The notes: generated by a model not told the origin, from the letters alone. Counted from the first letter of the stretch, positions 1-64,000 are shown. The stretch: DNA of 64,000 bases from Anaeromyxobacter dehalogenans 2CP-1 (GCF_000022145.1 NC_011891.1:4012501-4076500), one strand, 5' to 3'. Translations and numbers: made by a program.

Positions 1-1988
1 AGTACGTGCCGGCGTACAAGGACGACAAGTCCGAGATGCTGGTGTCGCAGTTCGCGAAGGAGGAGGTCGAGGCCGCCGGCCTGGTGAAGTTCGACTTCCT
101 CGGCCTGAAGACGCTCACCGTCATCGACGACGCCCTGCGGATGGTGAAGCGGAACCACCCCGAGATGAAGGACTTCGCCGCCAGCGACATCCCCATCGAC
201 GATCCGGCCGTGTACGAGCTCATCAGCCGAGGCGACACCGGCGGCGTCTTCCAGATGGAGTCCTCCGGCTTCACCGAGATGGTGGTGAAGATGAAGCCGT
301 CGCGCTTCGAGGACGTCATCGCCGCGGGCGCGCTCTACCGGCCCGGCCCCCTCGACCAGAAGCTCGAGGACGGCCGCACCATGGTGGACGTCTACATCGA
401 CCGCAAGCACGGCCGCGAGAAGGTGCAGTACCCGCACCCCAGCCTGGAGAAGGTCCTCGAGCCGACCTACGGCGTGATCGTCTACCAGGAGCAGGTGATG
501 CAGATCTCGCAGGTCCTGGCGGGCTACTCGCTGGGACAGGCCGACCTGCTCCGCCGCGCCATGGGGAAGAAGAAGGCCGAGGTCATGGCCAAGGAGCGCG
601 TCGGCTTCCTCGCCGGCGCGGTCGCGAACGGCGTGGACGAGAAGGTCGCCGGCGGCATCTTCGACCTCATGGAGAAGTTCGCGGCGTACGGCTTCAACAA
701 GTCGCACTCCGCCGCGTACGGTCTGCTCACCGTCCAGACCGCCTGGCTGAAGGCGCACTACCCGGTGGAGTTCATGGCCGCGCTCATCTCGAGCGAGGCC
801 TCCAACACCGACAAGGTGGTGCTCCACATCTCCGAGGCGCGCGCCAGCCAGCTCGAGGTGCTCCCGCCGGACGTCAACGAGTCCGACGCCGCCTTCGGCG
901 CGTTCCCGCCCGGGCCCGAGTCGCCGAAGGGCTCCCGAGGCCGCATCCGGTTCGGCCTCGGTGCGGTGCGCGGCGTGGGCGAGTCCGCCGTGCAGGCCAT
1001 CGTCGAGGCGCGCGCGTCCGGGCCGTTCAAGTCGCTGTTCGACCTCGCCGGGCGGGTGGACTCGAAGAAGATCAACAAGAAGGTGCTGGAGGCGCTGGTG
1101 AAGTCCGGGGCGCTCGACTTCGAGGGCGTGCCGCGCTGGCAGCTCTACTTCGGCATCGATGCCGCCATCTCCGCGGGCGCGTCGGCGCAGGCCGACCGTG
1201 CCAGCGGCCAGGCCTCGCTGTTCGGCGCGCTCGCCGCCTCCGCGGCCACCGAGGCGAAGCCGCGCTACCCGAGGCCCGGCGACGCGGTGGGAGAGGTGAC
1301 GGTGGAGGAGTGGCCCGAGCGCGTCCGCCTCGCGTTCGAGAAGGAGGCGCTCGGCTTCTACCTCACCGGCCACCCGCTGATGGGCTACGAGCGCGAGGTC
1401 CGCCGCTACGCCTCCTCCACCTGCGCCGCGGTCGCGCAGAAGCGCCACGGCGACAAGGTCACCGTGGTCGGCGTGGTCGCGTCGCTGCGCGAGCGCATGA
1501 ACAAGGAGAAGGGCACGCGCTTCGGCTTCCTCACGCTGGAGGACCTCACCGGCACGACGGAGGTCATCTGCTGGGCGTCGCGCCCGGGTCAGAACGGCCG
1601 CCCCGCGCAGAAGGGCTGGTCGGACTGGGAGCACTTCGTGAAGGGCGACGAGCCGGTGCTGGTGCACGGCGAGGTGCGGATCAACAACCGCGAGGAGGAG
1701 AACCCGCGGGCGGAGATCACCGCGCTCGACATCGAGCCGCTCGCCGCGGTCCGCAACCAGAAGACGAGCGAGATCGCGCTCCGCATCGACGCCGACCGGC
1801 TCACCGCCGCCCGCGCCGGCGACCTGAGGACGCTCCTCGGGCGCTTCTCCGGGAGCTGCCCGGTGACGGTTCGCGCCGTGATCCCGGAGCAGACCGAGAC
1901 CACCATCGCGGTGCCGGTCAAGGTGCAGCCCGCCGACGAGCTGCTCGAATCCGCGCGCAGGCTGGGCTTCGAGGTCGAGCTGCGCTGA
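1..1988 (+). CDS. dnaE: DNA polymerase III alpha subunit, C-terminal part (5' truncated by window)
   Basis: Replicative DNA polymerase catalytic subunit. About 660 C-terminal residues are visible; the reading frame (codons starting at base 3) is open to the left edge, so the PHP and palm domains lie outside the window. Seen in order: the finger region with GFNKSHSAAYG (near base 700), a helix-hairpin-helix stretch (KKINKKVLEALVKSGALD, near 1070-1120) and an OB-fold (KVTVVGVVASL through GFLTLEDLTG, about 1455-1560), which is the normal C-terminal order of bacterial DnaE. It stops with TGA just before a hairpin terminator. Confidence 0.97.
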   Translation, partial: YVPAYKDDKSEMLVSQFAKEEVEAAGLVKFDFLGLKTLTVIDDALRMVKRNHPEMKDFAASDIPIDDPAVYELISRGDTGGVFQMESSGFTEMVVKMKPSRFEDVIAAGALYRPGPLDQKLEDGRTMVDVYIDRKHGREKVQYPHPSLEKVLEPTYGVIVYQEQVMQISQVLAGYSLGQADLLRRAMGKKKAEVMAKERVGFLAGAVANGVDEKVAGGIFDLMEKFAAYGFNKSHSAAYGLLTVQTAWLKAHYPVEFMAALISSEASNTDKVVLHISEARASQLEVLPPDVNESDAAFGAFPPGPESPKGSRGRIRFGLGAVRGVGESAVQAIVEARASGPFKSLFDLAGRVDSKKINKKVLEALVKSGALDFEGVPRWQLYFGIDAAISAGASAQADRASGQASLFGALAASAATEAKPRYPRPGDAVGEVTVEEWPERVRLAFEKEALGFYLTGHPLMGYEREVRRYASSTCAAVAQKRHGDKVTVVGVVASLRERMNKEKGTRFGFLTLEDLTGTTEVICWASRPGQNGRPAQKGWSDWEHFVKGDEPVLVHGEVRINNREEENPRAEITALDIEPLAAVRNQKTSEIALRIDADRLTAARAGDLRTLLGRFSGSCPVTVRAVIPEQTETTIAVPVKVQPADELLESARRLGFEVELR

Positions 1989-2005
1989 CGCGTCCTCGCG
2001 TGCGG

Positions 2006-2025
2006 CCCGGCCGAAGGGCCGGTTT
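2006..2025 (+). terminator. Hairpin terminator after dnaE
   Basis: A perfect 6-bp stem (CCGGCC / GGCCGG) with loop GAAG is followed by TTT, 18 bases after the dnaE stop codon. The T-run is short, so intrinsic termination is plausible but not certain. Confidence 0.5.
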
Positions 2026-2060
2026 CCGGGCACCCGACCGTACGGTAGAGTGGGCGCCCC

Positions 2061-2828
2061 GTGACCGCCCTCCTGCTCGCCTCCGTCGGCCTCGGCGCCG
2101 GCACCCTCGGCGCCCTCATGGGCATCGGGGGCGGCATCATCGTCGTCCCCATCCTCACCGCCGGCTTCGGCCTGCCGTTCCGTCACGCCGTGGCCGTGTC
2201 GCTGGTGGTGATCATCGCCAGCTCGTCGTCGGCGGCGGCCTCCTACGTGGACCGCAAGCTCTCCGACATGCGGGTCGGCGTGGTGCTGGAGCTCGCGACC
2301 GTCGCCGGCGCCATGCTCGGGAGCGCCGTCGCCGGCCTCGCGCCGGTGGGCCTGCTGAAGGCGCTGTTCGCCGCGGTGGCCGTGTACTCGGCGCTGGTGA
2401 TGTGGCGGCGGCGTCCGGCCGGCCCGCCGGCCGCCGAGGGCGAGCCGTACGTCGTCCGCCGATGGGGCACGGGCCTCGGCGCGAGCGCGGTGGCGGGCGC
2501 CATCTCCGGCCTCATCGGCGTGGGCGGCGGCTTCATCAAGGTGCCGGTGATGACGCTGGCGATGGAGCTGCCGTTCAAGGTCGCGGTGGCGACCTCGAAC
2601 TTCATGATCGGCGTGACCGCCGCCGCCAGCGCGTACGTCTACTACGCGCGCGGCGATCTCGAGGTCGCCGTGGCCGCGCCGGTGGTGGTGGGCGTGTTCG
2701 CCGGCGCGCGGCTGGGCGCGACGCTGCTCGGCCGGATCCCGGCGGCGCGGCTCCAGGCGGCGTTCTCCGCGCTGCTGGTGCTGCTGGGTGGCCGGATGGT
2801 GTGGGACGTGCTGCGGGGGCTGCCGTGA
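2061..2828 (+). CDS. TSUP (TauE/SafE) family anion exporter
   Basis: Integral inner-membrane protein of 255 residues. The internally duplicated fold typical of the family shows as two glycine motifs, LMGIGGGIIVVP near residue 20 and LIGVGGGFIKVP near 153, each followed by hydrophobic helices. Members export sulfite, sulfoacetate or other organosulfur anions; the substrate here cannot be told from sequence. The start is GTG. The stop overlaps the next gene's GTG (GTGA), so the two are translationally coupled. Confidence 0.88.
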   Translation: MTALLLASVGLGAGTLGALMGIGGGIIVVPILTAGFGLPFRHAVAVSLVVIIASSSSAAASYVDRKLSDMRVGVVLELATVAGAMLGSAVAGLAPVGLLKALFAAVAVYSALVMWRRRPAGPPAAEGEPYVVRRWGTGLGASAVAGAISGLIGVGGGFIKVPVMTLAMELPFKVAVATSNFMIGVTAAASAYVYYARGDLEVAVAAPVVVGVFAGARLGATLLGRIPAARLQAAFSALLVLLGGRMVWDVLRGLP

Positions 2829-3094
2829 ACCGCACCGTCTCGCTCGCGCTCTGGGCCGGCACGCTCACCGGCGTCGGCCTCTGCGGCGCGGCCACGCTCG
2901 CCTACGCGCTCGACCTCGAGGTGGCGAGCCACCTCGCGCGCCTCGGCGTGATCGCGCTGTTCATCACGCCGCCGCTCCGGCTCGCCGTCGCCGCCGGCGG
3001 CTTCTTCTCGGTGGGTGAACGCCGCTTCGGCGCCGCGTCGACCGTGGTGCTGGTCGCGCTGCTCGCCGCCGCGGTCCACGCCGCGCTCCGCTGA
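2825..3094 (+). CDS. Small three-helix membrane protein (DUF1634-like)
   Basis: 89-residue protein with three hydrophobic segments, beginning MNRTVSLALWAGTL. Its GTG start overlaps the stop of the TSUP exporter by four bases. Small DUF1634 membrane proteins are commonly found directly after TauE/SafE exporters, and both the length and the position fit that family, so it is probably an accessory subunit. The assignment rests on context and hydropathy; I see no diagnostic catalytic residue. Confidence 0.72.
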   Translation: MNRTVSLALWAGTLTGVGLCGAATLAYALDLEVASHLARLGVIALFITPPLRLAVAAGGFFSVGERRFGAASTVVLVALLAAAVHAALR

Positions 3095-3544
3095 GCCGTG
3101 GGGCCCACCCGCGGGGCGCGGCAGCGGCGCGAACGCGCGGCCCGGACCGGCGCGCGTGCGTACGTTCCCGGCGGAGCCTCCGCGCATGTCCTGCCCGTTC
3201 CTCCGCCGCTCGCACCCGCCCCGCTGCGGCGGGGTCGACGGTCAGGCCCAACCGGTCCCGCACGAAGCGTCAACGTCGCTCTGCCACCGCGCTCATCAGG
3301 GGTGCCTCGTGTTCCGGGTGATCCGCGCTACCGGACGCGCAGTGCATCCGTCCGATTTCAGGGCATGGGTTGCCGCTTCCGTCGCACCAGGAAGGACGGG
3401 ACCCGATGCGCCCACCCCCTCCGACGCAGATGGGTCATAACCCCCCGGAACCCCGAAGGAGATCGCGACGGCTCGCGATGCGAGTGACCACTCGTTCGCA
3501 GGGCTGTAGTATGTGGGTCCTGTCTCCACACGGAGGCAAAGGGG
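3095..3544. other. 450-bp intergenic region without a convincing gene
   Basis: No reading frame here has a ribosome binding site or a recognisable product. The only structure I find is the pair of palindromes and the promoter-like hexamers at its right end, listed separately. Confidence 0.6.
3462..3512 (+). promoter_or_regulatory. Palindrome pair and candidate promoter of the LuxR-type gene
   Basis: Two adjacent perfect inverted repeats: ATCGCGA-CGGC-TCGCGAT (3462-3479) and CGAGTG-AC-CACTCG (3481-3494). The second overlaps a candidate -35 (GTGACC, 3484-3489), 17 bases before a candidate -10 (TAGTAT, 3507-3512). Both hexamers match the sigma-70 consensus at four of six positions. A regulator binding here would block the promoter; autoregulation by the downstream LuxR-type protein is an inference. 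Confidence 0.4.
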
Positions 3545-4081
3545 GTGCTGGCCATGATGCGAGCGAACGTTCGCGTTCCCGCTCCGCGCGGGGCTGCCGC
3601 TCACAGCGACGCGGGTGGGCTGCTGCGCGCCGACCGGCAGGCGGAGGAGATGCTGAAGGTGTTCTTCGCGGACGCCGCCGACGGCGCGCTGGTGCCGGCG
3701 GAGCTCCGCGGCCTCACCGACGGGGCCCAGAACGGGCCGCCCGGCGTGCGCCGCACGCTGGTGATGGAGGGCCACGGCGAGCGGCTCCGCATCGAGGTGA
3801 CCGCCGTCGGGAAGGGCAAGACGCAGCTCCACCTCTGGCGCGAGCCGCTCCCGGAGCCGCTGCAGGTCGGCCCCGAGACCCCGACCGCCACGCCGGCCGA
3901 CGGCCTCACGCAGCGCGAGCGGGAGGTGGCGCTGCTCGTGGCCGACGGGCTCCGCTCCCGCGAGGTGGCCGAGCGGCTGGGGATCGCCTCCCAGACCGTG
4001 AAGAGCCACCTCAAGACCATCTTCGACAAGCTCGGCGTGCGGAACCGCGTCGAGCTCGCGCGGAGGCTGGTGCAGCACTAG
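3545..4081 (+). CDS. Orphan regulator with C-terminal LuxR-type HTH
   Basis: 178-residue protein. Residues about 118-174 form a LuxR/GerE helix-turn-helix (LTQREREVALLVADGL, then REVAERLGIASQTVKSHL). The ~115-residue N-terminal part is not a receiver (no phospho-acceptor Asp motif) and I do not recognise it as an autoinducer domain. The GTG at 3545 is chosen because CGGAGG lies eight bases upstream; an in-frame ATG at 3554 would place that site too far away. It stands alone, followed by a strong palindrome. Confidence 0.8.
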   Translation: MLAMMRANVRVPAPRGAAAHSDAGGLLRADRQAEEMLKVFFADAADGALVPAELRGLTDGAQNGPPGVRRTLVMEGHGERLRIEVTAVGKGKTQLHLWREPLPEPLQVGPETPTATPADGLTQREREVALLVADGLRSREVAERLGIASQTVKSHLKTIFDKLGVRNRVELARRLVQH

Positions 4082-4083
4082 CG

Positions 4084-4106
4084 GCGAGCGGCCCCGGGCC
4101 GCTCGC
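4084..4106 (+). terminator. Strong GC hairpin after the LuxR-type gene
   Basis: Perfect inverted repeat with 11-bp arms (GCGAGCGGCCC / GGGCCGCTCGC) starting three bases after the stop codon. There is no T-tract, so it may act as a Rho-assisted or 3'-stabilising structure. Confidence 0.45.
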
Positions 4107-4222
4107 GCCTGGCCTCTCCGGCGGCGTCCGGCGCCGCCGCGACGCCCGTTCCTCGTCCGGTCCTCGCGCGCGTGCGGCGCTTGCCGTTCGCCCGCGCGGG
4201 GCGGTAGCGTTCGCGATCCGCC

Positions 4223-5434
4223 ATGGTGACGCTCCCCGACGTCCAGGCCGCGCTCGGCCGGATCCGCGACCGGATCTACCTCTCCCCCTGTGCCCGCACC
4301 GAGACCCTCTCCCGCCTGAGCGGCACCAGCGCCTTCCTCAAGCTCGAGAACCTCCAGATGACCGGCTCCTACAAGGAGCGCGGCGCCCTCAACACGCTGC
4401 TGCTGGCGGCCGAGGCCGAGCGCGCCCGGGGGCTGATCGCGGCGAGCGCCGGCAACCACGCGCAGGGGGTCGCGTACCACGCCGGTCGCCTTGGGGTGAA
4501 GGCCACCATCGTGATGCCGGAGTCCACGCCCATCATGAAGGTGGCGAACACCCGGGCGCACGGCGCGCGCATCGTGCTCCACGGGGCGAACTACGACGAG
4601 GCGTACGCCGAGGCGCGCCGGCTCGAGCAGGCCGAGGGGCTCACCTTCGTGCACCCGTTCGACGACCCGCGCATCATCGCGGGCCAGGGCACGGTCGGGC
4701 TCGAGATCCTGGACCAGGTCCCGGAGGTGGACGCGATCCTGGTGCCCATCGGCGGCGGCGGGCTCGCCTCCGGAGTGGCCGTGGCCGCGAAGGCGCTGCG
4801 CCCCGAGGTTCGGATCGTGGGCGTCGAGACCGAGGTGCTCCCCAGCATGCTGGCGGCGATCGAGGCGGGCCGGCCGGTCACGCTCGAGCCGGCCAGCACC
4901 GTCGCGGACGGCATCGCCGTGAAGCGCGCCGGCGACCTCACCTTCGAGCACGTCCGCCGCCTGGTGGACGAGATCGTGACCGTCTCCGAGGAGGAGATCG
5001 CGAGCGCGATCCTGTACCTGCTCGAGAAGGAGAAGACGGTCGCGGAGGGGGCGGGCGCGGTCACGGTGGCGGCGCTCATGAACCGCCGCGCGACCGGCCT
5101 CGAGGGCCGGCGCGTGGTCGGCATCGTCTCCGGCGGCAACATCGACGTGAACCTGGTCGCGCGCATCATCGAGCGGGGCCTGGTGAAGGACGGGCGGCTG
5201 GTGCGGGTGAGCGTCGCGCTCACCGACAAGCCGGGACAGCTCGCCAAGGTGTCGGCGATCATCGCCCACCACCGCGCCAACGTCATCGAGGTGCACCACA
5301 CGCGGGCGTTCGCGACGCGGTTCGGCGACACCACCCTCCAGCTGACGCTGGAGACCCGCGGCCTCGAGCACGTCCAGGAGCTCCTCCAGGCGTTGCGCGA
5401 GCGCGGGTACCAGGTCCAGCAGCTCGGGATGTGA
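4223..5434 (+). CDS. ilvA: Threonine ammonia-lyase (threonine dehydratase)
   Basis: PLP enzyme that deaminates threonine to 2-oxobutyrate, the first step to isoleucine. 403 residues. The Schiff-base lysine is Lys51 in TGSYKERGA; SAGNHAQG (75-82) and the phosphate-binding GGGG near 177 are present. The last ~75 residues (RVSVALTDKPGQLAKVSAII onward) form a single ACT-type domain, as in the ~400-residue IlvA form. Allosteric control by amino acids is therefore likely. A small membrane protein follows after one base, suggesting one transcript. Confidence 0.95.
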   Translation: MVTLPDVQAALGRIRDRIYLSPCARTETLSRLSGTSAFLKLENLQMTGSYKERGALNTLLLAAEAERARGLIAASAGNHAQGVAYHAGRLGVKATIVMPESTPIMKVANTRAHGARIVLHGANYDEAYAEARRLEQAEGLTFVHPFDDPRIIAGQGTVGLEILDQVPEVDAILVPIGGGGLASGVAVAAKALRPEVRIVGVETEVLPSMLAAIEAGRPVTLEPASTVADGIAVKRAGDLTFEHVRRLVDEIVTVSEEEIASAILYLLEKEKTVAEGAGAVTVAALMNRRATGLEGRRVVGIVSGGNIDVNLVARIIERGLVKDGRLVRVSVALTDKPGQLAKVSAIIAHHRANVIEVHHTRAFATRFGDTTLQLTLETRGLEHVQELLQALRERGYQVQQLGM

Positions 5435-5435
5435 C

Positions 5436-5600
5436 GTGTCCTTCCGCGCCCGGACCGCGATCGCCGCGCTCCTGCTCGCCGCCGCGATCGGGTTCGCCGC
5501 CGGCTGGCTGGTCGGGCTGCGGTCGGACGACAGCATGGAGGCGCGCGTCCGGGACGAGGCGCACCGGTTGCGGGAGCGCGTGCACGAGCTGTCCCGCTGA
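5436..5600 (+). CDS. 54-residue membrane-anchored protein
   Basis: Short GTG-initiated gene one base after the ilvA stop. The product has one hydrophobic segment (AIAALLLAAAIGFAAGWLVG, residues 8-27) followed by a charged, probably helical tail rich in Arg and Glu, so it is a predicted single-pass protein with a short cytoplasmic or periplasmic coiled coil. No family recognised. Tight spacing behind ilvA argues for real translation, but a gene this short could be spurious. Confidence 0.5.
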   Translation: MSFRARTAIAALLLAAAIGFAAGWLVGLRSDDSMEARVRDEAHRLRERVHELSR

Positions 5601-5784
5601 GGCGCGCCGCCCCCCCGGTCACGCCCGCGCTGCCCGCCCCTCCCTCACCGGGAACGTCCACGCGGAGGGCCCCACCGTGCGAGCCACGCCCATTGCGGCA
5701 AACGGCACCGTCCGTTATGGTCGGCCCTCTCCCGGCCCGTTCCCGGTCGTCCGGCCGGTCCGCGCCCCGGAGCCCCTCGCCCGG

Positions 5785-6357
5785 ATGACCGACCACGGAC
5801 GCGCCGCACCGTTCCTCGAAGCCGGCGATCACCGGGGAGCCGCCGAGGCGGTCCTCCGCGAGTACGGCCCGCAGCTCCTCGGCTACCTCTCCTCCATCCT
5901 CCGGAACGACGCCGACGCCGCCGAGGTGTTCTCCCAGTTCACCGAGGACCTCTGGCGCGGCCTCCCCGGCTTCCGCCGCGAGTGCCCCGTCCGCGTGTGG
6001 GCCTACCGGCTCGCCTGGCACGCCGCGGCCCGCCACCTGCGCGACCCCTACCGCGGCCGGGGCCGCCGCCTCGAGACCCACGAGCTGTCGCGCATCGCCG
6101 ACGAGGTCCGATCGTCTGCGCTGCTCGGCCGGCGCGAGGCGCGGCAGCGCGGCATCGACCGGCTGCGCGCCCGCCTGCAGCCGGACGAGCAGACGCTCCT
6201 GGTGCTGCGGCTCGACCGGGGGCTCTCCTGGCGCGAGGTCGCGACCGTGCTCGCCGACGAGGGCGATGCGGTGGACGAGCCGGCGCTGCGCAAGCGCTTC
6301 GAGCGGCTGAAGGAGAAGCTCGCGCGCATGGCGCGGGAGGAGGGGCTGCTCGAGTAG
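5785..6357 (+). CDS. ECF-type RNA polymerase sigma factor
   Basis: 190 residues. Region 2 is visible as LLGYLSSILRNDADAAEVF through RVWAYRLAWHAAARHL (about 32-90), and region 4 as LQPDEQTLLVLRLDRGLSWREVATVL (about 131-158). No anti-sigma factor of the usual small membrane type is next to it. Instead a Ser/Thr kinase starts 13 bases after its stop, an arrangement seen for kinase-linked ECF groups in myxobacteria, planctomycetes and acidobacteria. Phosphorylation control is an inference. A short palindrome (AACGG..CCGTT, 5701-5716) lies in the upstream gap. Confidence 0.85.
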   Translation: MTDHGRAAPFLEAGDHRGAAEAVLREYGPQLLGYLSSILRNDADAAEVFSQFTEDLWRGLPGFRRECPVRVWAYRLAWHAAARHLRDPYRGRGRRLETHELSRIADEVRSSALLGRREARQRGIDRLRARLQPDEQTLLVLRLDRGLSWREVATVLADEGDAVDEPALRKRFERLKEKLARMAREEGLLE

Positions 6358-6370
6358 CGGCCGCGTCCCA

Positions 6371-9300
6371 ATGCGCGAGGCGCCCCGCGCCATCCCCCCG
6401 GAGCTGGAGGGCGAGAGCCAGGAGCTCTCCGACCTGCTGCTGGAGCTCGCCTCCGCGCCGGCGCGCGATCCCTCGCAGCTCGCCGCGCCGCTCGAGGCCG
6501 GGATGGTGGTGGGCCGGTTCGAGCTGCTCCGGGAGATCGGCCGGGGCGGCTTCGGGCTGGTGTTCGAGGCGCGCGATCGCGAGCTGGGCCGGCTGGTCGC
6601 CTTCAAGGCGATGCGCCCCTCCCGCGCCGAGCCGGCCGCGCTGGAGAAGCCGCTCCGCGAGGAGGCCGAGGCGGCGGCGCGGCTCAACCACCCCAACGTC
6701 GTCACGCTGCACGACTTCGGGATCCACGAGGGCACGCCGTACCTCATCCTCGAGCTGCTCCGCGGCGAGACGCTCCAGCAGCGGCTGAAGCGCGGCCGGC
6801 TGCCGCCCGAGGAGGCGGTGCGCATCGCCCGCGACGTGGCGAGCGGCCTCGTCCACGCGCACTCGCGCGGCGTGCTCCACCGCGACCTGAAGCCCGGCAA
6901 CGTGTTCCTCACCGAGGGGGGCGGCGTGAAGCTGCTCGACTTCGGCCTGGCGCGGCTGCTCGACCGGGCCAGCCTCGCCGGCGGGACGCCGGCGTACATG
7001 GCGCCCGAGCAGCTCCGCGGCGAGCCCGGCGACGCGCGGGCCGACGTGTTCAGCGCCGGCGTGGTGCTGTGGCAGATGCTCACCGGCGAGCTGCCCTTCC
7101 CGGTGGTGGACGGGCGCAGCACCGTGCTCGACCCGGGCCCGCCGCCGCGGCTCCCGCTCGAGGACGCGCCGCCCTCGCTCGCCTCGCTGCTCACCGCGGC
7201 GCTCTCGAAGGCGCCCACCGGGCGCCCGCAGACCGCGCTCGGCCTGCTCGACGGGCTCGGCGGCGTGGAGCAGGCCTACGCCGGCCGCGCCGTGGCGCAG
7301 GCCCGCGCCGCCCGGCTGCGGCGGCTGCGCCGGACCGGCACCGCGGCGGGCGGGCTGGTGGTGCTGGGGCTCGCCGCGGCCGCGGCGCTCGCGATCCGCA
7401 GCGGCGACCGGGCCGAGCGGGCGCTGCGCGCGGCGCGCGTCGCCGGGACGGCCGACGGCGCCTCGGATCCGCTGGTGGCGGCGCTGCTCATGGCCGAGCT
7501 CCCCGACGACCCGCCGCCGCGCGCGGTCGCGATCGCGCAGCGCCTGCTCTCGGAGCCCATCCCGGAGACGGTGCTCGACGGCGTGCCCAAGGGCGAGGGG
7601 CTCGCGGTCAGCCCGGACGGCGCCTGGGTCGCGGCCGGCGGCGAGGGCGGCGGCGCCAGGCTCTGGCGCGCCGACGGGACCGGCGCGCCGCGGGGGCTCG
7701 GCGCCGACGGCCCGGCGCGCACCGACGGGCTCGCCTTCACGCCCGACGGACGGCGGCTCGTCACCGCCGACCACGCGGGCACGCTGCGGGTGTTCCCGCT
7801 CGACGGCGGTGGCGCCCCGCGCACGCTGCCCGCCGGCGGTGTCCCGCTGGTCCGGCTGGCGCTCGATCCGGCGGGCCGGATCGCGGCGGCCGGCGCGCTC
7901 GACGGGCGGCTCTGGCTGGCCGACCTCGCCGGCGACGCGCCCCCACGCTCGGTGGTGCACGACGGCGCCGTGCTCGCGCTCGCGTTCTCCCCGGACGGCA
8001 CCCGGGTCGCCACCGGCACCGCGGACGGCTTCGTACGCGTGATCGCGTCGCCCGGCGGTGCGGTGCTCGCGACCGCGCCGCTGCCGGGCGGCGTGGTGTG
8101 GTCGGTGGCCTGGTCGCCGGACGGCCGCCTCGTCGCGGTCGGCTCGGAGGACGGCGTGGTGCGCCTGCTCGGGCCCGACGGGCGCGTCCGCCAGTCGCTG
8201 GGCGCCCCCGGGCTGGCGGTGTCCTCGGTCGCGTTCGACCGCGCCGGCACGCGCGTGGTGGCGGGCTCGCAGGACGGGGCGGCGCGCGTGTGGCGGCTCG
8301 GCGCCGCCGTCCCGGAGGTCCGCCTGCGCGGCCACCGCGGCAGCGTGGCGTACGCCGCGTTCGCGCCTGACGGGCGCCGCGTGGTCACCGGCGGCACCGA
8401 GGGCACGGTGCGGATCTGGCCGGCCGACGGCGAGGGCTCGCCGGTGGTGCTGCGCGGGCACACCGTGGTGGACGGGGCGCCCACCCCGGACGGCAGCCGG
8501 CTGTTCACGCGCGGCACCGACGACGTGATCCGCGTGTGGCGCACGGACGACCCGCGCCAGCGCGGGCAGCTGGTGGGGCACGAGGCGCTGGTGGACACGG
8601 TGCAGTGGACGCGGGACGGCACGCGCGTGCTCACCGCCAGCCACGACGGCACCGCCCGGCTCTGGCCGGTGCACGGGGGCGCGGCGCTCACCGTGCGCGA
8701 CCCGGGCAACGTGATCCACTCCGCCGACCTCGATCCCACCGAGCGCACCTTCGTGACCTCGTCCGAGGATCGCACCGTGCGCGTGTGGGATGCCGCGACC
8801 GGCGCGCTGGTGCGCGAGCTGCGCGGGCACGACGGGCCGGTGCTGTCCGCCGCGTTCAGCCCGGACGGCACGCTCATCGCGAGCGGCTCGCTCGACAAGA
8901 CGGTGCGCGTGTGGCGCGCCGACGGCACCGGGACGCCGCTCGTGTTCCGCGGCCACGGCGCGGTGCTCACCGCGGTGACCTGGACGCCGGACGGCAAGGC
9001 GGTGATCTCCTCGTCGCAGGACGAGGCCTCCGTCCACGTGTGGCCGCTCGACGGCTCGCCGCCGAGGGTGGTGCGGGCCGGCCGCCCGGTCTTCCGTGCG
9101 GCGGTGGCGCCCGACGGCACGCTGCTCGTCCCGGAGCAGGGCGGCGCGCTGCGCCGCTTCAGCCCGGACGGCGAGGAGCGGGCGCCGTTCCCGGCCTTGC
9201 CCGAGGGGCTGTTCTCGGTGGCGGTGAGCCGCGACGGGCGCCGCTGGGCGCTCGCCTCGAGCGACGGCACCGTCCGCGTGTATCCGCGCGACGGGAGCGG

Positions 9301-9589
9301 GGACCCGCTGGTGCTCCGCGCCCACGACGGCGCGGTGGGCAACGCCGCGTTCAGCCCCGACGGCACCGAGCTCGCCACCGTGTCTGCCGACGGGACCGCG
9401 CGCGTGTCCACGGTGGACTGGGGGCGGCTCCGCGCGGCCCTGCGCGCCGCCACCTCCGCCTGCCTGCCGGTGGCGCACCGGATCCAGGTGCTGGGCGAGG
9501 CGCGCGTCGAGGCGGAGCGCCGGTTCGCCGACTGCGAGACCGCGCACGGCCGCGTCCCGCCGCCCCGCGCCCCCCAGGGGAGCCCGTGA
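6371..9589 (+). CDS. Transmembrane Ser/Thr protein kinase with C-terminal WD40 propellers
   Basis: 1072 residues. The Hanks-type kinase domain (about 50-310) is complete: glycine loop EIGRGGFGLVFEA, catalytic HRDLKPGN near 168, DFG near 188, and GTPAYMAPEQ in the activation segment. A hydrophobic span (about 323-342) is a likely membrane helix. Residues about 395-1035 hold more than a dozen WD40-like repeats (FSPDGTxxATGSxDGTVRVW pattern), enough for two propellers, probably on the far side of the membrane. Context suggests it senses a signal and controls the preceding sigma factor. The stop overlaps the next start by one base (TGATG). Confidence 0.93.
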   Translation: MREAPRAIPPELEGESQELSDLLLELASAPARDPSQLAAPLEAGMVVGRFELLREIGRGGFGLVFEARDRELGRLVAFKAMRPSRAEPAALEKPLREEAEAAARLNHPNVVTLHDFGIHEGTPYLILELLRGETLQQRLKRGRLPPEEAVRIARDVASGLVHAHSRGVLHRDLKPGNVFLTEGGGVKLLDFGLARLLDRASLAGGTPAYMAPEQLRGEPGDARADVFSAGVVLWQMLTGELPFPVVDGRSTVLDPGPPPRLPLEDAPPSLASLLTAALSKAPTGRPQTALGLLDGLGGVEQAYAGRAVAQARAARLRRLRRTGTAAGGLVVLGLAAAAALAIRSGDRAERALRAARVAGTADGASDPLVAALLMAELPDDPPPRAVAIAQRLLSEPIPETVLDGVPKGEGLAVSPDGAWVAAGGEGGGARLWRADGTGAPRGLGADGPARTDGLAFTPDGRRLVTADHAGTLRVFPLDGGGAPRTLPAGGVPLVRLALDPAGRIAAAGALDGRLWLADLAGDAPPRSVVHDGAVLALAFSPDGTRVATGTADGFVRVIASPGGAVLATAPLPGGVVWSVAWSPDGRLVAVGSEDGVVRLLGPDGRVRQSLGAPGLAVSSVAFDRAGTRVVAGSQDGAARVWRLGAAVPEVRLRGHRGSVAYAAFAPDGRRVVTGGTEGTVRIWPADGEGSPVVLRGHTVVDGAPTPDGSRLFTRGTDDVIRVWRTDDPRQRGQLVGHEALVDTVQWTRDGTRVLTASHDGTARLWPVHGGAALTVRDPGNVIHSADLDPTERTFVTSSEDRTVRVWDAATGALVRELRGHDGPVLSAAFSPDGTLIASGSLDKTVRVWRADGTGTPLVFRGHGAVLTAVTWTPDGKAVISSSQDEASVHVWPLDGSPPRVVRAGRPVFRAAVAPDGTLLVPEQGGALRRFSPDGEERAPFPALPEGLFSVAVSRDGRRWALASSDGTVRVYPRDGSGDPLVLRAHDGAVGNAAFSPDGTELATVSADGTARVSTVDWGRLRAALRAATSACLPVAHRIQVLGEARVEAERRFADCETAHGRVPPPRAPQGSP

Positions 9590-10077
9590 TGCGCTTCCAC
9601 CGCCCGCTCGCGCTCGCCGCGCTCGCGCTCGCCGCCGCCCTCCCCCTCGCGGCCAGCGCCGACGCGCCGGAGCGCCGCCGCGAGCCGCCGCCGGCGGCCG
9701 AGCTTCCCCCGCCCGGCGCGCAGCGGATCGAGATCGACGTCTCGTTCCCGGACTGGCAGTACACCGGCACGTTCCGGCTCCGCGACGCCTCGGGCGCCAC
9801 CGTGGACGAGGGCGTGGCCCGCGACATGGGCGGGTTCCCCGCGGGCGGCGGCGTGGTGGAGCGCGTGCTGGAGGGCGGGCGCGGGACGCTGCGCGTCCGG
9901 CTGACGACGGCGCGAAAGGGCGCCGCCCTGCCGGTGGTGGGCCGCTGGACGGTGCTCGACGGCACCGGCGCCTACGCGGCGCTGGCGGCGAAGGGCACGT
10001 TCACCTCGTGCTCGAGCGGCAACCCCGGGCGGAGCAGCCTGTACGAGCAGTGGTACATGCTCGGCCACGCGCGCTGA
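9589..10077 (+). CDS. Secreted protein of unknown function
   Basis: 162 residues with a clear signal peptide (MRFHRPLALAALALAAALPL, cleavage probably after ASA). The mature part has a Pro/Glu-rich linker and then a predicted beta-rich domain (about 45-140) with a single Cys near the C-terminus (TSCSSGNPG). I do not recognise the family. It overlaps the kinase stop codon by one base, so it is probably co-translated; it could be a ligand or target of the kinase's extracellular propeller, which is an inference from position alone. Confidence 0.7.
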   Translation: MRFHRPLALAALALAAALPLAASADAPERRREPPPAAELPPPGAQRIEIDVSFPDWQYTGTFRLRDASGATVDEGVARDMGGFPAGGGVVERVLEGGRGTLRVRLTTARKGAALPVVGRWTVLDGTGAYAALAAKGTFTSCSSGNPGRSSLYEQWYMLGHAR

Positions 10078-10089
10078 ACGCGGAGGGGT

Positions 10090-10110
10090 GCGCGCCCGCC
10101 GGCGGCGCGC
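10090..10110. terminator. Bidirectional hairpin between convergent genes
   Basis: GCGCGCC-c-GCC / GGC-GGCGCGC, a near-perfect palindrome with one bulged base, in the 70-bp gap between the secreted-protein gene and the end of bioF. Confidence 0.45.
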
Positions 10111-10147
10111 CCGTCGGGTCGCGAGCCGGGACGGCGTTGAGCTCCGG

Positions 10148-11344
10148 CTAGCCGGCCCGCCGCGGCCCGGCCGGCGGCAGGTCCGGCAGCACCGCCGCCA
10201 GCGCCGCCAGGAACCCGTCCACCTGCGCCGCGTCGTGCGCGGCCGAGAGCGCCACCCGCAGCCGGCTCGTGCCGTGCGGCACGGTGGGCGGGCGGATGGC
10301 GCGCACGAACCAGCCCCGCTCGCGGAGCGCCGCCGCCGCCGCCAGCGCCCGCGCCTCGGTGCCCAGCACCACCGGGAAGATGGGCGACGCGACCCGCGCC
10401 ACGTCGAACCCGAGCCGCGCCAGCCCGGCCTGCATCCGCGCGCAGAGCGCGAACAGGTGGGTCCGCCGCGACGGCTCGGTCGCCACCACCTCCAGCGCGG
10501 CGAGCGCCGCGGCGCAGGCGGGCGGCGGGAGCGCGGTGCTGAAGACGAACGGCCGCGCCCGGGAGACGAGCAGCTCGATGAGGCGCCGCTCGCCGGCGAC
10601 GTACGCGCCGAACGCGCCGAGCGCCTTGCCCAGCGTGCCCATGTGCACGTCCACGCGATCCTGCACCCCGAGCGCCTCGGCCAGGCCGGCGCCGTTCGGC
10701 CCGAGCACGCCGGCCGCGTGCGCCTCGTCCACGTAGAGCATGGCCCCGTGGCGGTCGCACAGCTCGGCCAGCTCGCGGAGCGGCGCGGCGTCGCCGTCCA
10801 TGGAGAAGATCGCGTCGGTCACCACCAGCTTCCGGCGGGCCCGCGTGCGCGCCAGCAGCCCGGCCAGCTCCTCCACGTCGCAGTGGCGGTAGCGGACCAG
10901 CTCGGCGCGCGACAGCAGGCAGCCGTCCACGATCGAGGCGTGGTTCAGGACGTCGGAGAACACCGCGTCGTCGCGCCCCACCAGCGCGCCGGGCACGCCG
11001 GCGTTCGCGTGGTAGCCCGAGCCGAACAGCAGCGCGGCCTCCCGGCCCTTCCACGCGGCGAGCCGCGCCTCCAGGGCGCCGTGTGGCGGCAGGTCGCCCG
11101 CGACGAGCCGCGCCGCGCCGCTGCCCGCGCCGAAGCGCATGGCGGCGTCGGCGGCCGCCGCGCGGACGCGCGGATCCGCGGCCAGCCCGAGGTAGTCGTT
11201 GGAGCAGAGGTTCACGAGCGCGCGGCCGCCCACCTGCACCACCGGCCCCTGCGCCGGGCCGATGGGCTCGAGGGACCGGCGCAGGCCCTTCGCGTCGAGG
11301 GCCTCGAGCTCGGCGCCGATCCAGTCGAGCGCGCCGCGCGCCAT
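10148..11344 (-). CDS. bioF: 8-amino-7-oxononanoate synthase
   Basis: PLP enzyme condensing pimeloyl-ACP (or pimeloyl-CoA) with alanine in biotin synthesis. 398 residues, normal for the family. SNDYLGLA (48-55), [19 protein letters not shown] and the PLP lysine Lys240 in [15 protein letters not shown] are all present. The start lies three bases after the bioB stop, so bioB-bioF is one operon. bioA, bioD and the pimeloyl-forming genes are not in the window. Confidence 0.95.
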
Positions 11345-11347
11345 CGC

Positions 11348-12433
11348 CTAGCGGACCACCGGCAGCGGCCGCGGGCGCGGCTCCGCGGCCTTGCGGTTCC
11401 AGTCGGCGTCGGACGGCGCGTGGCCGTCGAACGCCCAGGCCTTCCCGGTGTCGGGCGGCCGGAGCGTGAGGCCCTGCCGCTCCACCATGCCGACGGTGAG
11501 GTCGGGCGCGCGGCCGGCGCTGGTGAGGTAGTTGCCGACCATGGTGCCGTTCGCGCCGGCGCGGAAGATGAGGTCCTGCCGGTCGCCGAGGTTCACCTCG
11601 CGCCCGCCCATCACGAAGATGTGCGCCGCCGGCATCATCAGGCGGAACACGGCCACGGCCGCCAGGCACTCCTCCGGCGTGATGGCCTTCAGGTGCGCCA
11701 TGGGCGTGCCGGCGCGCGGGTTGAGGAAGTTCACCGGCACGCAGTCCACGCCGAGGTCGCGGACCTCCTCGGCGAACTCCACGCGCTGCTCCGGGGTCTC
11801 GCCCATGCCCAGGATGCCGCCGGAGCAGAGCTTCAGCCCGAGCCCCTTCGCGGCGCGGATGGTCTCGAGCTGCTCGTCGAACGTGTGCGTCGTGCAGACG
11901 TTCTCGAAGTGGCTGCGCGCGGTCTCGAGGTTGTGGTGGTAGTGCATGAGCCCGGCGTCCTTCAGCCGCCGCAGCTCCGGCTCGCGCATGAGGCCGAGCG
12001 AGGCGCAGGGCTCCACCGCGGTCTCCGCCCGCAGCCGCCGCAGCGCCTCCTCGACGGTCGCGAGCTCCTGCTCCCGCGCCAGGCGCGTCCCGCTCGCCAC
12101 GATCGAGAACTCGCGCGCGCCGGCCCGCTCCGCCTTGTGCGCCTGCTCCACGATCTCGCCGGCGCCGATCATCGGGTACACGGGCGCGTCGGCGCCCTCG
12201 AAGCGCGCCGACTGCGAGCAGAAGCCGCAGTCCTCGGGGCAGCGGCCGCTCTTCGCGTTCGTGATGCCGCACAGCGCGACCTCGTCGCCGTGCACCGCGC
12301 GCCGGACCGCCTCGGCCCGGTCGAGCAGCGCCTCGAGCTCGGGGCCTGACGTGTGGTGGATGAGGCGGCGGGCCTCGTCACCGGAGATCGGCGTGATGCC
12401 GGGCGGCAGCGTCCTGGAAGCGGTCTCGCACAT
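11348..12433 (-). CDS. bioB: Biotin synthase
   Basis: Radical-SAM enzyme that inserts sulfur into dethiobiotin. 361 residues. The [4Fe-4S] cluster motif is Cys65-x3-Cys69-x2-Cys72 ([10 protein letters not shown]), and conserved [13 protein letters not shown] and [12 protein letters not shown] are visible. The ATG at 12433 gives the expected N-terminus; longer frames upstream would run through the probable operator. It is the first gene of bioBF, with a BirA-like site 33-65 bases upstream. Confidence 0.96.
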
Positions 12434-12465
12434 GGGGCCCGCACGATAGACAGGCGGGGATCCGC

Positions 12466-12498
12466 TCGTCAACCAGGCGGTCGCACGTGGGTTGACGA
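12466..12498 (-). promoter_or_regulatory. Probable BirA operator of bioBF
   Basis: Perfect inverted repeat TCGTCAACC-N15-GGTTGACGA (12466-12474 and 12490-12498). The arms match the bacterial BirA consensus half-site TTGTAAACC at seven of nine positions, and a 15-base spacer is within the known range. Lying 33 bases before bioB, it fits repression of biotin synthesis by biotinyl-AMP-bound BirA. The consensus is known from other bacteria; BirA itself is not in this window. Confidence 0.72.
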
Positions 12499-12619
12499 CC
12501 CCCAACCAGGCAGGGGGCGCCTCCTCCGGACCGCGCACCGCCCGGCGGGCACGCGCCTGCCGCGGCCCGCTTCCACCTCGCGCCGCGTGCGTACCTTTCG
12601 ATGCAAGGGAGGGGGCCGC

Positions 12620-12772
12620 ATGCTCTGGACGATCACAGTCATCCTGCTCGTGCTGTGGGCGGTGGGCCTGGTATCGGGCGCCACCGTCGGTTGGTGGGTG
12701 CACCTGCTGCTCATCCTCGCCGTGATCACGCTCATCCTGGCGGTGATCCGGCGCGGCTCCGCAGCGGTATAG
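12620..12772 (+). CDS. 50-residue membrane protein (lmo0937-like)
   Basis: Two hydrophobic helices (residues about 2-22 and 27-43) with a short Arg-containing tail, ending RRGSAAV. Length and the pattern [14 protein letters not shown]....GWWVHLLL match the small lmo0937/DUF5670 membrane-protein family, which is widespread and often stress-associated. GGGAGGGGG precedes the ATG. Divergent from bioB, with the BirA-like palindrome between the two. Confidence 0.75.
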
Positions 12773-12775
12773 GGC

Positions 12776-12821
12776 GCGCGCCGGGCGCGATCACGCGATC
12801 AGGGGCACGCGCCCGGCGCGC
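12776..12821. terminator. Bidirectional hairpin with 14-bp arms
   Basis: GCGCGCCGGGCGCG (12776-12789) pairs perfectly with CGCGCCCGGCGCGC (12808-12821) across an 18-base loop. It separates two convergent genes. Its right arm lies inside the last codons of the minus-strand gene, so that protein's tail GAPGACP is encoded by terminator sequence. Confidence 0.55.
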
Positions 12822-13722
12822 CTTCACTGCACCAGCCCCGCTGGAACGCCGGGCCGGGGGGCGGCGCGCCGTGGCTGTCGCGGCCGAACGCGCCGGTCGC
12901 GCCCCAGCGGCCGGGCCACGCGAGGAACGCGACGCGCGGCGCCGCGCGCTCGCCCACGTTCACCACGCCGCCGAAGCCGGGCGCCGCGGGCCGCCAGACG
13001 GCGCAGCCCGCGGTCGTCGCGCGCGCCGGCTCGGCCTCCGGGCAGAGCCGCTCCCACGGCGGCGCGTCGTCCGGCGAGGCATAGCTCGCGTGCGTGCCGT
13101 GCGCGGAGAGCACCACGGGGTGATCCCCCTCGCGCCGCAGCGCGCCCCACGCGAACCACGGACCCGGCTGCGCGTCGGCGTGGCGCGCCAGCCAGGCGCC
13201 CAGCGGCCGGCCCGCGGGATCCAGGCGCACCGTGACGTGCTCCCAGTCGCCGTCGTGGTCGAACGCCCAGAACGCCGCGTTGAACGGGTAGAGGAACCAG
13301 TACTGGAGCAGCACCCCGCCGTCCGGGGCCCGGAAGGCATGCCCGTAGGCCGTCCAGTCGGAGGCATCCGAGCTGCCGGCCTGCGCACCCGCGGCGAGGC
13401 GCAGGCGCGCCCCCGGCTCCTCGGTGCCCGGGATCACGAGCGCCGCGAGCGCGCCCAGGGCGGAGGCCTGGAGGACCCGCGGCGGCGGTCCCGGCGCCGT
13501 CTCGAGCGCCGCGCGGGCGAGCACCCAGGGGGCGCTCGCCGGCCGCACCGGCTCGTCCGGCGCGAGGACCACCACCGGCGCGAAGCGCGCCAGCAGCGCG
13601 TCCTCGAGCGCGTCGTCGAGGCCGTCGCGGTCGAGATCGACGGCGCGAGCGGCCGCGGGGAGCACGGCGAGCATGGCGAGGAGCAGCGCGGCGGGCAGGC
13701 GGCGGGTCGGGTGCGAGGGCAT
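12799..13722 (-). CDS. Secreted Vps62-like protein
   Basis: 307 residues with an N-terminal signal peptide (cleavage probably after AARA), then VDLDRDGLDDALEDALLARF. The core YWFLYPFNAAFWAFDHDGDWEHV and the later SAHGTHASY are typical of the Vps62/DUF946-like family found in fungi, plants and bacteria, whose biochemical role is not established. The ATG at 13722 is taken because it begins directly at the signal peptide. Divergent from radA. Confidence 0.72.
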   Translation of the reverse strand: MPSHPTRRLPAALLLAMLAVLPAAARAVDLDRDGLDDALEDALLARFAPVVVLAPDEPVRPASAPWVLARAALETAPGPPPRVLQASALGALAALVIPGTEEPGARLRLAAGAQAGSSDASDWTAYGHAFRAPDGGVLLQYWFLYPFNAAFWAFDHDGDWEHVTVRLDPAGRPLGAWLARHADAQPGPWFAWGALRREGDHPVVLSAHGTHASYASPDDAPPWERLCPEAEPARATTAGCAVWRPAAPGFGGVVNVGERAAPRVAFLAWPGRWGATGAFGRDSHGAPPPGPAFQRGWCSEGAPGACP

Positions 13723-13865
13723 CGGCTGAGGTGGGAGTCCGCCCGCAGCCCGTGCGGGCTGGCGAGCGTCGAGCGGCGCGGAGGATCGTGCATCGCGGGC
13801 CGCATCGGCAAGAGACGGAGCGGCGGGCGCCGACATGTCGGACGTGCGTGCTAACGCCTGCTTCC

Positions 13866-15254
13866 ATGTCGCGCGCCGCCCCGAGGGTCCGCACCGTGTT
13901 CGCCTGCGCCGAGTGCGGGCAGCAGAGCCCGAAGTGGCTCGGCCAGTGCCCCGCCTGCAAGCAGTGGAACACGCTGCAGGAGGAGATCGCCGCCCCGGAG
14001 CCGAAGGTCGGCGCCGCGCCGCGCGGCTGGGGCACGCACGCCGCGGCGAAGCCGCTGCCGCTGCGCGAGGTGGAGGCGCGCGAGGAGCAGCGGCAGCGCA
14101 CCGGGATCGGCGAGCTGGACCGGGTGCTGGGCGGGGGCGTGGTGCCCGGCGCGCTCGTGCTCCTCGGCGGTGACCCCGGCATCGGCAAGTCCACGCTGGT
14201 CCTGGCCGCGCTCGACCGCGTGGCCCGGGCGAACCCCGACCGCCCGGTGCTGTACGTCTCCGGCGAGGAGTCGGCGCGGCAGGTGAAGCTCCGGGCCGAC
14301 CGGCTCGGCGTCGCCGCCCGGAACCTCCAGGTGCTCGCCGAGACCGACGCGCTCAAGGTGCTCCAGGCCGCCGAGGCGCTCGCCCCGGCCGCCGTGGCGG
14401 TGGACTCGATCCAGACGCAGTACCTGCCCGAACTGCAGAGCGCGCCCGGCACCGTCACGCAGATCCGCGAGGTGACCGCGCGGCTCATGGCGCTCGCCAA
14501 GACCACCGAGACGCCGATCTTCCTCATCGGGCACGTCACCAAGGACGGCAGCATCGCCGGGCCGCGCGTGCTCGAGCACATGGTGGACACGGTCCTCTAC
14601 TTCGAGGGCGGCGGCGCCCACCCGTACCGCGTGCTCCGCGCGCACAAGAACCGCTTCGGCTCGGCCAGCGAGATCGGCGTCTTCGAGATGAAGGCGGGCG
14701 GGCTCGCGGAGGTGGCGAACCCGTCGGCGCTGTTCCTGGCCGAGCGCCCGGAGGACGCGCCCGGGAGCGCCGTGACGGCGGTGCTGAACGGCACGCGCAC
14801 GGTGCTGGTCGAGGTGCAGGCGCTGGTGGCGCCCACCGGCTACGGCACCCCGCGGCGGACCGCGCTGGGCGTGGACGGCAACCGCGTGGCGCTGCTCGCG
14901 GCGGTGCTCGAGAAGAAGGTCGGGCTGGAGATCCTGCCCTGCGACCTGTTCGTCAACGTGGCCGGCGGGCTGTCGGTGGACGATCCCGCCGCCGACCTCG
15001 CCGTGGTCGCCGCCCTCGCCTCGAGCTTCCGGGAGCGCGCCCTGCCGGCGCGGACGCTGGTGCTGGGCGAGGTGGGCCTGGCGGGCGAGGTCCGGGCGGT
15101 GTCGCAGCCCGGGATCCGCCTGGCGGAGGCGGCGCGCCTCGGCTTCCAGCGCGCGATCGTCCCCGCCGCCAGCCTCCGGCACGCCGACGCGCCCGACGGG
15201 ATCGAGCTGGTGGGCGTCACGACCGTCGCCGACGCCCTCGACCGGCTCGCGTAG
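13866..15254 (+). CDS. radA: DNA repair protein RadA (Sms)
   Basis: RecA-like helicase that promotes branch migration during recombination and repair. 462 residues. A C4 zinc finger (Cys14, 17, 28, 31), Walker A GGDPGIGKST (about 101-110) and the family-specific KNRFG (about 261-265) are present, followed by a C-terminal Lon-protease-like domain (NVAGGLSVDDPAADLAV). The ATG at 13866 places the zinc finger at the usual distance from the N-terminus. Confidence 0.96.
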   Translation: MSRAAPRVRTVFACAECGQQSPKWLGQCPACKQWNTLQEEIAAPEPKVGAAPRGWGTHAAAKPLPLREVEAREEQRQRTGIGELDRVLGGGVVPGALVLLGGDPGIGKSTLVLAALDRVARANPDRPVLYVSGEESARQVKLRADRLGVAARNLQVLAETDALKVLQAAEALAPAAVAVDSIQTQYLPELQSAPGTVTQIREVTARLMALAKTTETPIFLIGHVTKDGSIAGPRVLEHMVDTVLYFEGGGAHPYRVLRAHKNRFGSASEIGVFEMKAGGLAEVANPSALFLAERPEDAPGSAVTAVLNGTRTVLVEVQALVAPTGYGTPRRTALGVDGNRVALLAAVLEKKVGLEILPCDLFVNVAGGLSVDDPAADLAVVAALASSFRERALPARTLVLGEVGLAGEVRAVSQPGIRLAEAARLGFQRAIVPAASLRHADAPDGIELVGVTTVADALDRLA

Positions 15255-15326
15255 CCCACACCCGCCCCCACGGGAACGGGTCGCCGGGTTGCGCCGGTGC
15301 GATCCCTCTCGCAAGATGATCCTGCG

Positions 15327-15605
15327 ATGAGCCACGTCGTCCGCCGCCTCCGCCCCGATGGCATCGTCGAGCTCCGGCCGCGGGACGTCCGGGTCGAGCG
15401 CCCGGAATGGTACCTCGGCGCCTACACCACCTTCCTCGTCTCCGGGGCGCTGTTCATCAGCACCGCGGTCCCGGCGCAGCTCGTGGCGATCACCTTCCTC
15501 GGCTGCCTCCTCGGCGAGGTGTGCTTCGGGCTCCGCGCGCTCGCCGCGCTGCGCCGCCCGCTCGCCGAGGTCGAGGTGCTGGCGCAGGTCCGCCGGGCGC
15601 GCTGA
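15327..15605 (+). CDS. Small membrane protein of unknown function
   Basis: 92 residues: a hydrophilic N-terminal third (ELRPRDVRVERPEWYLG), two adjacent hydrophobic segments (about 36-72) and a charged tail. No family recognised. The ATG is 72 bases after the radA stop, so it may be read through from radA or have its own promoter. The same-strand high-GC codon pattern supports a real gene. Confidence 0.55.
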   Translation: MSHVVRRLRPDGIVELRPRDVRVERPEWYLGAYTTFLVSGALFISTAVPAQLVAITFLGCLLGEVCFGLRALAALRRPLAEVEVLAQVRRAR

Positions 15606-15631
15606 CGCGCGGTCGCGGTGAGGCTACCTTC

Positions 15632-15778
15632 GGGCGGCTACGCCCCCTGGACCGCCTTCCGCCACTTGGCGATCTCCACGGGGCGTGCCGCCCCGCCCCG
15701 CCGGCAGAGCCGTCGGGGCCCCACCCCTGCTGCGCGGGTCCCTTGGCGTCACCTCCGGTGGCGCTGCCCGCGGGGCGG

Positions 15779-15808
<30 letters not shown>
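15632..15808. repeat. 36-bp direct repeats flanking a REP-like hairpin at the glpK 3' end
   Basis: A 36-bp sequence that includes the last codons of glpK (15773-15808) is repeated exactly at 15632-15667. The 105 bp between the copies contain the hairpin CCCCG-c-CGGC-AGA-GCCG-t-CGGGG (15696-15718) and a second stem around 15745-15764. The hairpin core plus flanks (CGCCCCGCCGGCAGAG.. , 15694-15721) recurs exactly at 18590-18617. The layout looks like an inserted extragenic element with duplicated target, or a local duplication. Confidence 0.75.
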
Positions 15809-17257
<1,449 letters not shown>

Positions 17258-17260
17258 GGT

Positions 17261-18127
17261 TCACCCCCTGCGCCGGCGCCCGGCGCGGGCCTTCGCCTTC
17301 GTCCCGCCCGCCGCCCTGGGGCGGCGCGGCGCCGTGCCGGGGTGGCGGCGGCGGCCGCCCGGGATCGGCAGCGCCTCCAGGAAGCGCGCGGCCTCCTCGG
17401 CGCAGCGCTCCCGCTCCACGTCGATGCCCACGAGGTGCCAGCTCTCCGGCAGGACCCGCAGCGCGGCGGGGCCGGAGCCGATGCGCCGCGCCACGCGGCG
17501 CGCGCCGCCGAGCGTGACCGTGTGGTCGTGCCCGCCTGCGATGACCAGGGCCGGCGCGGCGATGCCGGGCAGCTGCGCGTCCACGTGGCGCGCCAGCTTC
17601 GCCAGCTCGGCCACCGCGCCGAGCGGCACGCCCGGGAAGGCGGGGTTCGCGGCGCGCATCTCGGGGTCGCGCACGTCGGAGCCGGCCGCCTTCGGGATCA
17701 CCACGCGCCGGAGCGGGCCGAGCCGCCCCAGCAGCGCGCCCAGCCGGCCCTGCAGCTGCAGCTCCAGCGCCGGGGCCAGCAGCACGAGGCCGTCGGCACG
17801 CGCCGGGTGGTCGTGGGCCAGCGCACAGGCGACCAGCGCGCCCATCGAGCAGCCCACCAGGAAGGTGCGGCGCGCGCCAGCGAGCCGCTCCAGGTCGCGC
17901 CGGGCTTGCGCGATCCACTCCGTGTACGAGACCTCGCCCAGCGCCGCGGGGCCGCCGGCGTGGCCGGCCATCCGCGGGGCGAGGCAGCGCATGCCGGCGG
18001 CGTGGAGCCGCTCCGCGACGGGGAGGACCTCGAACGTCGAGCCGGTGAGGCCGTGCAGCAGCAGGACCGCGTCGGGCCCACCGGGGAGTTCGAACTCGTC
18101 GCCGCGCGCGCTGGAGGTCCGGACCAC
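17261..18127 (-). CDS. Alpha/beta hydrolase (carboxylesterase/monoacylglycerol-lipase-like)
   Basis: 288 residues. HGLTGS (25-30) forms the oxyanion region, the nucleophile is Ser94 in GCSMG, and Asp201 (GGHDHTV) with His231 (ESWHLVG) complete the triad, an Est30-like layout. The last ~40 residues are a basic Arg/Lys/Gly tail unlike the rest. GTG start. Immediately upstream of glpK on the same strand, so glycerol released from esters could feed GlpK; this is a contextual inference. Confidence 0.85.
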   Translation of the reverse strand: MVRTSSARGDEFELPGGPDAVLLLHGLTGSTFEVLPVAERLHAAGMRCLAPRMAGHAGGPAALGEVSYTEWIAQARRDLERLAGARRTFLVGCSMGALVACALAHDHPARADGLVLLAPALELQLQGRLGALLGRLGPLRRVVIPKAAGSDVRDPEMRAANPAFPGVPLGAVAELAKLARHVDAQLPGIAAPALVIAGGHDHTVTLGGARRVARRIGSGPAALRVLPESWHLVGIDVERERCAEEAARFLEALPIPGGRRRHPGTAPRRPRAAGGTKAKARAGRRRRG

Positions 18128-18259
18128 GCTCCACGAGCGTTACCCCTGCCCGGGCCGTCTTTCAATCCTCCGCCTGCGGCCGGCCCCCTCGGGATGCGGG
18201 GCGAATTGACGCTGCGTGAAGCCGGCGCGGGGCCCGGCGATTCCTGTTAAGCCTGGGAC

Positions 18260-18574
18260 ATGTCCGACAAGCCCGCCGCACCGCCGCCGCACGGCATTCC
18301 GGTGCAGATCGAGATCGATCCGGCCACCGCGCAGGGCGCCTTCGTCAACATGGCGATGGTGAACCACACCGAGACCGAGTTCACGCTCGATCTCATCTAC
18401 GTCCAGCCGCAGGCGCCCAAGGCCACGGTGCGCGCGCGGGCGATCACCACGCCCAAGCACATGAAGCGGCTCCTGCTCGCCATCCAGGAGAACCTGGCGC
18501 GCTACGAGGCCCGCTTCGGGCCGGTCGAGCTGGGCGACGCGCCCGCGTTCCCGCAGGGCGGGAAGTTCAACTGA
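18260..18574 (+). CDS. DUF3467 family protein
   Basis: 104 residues. The pattern QIEIDPATAQGAFVNMAMVNHTETEFTLDLIYVQP, followed by ARAITTPKHMKRLLLAIQENLARYE, is that of the small DUF3467 family, cytosolic proteins of unknown function common in bacteria and often near information-processing genes. It begins 132 bases from the divergent hydrolase gene and ends just before a run of hairpins. Confidence 0.82.
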   Translation: MSDKPAAPPPHGIPVQIEIDPATAQGAFVNMAMVNHTETEFTLDLIYVQPQAPKATVRARAITTPKHMKRLLLAIQENLARYEARFGPVELGDAPAFPQGGKFN

Positions 18575-18591
18575 CGAGGGCTGCGCCGTCG

Positions 18592-18756
18592 CCCCGCCGG
18601 CAGAGCCGTCGGGGCCCACTCCGGCTTCGCGGGTCCCGTGACCGCTCGCGCCCGCGTGCGCGGGTACGCGAGCGGTCCCCGCGGGGAGGGGCTGCAGCCC
18701 TCCCCAGCCCACGGACCGCATCCTCCGGTCCGCGGCGCGGCCGGCGGTCCGCCGGC
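18592..18756. repeat. Array of five consecutive hairpins (REP/BIME-like) in a gene-free gap
   Basis: The 302-bp gap 18575-18876 has no gene. It holds, in order: the REP hairpin shared with the glpK region (18592-18614); a long stem GACCGCTCGCG..CGCGAGCGGTC enclosing CCCGCG/CGCGGG (18640-18677); GGGGAGGG..CCCTCCCC (18683-18705); CGGACCG/CGGTCCG (18712-18732); and GCCGGCGG-T-CCGCCGGC (18740-18756). Such density is far above chance spacing even at high G+C. Confidence 0.75.
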
Positions 18757-18876
18757 TGAACGCGCGTTCAAGGCCCGCCGCCCGTGTTCCCGCGGGGTTG
18801 GCGCGGGCACGCCGGCTGCTCTCCCCGGCTCGCCGCCGCGCACCTCGCGCGGCGGTCCGAACCCACGGAGAGGCAC

Positions 18877-19128
18877 ATGAGCGACACGAACGGAAACCGG
18901 CGGCTCGCGGTCTACGCGATCCCCGAGAGCAAGGACGGCGAGAAGCGCTACTGGCCGCGCATCGGCGCGGCGTACGTGAACCGCGACGGCAGCATCACGC
19001 TGCAGCTCGACGCGCTGCCCATCGGCACCGCCACGCTCCAGGTGCGCGAGCCCAAGCCGCCGGCCGAGCGCGGCGGGACCGCCCCGGCGCGGCGCGACGG
19101 CTTCGAGACGGTGGAGGTGCACCCGTGA
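18877..19128 (+). CDS. Small hypothetical protein
   Basis: 83 residues starting MSDTNGNRRLAVYAI, with GGAGAGG four bases upstream. The middle reads WPRIGAAYVNRDGSITLQLDA, a pattern I know from short conserved proteins in myxobacteria and other Proteobacteria without assigned role. The C-terminus is Pro/Arg-rich. Its TGA overlaps the GTG of the next gene, so the two are translationally coupled. Confidence 0.65.
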   Translation: MSDTNGNRRLAVYAIPESKDGEKRYWPRIGAAYVNRDGSITLQLDALPIGTATLQVREPKPPAERGGTAPARRDGFETVEVHP

Positions 19129-19463
19129 TCCCGCGGTGGAGGGCGCTCGCGGTCGCGGCCGCGCTGCTCGCCGCGGCCCCGGCGTTCGCGGCGAAGAAGG
19201 CGCTCGCGCAGGGCGAGAAGGTCGACCTGAACCGCGCGCCGGTGGTGGAGCTGATGCGGCTGCCCGGCGTCGGCCAGCAGCGCGCGCAGGCCATCGTCGC
19301 GCACCGCACCCGGCAGCCGTTCCGCCGGGTGGAGGACGTGCTCGCGGTGAAGGGCCTCGGCCCCGCCTGGCTCGCGAAGGTGCGGGCCAACGTCACCGTG
19401 GGCAGCGCCGCCGCGCCCGGGGCGCCTGCCGGGGCGCAGCGGACCGCCTCCGCGGGGCGGTGA
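19125..19463 (+). CDS. Secreted helix-hairpin-helix protein (ComEA-like)
   Basis: 112 residues. A signal peptide (WRALAVAAALLAAAPAFA) precedes a tandem helix-hairpin-helix (about 33-90: VDLNRAPVVELMRLPGVG and AVKGLGPAWLAKV), the fold of the DNA-binding domain of competence protein ComEA. It lacks the N-terminal membrane anchor domain of Gram-positive ComEA but matches the short periplasmic Gram-negative type. Role in DNA uptake is plausible from the family, not shown by context. GTG start overlaps the upstream stop. Confidence 0.8.
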   Translation: MIPRWRALAVAAALLAAAPAFAAKKALAQGEKVDLNRAPVVELMRLPGVGQQRAQAIVAHRTRQPFRRVEDVLAVKGLGPAWLAKVRANVTVGSAAAPGAPAGAQRTASAGR

Positions 19464-19589
19464 GCGGGCCCGCGACCGGCCGGCCGCGCCCTGCGCCCGG
19501 CCGGCCGGTCCGGCATCCGTCCGCGCGGGCTCCGGAATCCTGGGCGCGCGTCCTCCGCGCTTGACGGGTCCGCGCGCCTCCGCTACTCC

Positions 19590-19775
19590 GGGGAAGCTTT
19601 TCGGCTCGGAGGAACAGGGAAGCCGGTCCAAGTCCGGCGCGGTCCCGCCACTGTAGCCGGGGTGAAGCACCCTCGACGTCGTCGCCACTGCCGCGGATGC
19701 TCGCGGCGGGAAGGTGGAGGGTGCCTGGCGGAGCGATGCTGCTCCGCGGCCCCGGAAGCCAGGAGACCTCCCTCC
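19590..19775 (+). promoter_or_regulatory. Cobalamin (AdoCbl) riboswitch
   Basis: Upstream of btuB, the region contains the conserved cobalamin-riboswitch elements in order: a GGAACAGGGAAGCCGG segment, AGTCCGGCGCGGTCCCGCCACTGTA (split at 19631-19655), the GCCACTG...GCGGGAAGG arm (19684-19713) and the B12 box GAAGCCAGGAGACC (19755-19768). Binding of B12 normally hides the ribosome site or ends transcription, so uptake genes are off when B12 is plentiful. A TTGACG at 19561 may be its -35. Confidence 0.93.
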
Positions 19776-19836
19776 GGGTCCGCCGCGAATGGTTCGCGGC
19801 ACGTGAAGTCCGCGGGTCCGAAGGAGACCCGGCGAC

Positions 19837-21831
19837 TTGGACTCGAGGCCTCCCCTCGGGCGGCGCGCACGCGCGCTCGCCCTCGTCTTCTCCGCCGTCG
19901 CCGGCGTCGCCTCGGGCGCCGCTGCGCGCGCCGACGATCCGCCCACCAGCGCCGACGCCGGCGCGCCGGATCCCGGCGCCGCGCCGGTGGAGCTCGACGA
20001 GCTCGTCATCCGCGTCCCCGGGGCCGAGGCGACCCGCGATCCCACCGGCGCGGTCACCGTGGTCGAGGCCGGCCGCTACGCGGGCGAGGCCAAGGCGGTC
20101 GCCGAGCTGGTCGCCACCGCCCCCGGCGTGGCGGTCAGCGCGTACGGCGGCCTCGGCCAGCTCTCCACCGTGTCCATCCGCGGCTCGAGCGCGAGCGGCG
20201 TGCTCGTGCTGCTCGACGGGCTGCCGCTCAACACCGCGTTCGGCGGCGGCGTGGATCTGTCGACGCTTCCGCGCCAGTGGATCGAGCGCATCGAGGTGCT
20301 GCGCGGCGCCGAGGGCGCGCACTACGGCGCGGGCGCGCTGGGCGGGGTGGTGAACGTGGTCACGCGCGGCGGCGAGCCGGGGGGCTGGTCGGCCGAGGCG
20401 AGCGGGGGATCCTTCGGCACCGCCGCGGCGTCGGCCGAGGCGGCGGCGGGCGGGGAGCGCTGGACGCTGTTCGGCGCGGCGGGGGCGGAGCGGAGCGACG
20501 GGGACTTCACCTACCGGAGGCGCCCTCAGAGCTCGCTGCCCGGCAGCCCGTACCAGACGTTCACGCGCGAGAACAACGGCAGCGCCCGCGCCGGCGGGAT
20601 CGCGAAGCTCACCGCGCGGCTGGGCGAGCGCCGCCTGGACGCGCTGCTGCAGCTCTCCGGCGGCCGCCGCGAGCTGGCCGGATGGCCCGGCACCGACACC
20701 CCCGACGACTGGCAGCGCGACGCCCGCGCGCTCCTGTCGGTCCGGCTCTCCGGCGCCGGCCCCGCGCCCGGACTCACGCTGGGGGCGCGGCTCACCGGGC
20801 GCGCCGACCTGCTCGACACGCGCATCGGCAGCCTGTCCGGCGGCGACCCGGTGCACCAGCGCGGCGGCGCGGCGGGCACCGAGGCCGAGGCGGTGCTCCT
20901 CCACCCGCACGGCGCGCTCCGGGCCGCGCTGGCCGCGGAGGGCGAGGCGCTCCGCGCCGACGGGCTGGGCGACACGCGGACCCGCGCGCAGCTCTCCGCC
21001 ACGCTCTCCGAGGACGCGCGCCTCGCCGCCGGCCGGGTGCGCCTCTCGCCGGCGGTCCGCGCCGAGCGGGTGGGCCCGTTCGACGGCGTCTCCGCGAAGC
21101 TGGGCGGGAGCGTTCGGGTGGTCGGCCCGCTCTCGGCGCGCGCCAGCGCCGGCCGGACCTTCCGCGCCCCCGGCTTCGCCGAGCTCTACCTGCAGCTGGG
21201 GGGCGCGCTGCCCAATGCGTCGCTCCGCCCCGAGACCGGCCTCTCCGCCGACGCCGCGCTCGTGGCGGAGGGCGCGCGCGGCATGGCGAGCGTGGGCGGC
21301 CACGCGACGCGCTACGAGGACCTCATCGTCTACCAGGCGAGCGCCCTCGGTCGGATGAAGCCCTTCAACACCGGCCGCGCCCAGGTCGCCGGCCTGGAGG
21401 TCGAGGCCGCCACCACGCCGGCGCCGCGCCTGCTCGGCCTGTCGCTCGGCGCCGCGTACACCTACCTGCGCACCGAGACGCTGCGCGGCGAGGCGGCCGA
21501 GGTGGGCCAGGACCTGCCCTTCCGCCCCCGCCACCGGCTGTTCGCGCGCGCCGCGATCGCGCCCGGGCCGGCCGAGGCCCACCTCGAGGCCCACCACGTG
21601 GGCGCGCAGTGGCGGGACGCGCGCAACGCGGACCGCGTCCCCGAGGCGCTGCTCTGGAACGCGGGCGCCTCGGTGCGCCTCGCCCGCCGGGCCGGGCTGC
21701 GGCTCGGGCTCGAGGCGCGCAACCTGCTCGACGACCGCACGCTGACGGACCCCATCGGAAACCCGCTTCCCGGGCGCATGGTGATGATCACCCTGCGCGC
21801 CGGCTCGACCCCAGGAGACCTCACGCCATGA
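19837..21831 (+). CDS. btuB: TonB-dependent outer-membrane cobalamin receptor
   Basis: 664 residues: a signal peptide, TonB-box/plug region (ELDELVIRVPGA; then VSIRGSSASGVLVLLDGLPL and IERIEVLRGAEGAHYGAGALGGVVNVVTR, split here at conserved points) and a beta-barrel with ARASAGRTFRAPGFAELY. The start is TTG at 19837, supported by AAGGAGA ten bases upstream. The barrel ends GRMVMITLR but continues into a short Pro/Asp tail rather than ending at an aromatic residue. Cobalamin specificity is assigned from the riboswitch and btuFCD. Confidence 0.93.
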   Translation: MDSRPPLGRRARALALVFSAVAGVASGAAARADDPPTSADAGAPDPGAAPVELDELVIRVPGAEATRDPTGAVTVVEAGRYAGEAKAVAELVATAPGVAVSAYGGLGQLSTVSIRGSSASGVLVLLDGLPLNTAFGGGVDLSTLPRQWIERIEVLRGAEGAHYGAGALGGVVNVVTRGGEPGGWSAEASGGSFGTAAASAEAAAGGERWTLFGAAGAERSDGDFTYRRRPQSSLPGSPYQTFTRENNGSARAGGIAKLTARLGERRLDALLQLSGGRRELAGWPGTDTPDDWQRDARALLSVRLSGAGPAPGLTLGARLTGRADLLDTRIGSLSGGDPVHQRGGAAGTEAEAVLLHPHGALRAALAAEGEALRADGLGDTRTRAQLSATLSEDARLAAGRVRLSPAVRAERVGPFDGVSAKLGGSVRVVGPLSARASAGRTFRAPGFAELYLQLGGALPNASLRPETGLSADAALVAEGARGMASVGGHATRYEDLIVYQASALGRMKPFNTGRAQVAGLEVEAATTPAPRLLGLSLGAAYTYLRTETLRGEAAEVGQDLPFRPRHRLFARAAIAPGPAEAHLEAHHVGAQWRDARNADRVPEALLWNAGASVRLARRAGLRLGLEARNLLDDRTLTDPIGNPLPGRMVMITLRAGSTPGDLTP

Positions 21832-23276
21832 TCCGGATCCCCCTCCCCGCCCTCCGGGCGGCCCTCGCCGCGGCGGCGCTCGCGCTCGCGGCCTGCAGCA
21901 GCGACCCCGAGATCGTCTGCGCCGCCGGCGAGCAGGTCTGCGGCGGCGCCTGCGCCGCGGTCGAGATCGACTCCTCGAACTGCGGCGCGTGCGGCGCCGC
22001 CTGCGGCGCATACCAGGAGTGCAACGCGGGCGCGTGCGAGTGCGGCCCCGGCACGGTCGAGTGTGGCGGCGGCTGCGTGGACCTGTCCTCGGACCCCGCG
22101 AGCTGCGGCGCCTGCGGCGTCGCCTGCGGCACGGGACAGGTCTGCGCCGGCGGGGTCTGCGCCAGCGCCTGCCCCGGCGGGCAGCGCTCCTGCGGCGGCG
22201 CCTGCGCAGACCTGTCGTCGGACCGCTGGAACTGCGGCGCCTGCGGCGTCCGCTGCGATCGCGGCGAGAGCTGCCGCGAGGGCGCCTGCCGGCCGGACGT
22301 GTACGTGGCCTGCTTCGCCACCGACGACGTCCGCCCCGCGAACGCGGCGCTGCGCGCCGGCCTGCCCCGCGCGGCCGGCGACGGCCCCATCGCGCTGGGC
22401 GTCTCGGCCGGCCGGCTCTGGGCGGCGGCCTCGCTGTCGCACTCGCTCGTGGCCTTCCCGCTCGACCTCGGCGCGGCGGGCGTCGAGACGATGCTCGGCG
22501 GCGGCGACCTCGAGGCGCTGTCGGTCAGCGGCGACCGCCTGTGGGTCGCGAACGCGGCGGCGGGCTCGCTGGTGGTGTACGACGCGTCGGCGCGGCGGGT
22601 GGTGGACGAGGTCGTCCTCGGCACGACCGGTGTGAACCCGCGCTGGGTCGCCTTCGCGAACGGCCGCGCCTACGCGGCCCTGTACGGCCTCGACGCGACC
22701 TCGGGCGGCCAGGAGGTGGCGGTGATCGACCCGGCCACCGGCGAGATCCTGCGGCGCGTCGACCTGCGGGCGCTCGCCGACGCGCCCGGCCTGCCCTTCC
22801 CGGCCCACGCCGTGGTGGCCGGCGGCCGCGTGTTCGTCACGCTGGCCAACCTGCGCCTGGGCGAGTGGGGCTACTACACCGACCCGGCGGGCAGCGGGAA
22901 GCTCGCGGTGATCGACCCGGCAGCGGACGACGCGCTGTCCTCCATCGACCTCGGCGACGGGTGCCTGAACCCGGGCGGCCTGGCCGCGAGCGCCGACGGG
23001 CGCATGCTGTGGGTGGCGTGCGGGGGGAGCGCCGCGGTGCTGCCGGTGGAGCTGGGCGACGCCGGGGTCACGCTGCACGCGCCGGTGGCCGCGCCCGACT
23101 TCTCGGCGCCGGGTAACATCGCGCTGTGCGGCCGCGATGCCTACGTCACCGACCAGTGGTCCGGCTCGGTCTGGCGCTTCGATCCCTCCACCGGCGAGCG
23201 CCTCGCCGCCGGCGAGATCTGCCCGGCCAGCCAGGCGGGCTGGGCCTGGGCCGCGGACGTCGCGTGCGCGCCGTAG
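21828..23276 (+). CDS. Cys-rich beta-propeller lipoprotein in the B12 operon (BtuG-like candidate)
   Basis: 482 residues. The signal sequence ends in a lipobox (LAAC, Cys23). Residues about 31-155 hold three Cys-rich repeats of the form CGGxCxDLSSDxxxCGACGxxC. From ~160 to the end are repeated strands such as AVIDPATGEILRRVDL, ALSVSGDRLWVANAAAGSLVVYD and ADGRMLWVACGGS, typical of a YVTN/seven-bladed propeller. ATG overlaps the btuB stop (ATGA) and the gene overlaps btuF. Bacteroides BtuG is also a surface propeller lipoprotein coupled to BtuB; a similar capture role is proposed here by analogy. Confidence 0.78.
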   Translation: MIRIPLPALRAALAAAALALAACSSDPEIVCAAGEQVCGGACAAVEIDSSNCGACGAACGAYQECNAGACECGPGTVECGGGCVDLSSDPASCGACGVACGTGQVCAGGVCASACPGGQRSCGGACADLSSDRWNCGACGVRCDRGESCREGACRPDVYVACFATDDVRPANAALRAGLPRAAGDGPIALGVSAGRLWAAASLSHSLVAFPLDLGAAGVETMLGGGDLEALSVSGDRLWVANAAAGSLVVYDASARRVVDEVVLGTTGVNPRWVAFANGRAYAALYGLDATSGGQEVAVIDPATGEILRRVDLRALADAPGLPFPAHAVVAGGRVFVTLANLRLGEWGYYTDPAGSGKLAVIDPAADDALSSIDLGDGCLNPGGLAASADGRMLWVACGGSAAVLPVELGDAGVTLHAPVAAPDFSAPGNIALCGRDAYVTDQWSGSVWRFDPSTGERLAAGEICPASQAGWAWAADVACAP

Positions 23277-24178
23277 CCGCCGGGTGCGCCGCGCTGGCGC
23301 TCGCGCTCGCGGCGCCGGCGGCGCGCGCCGGCGGGGTCGCGGACCTGCTGCGCCCGAGCGGCCGCGGCGCCGCCGAGGGCGGGACGGTGTGGGCCGGGCC
23401 CCGGCCCAGCGCGCCGCCCCGGCGCGTGGTGGTGCTCGCGCCGAGCCTCACCGACGTGGTGCTGGCGCTCGGGCTGGGCGACCGGCTGGTGGGCGTGACC
23501 CAGCTCGACGACGCGCCGGAGGTGCGGCACGTGCCGCGCGTGGGCGGCTTCATCGACCCGAACCCGGAGGCGATCCTCGGGCTCCGCCCCGACCTCGTGC
23601 TCTGGATCTCCGACGGCGGCGCGCTCGCGGCGGTGCGCCGCGTGGCCGAGCTCTCGCAGGCGTCGTCGCGCCCGTTCCCGGTGGTCGCCATCCCGGTGGT
23701 GAGCGTGGCCGACGTGCTCGCCACGCCGCGCATCGTGGGCGAGGCGCTGGGCGCGCCGGCCGCGGGGGCGCGGCTCTCCGCGGAGCTCGCGGCGGAGGTG
23801 GAGCGGGTGCGGGCCCGCGCCGCGTCGCTGCCGCGCCGGCGCGCGCTCTTCCTGGTGGGCCGCGAGCCGCTGGTGGTGGCGGGACCGGGCAGCTTCCCGG
23901 ACGAGCTGCTGCGCATCGCGGGCGCCGTGAACGTGGTGGGCGGCTCCCGGCCCTGGCCGGTGTTCCCGCTGGAGCGCGCGGTGGCGCTCGATCCGGAGGT
24001 GGTGGTGGACGGCGCGCCGCAGGAGCCGGCCGAGGGCATCGTCCGCCTGTCCGCGATCCCGGCGGTGCGGCGGGGCGCGGTGGTGCGCCTCCCGGACGAC
24101 GCCCTGCTGCGCCCCGGGCCGCGGATGATCCGCGGGCTGGAGACGCTGTTCCGCGGGCTGCACCCGGAGGCGCGGTGA
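23264..24178 (+). CDS. btuF: Periplasmic cobalamin-binding protein of ABC importer
   Basis: 304 residues. A signal peptide (VAAGCAALALALAAPAARA) precedes a type III periplasmic binding fold: APSLTDVVLALGLGDRLVGVTQ, GGFIDPNPEAILGLRPDLVLW and the C-terminal lobe AGPGSFPDELLRIAGAVNVV. The GTG at 23264 overlaps the previous gene by 13 bases and starts directly at the signal peptide. Adjacent btuC and btuD and the upstream riboswitch define the substrate; by sequence alone it could also be a siderophore-binding protein. Confidence 0.88.
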   Translation: MRAVAAGCAALALALAAPAARAGGVADLLRPSGRGAAEGGTVWAGPRPSAPPRRVVVLAPSLTDVVLALGLGDRLVGVTQLDDAPEVRHVPRVGGFIDPNPEAILGLRPDLVLWISDGGALAAVRRVAELSQASSRPFPVVAIPVVSVADVLATPRIVGEALGAPAAGARLSAELAAEVERVRARAASLPRRRALFLVGREPLVVAGPGSFPDELLRIAGAVNVVGGSRPWPVFPLERAVALDPEVVVDGAPQEPAEGIVRLSAIPAVRRGAVVRLPDDALLRPGPRMIRGLETLFRGLHPEAR

Positions 24179-25221
24179 GCCTGACCCGGCGCACGCGGCT
24201 CGCGCTGGCGCTCGCCGCCGGCGTGCTCGCGATCGCGGTCGCCGTGGCCATCTCCTGCGGGCTCGGCCCGCAGCCCATCTCGTTCCGGGCCGCCTGGGCC
24301 GGCGCCGATCCCGACGCGGCCATCCTGTTCGGCCTGCGGCTGCCCCGCGCGCTGCTCGCGGCGCTGGTCGGCTGCGCGCTCGCCGCGGCGGGCACCGCGC
24401 TCCAGGCGCTGCTGCGCAACCCGCTCGCCGAGCCGTTCGTGCTCGGGGTCTCGGGCGGCGCCGCGCTGGGCGGCTCGCTGGTGCTGGTCGCCGCCGCGGG
24501 CGTGACCCGGCTGGCGGGCCGCGCGGGCGAGGCGCTGGGCGGGGCGCCCCCCGTGGCGGCCGGCGCGGTGGCCGGGGCGGTCGCCGCGACCGCCATCGTG
24601 TTCGGGCTGGGCCGGATCGGCGGCCGCCTGGTGCCCGAGGCCGCGCTGCTGGTGGGCATCGTGTTCAACGCGTTCGCCGCCGGCGTCATCACCCTGCTCA
24701 AGATGCTCGTCCCGCCGGAGCAGGCCGGCCGGCTCATGTACTGGCTGCTCGGCGCGGTCGGCTACGAGGCGCCGGGGACGCTGGCGCTCGGCGCCGTCCT
24801 GGTGCTGCTGTCGGTGGGCGCGCTGGTGGCGCTCTCGGCGCGGCTCAACCTGCTCACGCTCGGCGACGAGGAGGCCGCGTCGCTCGGCCTCGACGTGCGG
24901 CGCGACCGCGCCGCGGTGTTCTTCGCGGCGAGCGCCGCCACCGGCGCCGCGGTGGCGCTGGCCGGCATGGTGGGGTTCGTGGGGCTGATCGTCCCGCACC
25001 TGGTCCGGCGGGTGATCGGCCCCGACCACCGGCTGCTCGTGCCGGCCTCGGCGTTGTTCGGCGCCGCGTTCCTGGTGCTCGCGGACGCGCTGGCGCGCCT
25101 CGCGTTCCTGCCCCTCGGCACCGAGCCGCCGGTGGGCGCCGTGACGGCGTTCCTGGGTGGACCGTTCTTCCTGTGGCTGCTGCGGCGGAGCGGGCGGCCC
25201 GAGGCGGAGGGGGCGCGATGA
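24175..25221 (+). CDS. btuC: Cobalamin ABC importer permease
   Basis: 348 residues with about ten hydrophobic helices, FecCD/BtuC family. LRNPLAEPFVLGVSGGAALG, LGDEEAASLGLDV and GFVGLIVPHLVRRVIGPDHR (split motifs) are the conserved coupling and gate regions. GTG start overlaps the btuF stop (GTGA). It forms the inner-membrane channel of BtuCDF. Confidence 0.92.
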   Translation: MSLTRRTRLALALAAGVLAIAVAVAISCGLGPQPISFRAAWAGADPDAAILFGLRLPRALLAALVGCALAAAGTALQALLRNPLAEPFVLGVSGGAALGGSLVLVAAAGVTRLAGRAGEALGGAPPVAAGAVAGAVAATAIVFGLGRIGGRLVPEAALLVGIVFNAFAAGVITLLKMLVPPEQAGRLMYWLLGAVGYEAPGTLALGAVLVLLSVGALVALSARLNLLTLGDEEAASLGLDVRRDRAAVFFAASAATGAAVALAGMVGFVGLIVPHLVRRVIGPDHRLLVPASALFGAAFLVLADALARLAFLPLGTEPPVGAVTAFLGGPFFLWLLRRSGRPEAEGAR

Positions 25222-26030
25222 GCGAGCCGGCCGGCGGCGCGGGGACGGCGCCGATGGTGGAGGTGCGCGGGGTCACGTTCCGCTACGGCGCCCACGCGGC
25301 GCTCGAGGACGTCTCGTTCTCGGCGCGGGAGGGCGAGTTCGTGGGGCTGCTGGGACCGAACGGCGCGGGGAAGTCCACGCTGGTCCGGCTCATCGCCGGC
25401 CTGGCCGCGCCGGCGCGGGGCACGGTGCGCCTGACCGGCATGGACCCGGCCGCCGCCCCGCGCCGCGCGGTGGCGCGGGTGTGCGCGCTCGTGCCGCAGG
25501 AGCCGCGGCTCGGCTGGCCGTTCACCGTGCGTGAGGCGGTGATGATGGGCCGGGCGCCGCGGCAGGGCCTGCTGGCGGTGCCCTCCCGCTTCGACCACGG
25601 CGCGGTGCAGGGCGCGCTCGAGGCGTGCGACCTCGTGCACCTCGCCGGCCGTCGGCTCGATGCGCTCTCCGGCGGCGAGCGGCGCCGCGTGTTCTTCGCC
25701 CGCGCGCTCGCGCAGGAGCCGCGGGTGCTGCTGCTCGACGAGCCCACCGCGTTCCTCGACCTCGGACACCAGGTGGCCGCCATGCGGATGGCCCGCGTGG
25801 CCGCGCGTGGCGGGCTGTGCGTGGTCGCGGTGCTCCACGACCTCAACCTGGCCGCGGCCGCGTGCGACCGGCTGGTGGTGCTCTCGCGCGGGCGCGTGGT
25901 CGCGGAGGGGGCGCCCGACGACGTGATCACGGCCGAGCGGGTCAGAGCGGTGTGGGAGGTGCCGGTGTGGCGCGGGGAGAACGGCGTCACGGGGGCGCCG
26001 GTGGTGCTGCCGGCGTTGGGGCGGGAGTGA
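25218..26030 (+). CDS. btuD: Cobalamin ABC importer ATPase
   Basis: 270 residues. Walker A GPNGAGKST (46-54), Q-loop ALVPQEPRLGW, signature LSGGERRRV, Walker B VLLLDEPT and a switch His in VLHDLNLA are all present. The ATG overlaps the btuC stop (ATGA). Last gene of the B12 uptake operon. Confidence 0.93.
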   Translation: MSEPAGGAGTAPMVEVRGVTFRYGAHAALEDVSFSAREGEFVGLLGPNGAGKSTLVRLIAGLAAPARGTVRLTGMDPAAAPRRAVARVCALVPQEPRLGWPFTVREAVMMGRAPRQGLLAVPSRFDHGAVQGALEACDLVHLAGRRLDALSGGERRRVFFARALAQEPRVLLLDEPTAFLDLGHQVAAMRMARVAARGGLCVVAVLHDLNLAAAACDRLVVLSRGRVVAEGAPDDVITAERVRAVWEVPVWRGENGVTGAPVVLPALGRE

Positions 26031-26055
26031 GGAGCGGGGCGGGGCGGGGCCGCGT

Positions 26056-26275
26056 GACCGCGGGCGGGGCGGCGCGGGCTTGGCGGTGAGGGCGCGGTGG
26101 GGTCGGGGGCGATGCCGCTTGACCGCGGGCGCGGCGGCGCGGGCGGTGAGGGCCCGGCGGCGGCCGAGGCTGCTGCCGCGTGGCCGTGGGCGGGGCGGCG
26201 CGGGCTTGGCGGTGAGGGCGCGGCGGGGTCGGGGGCGGTGCCGCTTGACCGTGGACGGGGCGGCGGGATCGGCTT
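26056..26275. repeat. Imperfect tandem repeats of about 61-65 bp in a 539-bp gap
   Basis: The gap 26031-26569 has no gene. Units begin with GACCG or GGCCG at 26056 (65 bp), 26121 (61 bp), 26182 (65 bp) and 26247 (partial). Units 1 and 3 are nearly identical (shared GGGCGGGGCGGCGCGGGCTT core, 126 bp apart), and unit 2 has a small deletion and changes. The rest of the gap, up to the HNH gene, shows no structure I can name. Confidence 0.8.
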
Positions 26276-26569
26276 GCGAGAGGCCTGATCGTGGGGCGCG
26301 GAGCGCGGAGGGGCGCGGGAGGGCGGTCACCGTGAGTGACTGATTGCTTGCGGCCCAACGGGAACGCTCTGCGGGTTTGACGAGGTATGCGGACGGAGCG
26401 GGGCCCGCGAGCGGAATGGCTGGGGCACAGGGCCCTGGTGCGTCCGCAGGCTGCGGCTGAGGCGCTGGAGGACGAGGCGAGGGGTCGCGGGGCCCCGGGT
26501 GCATTCGCGCGTGTGGGGCGATCCTCGTGCGTTTTACGGAGCGCGAAGATCGCGTGCGATGCTTCGTGC

Positions 26570-27676
26570 ATGGACAACGCAAACGAATTCACGAAGCGTC
26601 TGGTCGAACTGCTCCGGTCCGAGCGGCACGCGATGGCGGAATTCCTGGTCGCGCTGGCGGAGTTCGACCGGCGGGGTCTGTGGCGGCAGCGCGGGCACAC
26701 GTCGCTGTTCTCGTTCCTGCGGCGCGAACTGGGGCTGTCCGCCGGCGCTGCGCAGTACCGGAAGACGGCGGCGGAGCTCATCAACCGGTTCCCCGCTGTC
26801 GTGGCGGCGCTCCGGGACGGGAAGCTGTGCCTGTCGTCCGTCTGCGAGCTGGCGAAGGTGGTGACCACCGACAACTGCGCAGAGGTCCTGCCCCGGTTCT
26901 ATGGGCTCTCGAGCCGGGACGCGGCAGCGGTGGCTGCTGGCATCCGGCCGGTCGAGAATCCGCCTCGGCGCGAGGTCGTCGTGCCGGTGCGGGCCGTGTC
27001 CGCGCCGGCGGCGGTCGTGGCGCCTACCGCGGAGCCGATTCTATTTCGGGCGCCCGAACCAAAGGCACCCAGCCGGGCCGAGGTCGCGGCTCGTGAAGAA
27101 TCCGCTCGCAGTGAGCCTGTCGCGGAGTCCGCTCGCAGTGAGCCTGTCGAAATGCGAGGGGCGACGCTTACCGCCAAGCCCAGCTCCGTCGATTGGCTCG
27201 ACGGGGAGTCGGCTCGCATGCACCTCACCGTCTCGAAGACGTTCCTGAAGAAGCTCGACGCGGCCCGGGACGCGCTCTCTCACTCCATGCCGGGCGTCTC
27301 TCGCGAGAACGTCCTCGAGGCGGCGCTGGATGAGCTCCTTGCGCAGCGCGCGCGTCGGAAGGGGCTCACCGCGAAGCCGCAGAAGACGGTTCGTCCTTCC
27401 AGGCCGGACCACGTCCCGGCCCACGTTCGCCGCGAGGTCTGGGCGCGCGACGGCGGGCGGTGCACCTTCCCCCTCCCGTCCGGCGAGCCGTGTGGCTCCA
27501 CGCACCAACTCGAGCTCGACCACGTCGTGCCGCTCGCGCGTGGCGGGGCCTCGACGGCGGACAACCTCCGGATCCGTTGCCGAGGGCACAACCTCGAGGA
27601 GGCGCGACGGGTCCTCGGCGACGGACTGATGGACGCGTACGTGCCGAGGGGCCGGCGCGGTCAGTTGAACATGTAG
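26570..27676 (+). CDS. HNH endonuclease-domain protein
   Basis: 368 residues. The N-terminal half is a helical domain (FTKRLVELLRSERHAMAEFL through AAELINRFPAVVAALRDGKL) like those seen before HNH nucleases of the DUF222-type architecture. The C-terminal part (about 288-345) holds CTFPLPSGEPCGS, then LELDHVVPLARGG and NLRIRCRGHN, the HNH metal site plus Cys pairs. The ATG at 26570 is taken over an upstream in-frame ATG because the longer N-terminus is low-complexity. A repeat is inserted in frame in the middle. Confidence 0.83.
   Translation: MDNANEFTKRLVELLRSERHAMAEFLVALAEFDRRGLWRQRGHTSLFSFLRRELGLSAGAAQYRKTAAELINRFPAVVAALRDGKLCLSSVCELAKVVTTDNCAEVLPRFYGLSSRDAAAVAAGIRPVENPPRREVVVPVRAVSAPAAVVAPTAEPILFRAPEPKAPSRAEVAAREESARSEPVAESARSEPVEMRGATLTAKPSSVDWLDGESARMHLTVSKTFLKKLDAARDALSHSMPGVSRENVLEAALDELLAQRARRKGLTAKPQKTVRPSRPDHVPAHVRREVWARDGGRCTFPLPSGEPCGSTHQLELDHVVPLARGGASTADNLRIRCRGHNLEEARRVLGDGLMDAYVPRGRRGQLNM
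27098..27151. repeat. Two 27-bp REP-like units inside the HNH reading frame
   Basis: GAATCCGCTCGC..CTGTCGCG (27098-27124) and GAGTCCGCTCGC..CTGTCGAA (27125-27151) are tandem copies that add ESARSEPVA twice to the protein. The reverse complement, CGACAGGCTCACTGCGAGCG.., matches an intergenic repeat at 62216-62240 at 23 of 25 positions, so an extragenic repeat has entered a coding sequence without breaking it. Confidence 0.8.
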
Positions 27677-28536
27677 ATCTTCAGCGACGCCGCGATCTGG
27701 CGGGCGGTCGGGTCCGTCGTGCTCTGCCGGTAGCCCACGTCCACCGCGGCGCCGCTCTGGGCGGCGATGCCGAGGCCGGCGGACCACCAGTTCGTGTCGA
27801 GCGTCTCGTCCTTCATGAACCCGGCGCGCAGCGCCACCATGCGGCCGGCGAGCACCTCGGCGCCGACGGAGTAGCGGTTGCTGGTCTTGCCGAGCCGGTC
27901 GAGGTCGCTGCGCCAGTCGGCGGTGAGCTGCGCGCCCTGGTCGTTGCCGAGCGCCATGCCGGCGCCGAAGCCCATGGGCGCGATCTGGTCCTGGTGGATC
28001 GCCACCAGGTTGTAGCCGGCGGCGCCGAGCGAGAACAGGTCGGACACCTGCCAGAACAGGCCCGCGTCCACGGTCGCCGCGCGGATCTCCTCCCGTCCGA
28101 GGGCGAGGGGGCCGCGCAGGTCGAGCCACTTGCCGGCCGCGCCGATCCACATCCGCTCCACCAGCGGCGTCACGAGCGCGAGCGTGAGCTGGTTGCCGAC
28201 GGCGTCGCCCTTGGCAGCGCGCGTGAAGGCGAAGCCGGCCGTCACCGACGAGGACATCGCGTCCACCACCGACGCGTTCAGGAACTGCCCGGGCGACTCG
28301 GCGCCGCGGCGGTCCAGCATGCCGCCCACCTCGAGCGCGTAGCGGCGCCGCGCGCCGACGGCGGCGGGGTTCACCGACAGCCCCTCGTTGTTGGCGGCCA
28401 CGCCGATCGACGCGGACAGGCCGAGCGTCCGGGGGCCCGCCACGTCGGGGAGGCCGCCCGCGGGTGGAGCGTCGGCTGCGGCGGCGGCGCCCGCGACGAG
28501 GAGCGCGGCCGCATGACACAGGATCCTTGCGTGCAC
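27661..28536 (-). CDS. Probable outer-membrane beta-barrel protein
   Basis: 291 residues. Signal peptide (LCHAAALLVAGAAAAADA), then LGLSASIGVAANNEGLSVNPAAVG, repeated amphipathic strands and a C-terminal KIYMFN ending near an aromatic, consistent with a PorV/FadL-like barrel. Specific function unknown. Start taken as GTG at 28536, directly before the signal peptide. Its 3' end overlaps the 3' end of the convergent HNH gene by 16 bases, leaving no room for a terminator. Confidence 0.65.
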   Translation of the reverse strand: MHARILCHAAALLVAGAAAAADAPPAGGLPDVAGPRTLGLSASIGVAANNEGLSVNPAAVGARRRYALEVGGMLDRRGAESPGQFLNASVVDAMSSSVTAGFAFTRAAKGDAVGNQLTLALVTPLVERMWIGAAGKWLDLRGPLALGREEIRAATVDAGLFWQVSDLFSLGAAGYNLVAIHQDQIAPMGFGAGMALGNDQGAQLTADWRSDLDRLGKTSNRYSVGAEVLAGRMVALRAGFMKDETLDTNWWSAGLGIAAQSGAAVDVGYRQSTTDPTARQIAASLKIYMFN

Positions 28537-28629
28537 GTGCCGAGGATACGGGACGTGTCGCGCCCCCGGCAAGGACGCTTGTGGCGCGCGGACGCGAGCG
28601 CTAGCGTCGATCGCCACGCGGAGGTCGCC

Positions 28630-28998
28630 ATGAACGCACGCGAGACCGAACGCTACCGCCGGATCCTGGCGGCGCAGCTCGAGGCGCTGGTGGGCCAGGG
28701 CGAGCGCGCCGTGCACGAGATGGCCGACTCGGAGGGCGGCGGCGAGGTCGCCATCCCGGACCCGAACGATCGCGCCACCGCGGAGGAGCGCCGCAACTGG
28801 GCGCTGCGCCTGCGCGATCGCGACCGCCGGCTCCTCGGCAAGGTCCAGGCGGCGCTGGCCCGGCTCGACGCGGGCACGTTCGGCACCTGCACGTCCTGCG
28901 GTGCGCCCATCAGCGCGGCGCGCCTGCGCGCGCGCCCGGTCACGGACCTGTGCATCGCGTGCAAGACCGAGGCGGAGCGCGTGGAGCGGCCGAGATAG
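28630..28998 (+). CDS. DksA/TraR-type zinc-finger protein
   Basis: 122 residues with a helical N-terminal hairpin and a C4 zinc finger: Cys87, Cys90, Cys108, Cys111 (TCTSCGAPIS ... LCIACK). Such proteins bind the RNA polymerase secondary channel and alter promoter response, often with ppGpp. A partner lacking the cysteines is encoded at 44718-45065. Divergent from the outer-membrane protein. Confidence 0.87.
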   Translation: MNARETERYRRILAAQLEALVGQGERAVHEMADSEGGGEVAIPDPNDRATAEERRNWALRLRDRDRRLLGKVQAALARLDAGTFGTCTSCGAPISAARLRARPVTDLCIACKTEAERVERPR

Positions 28999-28999
28999 C

Positions 29000-29048
29000 G
29001 CCCGGCCCGGGGCGGTGCTCACCGGTGGTGCCTGGCCCGGGGCCGGGC
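29000..29048 (+). terminator. Hairpin after the DksA-like gene
   Basis: GCCCGGCCC near the stop codon pairs with GGGCCGGGC-like sequence at 29039-29048; the arms match except for a one-base offset. It lies just before galU. Confidence 0.4.
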
Positions 29049-29063
29049 TAGATTGGCGGCACC

Positions 29064-29933
29064 ATGGCGCCCAAGAAGATCCGCAAGGCCGTGATCCCCG
29101 CCGCGGGCCTCGGCACCCGGTTCCTCCCCGCCACCAAGGCGGTCCCGAAGGAGCTGCTCCCGATCGTCGACACGCCGACCATCCAGTACATCGTGGCGGA
29201 GGCGGTCGCGGCCGGCGTCCGGGACATCATCCTCATCTGCGCGCGCGGCAAGGACTCGATCGTCGACCACTTCGACATCGCCGCGGAGCTGGAGGACCGG
29301 CTCGAGAAGGCGGGCAAGCGCGAGCTGCGCAGGCAGATGCGCGAGATCGCCCAGATGGCGAACGTGCTCACCATCCGCCAGCAGGAGCCGCTCGGGCTCG
29401 GGCACGCGGTGCTGTGCGCCCGCGACGCCATCGGCGACGAGCCGTTCGTGGTGATGCTGGGCGACGACATCATCGACGCGCAGGTGCCCGGCGCGAAGCA
29501 GCTCGCCGACTGCTGGGAGCGGCACGGGCTCGGCACGGTGGCGCTCATGGAGGTGCCGCGCGAGGACACGCACATGTACGGCATCGCCGCGGGCCAGGCG
29601 ATGGACCCGCGCACCGTGCGCATCGACCGGCTGGTCGAGAAGCCCAAGGCGGATCCGCCCTCGAACCTGGCGGTGATCGGCCGCTACGTCCTGCCCCCGC
29701 GCATCTTCGAGATCCTCGAGCGCGTGAAGCCGGGCGTGGGCGGCGAGATCCAGCTCACCGACGCGCTGGCGGTGCTGGCGCGCGAGGAGGGGCTGCTGGG
29801 CTACCAGTTCGAGGGCGAGCGCTACGACGCGGGCGACCGCTTCGGCTACCTGAAGGCCAACATCCTCTACGCGATGAAGCGCCCCGAGCTGGCGGGGCCG
29901 CTGCGCGCGCTCATGAAGGAGCTCGTCAAGTGA
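29064..29933 (+). CDS. galU: UTP-glucose-1-phosphate uridylyltransferase
   Basis: Makes UDP-glucose for polysaccharide and lipopolysaccharide synthesis. 289 residues. The nucleotide-binding motif PAAGLGTRFLPATKAVPKE (12-30) and GLGHAVLCARDAIGDEPFVV (split family motifs), VEKP and the C-terminal YLKANILYAMKRPEL region match GalU. The next gene overlaps its stop, so the two are probably co-transcribed. Confidence 0.96.
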   Translation: MAPKKIRKAVIPAAGLGTRFLPATKAVPKELLPIVDTPTIQYIVAEAVAAGVRDIILICARGKDSIVDHFDIAAELEDRLEKAGKRELRRQMREIAQMANVLTIRQQEPLGLGHAVLCARDAIGDEPFVVMLGDDIIDAQVPGAKQLADCWERHGLGTVALMEVPREDTHMYGIAAGQAMDPRTVRIDRLVEKPKADPPSNLAVIGRYVLPPRIFEILERVKPGVGGEIQLTDALAVLAREEGLLGYQFEGERYDAGDRFGYLKANILYAMKRPELAGPLRALMKELVK

Positions 29934-30697
29934 ACCTCCGCCGCCTGGCCGCGGCCGCCGCGCTCGCGGCGGCGATGCCCTCGCTCGCCTACGTCCTCCA
30001 CACCTCCGCCGTGCTGCGGCGCATGGGCGAGAAGCGCGCATCGCTGTCGCTCTCCGCGCTCGAGGTGACCGGCGCCGTCCAGGTGGAGGGACCGGCCGCC
30101 GAGCGGCTCGCGTCCGCCGCCGGGCTGCAGCGCTCGGCCACCGGCGAGGTGTCCGCGCCGGCCCGCTTCCTCATGAAGGTCCCGGGCCGCTGCCGGCTCG
30201 AGCTCGCGCCCGCGGGCGTCGCCGAGGCGCAGCGCCCGGCGGTGTCGCTCGCCCGCGACGGGCGGCTCACCGGGCGCGGCGGGCTCGAGCAGGTCCCCGC
30301 CGCGGCGGCGCTGGTCCGGGCCGCGTGCGCGCTGCTCGCGACGTCGACGGCCGGCGACGCCGCCGGCGCCTACGCGGCCGCGCTGTCCCGGCGCGGCGTG
30401 GCGGTCTCGGAGATCGGCCTGGGCCGGTTCGACGGGCGGCTCGCGTACGTGATCGGCGGGCGCTCGCGCGAGGGCCGGCCGGTCGCGTTCGTGGACAAGG
30501 AGGCGTTCCAGCCGATGCGCCTCGTCGCGGCCGAGGGCGGAGCCCTCCAGGACGTGCGGCTGCTGGGCTGGGGATCGCCGGCGGGCGGCGACTGGTTCCC
30601 GCGCGCCGTCGAGGTGGCCGAGCAGGACGCGCTGCGCCTGCGCTTCACGACCGAGCGCGCGCACGCCAACCCGGCCCTGCCCGACGCGGGCTGGTGA
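29930..30697 (+). CDS. Exported protein of unknown function
   Basis: 255 residues. An N-terminal signal sequence ([16 protein letters not shown]) is followed by a predicted beta-rich domain; RFLMKVPGRCRLEL and the late GRPVAFVDKEAFQPMRLV faintly recall LolA-type lipid-binding folds, but I cannot assign a family. GTG start overlaps the galU stop (GTGA). Confidence 0.65.
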   Translation: MNLRRLAAAAALAAAMPSLAYVLHTSAVLRRMGEKRASLSLSALEVTGAVQVEGPAAERLASAAGLQRSATGEVSAPARFLMKVPGRCRLELAPAGVAEAQRPAVSLARDGRLTGRGGLEQVPAAAALVRAACALLATSTAGDAAGAYAAALSRRGVAVSEIGLGRFDGRLAYVIGGRSREGRPVAFVDKEAFQPMRLVAAEGGALQDVRLLGWGSPAGGDWFPRAVEVAEQDALRLRFTTERAHANPALPDAGW

Positions 30698-30710
30698 GGC
30701 GCTCCGCCGG

Positions 30711-30732
30711 CGGGGCCGCCGCGGCGGCCCCG
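30711..30732. terminator. Perfect palindrome between convergent genes
   Basis: GGGGCCGCCG / CGGCGGCCCC, extended by one C-G pair, forms an 11-bp perfect palindrome in the 58-bp gap between the exported-protein gene and the NtrC-type regulator. Probably a bidirectional terminator. Confidence 0.5.
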
Positions 30733-30755
30733 GGGCGGGCGGGCCGCGCGCCGCG

Positions 30756-32221
<1,466 letters not shown>

Positions 32222-32225
<4 letters not shown>

Positions 32226-33892
32226 GGGACCGCTTCTCCTCGCTCGTGCCTCGGTTGCGCCGCCGGGAGCTCGAGCACGAAGCAGGCCCCACGGTGCGGG
32301 CCGGGCTGCTCGAGGCGGATGGTCCCGCCGTGCTCCTCGACGATCTGGTAGCAGATGGAAAGGCCCAGGCCGGTGCCCTGGCCCTCGGGCTTGGTGGTGA
32401 AGAACGGCTCGAAGATCCGCAGCGCGGCGTCCTCGGGGACGCCCGGCCCGGTGTCGGCCACCGACAGGCGCAGCCGCCCGGGCGCGGCGGGGCCCACCGC
32501 GACGGTGACCGTGCCGCGATCGCCCATGGCCTGCAGCGCGTTCACCAGCAGGTTCACCACCACCTGCTGGAGCTGGTTGCCGTTGCCGATCGCGACCGCC
32601 GGCTCGAACCGGCGCACCACCTCGAAGCGGCCGGCGCGGAGCTGCGGCGAGAGCAGGAACAGCGCGTCGTCCACGACCTGGCGCAGGTCCACCGGGCCGC
32701 GCTCCTCCTCGCGCGGGCGGCGCGAGAAGCGGAGCAGCGACTCCACGATGCGCTTGGCGCGGTTCGCGGCGTCCTGGATGAGCCGCAGGCTCTCCATGTC
32801 CTCGGGCGAGCGCTCCTCGCGGCTCATGAGCTGCGCGAACGCCAGGATCCCGCCGAGCGGGTTGTTGATCTCGTGCGCCACGCCGCCGGCGAGCTGCCCC
32901 ACCGCGGACATCTTCTCCGCGTGGAACAGGCGCCGGCTCACCTCGCGCTCGTCGGTGACGTCCTTGAACGTGACCACCAGCCCGCCGTCGCCGAACGGGA
33001 ACGAGCGAATCATCCAGGTGCGGTCGCCGAACGCGAGCTCGCGCTCGGCGGTGCCGCCGCGCGGCAGGTCGCAGCAGGCCGGGCACGGGAGCACGCCGAA
33101 CGCGTGCTCGCGGCAGCGGAGGCCCGCGACCTGGGTGATGGCCACGCCGGCGGCGCGGGCGAAGGCGGCGTTGGCGCGCGCGATCTCGCACCCTCCGCCC
33201 CGGAAGATCGCGAGCGGGTCGCCGATGGCGTCGAAGCTGGCGCGCCACTCCTCGGCGGCCCGCACCAGCGCGACGGAGCGCGCCGCGAGCTGGCCGTCGA
33301 GATCGCGGTTCAGCCGCTCGAGCTGCGCGTTGCGCTCGGCGAGGAGCTGCTCGAGCCGCCGGTTCTCCTCGAGCATCCAGTGCTGGTCCACCGCGCTCTG
33401 GACGGTGATGCGCAGGTGCGCGTCGTCCCAGGGCTTCCAGATGAACCGGAAGATCTCCGACCGGTTCACCGCCTCCTCGATGACCGCCGAGTCGGCGTGG
33501 CCGGTGAGGAGGACGCGCTGCACGGTGGGCCAGCGCTCCTTCACGATCCGCAGCAGCTCCACCCCGGAGGTGCCCGGCATGCGGTGGTCGGAGACCACCA
33601 CCTGCACCGGCTCCCGCTCCAGCAGCGCCAGCGCGCCGCTCGCGTCGCCGGCGTCGATCACCCGGCAGCGCGATCGGCGCAGCACGCGGGCGAGCGCGCG
33701 GCGCACGTGCTCGTCGTCGTCCACCACCAGGACGGTGGAGTCGGGGCGGGCTTCCAGGGCGCCGCTGCCGGCATGGAGCTCCGGAGGTACCATCGGATGC
33801 GCCCTCGAAGGTGCACAGAGGGGTCCAGCCGGTTCACGCGGAGAGCGCCCTGTTTCCGGGCGGTTGGGCGGCTCGTTCCCCGGGTCGTTCAT
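32222..33892 (-). CDS. Hybrid sensor histidine kinase (REC-PAS-HisKA-HATPase)
   Basis: 556 residues. A receiver domain comes first (Asp102 in VVVSDHRMP, lysine in FIWKPWDD), then a coiled coil (about 170-215), a PAS domain (about 213-318) with a Cys cluster (Cys260, 270, 273, 274), the dimerisation domain with phospho-His340 (GGVAHEINNP) and an ATPase domain (NGNQLQQVVVNLLVNALQAM; DTGPGVP; GTGLGLS). No membrane segment, so it is cytosolic. ATG at 33892 is my choice; 33793 is an alternative start that still keeps the receiver. Confidence 0.9.
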
Positions 33893-33961
33893 CGCCCCCG
33901 GGTGATACCACACCCTCCGGGTTTCTGCGTACCGGACCCGCGGTACAGCGTCACCCGCCCT

Positions 33962-34930
33962 CTAACGGTCGCCCGCCTCGTACCGGTACGCCTGCGCCTG
34001 GTAGAGACAAATCGTGTTCCGTCCCGCCTTCTTGGCCTGGTACAGCGCCTCGTCCGCGTACCGGACCAGCGCCTCGGGCGAGCCGATGTCCTTCGAGGGG
34101 TAGAACGCGATGCCCATCGATGCGGTCACCTGGATGCTGGTCTCGGGTCCCGTCGACCCAGCCGGAACGGGGTAGCTCCGGGCGGACAGCTCCTTCCAGA
34201 TCCGCTCCGCCACCGCGAGCGCGCCCGAGAGGTGCGTCTTGGGGAGGATCACCGCGAACTCCTCGCCCCCGTAGCGCGCGCAGATGTCGGGATCGCGGGT
34301 GGAGGCCCGGAGCTGCTCGGAGGCGCCGCGCAGCACGAGGTCGCCGAACGGATGACCGTAGCGGTCGTTCACGAGCTTGAAGTGGTCCAGGTCGATCATG
34401 ATGAGCGACACGGGATCCGAGTAGCGGTGGGCGCGCCGGAACTCCTCCTGCAGCCGCTCGTCGAACGCGCGCCGGTTCTTGAGGCCGGTGAGGTCGTCGG
34501 TGAGCGTCTGCTCGCGGAGCCGCCGCTGCGTCTCGCGGAGCTGGTCCTGGAGCGTCTTGATGCGGAGCATCGCCGCGCAGCGCGCCAGGATCTCCGCCTC
34601 CGCGAACGGCTTCGCGAGGAAGTCGTCGGCGCCGATGCGCAGGCCCGCGACCTTCGAGTCCAGGTCCGACTTCACCGACAGGATGATCACCGGGATGAAC
34701 TGGTCCTCGGGCCGCGCCTTCACGATGCGCAGCACCTCGAGCCCGTCCATGTCCGGCAGGATCATGTCGAGCAGCACCAGGTCGGGCGGCTCGCCGCGCA
34801 CCTTGCGGATCGCGTCCTTGCCGTCCGCGGCGGTGCGGACGTCGTACCCCTCGCGCTCGAGCACCCGCACCAGCCAGTCGAGCTGGGTGCGGGAGTCGTC
34901 CACCACCAGGATCTGGGCGCGCTGGGGCAT
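33962..34930 (-). CDS. Response regulator diguanylate cyclase (REC-GGDEF)
   Basis: 322 residues. The receiver (about 5-120) has Asp55 (LVLLDMILPD). A short coiled coil leads into a GGDEF domain with the intact active site GGEEF (221-225) and a product-inhibition I-site R212-D-P-D215 five residues before it. It should therefore make cyclic di-GMP and be feedback inhibited. ATG at 34930 begins right at the receiver. PleD/WspR-like but with one receiver. Confidence 0.93.
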   Translation of the reverse strand: MPQRAQILVVDDSRTQLDWLVRVLEREGYDVRTAADGKDAIRKVRGEPPDLVLLDMILPDMDGLEVLRIVKARPEDQFIPVIILSVKSDLDSKVAGLRIGADDFLAKPFAEAEILARCAAMLRIKTLQDQLRETQRRLREQTLTDDLTGLKNRRAFDERLQEEFRRAHRYSDPVSLIMIDLDHFKLVNDRYGHPFGDLVLRGASEQLRASTRDPDICARYGGEEFAVILPKTHLSGALAVAERIWKELSARSYPVPAGSTGPETSIQVTASMGIAFYPSKDIGSPEALVRYADEALYQAKKAGRNTICLYQAQAYRYEAGDR

Positions 34931-35063
34931 CCGAGCCCGGAAACATACCTGCTTCCGCGCACCTCCGCCACGCACCGGCCGCGCGGCACGGCGCGCCGTC
35001 CCCGGCCTGCCGCCCACATCGGGAGCGTTCCTCGAGCCCCGCCCAAGGGCATAGGTTCGCCCC

Positions 35064-35825
35064 ATGCCGGGCCGGGCGCGCATCGAGGAGCAGGGGGCGA
35101 TCCTGGCCGCGGTCCTGGCCCGCGCACGGGCCGGCGCGCCGGACGGCGTGGTGGTGTTCGACCTCGACTCGACCCTGCTCGACAACCGGCCGCGACAGGC
35201 GCGCATCCTGCGCGACTACGGACGCGCGGCGGGCGTGCCCGAACTGCTCGGCGCGCGCCCGGAGCACTGGACGAGCTGGGATCTCGCGGCCGCGCTCCAC
35301 GCGGCGGGGCTCCCGCCGGACGAGGTGGCTCGCCACCTGCGGCCCGCGCGCGCGTTCTGGGCCGAGCGGTTCTTCACGAGCGCCTACTGCCGGCTCGACG
35401 TGCCGCTGCCGGGGGCGGGCGGGCTCGTGCGCGCGACCGCCGAGGCCGGCGCGATCGTCGCCTACGTCACCGGGCGCCCGGTGGCGATGGAGACGGGGAC
35501 GGTGGAGGTGTTCCGGGCGGCCGGCTTCCCGCTGCCGGACGGCGCCCGCGCGCACCTGCTCATGAAGCCGGACGAGGCGCTGGGCGACGAGGCCTGGAAG
35601 GCGCTCGCCCGCGGCCGCGTGGAGCGCATCGGGCCGGTGGTGGCGGCGTTCGACAACGAGCCGGCCCACGTGAACGCCTACGCGCGCGCCTGGCCGGACG
35701 CGCTCTGCGTGCACCTCGACACCGACCACTCCGGCCGGCCGGTGGAGGTGCTCGCGCGCGTCCCCTCCATCCGCGACTTCCGCCTGGCGCCCGCGGCCGC
35801 CGAGGCACCCGCCGCCGGCGCCTAG
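35064..35825 (+). CDS. HAD-superfamily hydrolase
   Basis: 253 residues. Motif I is FDLDSTLLDN (Asp33, Asp35), motif II AYVTGRP, and a late acidic motif AFDNEPAHV, giving a complete HAD phosphatase active site. Most likely a cytosolic phosphatase for a small molecule; the substrate is not predictable. Stands between divergent GGDEF and convergent ATP-grasp-like genes. Confidence 0.82.
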   Translation: MPGRARIEEQGAILAAVLARARAGAPDGVVVFDLDSTLLDNRPRQARILRDYGRAAGVPELLGARPEHWTSWDLAAALHAAGLPPDEVARHLRPARAFWAERFFTSAYCRLDVPLPGAGGLVRATAEAGAIVAYVTGRPVAMETGTVEVFRAAGFPLPDGARAHLLMKPDEALGDEAWKALARGRVERIGPVVAAFDNEPAHVNAYARAWPDALCVHLDTDHSGRPVEVLARVPSIRDFRLAPAAAEAPAAGA

Positions 35826-35834
35826 GCGCCGCGC

Positions 35835-37175
35835 CTACCCCAGCGCCGCCATCACGTCCTCGGGGATCACCGGGGCGAGCCCGCCGCCGCCCAGGATGTT
35901 CACGATGGGCGACGCCGCGGCGCGCACCACCGAGCCGGACGGGCGCGACGGCCCGAGGCCGCAGTACGTGGACACGTCGCGGTACAGGTCGGACCGCGAG
36001 ACGCCCTCGGGCGCGATGCGGGTGGCAGGCCGCCGCTCGGCGAACACGCGCTCCTGCGCCACCCACCCGCCGGCGCGGGGATCCGCGAGCGCCTCCTCCA
36101 CCGCGCGGGCCCACGCCTCCGGCGGCGTCTCGGCGCCGAGGTGCACGCTCTTGCCGCCGTAGTCCCAGCTCCGCTTCAGCACGAACCGCTCGCGCGCGGC
36201 GACGAGCCGCGCCGCCACCTCGGGGGTGAGCCGGCGCGTCCAGGGCAGGCGCGCCGCGGCGGCCCGCTCCTCGGCGTCGAGCCCGGCGCGGTCGGCCAGC
36301 GCCACGTCCTCGGCGCACTCCGACAGGCGCGCGAACAGCGCCTTCGCCTCGAGCAGCCCGTTCACCGGGTTGAGGAGCACGTACCTGCCGGGCGCGCGCA
36401 GCGCCCGCGCGAACGGATCGGCCGGGTCCACCTTGTGCGCCCAGACGTGCCGGTACAGCACGTCCCACGCGTCGGGATCGCACTCCGCCGGCACCAGGTT
36501 CTCGGCGCGGTGGCCCATCTGCCGGAAGTGCGCCGCCAGCCGCCGCAGCTCGCCGATCTGGGCGTCTCCCGGCCGGGCCACCAGCGCGATCGACGGGCGG
36601 ACCCGCCCGCCCCCGCGCGCCCGGTACGTGGCCACCAGCGCCTCGCGGAGCCGCTCCATGTGGCTGCCGCAGGCCGCCACCAGCGCCTCGGCCTCGCGCG
36701 GCGTCCGGCCGCGGGCGCGCGCGGCGGCCCGGATCCAGGCGAACGCGGCCAGGTCGGCGTAGGCGGACATGGCCGGGATGGTGGCGTTCAGCTCGAGGGC
36801 CCGCGGCGCGCCGCCGCCCTCCGGCACCAGGAAGTCCACCCGCGCCATCATCACCGCGAGCGGCGCCTCCTCGAACAGGCGCGCCATCGCCTCGGCCTCG
36901 AGGCCGGAGAACGGCTCCTCCAGCGCGGCCCGATCGCGGGCGTCGCCCGAGGCCACCAGCGCCCGCGCCAGCTTCACGCTGCCCGAGAGGATCCGCTCGG
37001 CCTCCCGCGCCAGGCCGTCGAGCGCCGCGCGCGAGCGCACCTCGGGCTCCGCCAGCAGCGGGATCGGCACCACCGTCCCGTCCGGCTTCCGCACGGTGAG
37101 GCCCTCGGCCCAGGCGCGCTCGGCGGCCTCGCGGCCGATGGCGGCGAGCGCCGCTCCCTCGAAGACGTCGGTCAT
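35835..37175 (-). CDS. ATP-grasp-like protein of unknown function
   Basis: 446 residues. Several stretches look like an ATP-grasp ligase: RALELNATIPAMSAYAD, YVLLNPVNGLLEAKALFARL, the probable ATP-binding ERFVLKRSWDYGGKSVHLG and WVAQERVFAE. The C-terminal IVNILGGGGLAPVIPEDV is also distinctive. The order recalls glutathionylspermidine-synthase-type ligases, but I cannot name the substrate. Divergent from the cobalamin adenosyltransferase gene, 58 bases apart. Confidence 0.6.
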   Translation of the reverse strand: MTDVFEGAALAAIGREAAERAWAEGLTVRKPDGTVVPIPLLAEPEVRSRAALDGLAREAERILSGSVKLARALVASGDARDRAALEEPFSGLEAEAMARLFEEAPLAVMMARVDFLVPEGGGAPRALELNATIPAMSAYADLAAFAWIRAAARARGRTPREAEALVAACGSHMERLREALVATYRARGGGRVRPSIALVARPGDAQIGELRRLAAHFRQMGHRAENLVPAECDPDAWDVLYRHVWAHKVDPADPFARALRAPGRYVLLNPVNGLLEAKALFARLSECAEDVALADRAGLDAEERAAAARLPWTRRLTPEVAARLVAARERFVLKRSWDYGGKSVHLGAETPPEAWARAVEEALADPRAGGWVAQERVFAERRPATRIAPEGVSRSDLYRDVSTYCGLGPSRPSGSVVRAAASPIVNILGGGGLAPVIPEDVMAALG

Positions 37176-37233
37176 GCGCCGGTCCTACCGCGGGCGTTGC
37201 GGCGCGTCCATCGCCTCTGATACGCACCCTCGG

Positions 37234-37791
37234 GTGAAGATCTACACGAAGACCGGGGACGCCGGAGAGACCGGCCTGTTCGGCGGGCCGCGGGTGCGCA
37301 AGAGCGACGCGCGGGTCGAGGCCTACGGCGAGGTGGACGAGCTGAACGCCTGCCTGGGCACGGTGCGCGCGGTGGTGGAGGACCCGGAGATCGACGCGCA
37401 GCTCGCGCGGATCCAGGACGAGCTGTTCTGCGTCGGCGCGGAGCTCGCCACCCCGCACGGCGAGAAGGCGCGCTCGGCCATCCCGGCGGTGGAGCCGCGC
37501 TGGGCGGAGCGGCTCGAGGCGGCCATCGACGCGTGGGAGGCGGAGCTGCCGCCGCTGCGCCAGTTCGTGCTCCCCGGCGGGACCCGGACCGCCGCGCAGC
37601 TCCACCTGGCGCGCTGCGTGTGCCGCCGCGCCGAGCGCCGCGTGGTCGCGCTCGCCGCCGAGGCGGAGGTCTCGCCGGTCGCGCTCGCCTACCTGAACCG
37701 GCTCTCCGACCTCCTGTTCGTGGCGGCGCGCGTCGCGAACCACCGCGCGCGCAAGCCGGAGACCGCCTGGGACCCGCACCGCGAGAGGTGA
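37234..37791 (+). CDS. ATP:cob(I)alamin adenosyltransferase, PduO type
   Basis: 185 residues. Starts KIYTKTGDAGETGLFGG, the ATP-binding motif of PduO/MMAB enzymes, and contains VEAYGEVDELNACLG, FVLPGGTRTAAQLHLAR and CRRAERRVV, all typical. It converts imported cobalamin to adenosylcobalamin, linking functionally to the btu operon at 19.6-26 kb though not to its riboswitch. GTG start by the first conserved residues. The SDR gene follows after four bases. Confidence 0.93.
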   Translation: MKIYTKTGDAGETGLFGGPRVRKSDARVEAYGEVDELNACLGTVRAVVEDPEIDAQLARIQDELFCVGAELATPHGEKARSAIPAVEPRWAERLEAAIDAWEAELPPLRQFVLPGGTRTAAQLHLARCVCRRAERRVVALAAEAEVSPVALAYLNRLSDLLFVAARVANHRARKPETAWDPHRER

Positions 37792-37795
37792 CACC

Positions 37796-38497
37796 GTGGC
37801 CGACCGCATCGCGCTGGTGACCGGGGCCGGGGTCCGCGTGGGCGAGGCGATCGCCCGCGCGCTGGCGAAGGACGGCTGGACCGTCGCCGCGCACTACCGC
37901 ACGCACCGCCCGCGCGGCTTCGCCTCCGCGCTGCAGGCCGACCTCGCCGCCGCCGACGGGCCGGCGCAGCTCGCGGCCGCGTTCCGCGCCCGGCACCGCC
38001 GCCTCGACCTGCTGGTGAACAGCGCCTCGGTGTTCGACGCGCTCCCGCTGGCCGGCACCGACGCCGCGGCGTTCGACTCGCAGATGGACCTGAACGCGCG
38101 GGCGCCGCTCCTGCTCGTCCGGGCGCTCGCGCCGCTGCTGGCGCGGGCCCGCGGCTCCGTCGTGAACGTCATCGACGTGGGCGGCGGGCTGGTGCCGTGG
38201 AAGGGCTATGCGGCCTACGCGGCGTCGAAGGCGGCGCTGGCGCGGCTGACCGAGTGCCTGGCGCTCGAGCTGGCGCCCCGGGTGCGCGTGAACGGCGTGG
38301 CCCCCGGCACCGTGCTCTGGCCCGAGCGCTACCCCGCGGCGCAGCGGCGCGGGCTCACCGCGCGCATCCCGCTCCGGCGGCCGGGCACGCCGGAAGACGT
38401 GGCGGCCGCCGTGCGTTACCTCGCCGACGCGCCGTTCGTCACCGGCGCCGTGCTGCCGGTGGACGGAGGGCGCCACCTGTCCGGACGCGCCGGCTGA
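37796..38497 (+). CDS. Short-chain dehydrogenase, pteridine-reductase-like
   Basis: 233 residues. The cofactor motif is TGAGVRVG, the T-G-x3-R-x-G form that marks NADPH-dependent pteridine reductases (PTR1/FolM) rather than the usual TGxxxGxG. LLVNSASVFDALPL and the catalytic YAASK are present, and the C-terminus has FVTGAVLPVDGGRHL. Dihydrofolate or dihydromonapterin reduction is possible. GTG start four bases after the adenosyltransferase stop: probable operon. Confidence 0.82.
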   Translation: MADRIALVTGAGVRVGEAIARALAKDGWTVAAHYRTHRPRGFASALQADLAAADGPAQLAAAFRARHRRLDLLVNSASVFDALPLAGTDAAAFDSQMDLNARAPLLLVRALAPLLARARGSVVNVIDVGGGLVPWKGYAAYAASKAALARLTECLALELAPRVRVNGVAPGTVLWPERYPAAQRRGLTARIPLRRPGTPEDVAAAVRYLADAPFVTGAVLPVDGGRHLSGRAG

Positions 38498-38537
38498 ACG
38501 ATCGAAAAAGTGGTGTGGGTGCGCGGTCGAACCCGCG

Positions 38538-38566
38538 TTGAAGCGCCCCACCCTCCCTGTTAGACT
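38538..38566 (+). promoter_or_regulatory. Candidate sigma-70 promoter of the A-type Fe-S carrier gene
   Basis: TTGAAG (38538-38543), 17 bases, TAGACT (38561-38566); each hexamer matches the consensus at four of six positions. Transcription would begin near 38573, which supports the ATG at 38617 over the TTG at 38569 as the start codon. Confidence 0.45.
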
Positions 38567-38616
38567 CCTTGCGCCACGTCAACGAGGGTGCGCCCCTCGA
38601 TGGAGAACTCGAAGAA

Positions 38617-39000
38617 ATGGAAGCCACCACCATCGCCGCCCCGGCCGTATCCTCCCCCGATCTGGGCATCCCGAACTTCGTCAGCCTGACCTCGAAGGCG
38701 ATCGAGATGGTGAAGGACGCCATCGCGCGCGAGGGCCTCGCGGGCTACGGCATCCGCGTCGGCGTGATGGGCGGCGGCTGCGCCGGGTTCCAGTACTCGA
38801 TGGACTTCGAGAAGGACCCGCGCGACGGCGACCTCTCGCTCGAGCAGGACGGCATCAAGCTCTACGTCGATCCGATGAGCTCGATGTACCTCCAGGGCGT
38901 GACCATCGACTACGTCGTGGGCCTGCAGGGCGCCGGGTTCAAGTTCAACAACCCGAACGCCCGCACCACCTGCGGCTGCGGCTCGTCCTTCTCGTACTAG
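38617..39000 (+). CDS. A-type iron-sulfur cluster carrier (ErpA/HesB family)
   Basis: 127 residues. The three cluster-binding cysteines are Cys55 (GGGCAGFQY), Cys119 and Cys121 (TTCGCGSSFSY), the exact HesB/ErpA signature. It delivers Fe-S clusters to target enzymes. Single gene with its own candidate promoter and a hairpin behind it; no isc or suf genes are in the window. Confidence 0.93.
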   Translation: MEATTIAAPAVSSPDLGIPNFVSLTSKAIEMVKDAIAREGLAGYGIRVGVMGGGCAGFQYSMDFEKDPRDGDLSLEQDGIKLYVDPMSSMYLQGVTIDYVVGLQGAGFKFNNPNARTTCGCGSSFSY

Positions 39001-39012
39001 GCATTCGCCTCG

Positions 39013-39047
39013 CCGGCCCGCGTGGCCGGGCGGTGCGCGCGGGCCGG
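39013..39047 (+). terminator. Hairpin after the Fe-S carrier gene
   Basis: CCGGCCCGCG (39013-39022) pairs perfectly with CGCGGGCCGG (39038-39047), 12 bases after the stop codon. No T-run. Confidence 0.45.
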
Positions 39048-39085
39048 AGGGGAGACCCTTCGGCCCTTCGCGTCTGGAGGAAGCG

Positions 39086-39742
39086 ATGCTCGTGGTCCGC
39101 CACGCGGTGGTCGGCCCGTTCGCGGCCAACTGCTGGCTCGCCGCCTGCGGGCGCACCGGCGAGGCCGTGCTGGTCGATCCCGGCGCCGAGGTGCACCGCG
39201 CGCTCGCGCTCGCCGATCCGTCCGGCTGGCGCATCACCCGGATCTTCTGCACCCACGGCCACATCGATCACGTGGGCGGCGGCGCCGAGGCCCGCGCCGC
39301 CACCGGCGCGCCGCTGCAGATCCACGCGGCCGACGACGCCTGGCTGGCGGCGCTGCCCCGCCAGGCCGAGATGTTCGGCTTCGATCCCGTGGAGGCGCCC
39401 GAGGTGGATCACCACCACGTGGACGGCGAGGCGTTCCGGGTGGGCGACTGCGAGGCGCAGGTGATCCACACGCCGGGGCACAGCGCCGGCTCGTGCAGCC
39501 TGTGGTTCCCCGGCGAGCAGATCCTGTTCACCGGCGACACGCTCTTCGCCGGCTCGGTCGGCCGCACCGACCTCCCCGGCGGCGACTTCGACGCGCTGGA
39601 GCGCTCGATCAAGGAGCGGCTGTTCCCGCTCGGCGACGCGGTGCGCTTCCACCCGGGCCACGGGCCGGCCGGCACGCTGGGCGAGGAGCGCCGCGCCAAC
39701 CCGTTCGTCGGCGAGTCGCCGCGGCGCGGCCGGTTCATCTAG
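39086..39742 (+). CDS. Metallo-beta-lactamase-fold hydrolase (glyoxalase-II-like)
   Basis: 218 residues. THGHIDHVGG (His57, His59, Asp61, His62) supplies the binuclear metal site, with later ligands in HTPGHSAGS, LFTGDTLFAGSVGRTDLPGG and FHPGHGPAGT. This is the compact glyoxalase-II-like type. Thioester or related hydrolysis is likely. Ends in a repeat region. Confidence 0.88.
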   Translation: MLVVRHAVVGPFAANCWLAACGRTGEAVLVDPGAEVHRALALADPSGWRITRIFCTHGHIDHVGGGAEARAATGAPLQIHAADDAWLAALPRQAEMFGFDPVEAPEVDHHHVDGEAFRVGDCEAQVIHTPGHSAGSCSLWFPGEQILFTGDTLFAGSVGRTDLPGGDFDALERSIKERLFPLGDAVRFHPGHGPAGTLGEERRANPFVGESPRRGRFI

Positions 39743-39848
39743 CGTCCCTCGACGCCGCTCCCTCGACTCCGCGCGGCCTCGCGGCCGCGCTACGCTCGGG
39801 ATGAGCGAGCGGAGTCGAAGGGTCGGGATGAGCGGACCGAGTCGAGGG
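39743..39848. repeat. Extragenic repeat with hairpin and tandem half-copies
   Basis: The whole gap between two convergent genes is repeat. CCCTCGACTCCGC (from 39760) pairs with GCGGAGTCGAAGGG (39809-39822), and TCGGGATGAGCG..AGTCGA.GGG occurs twice in tandem (39797-39822 and 39823-39848). Its right end abuts the fabI stop codon. It belongs to the dispersed class of repeats built around CTCGACTCCGC. Confidence 0.65.
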
Positions 39849-40673
39849 CTACGACATGCTCACCACGCCCATGATGTTCTGGCCGGCGTCCACGTGGAGG
39901 ATCTCGCCGGTCACGTTGCGGGCGAGGTCAGAGCACAGGTAGAGGGCGGCGCGGGCGCAGTCGTCCTGCTCGATGTTCCGGCGCAGCGGCGTCTTGTCGG
40001 CGTTCTCGCCGAGCATGGAGCGCATGCCCTTGATGCCGGCGGCGGCGAGCGTCTTGAGCGGGCCGGCGCTGATGGCGTTCACCCGGATGCCCTCCTGCCC
40101 GAGGTCCTCGGCCAGGTAGCGCGTCGAGCACTCCAGCGCGGCCTTCGCGACGCCCATCACGTTGTAGTTCCGGACCACCTTCTCGGCGCCGTAGTACGTG
40201 AGGCACACGATGGAGGCGCCCGGCTTCATCATCGGCTTGAACGCCCGGGCGAGGCCGATGAGCGAGTAGGCGGAGACGTCCAGCGCGATGCGCCAGGTCT
40301 CGCGGGTGGTGACGTCGGCGAAGCGGCCGTCGAGCGCCTCGCGCGGCGCGTAGCCGATCGAGTGCACCAGCACGTCCACCTGCGGCCAGATCTTGCCGAT
40401 CTCGGCCGCGGTGCGGGCGATGTCCTCGTCCTTCGCGACGTCGCAGTCGAGGATGGCCTTCGCGCCGGCCTGCTCGGCGAGCGGGCGCACCCGCTTGCCC
40501 ATCGCCTCGCCGGGATAGGTGAACGCCAGCTCGGCGCCCTCGGCGCGGAACGCCTCCGCGATGGCCCACGCGATGGACCGCTCGTTCGCGACGCCGGTGA
40601 TCAGCGCGCGCTTGCCCTTCATGATCCCGCCGAGCGGGAGGTGGGCAACCGCGGTCTCGTTCTGCTCGCTCAT
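39849..40673 (-). CDS. fabI: Enoyl-[acyl-carrier-protein] reductase (NADH)
   Basis: Last reduction of the fatty-acid elongation cycle. 274 residues, about 12 longer than E. coli FabI because of an N-terminal extension before MKGKRALITGVANERSIAW. The catalytic Tyr-x6-Lys is in NYNVMGVAK, and RVNAISAGPLKTLAA is conserved. An alternative start at the internal Met (MKGKR) would give the usual length. ATG overlaps the stop of the upstream TPR gene by four bases. Confidence 0.95.
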   Translation of the reverse strand: MSEQNETAVAHLPLGGIMKGKRALITGVANERSIAWAIAEAFRAEGAELAFTYPGEAMGKRVRPLAEQAGAKAILDCDVAKDEDIARTAAEIGKIWPQVDVLVHSIGYAPREALDGRFADVTTRETWRIALDVSAYSLIGLARAFKPMMKPGASIVCLTYYGAEKVVRNYNVMGVAKAALECSTRYLAEDLGQEGIRVNAISAGPLKTLAAAGIKGMRSMLGENADKTPLRRNIEQDDCARAALYLCSDLARNVTGEILHVDAGQNIMGVVSMS

Positions 40674-41005
40674 CCTTGAGCTCCTCTGGCGCGGACCGCG
40701 TCGAGCGCCTGGGTCAGCTCGCTCACCGCGTGTCCGTCCTGCTTGCGGGTCGCCACGGCGACCCCGTCCTGGTAGGCCTGCGCCGCCTCGCCGTCACGCC
40801 CCAGCGTCTCGAGCACCTGCCCGAGCATCAGGTAGGTCGGCACGTAGTCCGGAACGCGGCGGCCGAGCTCGCGGAACTCCTGCGCCGCCTCCTCGCCGTG
40901 GCCCGCGGATCGCAGGGCCATGGCGAGGGAGTAGCGTGCGAAGGGGTCGTCCGGGCTCTTCTCGACGAACTTGCGAAACGTCTCGAGCCGCTGGTCCGGG
41001 GTCAT
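40670..41005 (-). CDS. Small tetratricopeptide-repeat protein
   Basis: 111 residues with two to three TPR-like helix pairs (DDPFARYSLAMALRSAGHGEEAAQEF; VPTYLMLGQVLETLGRDGEAAQAY). A protein-interaction module, cytosolic, of unknown partner. It overlaps fabI by four bases, so it is translationally coupled to fatty-acid synthesis. Confidence 0.8.
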   Translation of the reverse strand: MTPDQRLETFRKFVEKSPDDPFARYSLAMALRSAGHGEEAAQEFRELGRRVPDYVPTYLMLGQVLETLGRDGEAAQAYQDGVAVATRKQDGHAVSELTQALDAVRARGAQG

Positions 41006-41067
41006 GAGCCGGCCGTTTTAACCCGGATCACCCCATCGGTTCCAGCGCTCCGCGCTACACTCGACGC

Positions 41068-41670
41068 ATGGCGTCGATCCGCATCGCCGGCTGCACCGGG
41101 GCGCTCGTGGCGGGCGGGAAGGCCACGCGGATGGGCGGCCTCCCCAAAGGGCTGCTCCAGGTGGACGGCGAGCCCATCGCCGCCCGCGCGCTGCGCCTGT
41201 TCCGCGCCCTGTTCGACGACGCGCTCGTGGTCGCGAACGATCCGGTGCCGTACGCCGCGCTCGGCGCGCGCGTGATCCCCGACGCCCTCCCGGGCAAGGG
41301 CGCGCCGTCCGGCGTGCACGCCGCGCTCGCCGCCGCGTCCACGCCGTGGATCTTCACCGCCGCGTGCGACATGCCCTTCCTCGCCGAGGCGCCCATCGGG
41401 TTCCTGGCCGGGCTGCGGGCCGGCGCGCCGGCGGTGGTGGTGCGCTGGGGCGGGCGGTTGCAGCCGCTGCACGCGCTCTGGTCGCGCGCCTGCCTGCCGG
41501 TGCTCGAGGCGGAGCTGCGCGCCGGGGATCCCTCGCTGCAGGGCCTCGCGCGGCGCGTGGGCGCGCGGGTGGTGGAGGAGGCGGAGTGGCGCGCGGTGGA
41601 TCCGCTCGGCCGGGCGTTCGAGAACGCGAACACGCCCGAGGACGCCGCGCGGCTCGGGCTCTCGCGCTGA
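41068..41670 (+). CDS. mobA: Molybdenum cofactor guanylyltransferase
   Basis: 200 residues. The nucleotide-binding loop GALVAGGKATRMGGLPKGLL (split from residue 11), AACDMPFL and the late NTPEDAARLG are MobA features. It links GMP to molybdopterin to form the bis-MGD cofactor. Length is normal. Transcribed away from fabI and convergent with crcB. Confidence 0.88.
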   Translation: MASIRIAGCTGALVAGGKATRMGGLPKGLLQVDGEPIAARALRLFRALFDDALVVANDPVPYAALGARVIPDALPGKGAPSGVHAALAAASTPWIFTAACDMPFLAEAPIGFLAGLRAGAPAVVVRWGGRLQPLHALWSRACLPVLEAELRAGDPSLQGLARRVGARVVEEAEWRAVDPLGRAFENANTPEDAARLGLSR

Positions 41671-41679
41671 GCGAGCCGC

Positions 41680-42060
41680 TCACCCCGCCAGCCAGCGCAC
41701 CAGCAGCGTGGCGGCGAACGCGGCCGCGAGGCAGCCCAGGACCGTGGCGAGCAGGTAGGCGGCGGCGGCCGCCAGCCGGCCCTGCTCCACGAGCGCGAGC
41801 GTCTCGTAGTTGAAGGACGAGTAGGTGGTGAAGCCGCCCATGACCCCGGCCGCCAGGAACAGCCGCAGGTCGGGCGGGACCGCCTCGCTCTGCAGCGAGG
41901 CGGTCATGATCCCGGCGAGCAGGAACGAGCCGGACACGTTCACGAGCAGGGTGCCGCGTGGGAAGTCCGGGCCGAACGCCCGCAGCGCCCACGCGGACGT
42001 CAGGTAGCGCGCGCCGCTCCCGAGCGCGCCGCCGAGGCAGACGAGGAGGAGGCGGGCCAC
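41680..42060 (-). CDS. crcB: Fluoride efflux channel CrcB/Fluc
   Basis: 126 residues with four hydrophobic helices. [30 protein letters not shown] and [12 protein letters not shown] are the conserved Fluc pore motifs. Functions as an antiparallel dimer; one gene suggests a homodimer. GTG start at 42060 gives the standard length. No fluoride riboswitch motif is seen upstream. Confidence 0.94.
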
Positions 42061-42103
42061 GCGTCCGTTTACCGCGGCGGTGCGCTCACGGCAACCGCGC
42101 GCC

Positions 42104-42481
42104 TCACTCCTTGCCGGCCGCGCGCCAGCCCTCGACCGTGAGCCCGTCGAGCTCGCGGGCGTAGGTGGTGGCGTCGAACGTGCGCCCCTCCAGCGCGGCG
42201 CTGGCGGCGTTCGCGACGAGCAGGCCGACGGCGTGCACGGCCTCGTGCCGGGGCAGCCCGCCCGCCACGAGCCGCTCCAGCGCGCGGCGCGCCTCCGGCG
42301 GCTCGCCGCTCGCGAGCTGCGCCTCGACCACCAGGTGCAGGGCCGCGTGCAGGCGCGGCTTCGGCATGCGCGCGTGCGAGGCCAGGCCGGCGTGGTGCGC
42401 CTCGACGGCACGGAGGCGCTCGTCCTCGTCCGCGGCGAGCCAGGCGCTCGGGTCGGGGGCGTGATCGGCGTCGTAGTCCAC
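42104..42481 (-). CDS. DUF1841-like helical protein
   Basis: 125 residues. [33 protein letters not shown] followed by [24 protein letters not shown] (quoted across two motifs) matches the pattern of DUF1841, a small all-helical family of unknown function with conserved His residues. The GTG at 42481 is supported by GGAGGA directly upstream. Same strand as crcB, 43 bases before it. Confidence 0.68.
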
Positions 42482-42571
42482 GGTTCCTCCGCGGGCGGGA
42501 TCCTGCTCGGGAGCGCCCGCCGGGGCAAGGCCCGCACGGCGCGCGGGCGCGCTCCGCGATACCATGCCGCC

Positions 42572-42955
42572 ATGCCCGGACGCACGCTCGCCGCCGCCGC
42601 CCTCGCCGCCGCCCTCGCGCTCGGCTGCCGCACGCCCGAGCAGAAGCTCCTCGACACCCGCCGCGAGCTCCGCACCACGCTCGACGACCTCTACGCCGAC
42701 TACCGCGAGGCGGCGGCGCCGGAGGGCGGCGAGGACGGCGGGGTGATCGGCCGGCTGTTCGGCGAGGTGGACCGGAGCTGGTTCGAGCAGCAGTGCCTGG
42801 CGCTCGGGCGCGGCGAGCGTCCGGTGGGGATGTCGGGGCGGCTGGAGACGTTCCTGCGCGAGCGGGGCAACGCGCGCGCCTGCCGGAAGGCGGCCGACCT
42901 GCAGCTGGAGATCGACGGGCTCGAGCGCGAGACCGGCGGGCGCGAGGCGAGGTAG
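42572..42955 (+). CDS. Predicted lipoprotein
   Basis: 127 residues. The signal sequence ends in LALGC, a good lipobox (Cys19). The rest is predicted helical ([40 protein letters not shown]) with two more Cys. No family recognised. Separated from the next, convergent gene by a hairpin. Confidence 0.68.
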
Positions 42956-42969
42956 CCCCGAGGCGGGGC
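42955..42969. terminator. Short bidirectional hairpin
   Basis: GCCCCG-AGG-CGGGGC sits exactly at the stop codon of the lipoprotein gene, before the convergent metalloprotease-like gene; CGGC/GCCG follows it. Confidence 0.4.
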
Positions 42970-42972
42970 GGC

Positions 42973-43494
42973 TCAGCCGCCGGGCAGGTGCCGCCAGACG
43001 CTCGGGTACAGCTCGCAGGGCGCGCTGCCGTCCGGGTAGCCGATGCGGCCGGCCAGCTCCTGCGCCACGCGGTCGAAGTCCATCCAGCGCGGATCGCGGT
43101 GGTCGCGGTCGCCGATCACCGCGTGGCCGATCTCGTGCACGAGCACCGTCGCCTCCACGCAGCGGAACGTGCCGATCGACGGATCGCGCGTGGTGAGGCG
43201 GATGTCGCCGTCGAAGCAGCCGAGCGCGGTCCCCATGCCGCCGCAGGTCACGAACTGCTCGTCCTGGAACGTGATGGTCCGGTGCGCGAGCGCCTTCCAG
43301 TCGCCGCCCCAGTACGCGAGCGCGGCGGACATGGTGGACTCGAGGCGGCGCGCGAAGTCGGGGTGGTGCGCGAACGGCGCGGTGGTGTCGACCACGACCG
43401 CGGTCTGGTGCACGACGAGGTCCGGCCCCCGCCCACAGGACGTGGACACCGTCAGCAGGAGCAGGGCTGGAATCGCGACGCGCACCGCACGCAC
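42973..43494 (-). CDS. Exported zincin-like metalloprotease candidate
   Basis: 173 residues from the GTG at 43494. The signal sequence runs into LLLLTVSTSC, a weak lipobox. VLVHEIGHAVIGD carries HExxH, the zinc site of zincins, with later His/Asp (DRDHRDPRWMD) as possible third ligands. Four other Cys may form disulfides. Small for a protease, so it could be an inactive or very specific enzyme. Starts at 43503 and 43485 are also possible. Confidence 0.62.
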   Translation of the reverse strand: MRAVRVAIPALLLLTVSTSCGRGPDLVVHQTAVVVDTTAPFAHHPDFARRLESTMSAALAYWGGDWKALAHRTITFQDEQFVTCGGMGTALGCFDGDIRLTTRDPSIGTFRCVEATVLVHEIGHAVIGDRDHRDPRWMDFDRVAQELAGRIGYPDGSAPCELYPSVWRHLPGG

Positions 43495-43732
43495 CCCGTG
43501 AACCGTGGAGTGAAGCGTAGGCGTCGGTGCGTGCAGCGGGTAGCCACTGCTACCGTGACACACGACCTCCGGACGCGATCCGGGTGCGGCACCACGGGAC
43601 ACCGCGGCGAGGTGACACGGATCGGCGGCATCACCGGGGCGATGCGCCACGATCCCGCGGTGCGTCACGGCCTCCGCCGCGCCGATCCGCCGGCGCTTCG
43701 CGGCTCATAGCGCCTCCCGTTCGCGTGGGGCC

Positions 43733-43864
43733 CGTCGCGAGGCACACGATGGCGTCGCCGAGCCGGGCACACGAGGACCGAGCAGCGCAGGCGTGCCCCT
43801 AGGCACGTCGAGCAGCGCAGGGACGAGTCTGCCCGGCGCAGGCAGCCAGCGTGCGCCGCAGCAG
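43733..43864. repeat. 132-bp dispersed structured repeat, copy 1
   Basis: Identical to 61864-61995 at 131 of 132 positions. It can fold: GCCGGGCA (43762-43769) pairs with TGCCCGGC (43830-43837), enclosing a hairpin CGTGCC-CCTA-GGCACG (43792-43807) flanked by direct repeats CGAGCAGCGCAGG (43779-43791, 43809-43821). The only difference between the copies is in the 4-base loop. It occupies most of the gene-free gap 43495-43889; the remainder of the gap shows no gene. Confidence 0.88.
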
Positions 43865-43889
43865 GGCTCCACGTGAATGGGCGGCGCTG

Positions 43890-44651
43890 TCAGACCCGGG
43901 CGCGCACCGCGATGGCCCGGGCCGGCAGCGTGAACGCGCCGGAGGGGCGCCCCAGCCGCTCCCAGCAGCCGTCGCGGAGCAGCGCCTGCTGGCCCGGCGG
44001 CTGGGCGGCCAGGTAGGCGCCCATGGGTCCGATGCCGGCGCCCAGCGAGCGCCACAGGTCCTCGTCGAAGTCCTCGTACCGCGCCTCGACCTCCAGCGTC
44101 CCGGCGCGGATCTCGCGGAAGCCGGCGCGGGCGAACAGCGCCTGCAGCTCCGGGAGCCGCCGGAACGGGATCCGCGCGTCGTCCGGCGCGGCGGGATCGA
44201 GCGCGATGGCCGCGTCCCAGAACGCGGTCGCGAGCGCGAGCCCGCTCGCCTCGAACGTGCACGCCGCCACCACGCCGCCCGGGCGCACCACGCGGCCGAG
44301 CTCCGCCGCCATCCCGTCCGGCTCCTTCACGAACGAGAGCACGAGCTGCGAGAGCGCCGCCGCGAACGCGCGGTCCTCGAACGGCAGGGCCTCGCCGGAG
44401 GCGCGCCGCACGTCGGCGCCGGGCACGCGCGCACGGCACGCCTCCACGAACGGCTCCGAGGGATCGACCGCCGCCACCTGCGCGCTCCCGAGCCGCTCCG
44501 CGAGCGCCGCGGCGAGGTTGCCCGGGCCGCAGCCCACGTCGAGCGCGGGCCCCTCCGCCACGCCGGCGAAGTCGATGAAGCGCGGCGCGAGCGGCCGCGA
44601 GTAGCGGCCCATGAAGCGGTCGTAGGCCGCGGCGGGGACGGCGAAGGTCAT
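43890..44651 (-). CDS. SAM-dependent methyltransferase
   Basis: 253 residues, class I fold. Motif I is LDVGCGPGNLAAAL (about 38-51), then QVAAVDPSEPF, DVRRASGEALPFED and the C-terminal strands. UbiE/Methyltransf_11 type; substrate unknown. The N-terminus YDRFMGRYSRPLAPRF resembles small-molecule methyltransferases. Monocistronic between a repeat and the DksA-like gene. Confidence 0.85.
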   Translation of the reverse strand: MTFAVPAAAYDRFMGRYSRPLAPRFIDFAGVAEGPALDVGCGPGNLAAALAERLGSAQVAAVDPSEPFVEACRARVPGADVRRASGEALPFEDRAFAAALSQLVLSFVKEPDGMAAELGRVVRPGGVVAACTFEASGLALATAFWDAAIALDPAAPDDARIPFRRLPELQALFARAGFREIRAGTLEVEARYEDFDEDLWRSLGAGIGPMGAYLAAQPPGQQALLRDGCWERLGRPSGAFTLPARAIAVRARV

Positions 44652-44717
44652 GCGCCGAGGGAGCGCACGGGGCGGTGCGCCGTCAACCGGCCTCCCCTGG
44701 CGAGTCGCCTCGCCGCC

Positions 44718-45065
44718 TCACTCCTCGTCTTCGGCCGCGACGCGGGTCCAGGGCACCGCCGCGAGGCGCGGGTACGCGATGGGCTCGCCGGTGCGCTCGC
44801 TCACGCCGTACGTGCCCGCGTCCAGCTTCGCGAGCGCGCGCTCGATGTCGGCGAGCAGCGCGCGCTCGCGCTCCGCCACACCCAGGTGGTGGGCGGCCTC
44901 GGTCGAGCGCTGAGCGACCTCCTCCGGCTCGGTGCGCTCGCCCTCTGCCGGCACGTCCTCGACCGGCGTCGCGAGCAGGCGCTGCACGCGCCTGCGCTCC
45001 GCCTCGAGCTTCCCGCGGAGCGTCTCGAGCTGCGCCGGGGTGAGCCCCGCTGCGCTGCGCACCAT
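44718..45065 (-). CDS. DksA/TraR-like protein lacking the zinc-finger cysteines
   Basis: 115 residues. The N-terminal coiled coil and the C-terminal segment KLDAGTYGVSERTGEPIAYPRLAAVPW align with DksA family sequence around the finger (GTYGxCxxCGxxIxxxRLxAxPxxxxC), but every Cys is replaced. The fold may be held without zinc, as in known Cys-poor DksA2-type proteins. GGAGAGGAGG precedes the ATG. A Cys4 relative is at 28630-28998. Confidence 0.78.
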   Translation of the reverse strand: MVRSAAGLTPAQLETLRGKLEAERRRVQRLLATPVEDVPAEGERTEPEEVAQRSTEAAHHLGVAERERALLADIERALAKLDAGTYGVSERTGEPIAYPRLAAVPWTRVAAEDEE

Positions 45066-45186
45066 GACCGTCCTCCTCTCCGGCTCCCCTCGCGCGGGGG
45101 AACGTGATCAGCATAGTCTTCCGCGCCGCGTCCGCCGCGTCCCCCGCAGGCCTGCGCCATCGCGCACCTCCGCCCGCAGCGCGCGG

Positions 45187-46110
45187 TCAGCGGATCCGCA
45201 CCCCTGGCGGCCGCTCCGGCAGCGGGATGGGGTCCCGCTCACCGGGGATGGACGCGAACCGCCCGGCCCGCCAGTCGGCCGCTGCCTGCTCGATCCGGTC
45301 CCTGGAGCTTGAGACGAAGTTCCACCAGACGTGGCGCTCGCCGTCGATGGGCTCGCCGCCGAGCAGCAGCACGCGCGACGTCGACGGCGCGCGCAGCACC
45401 ACCGGCGCCCCGCGGCGCAGCACCAGGAGCTGCCCGGCCGGGAAGCGAGCCCCGTCCGCCTCGATCTCGCCGCTCGCCACCAGGATCGTCCGCTCCTCCT
45501 GGTCCGCCGGCACCTCGAGGCGCGCACCCGCGGCGAGCGCGGCGTCCACGTAGAGCGTCTCGGAGAGGACCCTCACCGGCGAGCGCGCGCCGGCGAACGC
45601 GCCGGCGATCACCCGCAGGCGCACCCCGCCCTCCTCCAGCGTCGGGAGCGCCTCGGCGGCGACGTGCGCGAACGACGGCTCGTCCTCCTCGTGGGCGCGC
45701 GGCAGCGCCACCCAGCTCTGGATCCCGGACAGCCGGCCGCCGGCCGCCCTCGCGGCGGGCGGCGTCCGCTCGGAGTGCGCGATCCCGCGCCCGGCGGTCA
45801 TCCAGTTCACCGCGCCGGGCGCGATCACCTGCACCGAGCCGAGGCTGTCGCGGTGCAGCAGCTCGCCCTCGAAGAGATACGTGACGGTGGCGAGCCCGAC
45901 GTGCGGATGCGGGGCGACGTCGAGCCCGTCTCCGCCGCGGAACAGGACCGGCCCCATCTCGTCGAGGAACACGAACGGCCCCACCATCCGCCGCTGCATG
46001 GCGGGCAGCACGCGCCCGACCCTCACCCCGGCGAGCTCGCGCGTGCGCGGGACCAGCACCGTCTCGATCGCCGGCCCGGCCCGGTCCGCCCTCGCCGCAT
46101 CCTCCGCCAT
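45187..46110 (-). CDS. Pirin family protein
   Basis: 307 residues, two cupin domains. The metal ligands are in [21 protein letters not shown] (split) and [25 protein letters not shown] is the pirin signature. Bacterial pirins bind iron and some have quercetinase activity. ATG at 46110 is preceded by GAGG; an in-frame GTG at 46119 is also possible. Divergent from the DUF748 gene. Confidence 0.92.
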
Positions 46111-46221
46111 GGCAGTCACCTCGGCGCCGGGGCGCGTGCACCGGGCCGCCGCTCCGATGGTGCGGGGTCTCCCGGATCCCCGGCTTGCGCGCCGCGCCCT
46201 CCGGAGGTTTAAGGGGCGACC

Positions 46222-49089
46222 ATGTCCGACACCACCCCGAAGGCGCCGCGCCGCCGCCGCTGGCTCCGCGCCGCCGCCCTCCTCGGCGGGCTCCTGTGCG
46301 CGTACACCGCGCTCGGCTTCCTGGCGGCGCCGTCGCTCGTCCGCCGGGTCGCGGTGAAGCAGGCGTCGGCCGCGCTGCACCGGCCGGTCGAGATCGACCG
46401 CGTGCGGATCAACCCGCTCGCGCTCTCGGTCACGGTGGAGGGACTCCGGGTGAAGCACGGCGACGGCGCGCCGTTCGCGGCCTGGGACTCGCTCTACGTC
46501 CGGCTCGCGCCGCTCCGCCTGCTCGCCGGGGACGTCGGGTTCGCCGAGATCCGCCTGGTGCGCCCGGCCCTGCACGTGGGCCTCGACGCGCGGGGCGCGC
46601 TCACGTTCGAGGACCTGCTGGCGGGCGATCCCGCGGCGGCGAAGGCGGGCGCCCCCGCGGCCCCGGCGAAGCAGGGCGGGCTGGGGCTCTCCATCCGGCG
46701 GCTCGCGGTGGAGGAGGCGCGGGTGGTGTTCCGCGACGCCACCCGCAAGCCGGCGTTCGAGACCACCCTCGGCCCGCTCACCGTGCGCCTGGACTCCTTC
46801 CGGACGCGCGGCGGCGGCGACAGCCCGTACTCGTTCACCGGCACCACCGAGTCGGGCGAGACGTTCCGGTGGACCGGCACGGTCCGGAGCGCGCCGCTCC
46901 GCTCCTCGGGCACGCTCGCGTTCGAGCGGATCCAGCTCCCCAAGTACGCGCCCTACATCCACGACCAGGCGCCGGTGGACCTAGCCGAGGGCGTGCTCGA
47001 CCTCGAGACCGCCTACGAGCTGGCGTGGGGCGCCGACGCCCGCGTGCTGCGCACGTCCGGCGGCAAGCTGACCGTGGAGCGCCTCGCGCTGGCGCCGCGC
47101 GGCCAGGCCGACGCGCCGGTGCGGCTGCCGCGGGTGGAGGTCGCCGGGATCCAGGTGGACGCGCTCGCGAAGCAGGCCTCCGTCGCGACGGTGGCGGTGC
47201 GCGGCGGCGCGGTGCGGGCGCGCCTGGAGCAGGACGGCACGCTCGAGCTGGCGCGGATGGCGCCACCGCCCTCCCCGGCCTCTCCGGAGCCCTGGCGCTG
47301 GTCGGTGGGCGCGCTGGAGGTCTCGGGCCTGGCGGTGGACGTCGAGGATCGCTCCACCGCGCGGCCCGTCCGGCTCCCGCTCACCGAGGTGGCGGTGAAG
47401 CTGGAGGGGATCCGCCCCGGCCCGGAGACGGCCTGCCCGCTCGCCGCGTCGCTCGCCTGGAACGGGCGTGGCCGGCTCGCGGTGAAGGGCGAGGTCCGCC
47501 CGTTCGGCGATCGCGGCACGCTCGCGCTCGAGGCGGAGGCGCTCGACCTCGTGCCGCTCGCGCCGTACCTCGACACGTCGCTGGTGGCGCAGCTCACCGC
47601 CGGGCGCGCCGGCGCGAAGGCCACGATCGGCTACGACCTCGCCGGCCAGGCGCCGCGCTGGACGTTCGCCGGGGACGTCCGGCTCGACGCGCTCGCGGTG
47701 GCGGAGGCCGGCAACGAGGACCTGCTCCGCTGGCGGGCGCTGGAGGTGACCGGCATCGACGCCGCCTCGACCCCGCCGCGCGCCGCGGTGCGCCGGGTGC
47801 GCCTCCTCGAGCCGCGGGTGAAGGCGTACGTCTGGGAGGACGGGGCCACCAGCGTGGCGCGCGCGCTCCGCCCGGCGTCGGCTCCGGCGGCGCCCGCGCC
47901 CGCCGGACCGGCCTGGCGCACCTCGATCGGCAGCGTGGAGGTCGCCGGGGGGCGGCTCGCCCTGGTGGACCGCTCGGTGACGCCCGCGGCGGTGGTGAAC
48001 CTGACCGGCGGCCAGGCGACGGTGACGCGGCTGTCCTCGGACCCGACGGTGCGCTCCAGCGTGGACGTGCGCCTGCAGGTGGAGGGCGCCTCGCCGGTGC
48101 GCGTCACCGGCACGCTCAACCCGCTGCAGAAGGAGGCGTACACGGAGCTCGTGGTCGCCTCGGAGGGCGTGGACCTGTCGCCGCTCGGCCCGTACGCCGG
48201 CAAGTTCCTGGGCTACGGCCTGCAGAAGGGGAAGCTCGACCTCGATCTCAAGTACACGGTGGTGAACCGCGCGCTCACCTCCACCAACGTGGTCCGGGTC
48301 AACCAGCTCACGCTGGGTGACAAGACCGAGAGCCCGGACGCGACCAAGGTCCCGGTGCGGCTGGCGCTGGCGCTCCTGCAGGACCGAGAGGGCGTGATCC
48401 TGCTCGACGTGCCGGTGGAGGGGAACCTCGACGACCCCGAGTTCCGCCTGGGCAAGGTGATCTGGCGCACCATCCTGAACGTGCTCGTGAAGGTCGCCAC
48501 CTCGCCGTTCACCGCGCTCGCGTCGCTGGTGGGCGGCGACCAGGCCGACCTGTCGCTGGTGGAGTTCACCCCGGGCACCGCCGAGCCGCTGCCGGCCGCG
48601 AAGGAGCGCATCGCGCTGCTGGCGAGGTCGCTCGGGCAGCGGCCCACGCTCGGCCTCGAGCTGGAGGGCTCCGCCGACGCGGCCCAGGACGGCGCCGCGC
48701 TGCGCCGCGCCGCGCTGGAGCGCGCGCTCCGCCGGGCCAGGGCCGAGACGCTCCGCACCGCGCCGGCGAGCCTGGACGAGGTGACGCTCGGCGCGGAGGA
48801 GCGCGTGCGGCTGGTGAAGGCGGCCTACCACGCGGCGTTCCCCGCCGCGCCGCCCGCGCAGAAGGGCGAGGCCGCGCCGGCGCCCACGCCGCAGGAGATG
48901 GAGGAGCGGCTCGCGGCGGCGGCCCAGGTGCCGGAGGACGCGTACCGGGCGCTCGCGGCCGAGCGGGCGCAGCGCGCGCGGGAGGCGCTCATCGCGGCCG
49001 GCCTGGACCAGGCGCGGCTCTTCCTCGCGCAGGGCGGCGAGCGCGCCCGCAAGGAGGGCGGCGCGCGCGTCTACTTCAGCGTGCGCTGA
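46222..49089 (+). CDS. Large DUF748 / AsmA-like envelope protein
   Basis: 955 residues. An N-terminal membrane helix ([20 protein letters not shown], about 16-36) is followed by long beta-rich repeats with AsmA-type motifs ([51 protein letters not shown]). The last third has [23 protein letters not shown] and a helical, Arg/Glu-rich tail. Such proteins are thought to span the periplasm and move lipids. Its stop codon lies on the left end of an IS element. Confidence 0.88.
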
Positions 49090-50595
49090 GAGAGCGTGAA
49101 GGAATCGGCCGGTGCCCCATGGACTGGGGCCGCCGGCCGTGATCTTCTCGGGGCGTGAGCGAACACGACGCGCCGCGGGTGGTGAGGCCGGTCCGAAATC
49201 AACTCTCGCTGCAGCCGACGGACCTCGAAGCGCTGGTCCCGGACGAGCACCCGGTTCGCGCCATCTGGACGTTGGTCGAGCGGCTGGACCTGTCGGCGTT
49301 CTACGACGAGATCGCGTCGCGCGGCAGCAATGCTGGGCGGCCAGCAACGGACCCGGCGGTGCTGCTCGCGCTGTGGCTGTTCGCCAACTCGGAGGGCGTG
49401 GGGAGCGCGCGGTTGCTCGAGCGGCTGTGCGAGCGGGACGCGCCCTACCGCTGGATCTGCGGCGGGGTGCCGGTGAACCACCATACGCTCGCCGACTTTC
49501 GCGTGGAGCACGGGAAGAAGCTCGACCGGCTCATGACGCAGGTGCTGGCCGCGCTCATGAAGGAAGGCGTGGTGCAGCTCCGGCGCGTGGCGCAGGACGG
49601 GATGAAGGTCCGGGCGAGCGCCGGCGCGGCGAGCTTCCGGCGTCGTCAGTCACTGGAGCGCTGCCGCAAAGAAGCCGAGGAACAGGTCCGAAAGCTCAGG
49701 CGCGAGATCGAGAGCGATCCGTCAGCTTCGACGAAGCGTGTTCAGGCTGCGAAGGAGCGGGCCGCGCAAGCTCGGCTCGATGCCGTCGAGGCCGCACTTG
49801 CGGAGGTCGAAGTCGTCGAGAAGCAGCGCGTCGAGCGAGACGAGAAGAAGCCCTCGGACGCGAGGCGTCGCGGCGAGATCCGCGTCAGCACCACGGACGC
49901 GGAGAGCCGCGTGATGAAGATGGCGGACGGTGGGTTCCGGCCCGCCTACAACGTGCAGTTCGCGACGGACGAGAGCGGTGTCATCGTGGGCACCGACGTC
50001 ACGAACAACGGTACCGACCAGCCGCACGTCGTGCCGATGCTCGACGAGATCCGGCGCCGAACGGGCGAGACGCCACGCGAGTACCTGGTCGACGGTGGCT
50101 TCGTGACGCTCGACAACATCGAGGCCATCGCAGAGCGGGGCGCGACTCCGTATGCGCCGCTGCCGAAGCCGAAGAGCAAAGCCGTCGATCCGCACGCTCC
50201 GAAGCGCAACGACACACCTGCGATCGGGGCCTGGCGCGTGCGGATGGGGACAGAGGACGCCAAGCGCGTCTACGTGCAGCGCGGCGTCCTCGCCGAGAGG
50301 ACGAACGCAGATCTCCGTGTGCACCGGCGACTCGACCGGCTGAACGTCCGAGGGCTGGTAAAGGTGAAGACGATCGTGCTGCTCGCCGCGATCAGCTTCA
50401 ACATCATGCGTCTCGTCGCGAGCAGACTCTCGGCCTAATCGCCTCCGGACGGGACTCCCGGCGCCGGACCGAGCTCCGCCGGCTGAACGAGCCCTCCGAC
50501 GCCCCTGCGTCCCCGAAGGTGGGCGCGTCTCGACCCCGGGCGCCTGCCCGCGCCGCTTCCCTCAGCGCGGACGGATTACTTCACGGTCCCTGAGC
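49085..50595 (+). mobile_element. IS1182-family insertion sequence
   Basis: About 1.5 kb bounded by imperfect inverted repeats: GCTGAGAGAGCGTGAAGGAA (from 49085) and, on the other strand, GCTCAGGGACCGTGAAGTAA (from 50595), 16 matches in these 20 positions. Inside is one intact transposase gene. No clear target duplication is visible. The left end begins at the DUF748 stop codon. Confidence 0.85.
49155..50438 (+). CDS. IS1182-family transposase
   Basis: 427 residues, intact. DDE catalytic residues are likely in QDGMKVRASAG, EYLVDGGFV and AERTNADLRVHRRLDRL. The N-terminal NQLSLQPTDLEALVPDEHPVR and VNHHTLADFR are typical of the family, with a coiled-coil insertion (about 160-230) before the second Asp. 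GTG start. The element appears full-length and may be active. Confidence 0.92.
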   Translation: MSEHDAPRVVRPVRNQLSLQPTDLEALVPDEHPVRAIWTLVERLDLSAFYDEIASRGSNAGRPATDPAVLLALWLFANSEGVGSARLLERLCERDAPYRWICGGVPVNHHTLADFRVEHGKKLDRLMTQVLAALMKEGVVQLRRVAQDGMKVRASAGAASFRRRQSLERCRKEAEEQVRKLRREIESDPSASTKRVQAAKERAAQARLDAVEAALAEVEVVEKQRVERDEKKPSDARRRGEIRVSTTDAESRVMKMADGGFRPAYNVQFATDESGVIVGTDVTNNGTDQPHVVPMLDEIRRRTGETPREYLVDGGFVTLDNIEAIAERGATPYAPLPKPKSKAVDPHAPKRNDTPAIGAWRVRMGTEDAKRVYVQRGVLAERTNADLRVHRRLDRLNVRGLVKVKTIVLLAAISFNIMRLVASRLSA

Positions 50596-50611
50596 CCGCG
50601 CCGGGGGACCG

Positions 50612-52183
50612 CTACAGCTCGACGGCCCAGTCCGCGGCGCGCGGGGCGACGCCGCCCTGGATCACCCAGGAGACCTGGAACGCCCAGCCGGCCTCGCGCA
50701 CCGGGCCGCTCGCGTCGGCGCTGGCGTGGCGGAGGTGGCGGCTCACGTCCACCGCCACCGCGTGGGCGCCGAGGACGCGCACCGACCCGCGCGCGCCCAG
50801 CTCGGCGATGCGCTCGTCGCCGGCCACCTCGCCCTCGCCGAAGATCAGGTACTGGCGCGCGACCGCGCCCAGGCGGGCGCGCGTGCCGGCCACGAGGTCG
50901 AGGCCCGCCAGCGCCTGCGCGCCGGGACCGATCCGGTAGTCGCGGCCCTTGCCGTCGTCGCCGCGGTCCACCGTGCCGGCCGCGCCGAGGATCACGGCCG
51001 CGCCGACGAGGTCGCCCTCCAGCGCGAGGCCGCCGCCCAGGTCGGCGCGCGCGCTCGCGCCGGCGCCGAGCGCGCTGGTGGAGACGTGGAAGCGCTGCGG
51101 CGTGTCGAAGTCGAACAGCAGGAACAGCCCGTACAGCCCGCGCGCCGGGGCCGCCTCGAAGGAGCGGCCCGCGAGCAGGCCGCGCGCCCGCACCGTGGCG
51201 TCCGGGTCGCGCGCGAAGCCGTAGCGCGCCTCCAGCACGAAGTGGTCGAACGGCTGCTCCAGCTCCAGGTCGGGATCGCCCGGCAGGCCCCAGGCGAAGT
51301 CGAGCCCCACCCCGCCGCCCCAGGTGCCGCGGTCGCCGGTCGCGTCACCGGTCGCGCCGCCCATGGCGAGCGCCCAGCGCGAGGAGGTGGCGCGCTCCGG
51401 GCGCGTGGGCCCGAGCAGGCGCCGGTTCACCGCGCCCATGGGCGAGAGCACCGACGCGGCCACGCCGTTCCAGGTCCCGCCCTCCGCGCGCAGCGCGTCG
51501 GAGAAGCGCCCCAGGATCTCGCCCAGCACCATGCCGGCCACCGTGGTGGTGACCTGGTCGTTGCGCGAGGGCCGCTCGGTCTCGCCGGCGATCTCCCACA
51601 GGCCGCTGGCCGCGAACGCGTAGGCGGACGAGACCCAGAAGCCCTGGCCGGCCGAGCGCGCCGCCGAGAAGGCCCAGGTCCCCTGGTACGGGTGGCCGAA
51701 CTGGTTCACCCAGAACTGGTCGTCGTCGAGCACCCACCGGCTGCGCAGGTTGCGGCCGATCGAGTCGCCGGAGATGTCGGCCCACGGGGCGGCGCCCACC
51801 CAGCGGTTCCAGCCCATCATCGCCAGGTTGACCGAGAGCGACTCGACCGCGGGTACCGTCCAGCGCGAGGCCGAGCCGCGGCGCGGGAGCGGGTCGTGCC
51901 AGGAGTCCTCGGGCAGCGTGCCCACGCCGGGCCCGTCCTCCCGCGGCGGGATGCGCAGGTCGGGAAGGCCGGCCGCGAGCCCTTCGCGCGCGGGCGCCAC
52001 CCCGGCCGCCGCGACGCCGCGGGCGCTCCGGGAGGCGGGCGCGGGCGGCTTCAATCCCGTCCGGCCCTGCACCGCCAGCGGCGTGGCCGCGGACGCCTCG
52101 GCGGCCGGGGTGGCGTGGGGGGCGGCCAGGCAGGCGATCGCGGCGATCGCGGCGAGGGCGGCGTGGGGGCGACGATTCTGCAC
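50612..52183 (-). CDS. DUF3943-type outer-membrane protein
   Basis: 523 residues. Signal peptide (AALAAIAAIACLAAPHA). NQFGHPYQGTWAFSAARSAG, SRNDQVTTTVAGMVLGEILGR and long amphipathic strands to the end fit the DUF3943 family, predicted outer-membrane or periplasmic beta proteins of unknown role. The GTG at 52183 starts next to the signal peptide; a longer in-frame ATG would add 27 residues. Confidence 0.7.
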   Translation of the reverse strand: MQNRRPHAALAAIAAIACLAAPHATPAAEASAATPLAVQGRTGLKPPAPASRSARGVAAAGVAPAREGLAAGLPDLRIPPREDGPGVGTLPEDSWHDPLPRRGSASRWTVPAVESLSVNLAMMGWNRWVGAAPWADISGDSIGRNLRSRWVLDDDQFWVNQFGHPYQGTWAFSAARSAGQGFWVSSAYAFAASGLWEIAGETERPSRNDQVTTTVAGMVLGEILGRFSDALRAEGGTWNGVAASVLSPMGAVNRRLLGPTRPERATSSRWALAMGGATGDATGDRGTWGGGVGLDFAWGLPGDPDLELEQPFDHFVLEARYGFARDPDATVRARGLLAGRSFEAAPARGLYGLFLLFDFDTPQRFHVSTSALGAGASARADLGGGLALEGDLVGAAVILGAAGTVDRGDDGKGRDYRIGPGAQALAGLDLVAGTRARLGAVARQYLIFGEGEVAGDERIAELGARGSVRVLGAHAVAVDVSRHLRHASADASGPVREAGWAFQVSWVIQGGVAPRAADWAVEL

Positions 52184-52339
52184 GCCCGCGGCCTGTGCAA
52201 GCGGGCTGCCGCGCGGAAAGCCGCGTGATCTCGGAGGGGTCGAACCGGGCTGTCGGAATTCCACCAGCGCGAGTGAGCGCCGGTGTCGCCGCGCCGGCGG
52301 GCGCGCTTGCGCGCCATCAAGCGCGCGGCGGGGCTCCGC

Positions 52340-52795
52340 TCAGGCGAGCGCGGACTCGACGAAGTCGCCGCCCTGGAAGCGGAAGCGCCTCGCCTCGGTG
52401 ACCTTCCCGGCCCGGACGCCGAACACCAGGTACTCCGCGCCGGGCACCACCGGCACGCCGTCGGCGAGCGCGTCGGCGCGGTCCTTCGCGGAGAAGGTCG
52501 CGCCCACGTCGACGTGCGAGTGCCACACCGCCAGCACCTCGCCGCCCTCGGCGTCGAGCGCCTGGAGGAGCCGGAGGTGCGCGTGCGGGTCCATGAGGTA
52601 GCTGTCGCGGCTCGACCGCGGGAAGCCGAGCGGATCGACGGCGTGGTAGCGGTCGGCCGCGTTGGGGATGGGCTCGACCTCCAGCACGCCGCGGCGCCGC
52701 ACCACGAACCCGCACACCTCGCGCCCCGGGTCCGCCTCGCACAGCGCCGCGATGCGCGCGAGCAGCGCCGCGCCGTATTCGATCGGGACGCTCAC
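52340..52795 (-). CDS. JAMM/MPN-domain metalloprotease
   Basis: 151 residues. The JAMM zinc site is complete: Glu26, His92-x-His94, Ser102 and Asp105 (WHSHVDVGATFSAKDRAD). Eukaryotic relatives remove ubiquitin; the bacterial relative Mec+ of Mycobacterium cleaves CysO-cysteine. It stops the three-gene cluster with an E1-like enzyme and a ubiquitin-like carrier, so it probably trims that carrier or its amino-acid adduct. Confidence 0.9.
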   Translation of the reverse strand: MSVPIEYGAALLARIAALCEADPGREVCGFVVRRRGVLEVEPIPNAADRYHAVDPLGFPRSSRDSYLMDPHAHLRLLQALDAEGGEVLAVWHSHVDVGATFSAKDRADALADGVPVVPGAEYLVFGVRAGKVTEARRFRFQGGDFVESALA

Positions 52796-52808
52796 CGGGC
52801 GGTCCGGC

Positions 52809-53981
52809 CTAGTAGCGCGGGACGGAGGGATCGATCTCCTCCGACCAGCGGAGGATCCCGCCCTCGAGGTTCCACACGCGCCGGAAGCCGGCCTCCTGGA
52901 GCTGGCGGACCGCCCTCGCGCTGCGCGCGCCGCTCTTGCAGTAGAGGACGAGGTCGCGCGCGCTGTCGAAGGTGCGGAGCGCCTCGGCGAAGGTGGAGAG
53001 CGGCGCCAGGCGCGCGCCCTCGATGCGGCCGATCTCCCACTCGTGCGGCTCGCGCACGTCGATCAGGTCGAAGTCCTCCCCGCGCCGGCGGCGCGCGTCC
53101 AGCTCGCCGGCGGTGATGCTCGGGACGCCGTCCGCCGCCTGCTCCGTCTCGTCGCCGCGGATCCCGCAGAACTGCTGGTAGTCGATGAGCGCCTGGATCT
53201 CGCGCGTGCCGCAGGCCGGGCAGCGCGGATCCTTCCGGAGCTTCACGGTGCGGAACTGCATCCCGAGCGCGTCCACCAGCAGCAGGCGGCCCACCAGCGG
53301 CTCCCCCACCCCGGTGATGAGCTTCACCGCCTCGGTCGCCTGCACCAGGCCCACCAGGCCCGGCAGGATCCCGAGCACGCCGCCCTCGGCGCAGGAGGGC
53401 ACCATCCCCGGCGGCGGCGGCTCGGGGTACAGGCAGCGGTAGCAGGGACCGTCGGCGGTGCAGAACACGGTGGACTGCCCCTCGAAGCGAAAGATCGACC
53501 CGTAGACGTTGGGCTTGCCGAGCAGCACGCAGGCGTCGTTCACCAGGTACCGGGTGGCGAAGTTGTCGGTCCCGTCCACCACCAGGTCGTAGCCGGAGAG
53601 GATCTCGAGCGCGTTCTCGGACGTGAGCCAGGCGTCGTGCGCGATCACCTTCACGTGCGGGTTCACGTCGCGGATGCGCTCGCGCGCCGACTCGAGCTTC
53701 TTGCGGCCGACGTCCTTCGTGCCGTGGAGCACCTGCCGCTGGAGGTTGGTGACGTCCACCACGTCGGCCTCGACGATGCCGAGCGTGCCCACGCCGGCGG
53801 CGGCCAGGTACAGCGCGTTGGGCGAGCCGAGCCCGCCCGCGCCCACCAGGAGCACGCGCGCGGCCTTCAGGCGCCGCTGCCCCTCCACCCCGACCTCCGG
53901 GATGATGAGGTGGCGGCTGTAGCGGAGGATCTCCTCGTTCGAGAGCTCGGGGAGCTCGGAGGCGGGGCGGCCGATGGACAT
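52809..53981 (-). CDS. E1-like adenylyltransferase with rhodanese domain (MoeB/MoeZ type)
   Basis: 390 residues. The ThiF/MoeB domain has the ATP loop GAGGLGS (47-53), zinc Cys pairs (CYRCLYP; CPACGT) and NFATRYLVND; the rhodanese domain (about 275-390) has its active Cys348 in LYCKSGARS. It should adenylate the C-terminal glycine of the neighbouring carrier and convert it to a thiocarboxylate. Lies between the carrier and JAMM genes with gaps of 3 and 13 bases: one operon. Confidence 0.93.
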   Translation of the reverse strand: MSIGRPASELPELSNEEILRYSRHLIIPEVGVEGQRRLKAARVLLVGAGGLGSPNALYLAAAGVGTLGIVEADVVDVTNLQRQVLHGTKDVGRKKLESARERIRDVNPHVKVIAHDAWLTSENALEILSGYDLVVDGTDNFATRYLVNDACVLLGKPNVYGSIFRFEGQSTVFCTADGPCYRCLYPEPPPPGMVPSCAEGGVLGILPGLVGLVQATEAVKLITGVGEPLVGRLLLVDALGMQFRTVKLRKDPRCPACGTREIQALIDYQQFCGIRGDETEQAADGVPSITAGELDARRRRGEDFDLIDVREPHEWEIGRIEGARLAPLSTFAEALRTFDSARDLVLYCKSGARSARAVRQLQEAGFRRVWNLEGGILRWSEEIDPSVPRY

Positions 53982-53984
53982 GGG

Positions 53985-54260
53985 CTACCCTCCCGCGATC
54001 GCGGGGACGACCACGATCTCGGCGCCGTCCGGCACCGGCGTGGCGAAGCCCTGCTGGAACCGGATGTCCTCCTCGTCGAGGTAGAACATCACGTACGGAT
54101 ACGGCTCGCCCCGCGCGTCGCGCAGCCGGGTGCCGAGCGCGGGGAAGCGGCCGGCCACCTCGGCGACGACCTCGCCCACGGTGGCGCCGCGCACCTCGTG
54201 GACGGTGGTGCCGCCGGCGGCCGCTGCCAGGACCGTGGGCAGCCTCAGGGTTGCGGACAT
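53985..54260 (-). CDS. Ubiquitin-like sulfur carrier (MoaD/ThiS/CysO type)
   Basis: 91 residues ending VVVPAIAGG; the terminal Gly-Gly is the activation site. The middle VGEVVAEVAGRFPALGTRLRD and the late EDIRFQQGFATPVPDGAEIVVVPAIAGG (quoted in parts) fit the beta-grasp fold of CysO-like carriers. First gene of the carrier/E1/JAMM operon. Sulfur delivery for cysteine, thiamine or molybdopterin are alternatives; the JAMM gene favours a CysO-like role. Confidence 0.92.
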   Translation of the reverse strand: MSATLRLPTVLAAAAGGTTVHEVRGATVGEVVAEVAGRFPALGTRLRDARGEPYPYVMFYLDEEDIRFQQGFATPVPDGAEIVVVPAIAGG

Positions 54261-54393
54261 TCGCTCGTTCCTCTCACGTCGTCGCCGGGGCCGCGGGCGC
54301 GCACCCGGCGCGGACCGTACACCAACGCCCCCGATCTTGCCGACCCCGGGGGCCCCGGGCACGAAGATCCGCGGCCCGGGCAGGCAGGCGGCG

Positions 54394-54759
54394 TCAGCGG
54401 ACCTGCCGGTACATGAGATCCAGCAGCTCGTCGTACATCGCGTCGGCCTCGGGCCCACCGGCCTGGATGGCGTTCGTGGCGCAGTGCTTCAGGTGGTTGC
54501 GCATCAGCTCGCGCCCCACCGCCCGCAGCGCCTCGTGCACCGAGGCGATCTGGGTGAGGACGTCGGCGCAGTAGCGCCCCTCCTCCACCATCCGCTGCAG
54601 CCCGCGCACCTGGCCCTCGATGCGGCGCAGGCGCTTCAGGTTCGCCTCCTTGCCGGCCGCGTCCACCGCCACCGCCCGCCCGCCCGGCCCGACGTGCTCG
54701 CCGGTGGCGCACGCGCAGGCGGCGAGCGCCGCGGTCCCCTTGCTCTCCTTCGTCGCCAT
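54394..54759 (-). CDS. csoR: CsoR-type copper-sensing repressor, copy 1
   Basis: 121 residues. The Cu(I) ligands Cys64, His89 and Cys93 have the exact spacing of CsoR (25 and 4). A helix-rich core (LKRLRRIEGQVRGLQRMVEE) binds DNA. The N-terminus carries CACATGEH, a possible extra metal site. Only three residues differ from the copy at 57677-58042 (K37R, A80S, N96T). It sits 10 bases after the truncated copA fragment, so its original promoter is probably lost. Confidence 0.92.
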   Translation of the reverse strand: MATKESKGTAALAACACATGEHVGPGGRAVAVDAAGKEANLKRLRRIEGQVRGLQRMVEEGRYCADVLTQIASVHEALRAVGRELMRNHLKHCATNAIQAGGPEADAMYDELLDLMYRQVR

Positions 54760-54769
54760 CGCGTGCTCC

Positions 54770-55042
54770 TCAGGCCCCGCGGAACCGCCGCAGGCGCAGG
54801 CTGTTCGTCACCACGCTCACGCTGCTGAACGCCATCGCCGCGCTCGCCAGCACCGGCGAGAGCATCAGCCCGAACGCCGGGAACAGCACGCCCGCGGCCA
54901 CCGGGATCCCGACCACGTTGTACGCGAACGCCCAGAACAGGTTCTGGCGCATGGTCCGCATGGTGCGCCGCGAGAGCGCGACCGCGTCGGCCACCGCGCG
55001 CAGGTCCGCCCGCATCAGCGTCACGTCGGCGGCCTCCAGCGC
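54770..55042 (-). pseudogene. 3' remnant of a duplicated copA
   Basis: About 90 codons, from [13 protein letters not shown] to the C-terminus RRFRGA, nearly identical to the end of the complete copA at 58053-60470. The match ends abruptly at 55042, where IS21-like DNA begins. There is no start codon and no catalytic domain. Confidence 0.93.
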
Positions 55043-55325
55043 AGGTGGGCGCGCGGCCTGTGCGCCTTGCGCGTGGTGTACTTCCCCTTCGCGTAGCTGC
55101 GGGCGTAGCTTTCGAGCCGCGTGCCCCGGTGGAAGATCTCGACGGTCGTTTCGGTGAACCGCAGGTCGAGCCGCTCGCCGGTGTACGAGAGGTGGGCGCT
55201 GTAGAAGTGGTCGTCGTGCGCGACGTGGCAGAAGAGCTCGACCTTCGGCTGGCCCCCCGCTTGGGCGTACTCGAAGGGCCCGCACCGGCAGCGGCTTCAG
55301 CGCCGCGCGTTCGATCTCCACAGCG
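55040..55325 (-). pseudogene. Fragment of an IS21-type IstA transposase
   Basis: On the minus strand the C-terminal IstA pattern is readable: KPLPVRA, then after a one-base frame change [60 protein letters not shown] and [18 protein letters not shown]. No complete gene; it joins copA remnant on one side and an IS256 remnant on the other. Confidence 0.82.
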
Positions 55326-55715
55326 TTCGTCGCGGAGGCGTACCTGCTCGGCGTCTCGACGCGGAAGGTCGAGGACCTTGCAGACATTCGGCGTCGAGCA
55401 GCTGTCGAAGAGCCAAGTGTCGCAGCTTTCGAAGGAGCTCGACGGCGTCGTGGAGAGCTTCCGGCACCGCCCGTTGTCCGGGCCGTACAAGTACGTCTGA
55501 CTCGATGCCCTCCAGATGAAGTGCCGCGAGGAGGGGCGTACTGTGAACGTCGCGTGTCTCCTCGGCGTCGGCGTGAACAGCGACGGCCGCCGCGAAATCC
55601 TCAGTCTCGACATCGTGACCGCCGAGGACGGCGCCGGCTGGCGTTCCTGCGCGGGCTGCGAGCGCGTGGGCTGAAGGGCGTCGAAATGACCATCGACGAC
55701 CGCAAGGAGGAGACC
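55323..55715 (+). pseudogene. Fragment of an IS256-family transposase
   Basis: The plus strand reads [20 protein letters not shown], then (after a frame change) [39 protein letters not shown], a TGA where Trp is expected (55498-55500), [40 protein letters not shown] and, after another frame change, LAFLRGLRARGLKGVEM. At least two frameshifts and one stop. The next ~290 bp to 56009 hold nothing I can identify. Confidence 0.83.
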
Positions 55716-56009
55716 GACGAACCCAAGGCGCTCGCCCCACCGAAGAAGAACGCCGCGTAGCCAGTCAAACCAGATGACGCGACGTACACCCCTTGACGGG
55801 CCGTGGCCGCGCCTGCGACCAAGTGGCGCACCGTCAGTGATTGATACTGTGCGTGCAGTTCCGTATCCTCGCCTCGTCTTCTGCATCGGCGCGAAACATA
55901 TCGCCACGGCGAAGCCCCTGCGGAAACTGCCGCGAGTCTCGAGCAAGGTCCTGGAGGACGCATGCCGCACCGCCATCACCGGTAGGTCGTTCGGGTCGTC
56001 TTAACCATC

Positions 56010-57153
56010 ATGACCGGCTTGCTCGCCACCGTCAGCGAGAGCGCGGCGGATGACAGTTTTTCGAACGCGGCTGACTCAGCGCTTCGAGCCGGCCCTAGTC
56101 GACCCACGACCGTCCCGCCAGACTTCCTGGTAACTCCCTTCGGCTATTTTCACCCCGACTGCGTAATCGAGATAGCCGATGATGAAGAAGCCGCCGATGA
56201 TGAGATCCGACGAAGGGACGGCTCCGCGCGGCGCGTCCTCGACGCATGTAAACATCCAGCCTACGATCAATTTGGAAACGAGCGTCACGCAAACAGCCAA
56301 GGACCCAATGACTCCGGCCGTTCGCTCCTATTCCCGCCTACCATAGAGTGGGCTTGGGTGGAGTACGCATACAGCACCACCGCCGGGCCTGTCGGCTGGC
56401 TCTCCGCCACCTGGACCGTCCCAGACGCTCCTCCAGTTTCCGGTTCGCAGGTCGTGTATCTCTTCCCGGGGGCCCAGGCCACCACCTCAATGGATTTCAT
56501 ACTTCAGCCGGTCCTTGGCTGGAACGCTGCGAGCGATCACCGCTAGGACGATTGCCAGTTGGAATTGTTGCCGGAACGGTAACAGCCTGCATAGCGCGCT
56601 GCTGCCGGTAACCCCTGGGACTGCACTCGCCGGATACGTGTGGGGCAGCAACTGCAATATGCAGACCGGGGTATGCACGAGCGCACAGGTGCAAACCACC
56701 ATCGCCAACGGAGCGAGCACGACCCTGAACACCTCCTCCTACGGATATGCCATGGACTGGCTCGTTGCGGGCGCGCTGGAGGTGTACCACCTGGACGACT
56801 GTCGCAAGTTCCCGGCAGGCCGAGGCGTGACCTTTGGGAACCTCAGCTTCAATGCCGTCGGGGGCGGTACCGTCGTCCCTGTTTGGACAACCGCGGTGGC
56901 GTCCGCGCTTGCGCCCGAATGCAATTATTCCGTGACAAACAACCCGGCGAGTTCCAGCGTCACGCTAAACTGGTGCACCCCGGCCTCACCAACCTGCAAC
57001 GGGATCACCTGCGGAGCCATGCCAGACGGCTGCGGCGGATCTTTCTGGTGTGGATGTTCAGGCACCGGCTCCAAGTGCTTTGATAAGGAAGGCTGGTGGT
57101 ACTCAGGAATGGAGTGCGTAGACCATCGGTGCGTTCCGATCTCATGTGAATGA
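56010..57153 (+). pseudogene. Frameshifted gene for a secreted-type protein (WTVP...IASWNCC family)
   Basis: Two frames encode one protein. The first ends QPVLGWNAASDHR at a TAG (56544-56546); the second continues TIASWNCCRNGNSLHSALL. Removing the A at 56545 restores HRWTIASWNCC, the conserved join of a family I know from fungi, streptomycetes and myxobacteria (WLSATWTVP..YLFPG..QPVLGW..WTIASWNCC). The C-terminal ~55 residues are Cys-rich (CNGITCGAMPDGCGGSFWCG). Base composition is less G+C-rich than neighbours, suggesting transfer. No typical signal peptide is visible. Confidence 0.78.
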
Positions 57154-57246
57154 CTCTGCCACGCGTCATGTCCATTCTCTGTCTTCGATGACGCGAGCGC
57201 AGCGGACATCCAATTTCGCATGAGCCGCGTCGTCCGCGGGGGTTCC

Positions 57247-57639
57247 ATGCCTCGAGCATCGATGATTGCCGGATGTGTAATTGTATCGTTGGCTTGCGGC
57301 AGTTCGGGTGACTCGCTCCATCATCGCTGTCTTGCGATCACGGCAGCGTATGAGGCCGCGTTGCCGGCCGCGCTCGCGTGCGATCCGTCGGGACCAGACC
57401 CGTGCACCGTCGGGCGACCCTCCGTGATGGCGCTTCAGGACGCCGACGGCGTCGTTCACCCCGAGGCATTGTGCCTTGCACCCTGCTACCACTCGGTGAA
57501 CTCCCGCAACGTCTCCGGATTGGACGCGCTGCTGGCCGAATACGATTCAGCGGGTTGCGCCTATGCCGCATGCTGGTGCCAGCCGCTGCCGGTTCGGTGC
57601 GACGCATCCGGTACGTGTTACGGACTGATACCACCATGA
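57247..57639 (+). CDS. Cys-rich lipoprotein of unknown function
   Basis: 130 residues from the ATG at 57247. The signal sequence ends in VSLACGSS, a lipobox. The mature part has about nine Cys (HHRCLAITAAYEAAL; DPCTVG; CLAPCYHS; CAYAACWCQPLPVRC), likely disulfide-bonded outside the cell. It lies in the foreign-looking island between the two csoR-copA copies. Confidence 0.62.
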   Translation: MPRASMIAGCVIVSLACGSSGDSLHHRCLAITAAYEAALPAALACDPSGPDPCTVGRPSVMALQDADGVVHPEALCLAPCYHSVNSRNVSGLDALLAEYDSAGCAYAACWCQPLPVRCDASGTCYGLIPP

Positions 57640-57676
57640 TGCTGGCGCCTCTCGAGCGTCGCGCCGCGCTGACGCG

Positions 57677-58042
57677 TCAGCGGACCTGCCGGTACATGAG
57701 GTCGAGCAGCTCGTCGTACATCGCGTCGGCCTCGGGGCCGCCGGCCTGGATGGCGGTCGTGGCGCAGTGCTTCAGGTGGTTGCGCATCAGCTCGCGACCG
57801 ACCGACCGCAGCGCCTCGTGCACCGAGGCGATCTGCGTGAGGACGTCGGCGCAGTAGCGCCCCTCCTCCACCATCCGCTGCAGCCCGCGCACCTGGCCCT
57901 CGATGCGGCGCAGGCGCTTCAGGTTCGCCTCCCTGCCGGCCGCGTCCACCGCCACCGCCCGCCCGCCCGGCCCGACGTGCTCGCCGGTGGCGCACGCGCA
58001 GGCGGCGAGCGCCGCGGTCCCCTTGCTCTCCTTCGTCGCCAT
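57677..58042 (-). CDS. csoR: CsoR-type copper-sensing repressor, copy 2
   Basis: 121 residues, nearly identical to copy 1, with Cu(I) ligands Cys64, His89 and Cys93. It is the last gene of the intact cupredoxin-copA-csoR operon, 10 bases after the copA stop, so it is expected to repress its own transcription until Cu(I) binds. Two CsoR-like sites are at the operon's promoter. Confidence 0.94.
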   Translation of the reverse strand: MATKESKGTAALAACACATGEHVGPGGRAVAVDAAGREANLKRLRRIEGQVRGLQRMVEEGRYCADVLTQIASVHEALRSVGRELMRNHLKHCATTAIQAGGPEADAMYDELLDLMYRQVR

Positions 58043-58052
58043 CGCGCCCTCC

Positions 58053-60470
58053 TCAGGCCCCGCGGAACCGCCTCAGCCGCAGGCTGTTCGTCACCACGCT
58101 CACGCTGCTGAACGCCATCGCCGCGCTCGCCAGCACCGGCGAGAGCATCAGCCCGAACGCCGGGAACAGCACGCCCGCGGCCACCGGGATCCCGACCACG
58201 TTGTACGCGAACGCCCAGAACAGGTTCTGACGCATGGTCCGCATGGTGCGCCGCGAGAGCGCGATCGCGTCCGCCACCGCGCGCAGGTCCGGCCGCATCA
58301 GCGTCACGTCGGCGGCCTCCAGCGCCACGTCGGTGCCGCTGCCCATGGCGATGCCGATCTCGGCCCGGGCCAGCGCCGGCGCGTCGTTGATCCCGTCGCC
58401 CACCATGGCCACCACCCTGCCCTCCGCCTGCAGCCGCTCCACCTCGGCCACCTTGCCCTCCGGCAGCACGCCCGCCACCACCCGCTCCACGCCCGCGGCC
58501 CGGGCCACGGCCTCGGCGCTGCGGCGCACGTCGCCGGTGAGCATGACCACCTCGAGGCCCATGCGGCGCAGCCGCGCCACCGCGTCCCGCGAGGTCGGCC
58601 GCAGCTCGTCCGCGACCGCGAGCAGCCCGGCCAGCCGCCCGTCCACCGCCGCGAACACGGCGGTGCGGGCCTTCGCGGCGAGCTCGCCCGCCTCGGCCTC
58701 CAGCGGCGCGGTCGAGACGCCCTCCGCCTCGAGCAGCGCCGCGTTGCCCACCACCACGCGCCGCCCGCCGACGAGGCCCCGGGCCCCGCGCCCGGTGACG
58801 GACTCGAACGCGTCCACCTGCGGCACGGCGGTGCCCCGGGCCGTCGCGTGCGCCGCGATGGCCGCCGCGAGCGGGTGCTCGCTGGCGCGCTCCACCGCCG
58901 CCACGAGGCCCACCAGCGCGTCCTCGTCCACCGGCGCGCCAGGCGCGAGCCGCACCTCCGTCACCGCCGGCTTGCCCAGCGTGAGCGTGCCGGTCTTGTC
59001 GAGCACCACCGTGTCCACCGCGTGCGCCCGCTCCAGCGCCTCGCCGCCCTTCAGCAGGACGCCCAGCTCGGCGCCCTTGCCGGTCGCGACCATCACCGCG
59101 GTCGGGACCGCGAGGCCCATGGCGCACGGGCAGGCGATGACCAGCACCGCCACCGCGGCCACCAGCGCCCGCACCGCGGGCGCGGCGTCGGCGGCCACGA
59201 ACCAGACCACGAACGTGGCGATGGAGATGGAGAGCACCACCGGCACGAAGATGCCGCTGATGCGGTCGGCCAGCTTCTGGATGGGCGCGCGCGAGCCCTG
59301 CGCCTCGCGCATGAGCTTCACCACGTGCGCGAGCACCGTGTCCGCGCCCACGCCGGTGGCGCGGTAGCGGAAGGAGCCGGTCCCGTTCACGGTCGCGCCG
59401 ATGACGCGGTCGCCGGCGCGCTTCTCGACCGGCAGCGGCTCGCCGGTGAGCATCGACTCGTCCACCGCGCTCGTGCCGGAGACGAGCTCCCCGTCCACCG
59501 GCAGCCGCTCGCCGGGGCGCACCACCACCACGTCGCCCTCGCGCACGTCCTCCACCGGCACGTCCACCTCGGCGCCGCCGCGCACCACGCGCGCGGCGCG
59601 GGGCTGGAGCTGCATGAGCTTCCGGAGCGCGACCGAGGTCTGCCGCTTTGCGCGCGCCTCCATGGTGTTGCCCACCAGGATGAGCGCGATGATGAGGACG
59701 ACCGCCTCGTAGTACACGTCCGGCGGGACGCCGCGCGACGTGAAGAAGCCCGGCGCGACGGTGGCGGCCAGCGAGAGCAGGTACGCCGCGCCGGTGCCGA
59801 CCGCGACGAGCGTGTTCATGTCGGCGGAGTGGTGGCGGAACGCCGCCCAGGCGCGGGTGTAGAAGTGCCGGCCGGCCCACGCCATCACCGCGGTGGTGAG
59901 CGCGAGCAGCCCGTACGAGAGCACCTGCTCCGGGATCGCGTAGAGCCAGGGGAGCGCGCGCTCCAGCACCGGGTCGAGCACCCGCATGCTCCAGCGCATG
60001 AACGGATCGGTGGGCGCGCCGAGGCCGTGGTGCGCGTGCGCCGCCATGAGCGGCATGGACGCGACCATCGCCACCGCGCCGGCGGCGAGCGCCACCAGGG
60101 CGCGGGCGCGCAGCTCGCGGAACTCCTTCGCGCGGGCGGCGTCCTGCTGCTCGAGCGCGTCGGCGCCGGGCTCGGACAGCGCGGCGCCGTAGCCGGTGGA
60201 GCGCACCCGCTCGATGAGCGCCTCGGGCGCGGCCACCGCCGGGTCGTAGGAGATGGCCGCCTCGGCGGTCATGAGGTTGACGCTGGCGTCGAGCACGCCC
60301 GGCGCGCCGGAGAGCGCCTTCTGCACGCGGGCCTGGCACGCGGCGCAGGTCATGCCCGAGACGTTGATGGTGACGCGCGCGCGGCGATCGGCGGGGCTCG
60401 CCTCGACCGCGACGCCGGGGGAGGTGGCGGGCTCGCGCCCGCGGACGGTGGAGTCGGCGGAGGTGCTCAT
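58053..60470 (-). CDS. copA: Copper-exporting P-type ATPase
   Basis: 805 residues. One N-terminal heavy-metal domain (GMTCAACQ, Cys42, Cys45), eight-helix P1B topology, metal-site CPC in [15 protein letters not shown], phosphorylation [18 protein letters not shown] and the C-terminal [20 protein letters not shown] with Tyr/Met helices of P1B-1 pumps. Exports Cu(I) from the cytosol. ATG overlaps the cupredoxin stop (ATGA). Confidence 0.95.
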
Positions 60471-60883
60471 CGCGCGTCCTCCACCACCAGGCTGCCGCGC
60501 AGCATGCTCATGCCGCAGGTGAACTCGTACGTGCCGGCCTTCGCGGCGGGCAGGTCCACCGTCGTCCGCTCGTGCGCGGGCAGGAAGCGGCGGACGCCGA
60601 ACTCGGGGATCACCACCTCCTCCGAGCAGCTCGACTCCTCGCGCCGGTCGAACACCAGGCGCGCGGGCTGCCCGGCCCGGAGCCGGACGCGCGAGGGCGA
60701 GTAGCCGCCCTCCACCCGGATCACCGCCTGCTGCACGCCGGCCGCCCCGACCTTCGCCTCGGAGGCGCCCTTCCGCTTCTCGGCCAGGAAGAAGTACCAG
60801 TTCACCCACGCGATGGCGGCGACGCCGCCAGCGACCACCAGGATTTCCAGAAGATCCACGATTCGCTCCCGGGGCGGCATCAT
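60467..60883 (-). CDS. Membrane-anchored cupredoxin-like copper protein
   Basis: 138 residues. One N-terminal membrane helix ([20 protein letters not shown], 11-30) anchors a cupredoxin fold (about 50-136). Likely copper ligands are Cys86 ([14 protein letters not shown]), His104 (LPAHE), Cys123 and Met125/Met127 (EFTCGMSML). It precedes and overlaps copA, so it may hand copper to, or take it from, the pump on the periplasmic side. ATG could be 60883 or 60880. Confidence 0.85.
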
Positions 60884-60941
60884 ACCCCCGCCCCCTATCC
60901 TTCGACGCCCGGAACATAAATAGGGGGAGGGGGTATGTCAA
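60882..60941 (-). promoter_or_regulatory. Copper operon promoter with two CsoR-like operators
   Basis: On the minus strand: -35 TTGACA (60936-60941), exactly 17 bases, -10 TATGTT (60913-60918). The spacer is the site ATACCCCCTCCCCCTAT (60920-60936). A second site, ATAGGGGGCGGGGGTAT read on the same strand, covers 60882-60898 and includes the start codon. The two are inverted copies differing at one base. C/G-rich ATACCCC..GGGGTAT sites are typical of CsoR. Confidence 0.82.
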
Positions 60942-61083
60942 CCGGGTGGGCCGACCCCCGTCCGGGGGGGGGCGCCGGAGTTCGCCTTCCGGCGCGCCCC
61001 GATCCGCTCCGGCGGTCGCCCGCCGGCCCGCGTATCACCGCGCGGCCGCACGCCGTCCCGGCGGGCGGCGCCGGAGGATCGTC

Positions 61084-61605
61084 ATGAGGGTGTCCCGCGC
61101 TGCTGGCCTGCTGTCCTTGCTGCTCGCCGTTCCCGCGCTGCCCGCGTTCGCCGAGGACGCGTCGCTCCCACCGGATCTCGAGAAGACCGTCCGCGAGTTC
61201 GAGGCCGCGTTCGGCGCGCAGGACGCGAGCCGCGTGGGCGCGCTGTTCGACGAGGAGGGCACGTTCATCAACCCCATGGGCCAGCACGCGGTCGGGCGCG
61301 AGCAGATCACCGCGCAGTTCCGCAGCGACTTCGAGCGCGTGCTGAAGGGCGTCCACAACGAGCTTGCGGTCGAGCGCGTCCGGCTCCTCGGCGACCTCGC
61401 GCTCCTCGACGTGCGGCAGACGCTCTCCGGCGGCCACCCGCCGCCCGGCGCGCCGCGGCCCTGGGTCGCCCACGCCGTGGTGCTGGCGCGCCGGACCGAC
61501 GGCGCGTGGCGGCTGCTCGACGTCCGCCCGTACTTCTTCCTCCACGGCGCCGGTCCGGGCGGGAAGGCCCCCGGCGCGCAGCGCAAGGCGCCGCCGCCCC
61601 GGTAG
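61084..61605 (+). CDS. Exported SnoaL/NTF2-like protein
   Basis: 173 residues. Signal peptide (AAGLLSLLLAVPALPAFA), then an NTF2-like domain: VREFEAAFGAQDASRVGALFDEEGTFINPMG, ending WRLLDVRPYFFL. The family includes SgcJ-type proteins with unknown substrates. GGAGG precedes the ATG. Divergent from the copper operon; a copper link is not evident. Confidence 0.78.
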   Translation: MRVSRAAGLLSLLLAVPALPAFAEDASLPPDLEKTVREFEAAFGAQDASRVGALFDEEGTFINPMGQHAVGREQITAQFRSDFERVLKGVHNELAVERVRLLGDLALLDVRQTLSGGHPPPGAPRPWVAHAVVLARRTDGAWRLLDVRPYFFLHGAGPGGKAPGAQRKAPPPR

Positions 61606-61863
61606 CGTCCGGGCAGGGCCGCCTACGCGGGGCCGTGGGATCGTGGAAGCCGAGGCACCGAGCGGGCCAGCCGCTCGCGCCTCGAAGCCGCCAGGACGCT
61701 CCCGGTCCGCAGCGCGGACGCCCTCGCCCGCGACCGCGACTGTCAGCGCAGGCGCAGCCCGCGACGATCCCCCTCTCGCGCGCGTATCCAGCCGGCGTGC
61801 GCGGCGAGCGTGTCCGAGGCCGCGCGTCGCGTCAGCGATAGCCGAGCCCGGCTGGTCTGGTCG

Positions 61864-61995
61864 CGTCGCGAGGCACACGATGGCGTCGCCGAGCCGGGCA
61901 CACGAGGACCGAGCAGCGCAGGCGTGCCCGTAGGCACGTCGAGCAGCGCAGGGACGAGTCTGCCCGGCGCAGGCAGCCAGCGTGCGCCGCAGCAG
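61864..61995. repeat. 132-bp dispersed structured repeat, copy 2
   Basis: Same orientation as copy 1 at 43733-43864; one mismatch (61930, in the loop CGTA). It lies in a 732-bp gap (61606-62337) that has no convincing gene; the rest of this gap holds REP-like units at its right end and otherwise nothing I can identify. Confidence 0.88.
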
Positions 61996-62215
61996 CGACC
62001 CAGACCGGCCGGTCTCGGCGCAGCGCGGCCGAGTTCGCGAGCGCGCCCTGGTGTATCGGACGCGATCCGCGCGCGTCCTACGACCGAAGTCCCGCGCCGA
62101 GCATTCCTTCTCCACGTCGCGGGAGCGGGCGAGGGCGGGAGCGCACACGAGGACCCGCACCCACTGCCACCCGGCTTCGAGTCACGCGGTCCGGCGAGCA
62201 TCCCCGCCCGCCCTT

Positions 62216-62290
62216 CGACAGGCTCAGGGCGAGCGGACTCCAGAACGCCACCCGTCGACACGCTCACGTCGACAAGCTCACGGTGAGCGG
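62216..62290. repeat. REP-like repeat cluster
   Basis: CGACAGGCTCAGGGCGAGCG (from 62216) and CGACAAGCTCACGGTGAGCG (62270-62289), with a partial CGACACGCTCACG between them (62256-62268). The first matches the unit inserted in the HNH gene at 27098-27151. Confidence 0.75.
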
Positions 62291-62337
62291 CCTTCAGCGC
62301 CCCCCGCCTCCACGCCCTCACGACCCCCGGCTTCGAA

Positions 62338-63618
62338 TCACGCGCCCTTCGCGGCGCGCCCACAGGCCGCCGCCCGCTCGAGGAGGAGCGCGCGCTCGCG
62401 GGCGTTGCGGGTCATGCCGGCGGCGCGCTCCAGCTCGGCGCGGGCCTCCTCGAGGCGACCGAGGCGGGAGAGCAGCTCGCCGCGGACGCTCGGCAGGAGG
62501 TGGTACCGGCGCAGCGACGGCTCGTCGGCGATCGCGTCCACCAGCTCGAGCCCCGCCGCCGGGCCGAACGCCATCGCCACGGCCACCGCCCGGTTCAGCT
62601 CGATGACCGGCGACGGCGTCAGCTCGGCCAGCGCGTCGTAGAGCGCGGCGATGCGCGGCCAGTCGGTCAGGGCGGCGGTGCGGGCGCGGGCGTGGCACGC
62701 CGCGATGGCCGCCTGCAGCGCGTACGGGCCGAGCCCGCCGCCCAGCCCCTCGGCGCGCTCCAGCGCCGCCAGCCCGCGCTGGATGAGCAGGCGATCCCAC
62801 CGGCTCCGGTCCTGGTCCAGCAGCAGCACCGGCTCGCCCGACGGCCCGACCCGCGCCGCCGCCCGCGAGGCCTGCAGCTCCATGAGCGCGGCCAGCCCGT
62901 GGACCTCCGCCGCGTCGGGCACGAGCGCCTGCAGCATGCGGCCGAGCCGGAGCGCGTCCTCGCACAGCGCCGGGCGCATCCAGTCGTCGCCGGCGGTGGC
63001 GGTGTAGCCCTCGTTGAACACGAGGTAGACGACCTCGAGCACCGACTCCAGGCGCGCCTGGAGGTCCGCACCGCGCGGCACCTCGAACGGCACCCGCGCC
63101 TCCGCGAGCGTGCGCTTCGCCCGCACGATCCGCTGCGCCACCGTGGGCTCGGGCAGGAGGAACGCGCGGGCGATCTCCTCGGTGGTGAGGCCGCCCAGCA
63201 GGCGCAGCGTGAGCGCGGTGCGCGCCTCGCGCGAGAGCACCGGGTGGCAGGCGATGAACAGGAGCCGCAGGAGATCGTCGCGCACCGGCTCGTCCACCGC
63301 CGCGTCGGGCGCCGGCGGGGCCGTGGGGCCGAGCGCCTCCGGGTCCGGGCCGAGCGCCTCGTGCTTGCGGTCCACCATGCGCCTCCGGCGCAGCTCGTCC
63401 ACCGCGCGGCGCTTCGCGGTGGCCATGAGCCAGGCGCCCGGGCTCTCCGGTACGCCCGACTCCGGCCACCGCTCCAGCGCCGCGACCAGCGCGTCCTGCG
63501 CCAGCTCCTCCGCCAGCCCCACGTCGCGCACCATCCGCGCCAGCCCGGCGATGAGCCGGGGCGCCTCGATGCGGAACACCGCGTGCACCGCGCGGTGCGC
63601 GTCCGCGCGGGCGGTCAC
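62338..63618 (-). CDS. ECF sigma factor of the ECF42 (SigJ-like, long C-terminal) type
   Basis: 426 residues. Sigma regions 2 and 4 occupy the first ~180 (LAEELAQDALVAALERWP; LTTEEIARAFLLPEPTVAQRI). The C-terminal ~230 residues (LVFNEGYTATAGDDWMRPALCEDALRLG onward) form the TPR-like domain that replaces an anti-sigma factor in this group. GTG start. The YCII/DGPF gene just upstream is the typical partner. Confidence 0.92.
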   Translation of the reverse strand: MTARADAHRAVHAVFRIEAPRLIAGLARMVRDVGLAEELAQDALVAALERWPESGVPESPGAWLMATAKRRAVDELRRRRMVDRKHEALGPDPEALGPTAPPAPDAAVDEPVRDDLLRLLFIACHPVLSREARTALTLRLLGGLTTEEIARAFLLPEPTVAQRIVRAKRTLAEARVPFEVPRGADLQARLESVLEVVYLVFNEGYTATAGDDWMRPALCEDALRLGRMLQALVPDAAEVHGLAALMELQASRAAARVGPSGEPVLLLDQDRSRWDRLLIQRGLAALERAEGLGGGLGPYALQAAIAACHARARTAALTDWPRIAALYDALAELTPSPVIELNRAVAVAMAFGPAAGLELVDAIADEPSLRRYHLLPSVRGELLSRLGRLEEARAELERAAGMTRNARERALLLERAAACGRAAKGA

Positions 63619-63646
63619 CCGGCGCGCCTCCGCGCCGCCGGTCCCG

Positions 63647-64000
63647 TCACCGGCTCGCCGCGTTGCGCTTGGCGCGCTCGAAGATCTCCGCCTCCTTGGC
63701 GGCGTCCTCCGACGAGAGCACCTCCGGCGGGAAGTCCGCGGCCTCGGCCACCTGCCGCAGCTCCAGCTCGCCCTCGGCGCCCTCTCCCATCGGGTTCGGG
63801 CAGCGCCGGGCCCAGGCGACGGCCTCCTCCTTCGACTTCACCTGGATCATCCAGAAGCCGGCCACCAGCTCCTTCGCCTCGGCGAACGGCCCGTCCACCA
63901 CCTCGACCTTGCCCTTCGAGAACCTCACCCGGGCGCCCTTCGAGGACGGGAGCAGCCCGTCGCCCGCGAGCAGCACGCCCGCGTTCACCAGCTCCTCGTT
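63647..64000 (-). CDS. YCII-related (DGPF) protein, 5' end beyond window
   Basis: The visible 117 residues include VEVVDGPFAEAKELVAGFWMIQVKSKEEAVAWARRCP (read as two motifs), with the hallmark DGPF and the YCII fold. DGPF genes sit beside ECF42 sigma factors and are often their targets. Reads toward the sigma gene with a 28-base gap. The start codon lies outside the window. Confidence 0.9.
   Translation of the reverse strand, partial: NEELVNAGVLLAGDGLLPSSKGARVRFSKGKVEVVDGPFAEAKELVAGFWMIQVKSKEEAVAWARRCPNPMGEGAEGELELRQVAEAADFPPEVLSSEDAAKEAEIFERAKRNAASR

Follow-up and report, generated by a model that had tools for sequence, protein, structure and literature searches.

What does a large cysteine-rich lipoprotein, encoded between a btuB-like and a btuF-like gene, contribute to vitamin B12 uptake in Anaeromyxobacter dehalogenans 2CP-1? 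In the window, the whole 64,000-nucleotide stretch of this genome that was analysed, the gene order is riboswitch-btuB-lipoprotein-btuF-btuC-btuD, with every feature on the + strand. The cobalamin riboswitch aptamer (RF00174, 19587..19769; cmscan 74.1 bits, gathering threshold 31.5) is the only one returned by a genome-wide search, which bears out the cobalamin riboswitch operon of the original prediction. Downstream are a btuB-like TonB-dependent transporter with a PF07715 plug and PF00593 barrel (19837..21831; 664 aa, TTG start uncertain), the intact lipoprotein open reading frame (21828..23276; 482 aa), a btuF-like substrate-binding protein (23264..24178; PF01497, 82.6 bits), a btuC-like permease (24175..25221) and a btuD-like ATPase (25218..26030), the last two being open reading frames with homologues at the same position in related loci. 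The starts of the btuF-, btuC- and btuD-like genes were inferred from sequence and probably overlap the preceding stops. The expected overlap of the lipoprotein gene with both neighbours holds for btuB, whose stop it overlaps by 4 nt (ATGA; CCATGATC), while that with btuF amounts to 13 nt only if btuF begins at the inferred GTG at 23264. Just upstream of the riboswitch, the open reading frame translation of 19136-19463 reads as a small exported ComEA-like helix-hairpin-helix protein.

The best solved relatives of the window BtuB are E. coli BtuB (E 1.7e-25) and then B. thetaiotaomicron BtuB3. TIGR01779 is its top-scoring model, at 138 bits under an equivalog cut-off of 599.7 (about 600), and the btuF-like protein scores 71 bits with the NF002894 BtuF model, under its cut-off of 234. 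No match to CbiC was found in a search of this genome, which agrees with the salvage-only status given to A. dehalogenans in a review (PMC11321594). In Bacteroides, BtuG binds B12 in its central cavity and closes on BtuB (PMC6143338, PMC10404256). We consider it probable that the window lipoprotein is a BtuG-like corrinoid-capture partner of the neighbouring BtuB. The protein would be exported and anchored in the outer membrane through a lipidated Cys23, and a putatively disulfide-rich stalk would keep a C-terminal propeller off the membrane. The propeller would bind B12 or other corrinoids and pass them to BtuB for TonB-driven uptake, with BtuF-BtuCD acting afterwards. By analogy with BtuG, we infer that the propeller binds B12 in its central cavity and closes on BtuB, the lipoprotein being surface-exposed and docked there as a lid.

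The lipoprotein opens with a signal peptide (residues 1-22) and a lipobox, L20-A-A-C23 (21828..21896), whose Cys23 is invariant in 35 homologues. Its 31 cysteines comprise the lipidation residue, six in the C-terminal domain and 24 in three 8-Cys repeats, which span residues 31-70 (21918..22037), 72-111 (22041..22160; missing from several homologues) and 115-154 (22170..22289). Together these repeats match the NCBIfam model NF041328 (MXAN_6577-like cysteine-rich protein) at 153.5 bits (cut-off 100, E 3e-45, model positions 3-145 of 145), a similarity that by its score is far beyond chance, and Pfam Stig1 at 55.8 bits (cut-off 24.1). The original description of a lipoprotein with three Cys-rich repeats was therefore correct.

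Where the lipid anchor places the protein bears directly on its proposed role. The lipoprotein export signal of Bacteroidetes has been described as restricted to that group (PMC6143338). In M. xanthus, Lys at +2 marks inner-membrane lipoproteins and Ala at +7 is a matrix signal (PMC3222651). The window lipoprotein has Ser at +2 and Ile at +7 and so carries neither signal, and membrane placement of the family as a whole is ambiguous because Lys is found at +2 in 6 of 56 readable homologues. The main alternative to capture at the surface, which we regard as fairly unlikely, is that the lipoprotein faces the periplasm, where its stalk would tether it while it relays B12 from BtuB to BtuF. This would suit the order btuB-lipoprotein-btuF and the variation at +2, including those six lysines, as well as the fact that the default outer-membrane class of M. 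xanthus has no known surface-export signal (PMC3222651). However, the BtuB-bound propeller whose structure has been solved lies on the extracellular side (PMC10404256), and the lipoprotein-BtuB pair is kept at a reductive-dehalogenase locus (L037/L039, discussed below) where btuF and btuCD are not adjacent, so that BtuB is the constant partner.

The C-terminal 328 residues consist of repeated strands, in which family models give only weak, generic propeller matches. An AlphaFold2 model built from nine aligned sequences (mean pLDDT 84.5, pTM 0.71) places short strands in the stalk and then seven four-stranded blades, assigned by reading the strand list, with the ring closed by the C-terminal strand together with N-terminal ones. 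This predicted seven-bladed propeller (residues 155-482, 22290..23273) is complete and agrees with the propeller first suspected from the repeated strands. In a Foldseek search of the PDB, the archaeal S-layer propeller 1l0q ranked first, and BtuG2, BtuG3 and BtuG1 took 15 of the 17 places at ranks 2-18, or 16 of 17 with the addition of 3dsm, a structure from Bacteroides that the BtuG papers draw on. VIA-align Z scores ranged over 28-35, with 35.2 for 1l0q, 31.5 for the designed propeller WRAP, 30.0 for BtuG2, 29.4 for BtuG3 and 28.5 for BtuG1, and a PDB sequence search with a profile of the 35 homologues gave E 1e-15 for 1l0q and E 3e-8 for BtuG1. At the level of the predicted model, support for the seven-bladed fold is good and BtuG ranks among the nearest matches, but the fold itself is no pointer to B12 because generic propellers tie with or beat BtuG in Z. 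Fold rank was accordingly dropped as proof of B12 binding, both 1l0q and the designed propeller scoring at least as high as BtuG.

Membership of the BtuG family was likewise rejected on the PF16819 (BtuG; DUF5074) model, which has no match in the window lipoprotein at E<=0.1, matches one of the 35 homologues (E 0.013), and is absent from btuB-adjacent loci among the matches listed for 195 Myxococcota genomes. Of the features by which BtuG is recognised, the window lipoprotein does have the seven-bladed propeller, the lipoprotein signal, and adjacency to btuB with riboswitch control. Judged by this sequence test, the Myxococcota lipoprotein is BtuG-like in layout and outside the BtuG family. 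The original suggestion of separate evolution is therefore plausible, given the PF16819 result and BtuG Z scores no stronger than those of generic propellers, but stops short of demonstration, as the propellers are too divergent for ancestry to be traced.

Conservation within the ring points to a long loop in blade 4 (residues 339-363, 22842..22916; LANLxxx..YxxPAGxGxLAxID) as the best candidate functional site. In the alignment of 35 homologues, G355 and G357 are invariant and L339, N341 and L359 are each conserved in at least 90%. Residue-level homology with BtuG1 was considered for this loop and rejected: the HMMER alignment spans it, and BtuG1 lacks NLxxx..PAGPG there. The pocket residues of BtuG2 are Trp194, Trp272 and Tyr316 (PMC10404256). 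P325 is invariant as well. Four propeller cysteines (C162, C379, C398 and C465) are also invariant, which suggests disulfides among them. All 58 propellers compared carry a net negative charge; this is weakly compatible with a cationic ligand and was given no weight in our assessment.

Across 195 Myxococcota genomes, the propeller profile gave 154 matches and the window BtuB, used as query, gave 146. Adjacency to btuB was no criterion in the propeller search, and by coordinate comparison 139 of 150 propeller matches, among those listed, lie directly 3' of a BtuB homologue on the same strand, a count to be read knowing that the profile derives from sequences that turned out to be btuB-adjacent and may miss weak relatives elsewhere. 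Among the remaining 11, reading the locus places BtuB immediately before the propeller gene in four (G002, G004, G144 and G158); in one (G145:C176) BtuB is downstream, and the contig ends before any upstream gene; one is a second stalk-propeller protein of G102 without BtuB, and the others are on short contigs or in loci left unread. A BtuB-like gene is directly upstream of the propeller gene in all 40 loci fetched first. A narrow alignment-based scan of genome contigs recovered eight loci, and a plasmid search found no relatives of the lipoprotein. Of 58 pairs, 38 show the same 4-nt start/stop overlap. In 33 of the 40 loci, btuB has RF00174 immediately in front of it; the seven exceptions are the two dehalogenase loci (L037, L039), two contig ends (L041, L045), a locus with the riboswitch about 2.3 kb upstream (L066), one with it downstream only (L068) and a cobQ locus (L076). 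The riboswitch is also upstream of btuB in divergent clades (L093, L099, L100, L106). The same gene is thus found beside btuB in other Myxococcota, and rather than being spread beside unrelated transporters, which would have refuted the original interpretation, it has BtuB as its partner across the phylum.

Pairwise distances in the BtuB and propeller trees correlate with r 0.87 (permutation maximum 0.15), a value inflated by shared species history, although the placement of paralogues is independent of that number; from these trees, BtuB and the propeller seem to move as a pair. In soil and sediment myxobacteria, a propeller lipoprotein is almost always present beside btuB. Tight one-to-one pairing with overlapping genes would also be expected of a BtuB-specific accessory that binds no corrinoid, such as a factor for BtuB assembly or stability, or a cover that protects the pore from phages and bacteriocins, and the sequence is no closer to BtuG than to generic propellers. 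We judge this distinctly unlikely: to our knowledge, enterobacterial BtuB requires no such factor and manages without one. The nearest functional precedent for a lipoprotein propeller coupled to BtuB is a B12 binder (PMC6143338), which favours corrinoid capture.

Several unusual arrangements were seen among these loci. The one clear orphan, at L104:6903-8744, is the stalk-propeller lipoprotein of G102 without a BtuB neighbour, and its closest upstream neighbour, on the opposite strand, is a ComEA-like helix-hairpin-helix gene. At L102:2-4784 the order is propeller-btuB-propeller, with both propellers belonging to the family of the window lipoprotein. At L059 and L060, one 20 kb region holds three cobalamin riboswitches, of which one is directly downstream of the propeller gene.

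The architecture of the lipoprotein varies across the phylum. Stalk repeats number from one to three across homologues, and in members of families f2, f3, f8 (genus g44) and f11 the propeller follows the lipid-linked Cys almost directly. In L093-L095, L098, L100, L101 and L107 the profile is matched in the order ~157-347 and then 2-157, so that the propeller is circularly permuted and begins at blade 4; these stalkless proteins are still encoded next to btuB. Both arrangements retain the blade-4 loop, as LxNLx(n)[AG]GxGxL. Many stalk-only NF041328 matches occur in Myxococcota, including away from btuB. Because clades with no stalk and a permuted propeller keep the btuB pairing, the conserved unit is the propeller ring beside BtuB, with the stalk a replaceable spacer. 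The idea that the Cys-rich stalk is a distinctive, B12-specific novelty was consequently abandoned, because the module is generic in Myxococcota and is missing from several clades where the btuB-propeller pair persists.

Second pairs outside the btuFCD operon provide a further view of the ligand. In this genome, a second pair, within L037:11-12189 (G000:C1:399010-411188), encodes a lipoprotein 54% identical to that of the window and lies on the same strand behind two reductive-dehalogenase homologues, a permease-like protein and two Fe-S proteins, with a XylR/MobR-type (phenol-type) sigma-54 regulator after the pair. The dehalogenase homologues match TIGR02486 at 135.8 bits (E 3e-39) and 130 bits (E 2e-37), under the 160-bit cut-off. 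The sister genome G031 (L039) has the same arrangement, and no riboswitch was found at either of these two pairs. The 2CP-C genome paper covers these dehalogenases (Adeh_0329, Adeh_0331), and its text does not mention TonB, B12 or cobalamin (PMC2330069). Since dehalogenases require cobamides (PMC11321594), this locus is a second, riboswitch-free corrinoid link and suggests a corrinoid supply reserved for organohalide respiration. Myxococcus-type genomes also have a second pair (L076, L088, L090, L091, L092) at which no riboswitch was found, with a BtuF-like/ABC gene set nearby; in L076 a family search identified cobQ (539 bits, cut-off 273), whose start sequence is also present in L088 and L091, and L076 has a sensor kinase and a sigma-54 regulator, paired, close by. 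In both trees, the second pairs cluster together, separate from the first pairs.

Riboswitch-free pairs are therefore still in a corrinoid-gene context. This bears on the possibility that the transporter-propeller pair handles some other ligand and is only incidentally part of a B12 operon. The low TIGR01779 score and the dehalogenase-locus pair without a riboswitch would fit, but the riboswitch and btuFCD accompany most loci, and the riboswitch-free copies either adjoin homologues of corrinoid-dependent dehalogenases or sit near cobQ, which makes another ligand highly improbable. Overall, corrinoid capture is supported by the lipobox, the fold, the gene overlap, riboswitch control, the pairing with BtuB throughout the phylum and the corrinoid context of riboswitch-free copies; weighing against it are the generic propellers (1l0q Z 35, WRAP Z 31), the PF16819 non-match, the +2 Lys in 6 of 56 and the orphan. 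A broader scenario, to which we give somewhat less than an even chance, is that a propeller lipoprotein became a corrinoid-capture lid for BtuB in Myxococcota by independent recruitment, in convergence on BtuG, that the pair travels as a two-gene cassette, and that the second A. dehalogenans cassette, in the reductive-dehalogenase cluster, serves organohalide respiration as its own source of corrinoids.

BtuG has been reported as exclusive to Bacteroidetes (Wexler et al.; PMC6143338), and lipoprotein-assisted TonB uptake of small molecules has been proposed as a general Bacteroides feature (PMC10404256). Our literature search, with most subscription journals outside it, returned only a DUF4465 paper for BtuG and Myxococcota together and nothing that describes a propeller paired with BtuB in this phylum. 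If our reading is true, lidded vitamin transporters would extend beyond Bacteroidetes to soil and sediment predators and to metal or halogen respirers, the unnamed MXAN_6577-like family would gain a predicted function, and it would be possible to test one way in which an organism auxotrophic for corrinoids provides its dehalogenases with them.

Among known systems, the closest in layout are BtuG1, BtuG2 and BtuG3 of B. thetaiotaomicron, which are likewise lipoproteins with a seven-bladed propeller, encoded beside btuB and under a cobalamin riboswitch (PMC6143338, PMC10404256). The window lipoprotein differs from them in sequence (11-17% identity) and in phylum, and it has a Cys-rich stalk, or in other clades no stalk and a circularly permuted propeller; its B12 binding and its complex with BtuB are putative. 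MXAN_6577-like (NF041328)/Stig1 proteins share the N-terminal lipoprotein signal and the three 8-Cys repeats over the whole model, but that model covers the stalk only (145 positions), is silent on function and on the propeller, and has stalk-only matches away from btuB. The 1l0q YVTN/S-layer propeller and YncE-type propellers are closest in fold and, in the case of 1l0q, give the strongest PDB profile match, yet they are not BtuB-paired lipoproteins, and we know of no link between them and corrinoids. Finally, BtuH and BtuJ (DUF4465) are also accessory B12-binding lipoproteins of B12 loci (PMC8941943, PMC13398666), but they are built from other domains and are not propellers, with DUF4465 itself present in some Myxococcota.
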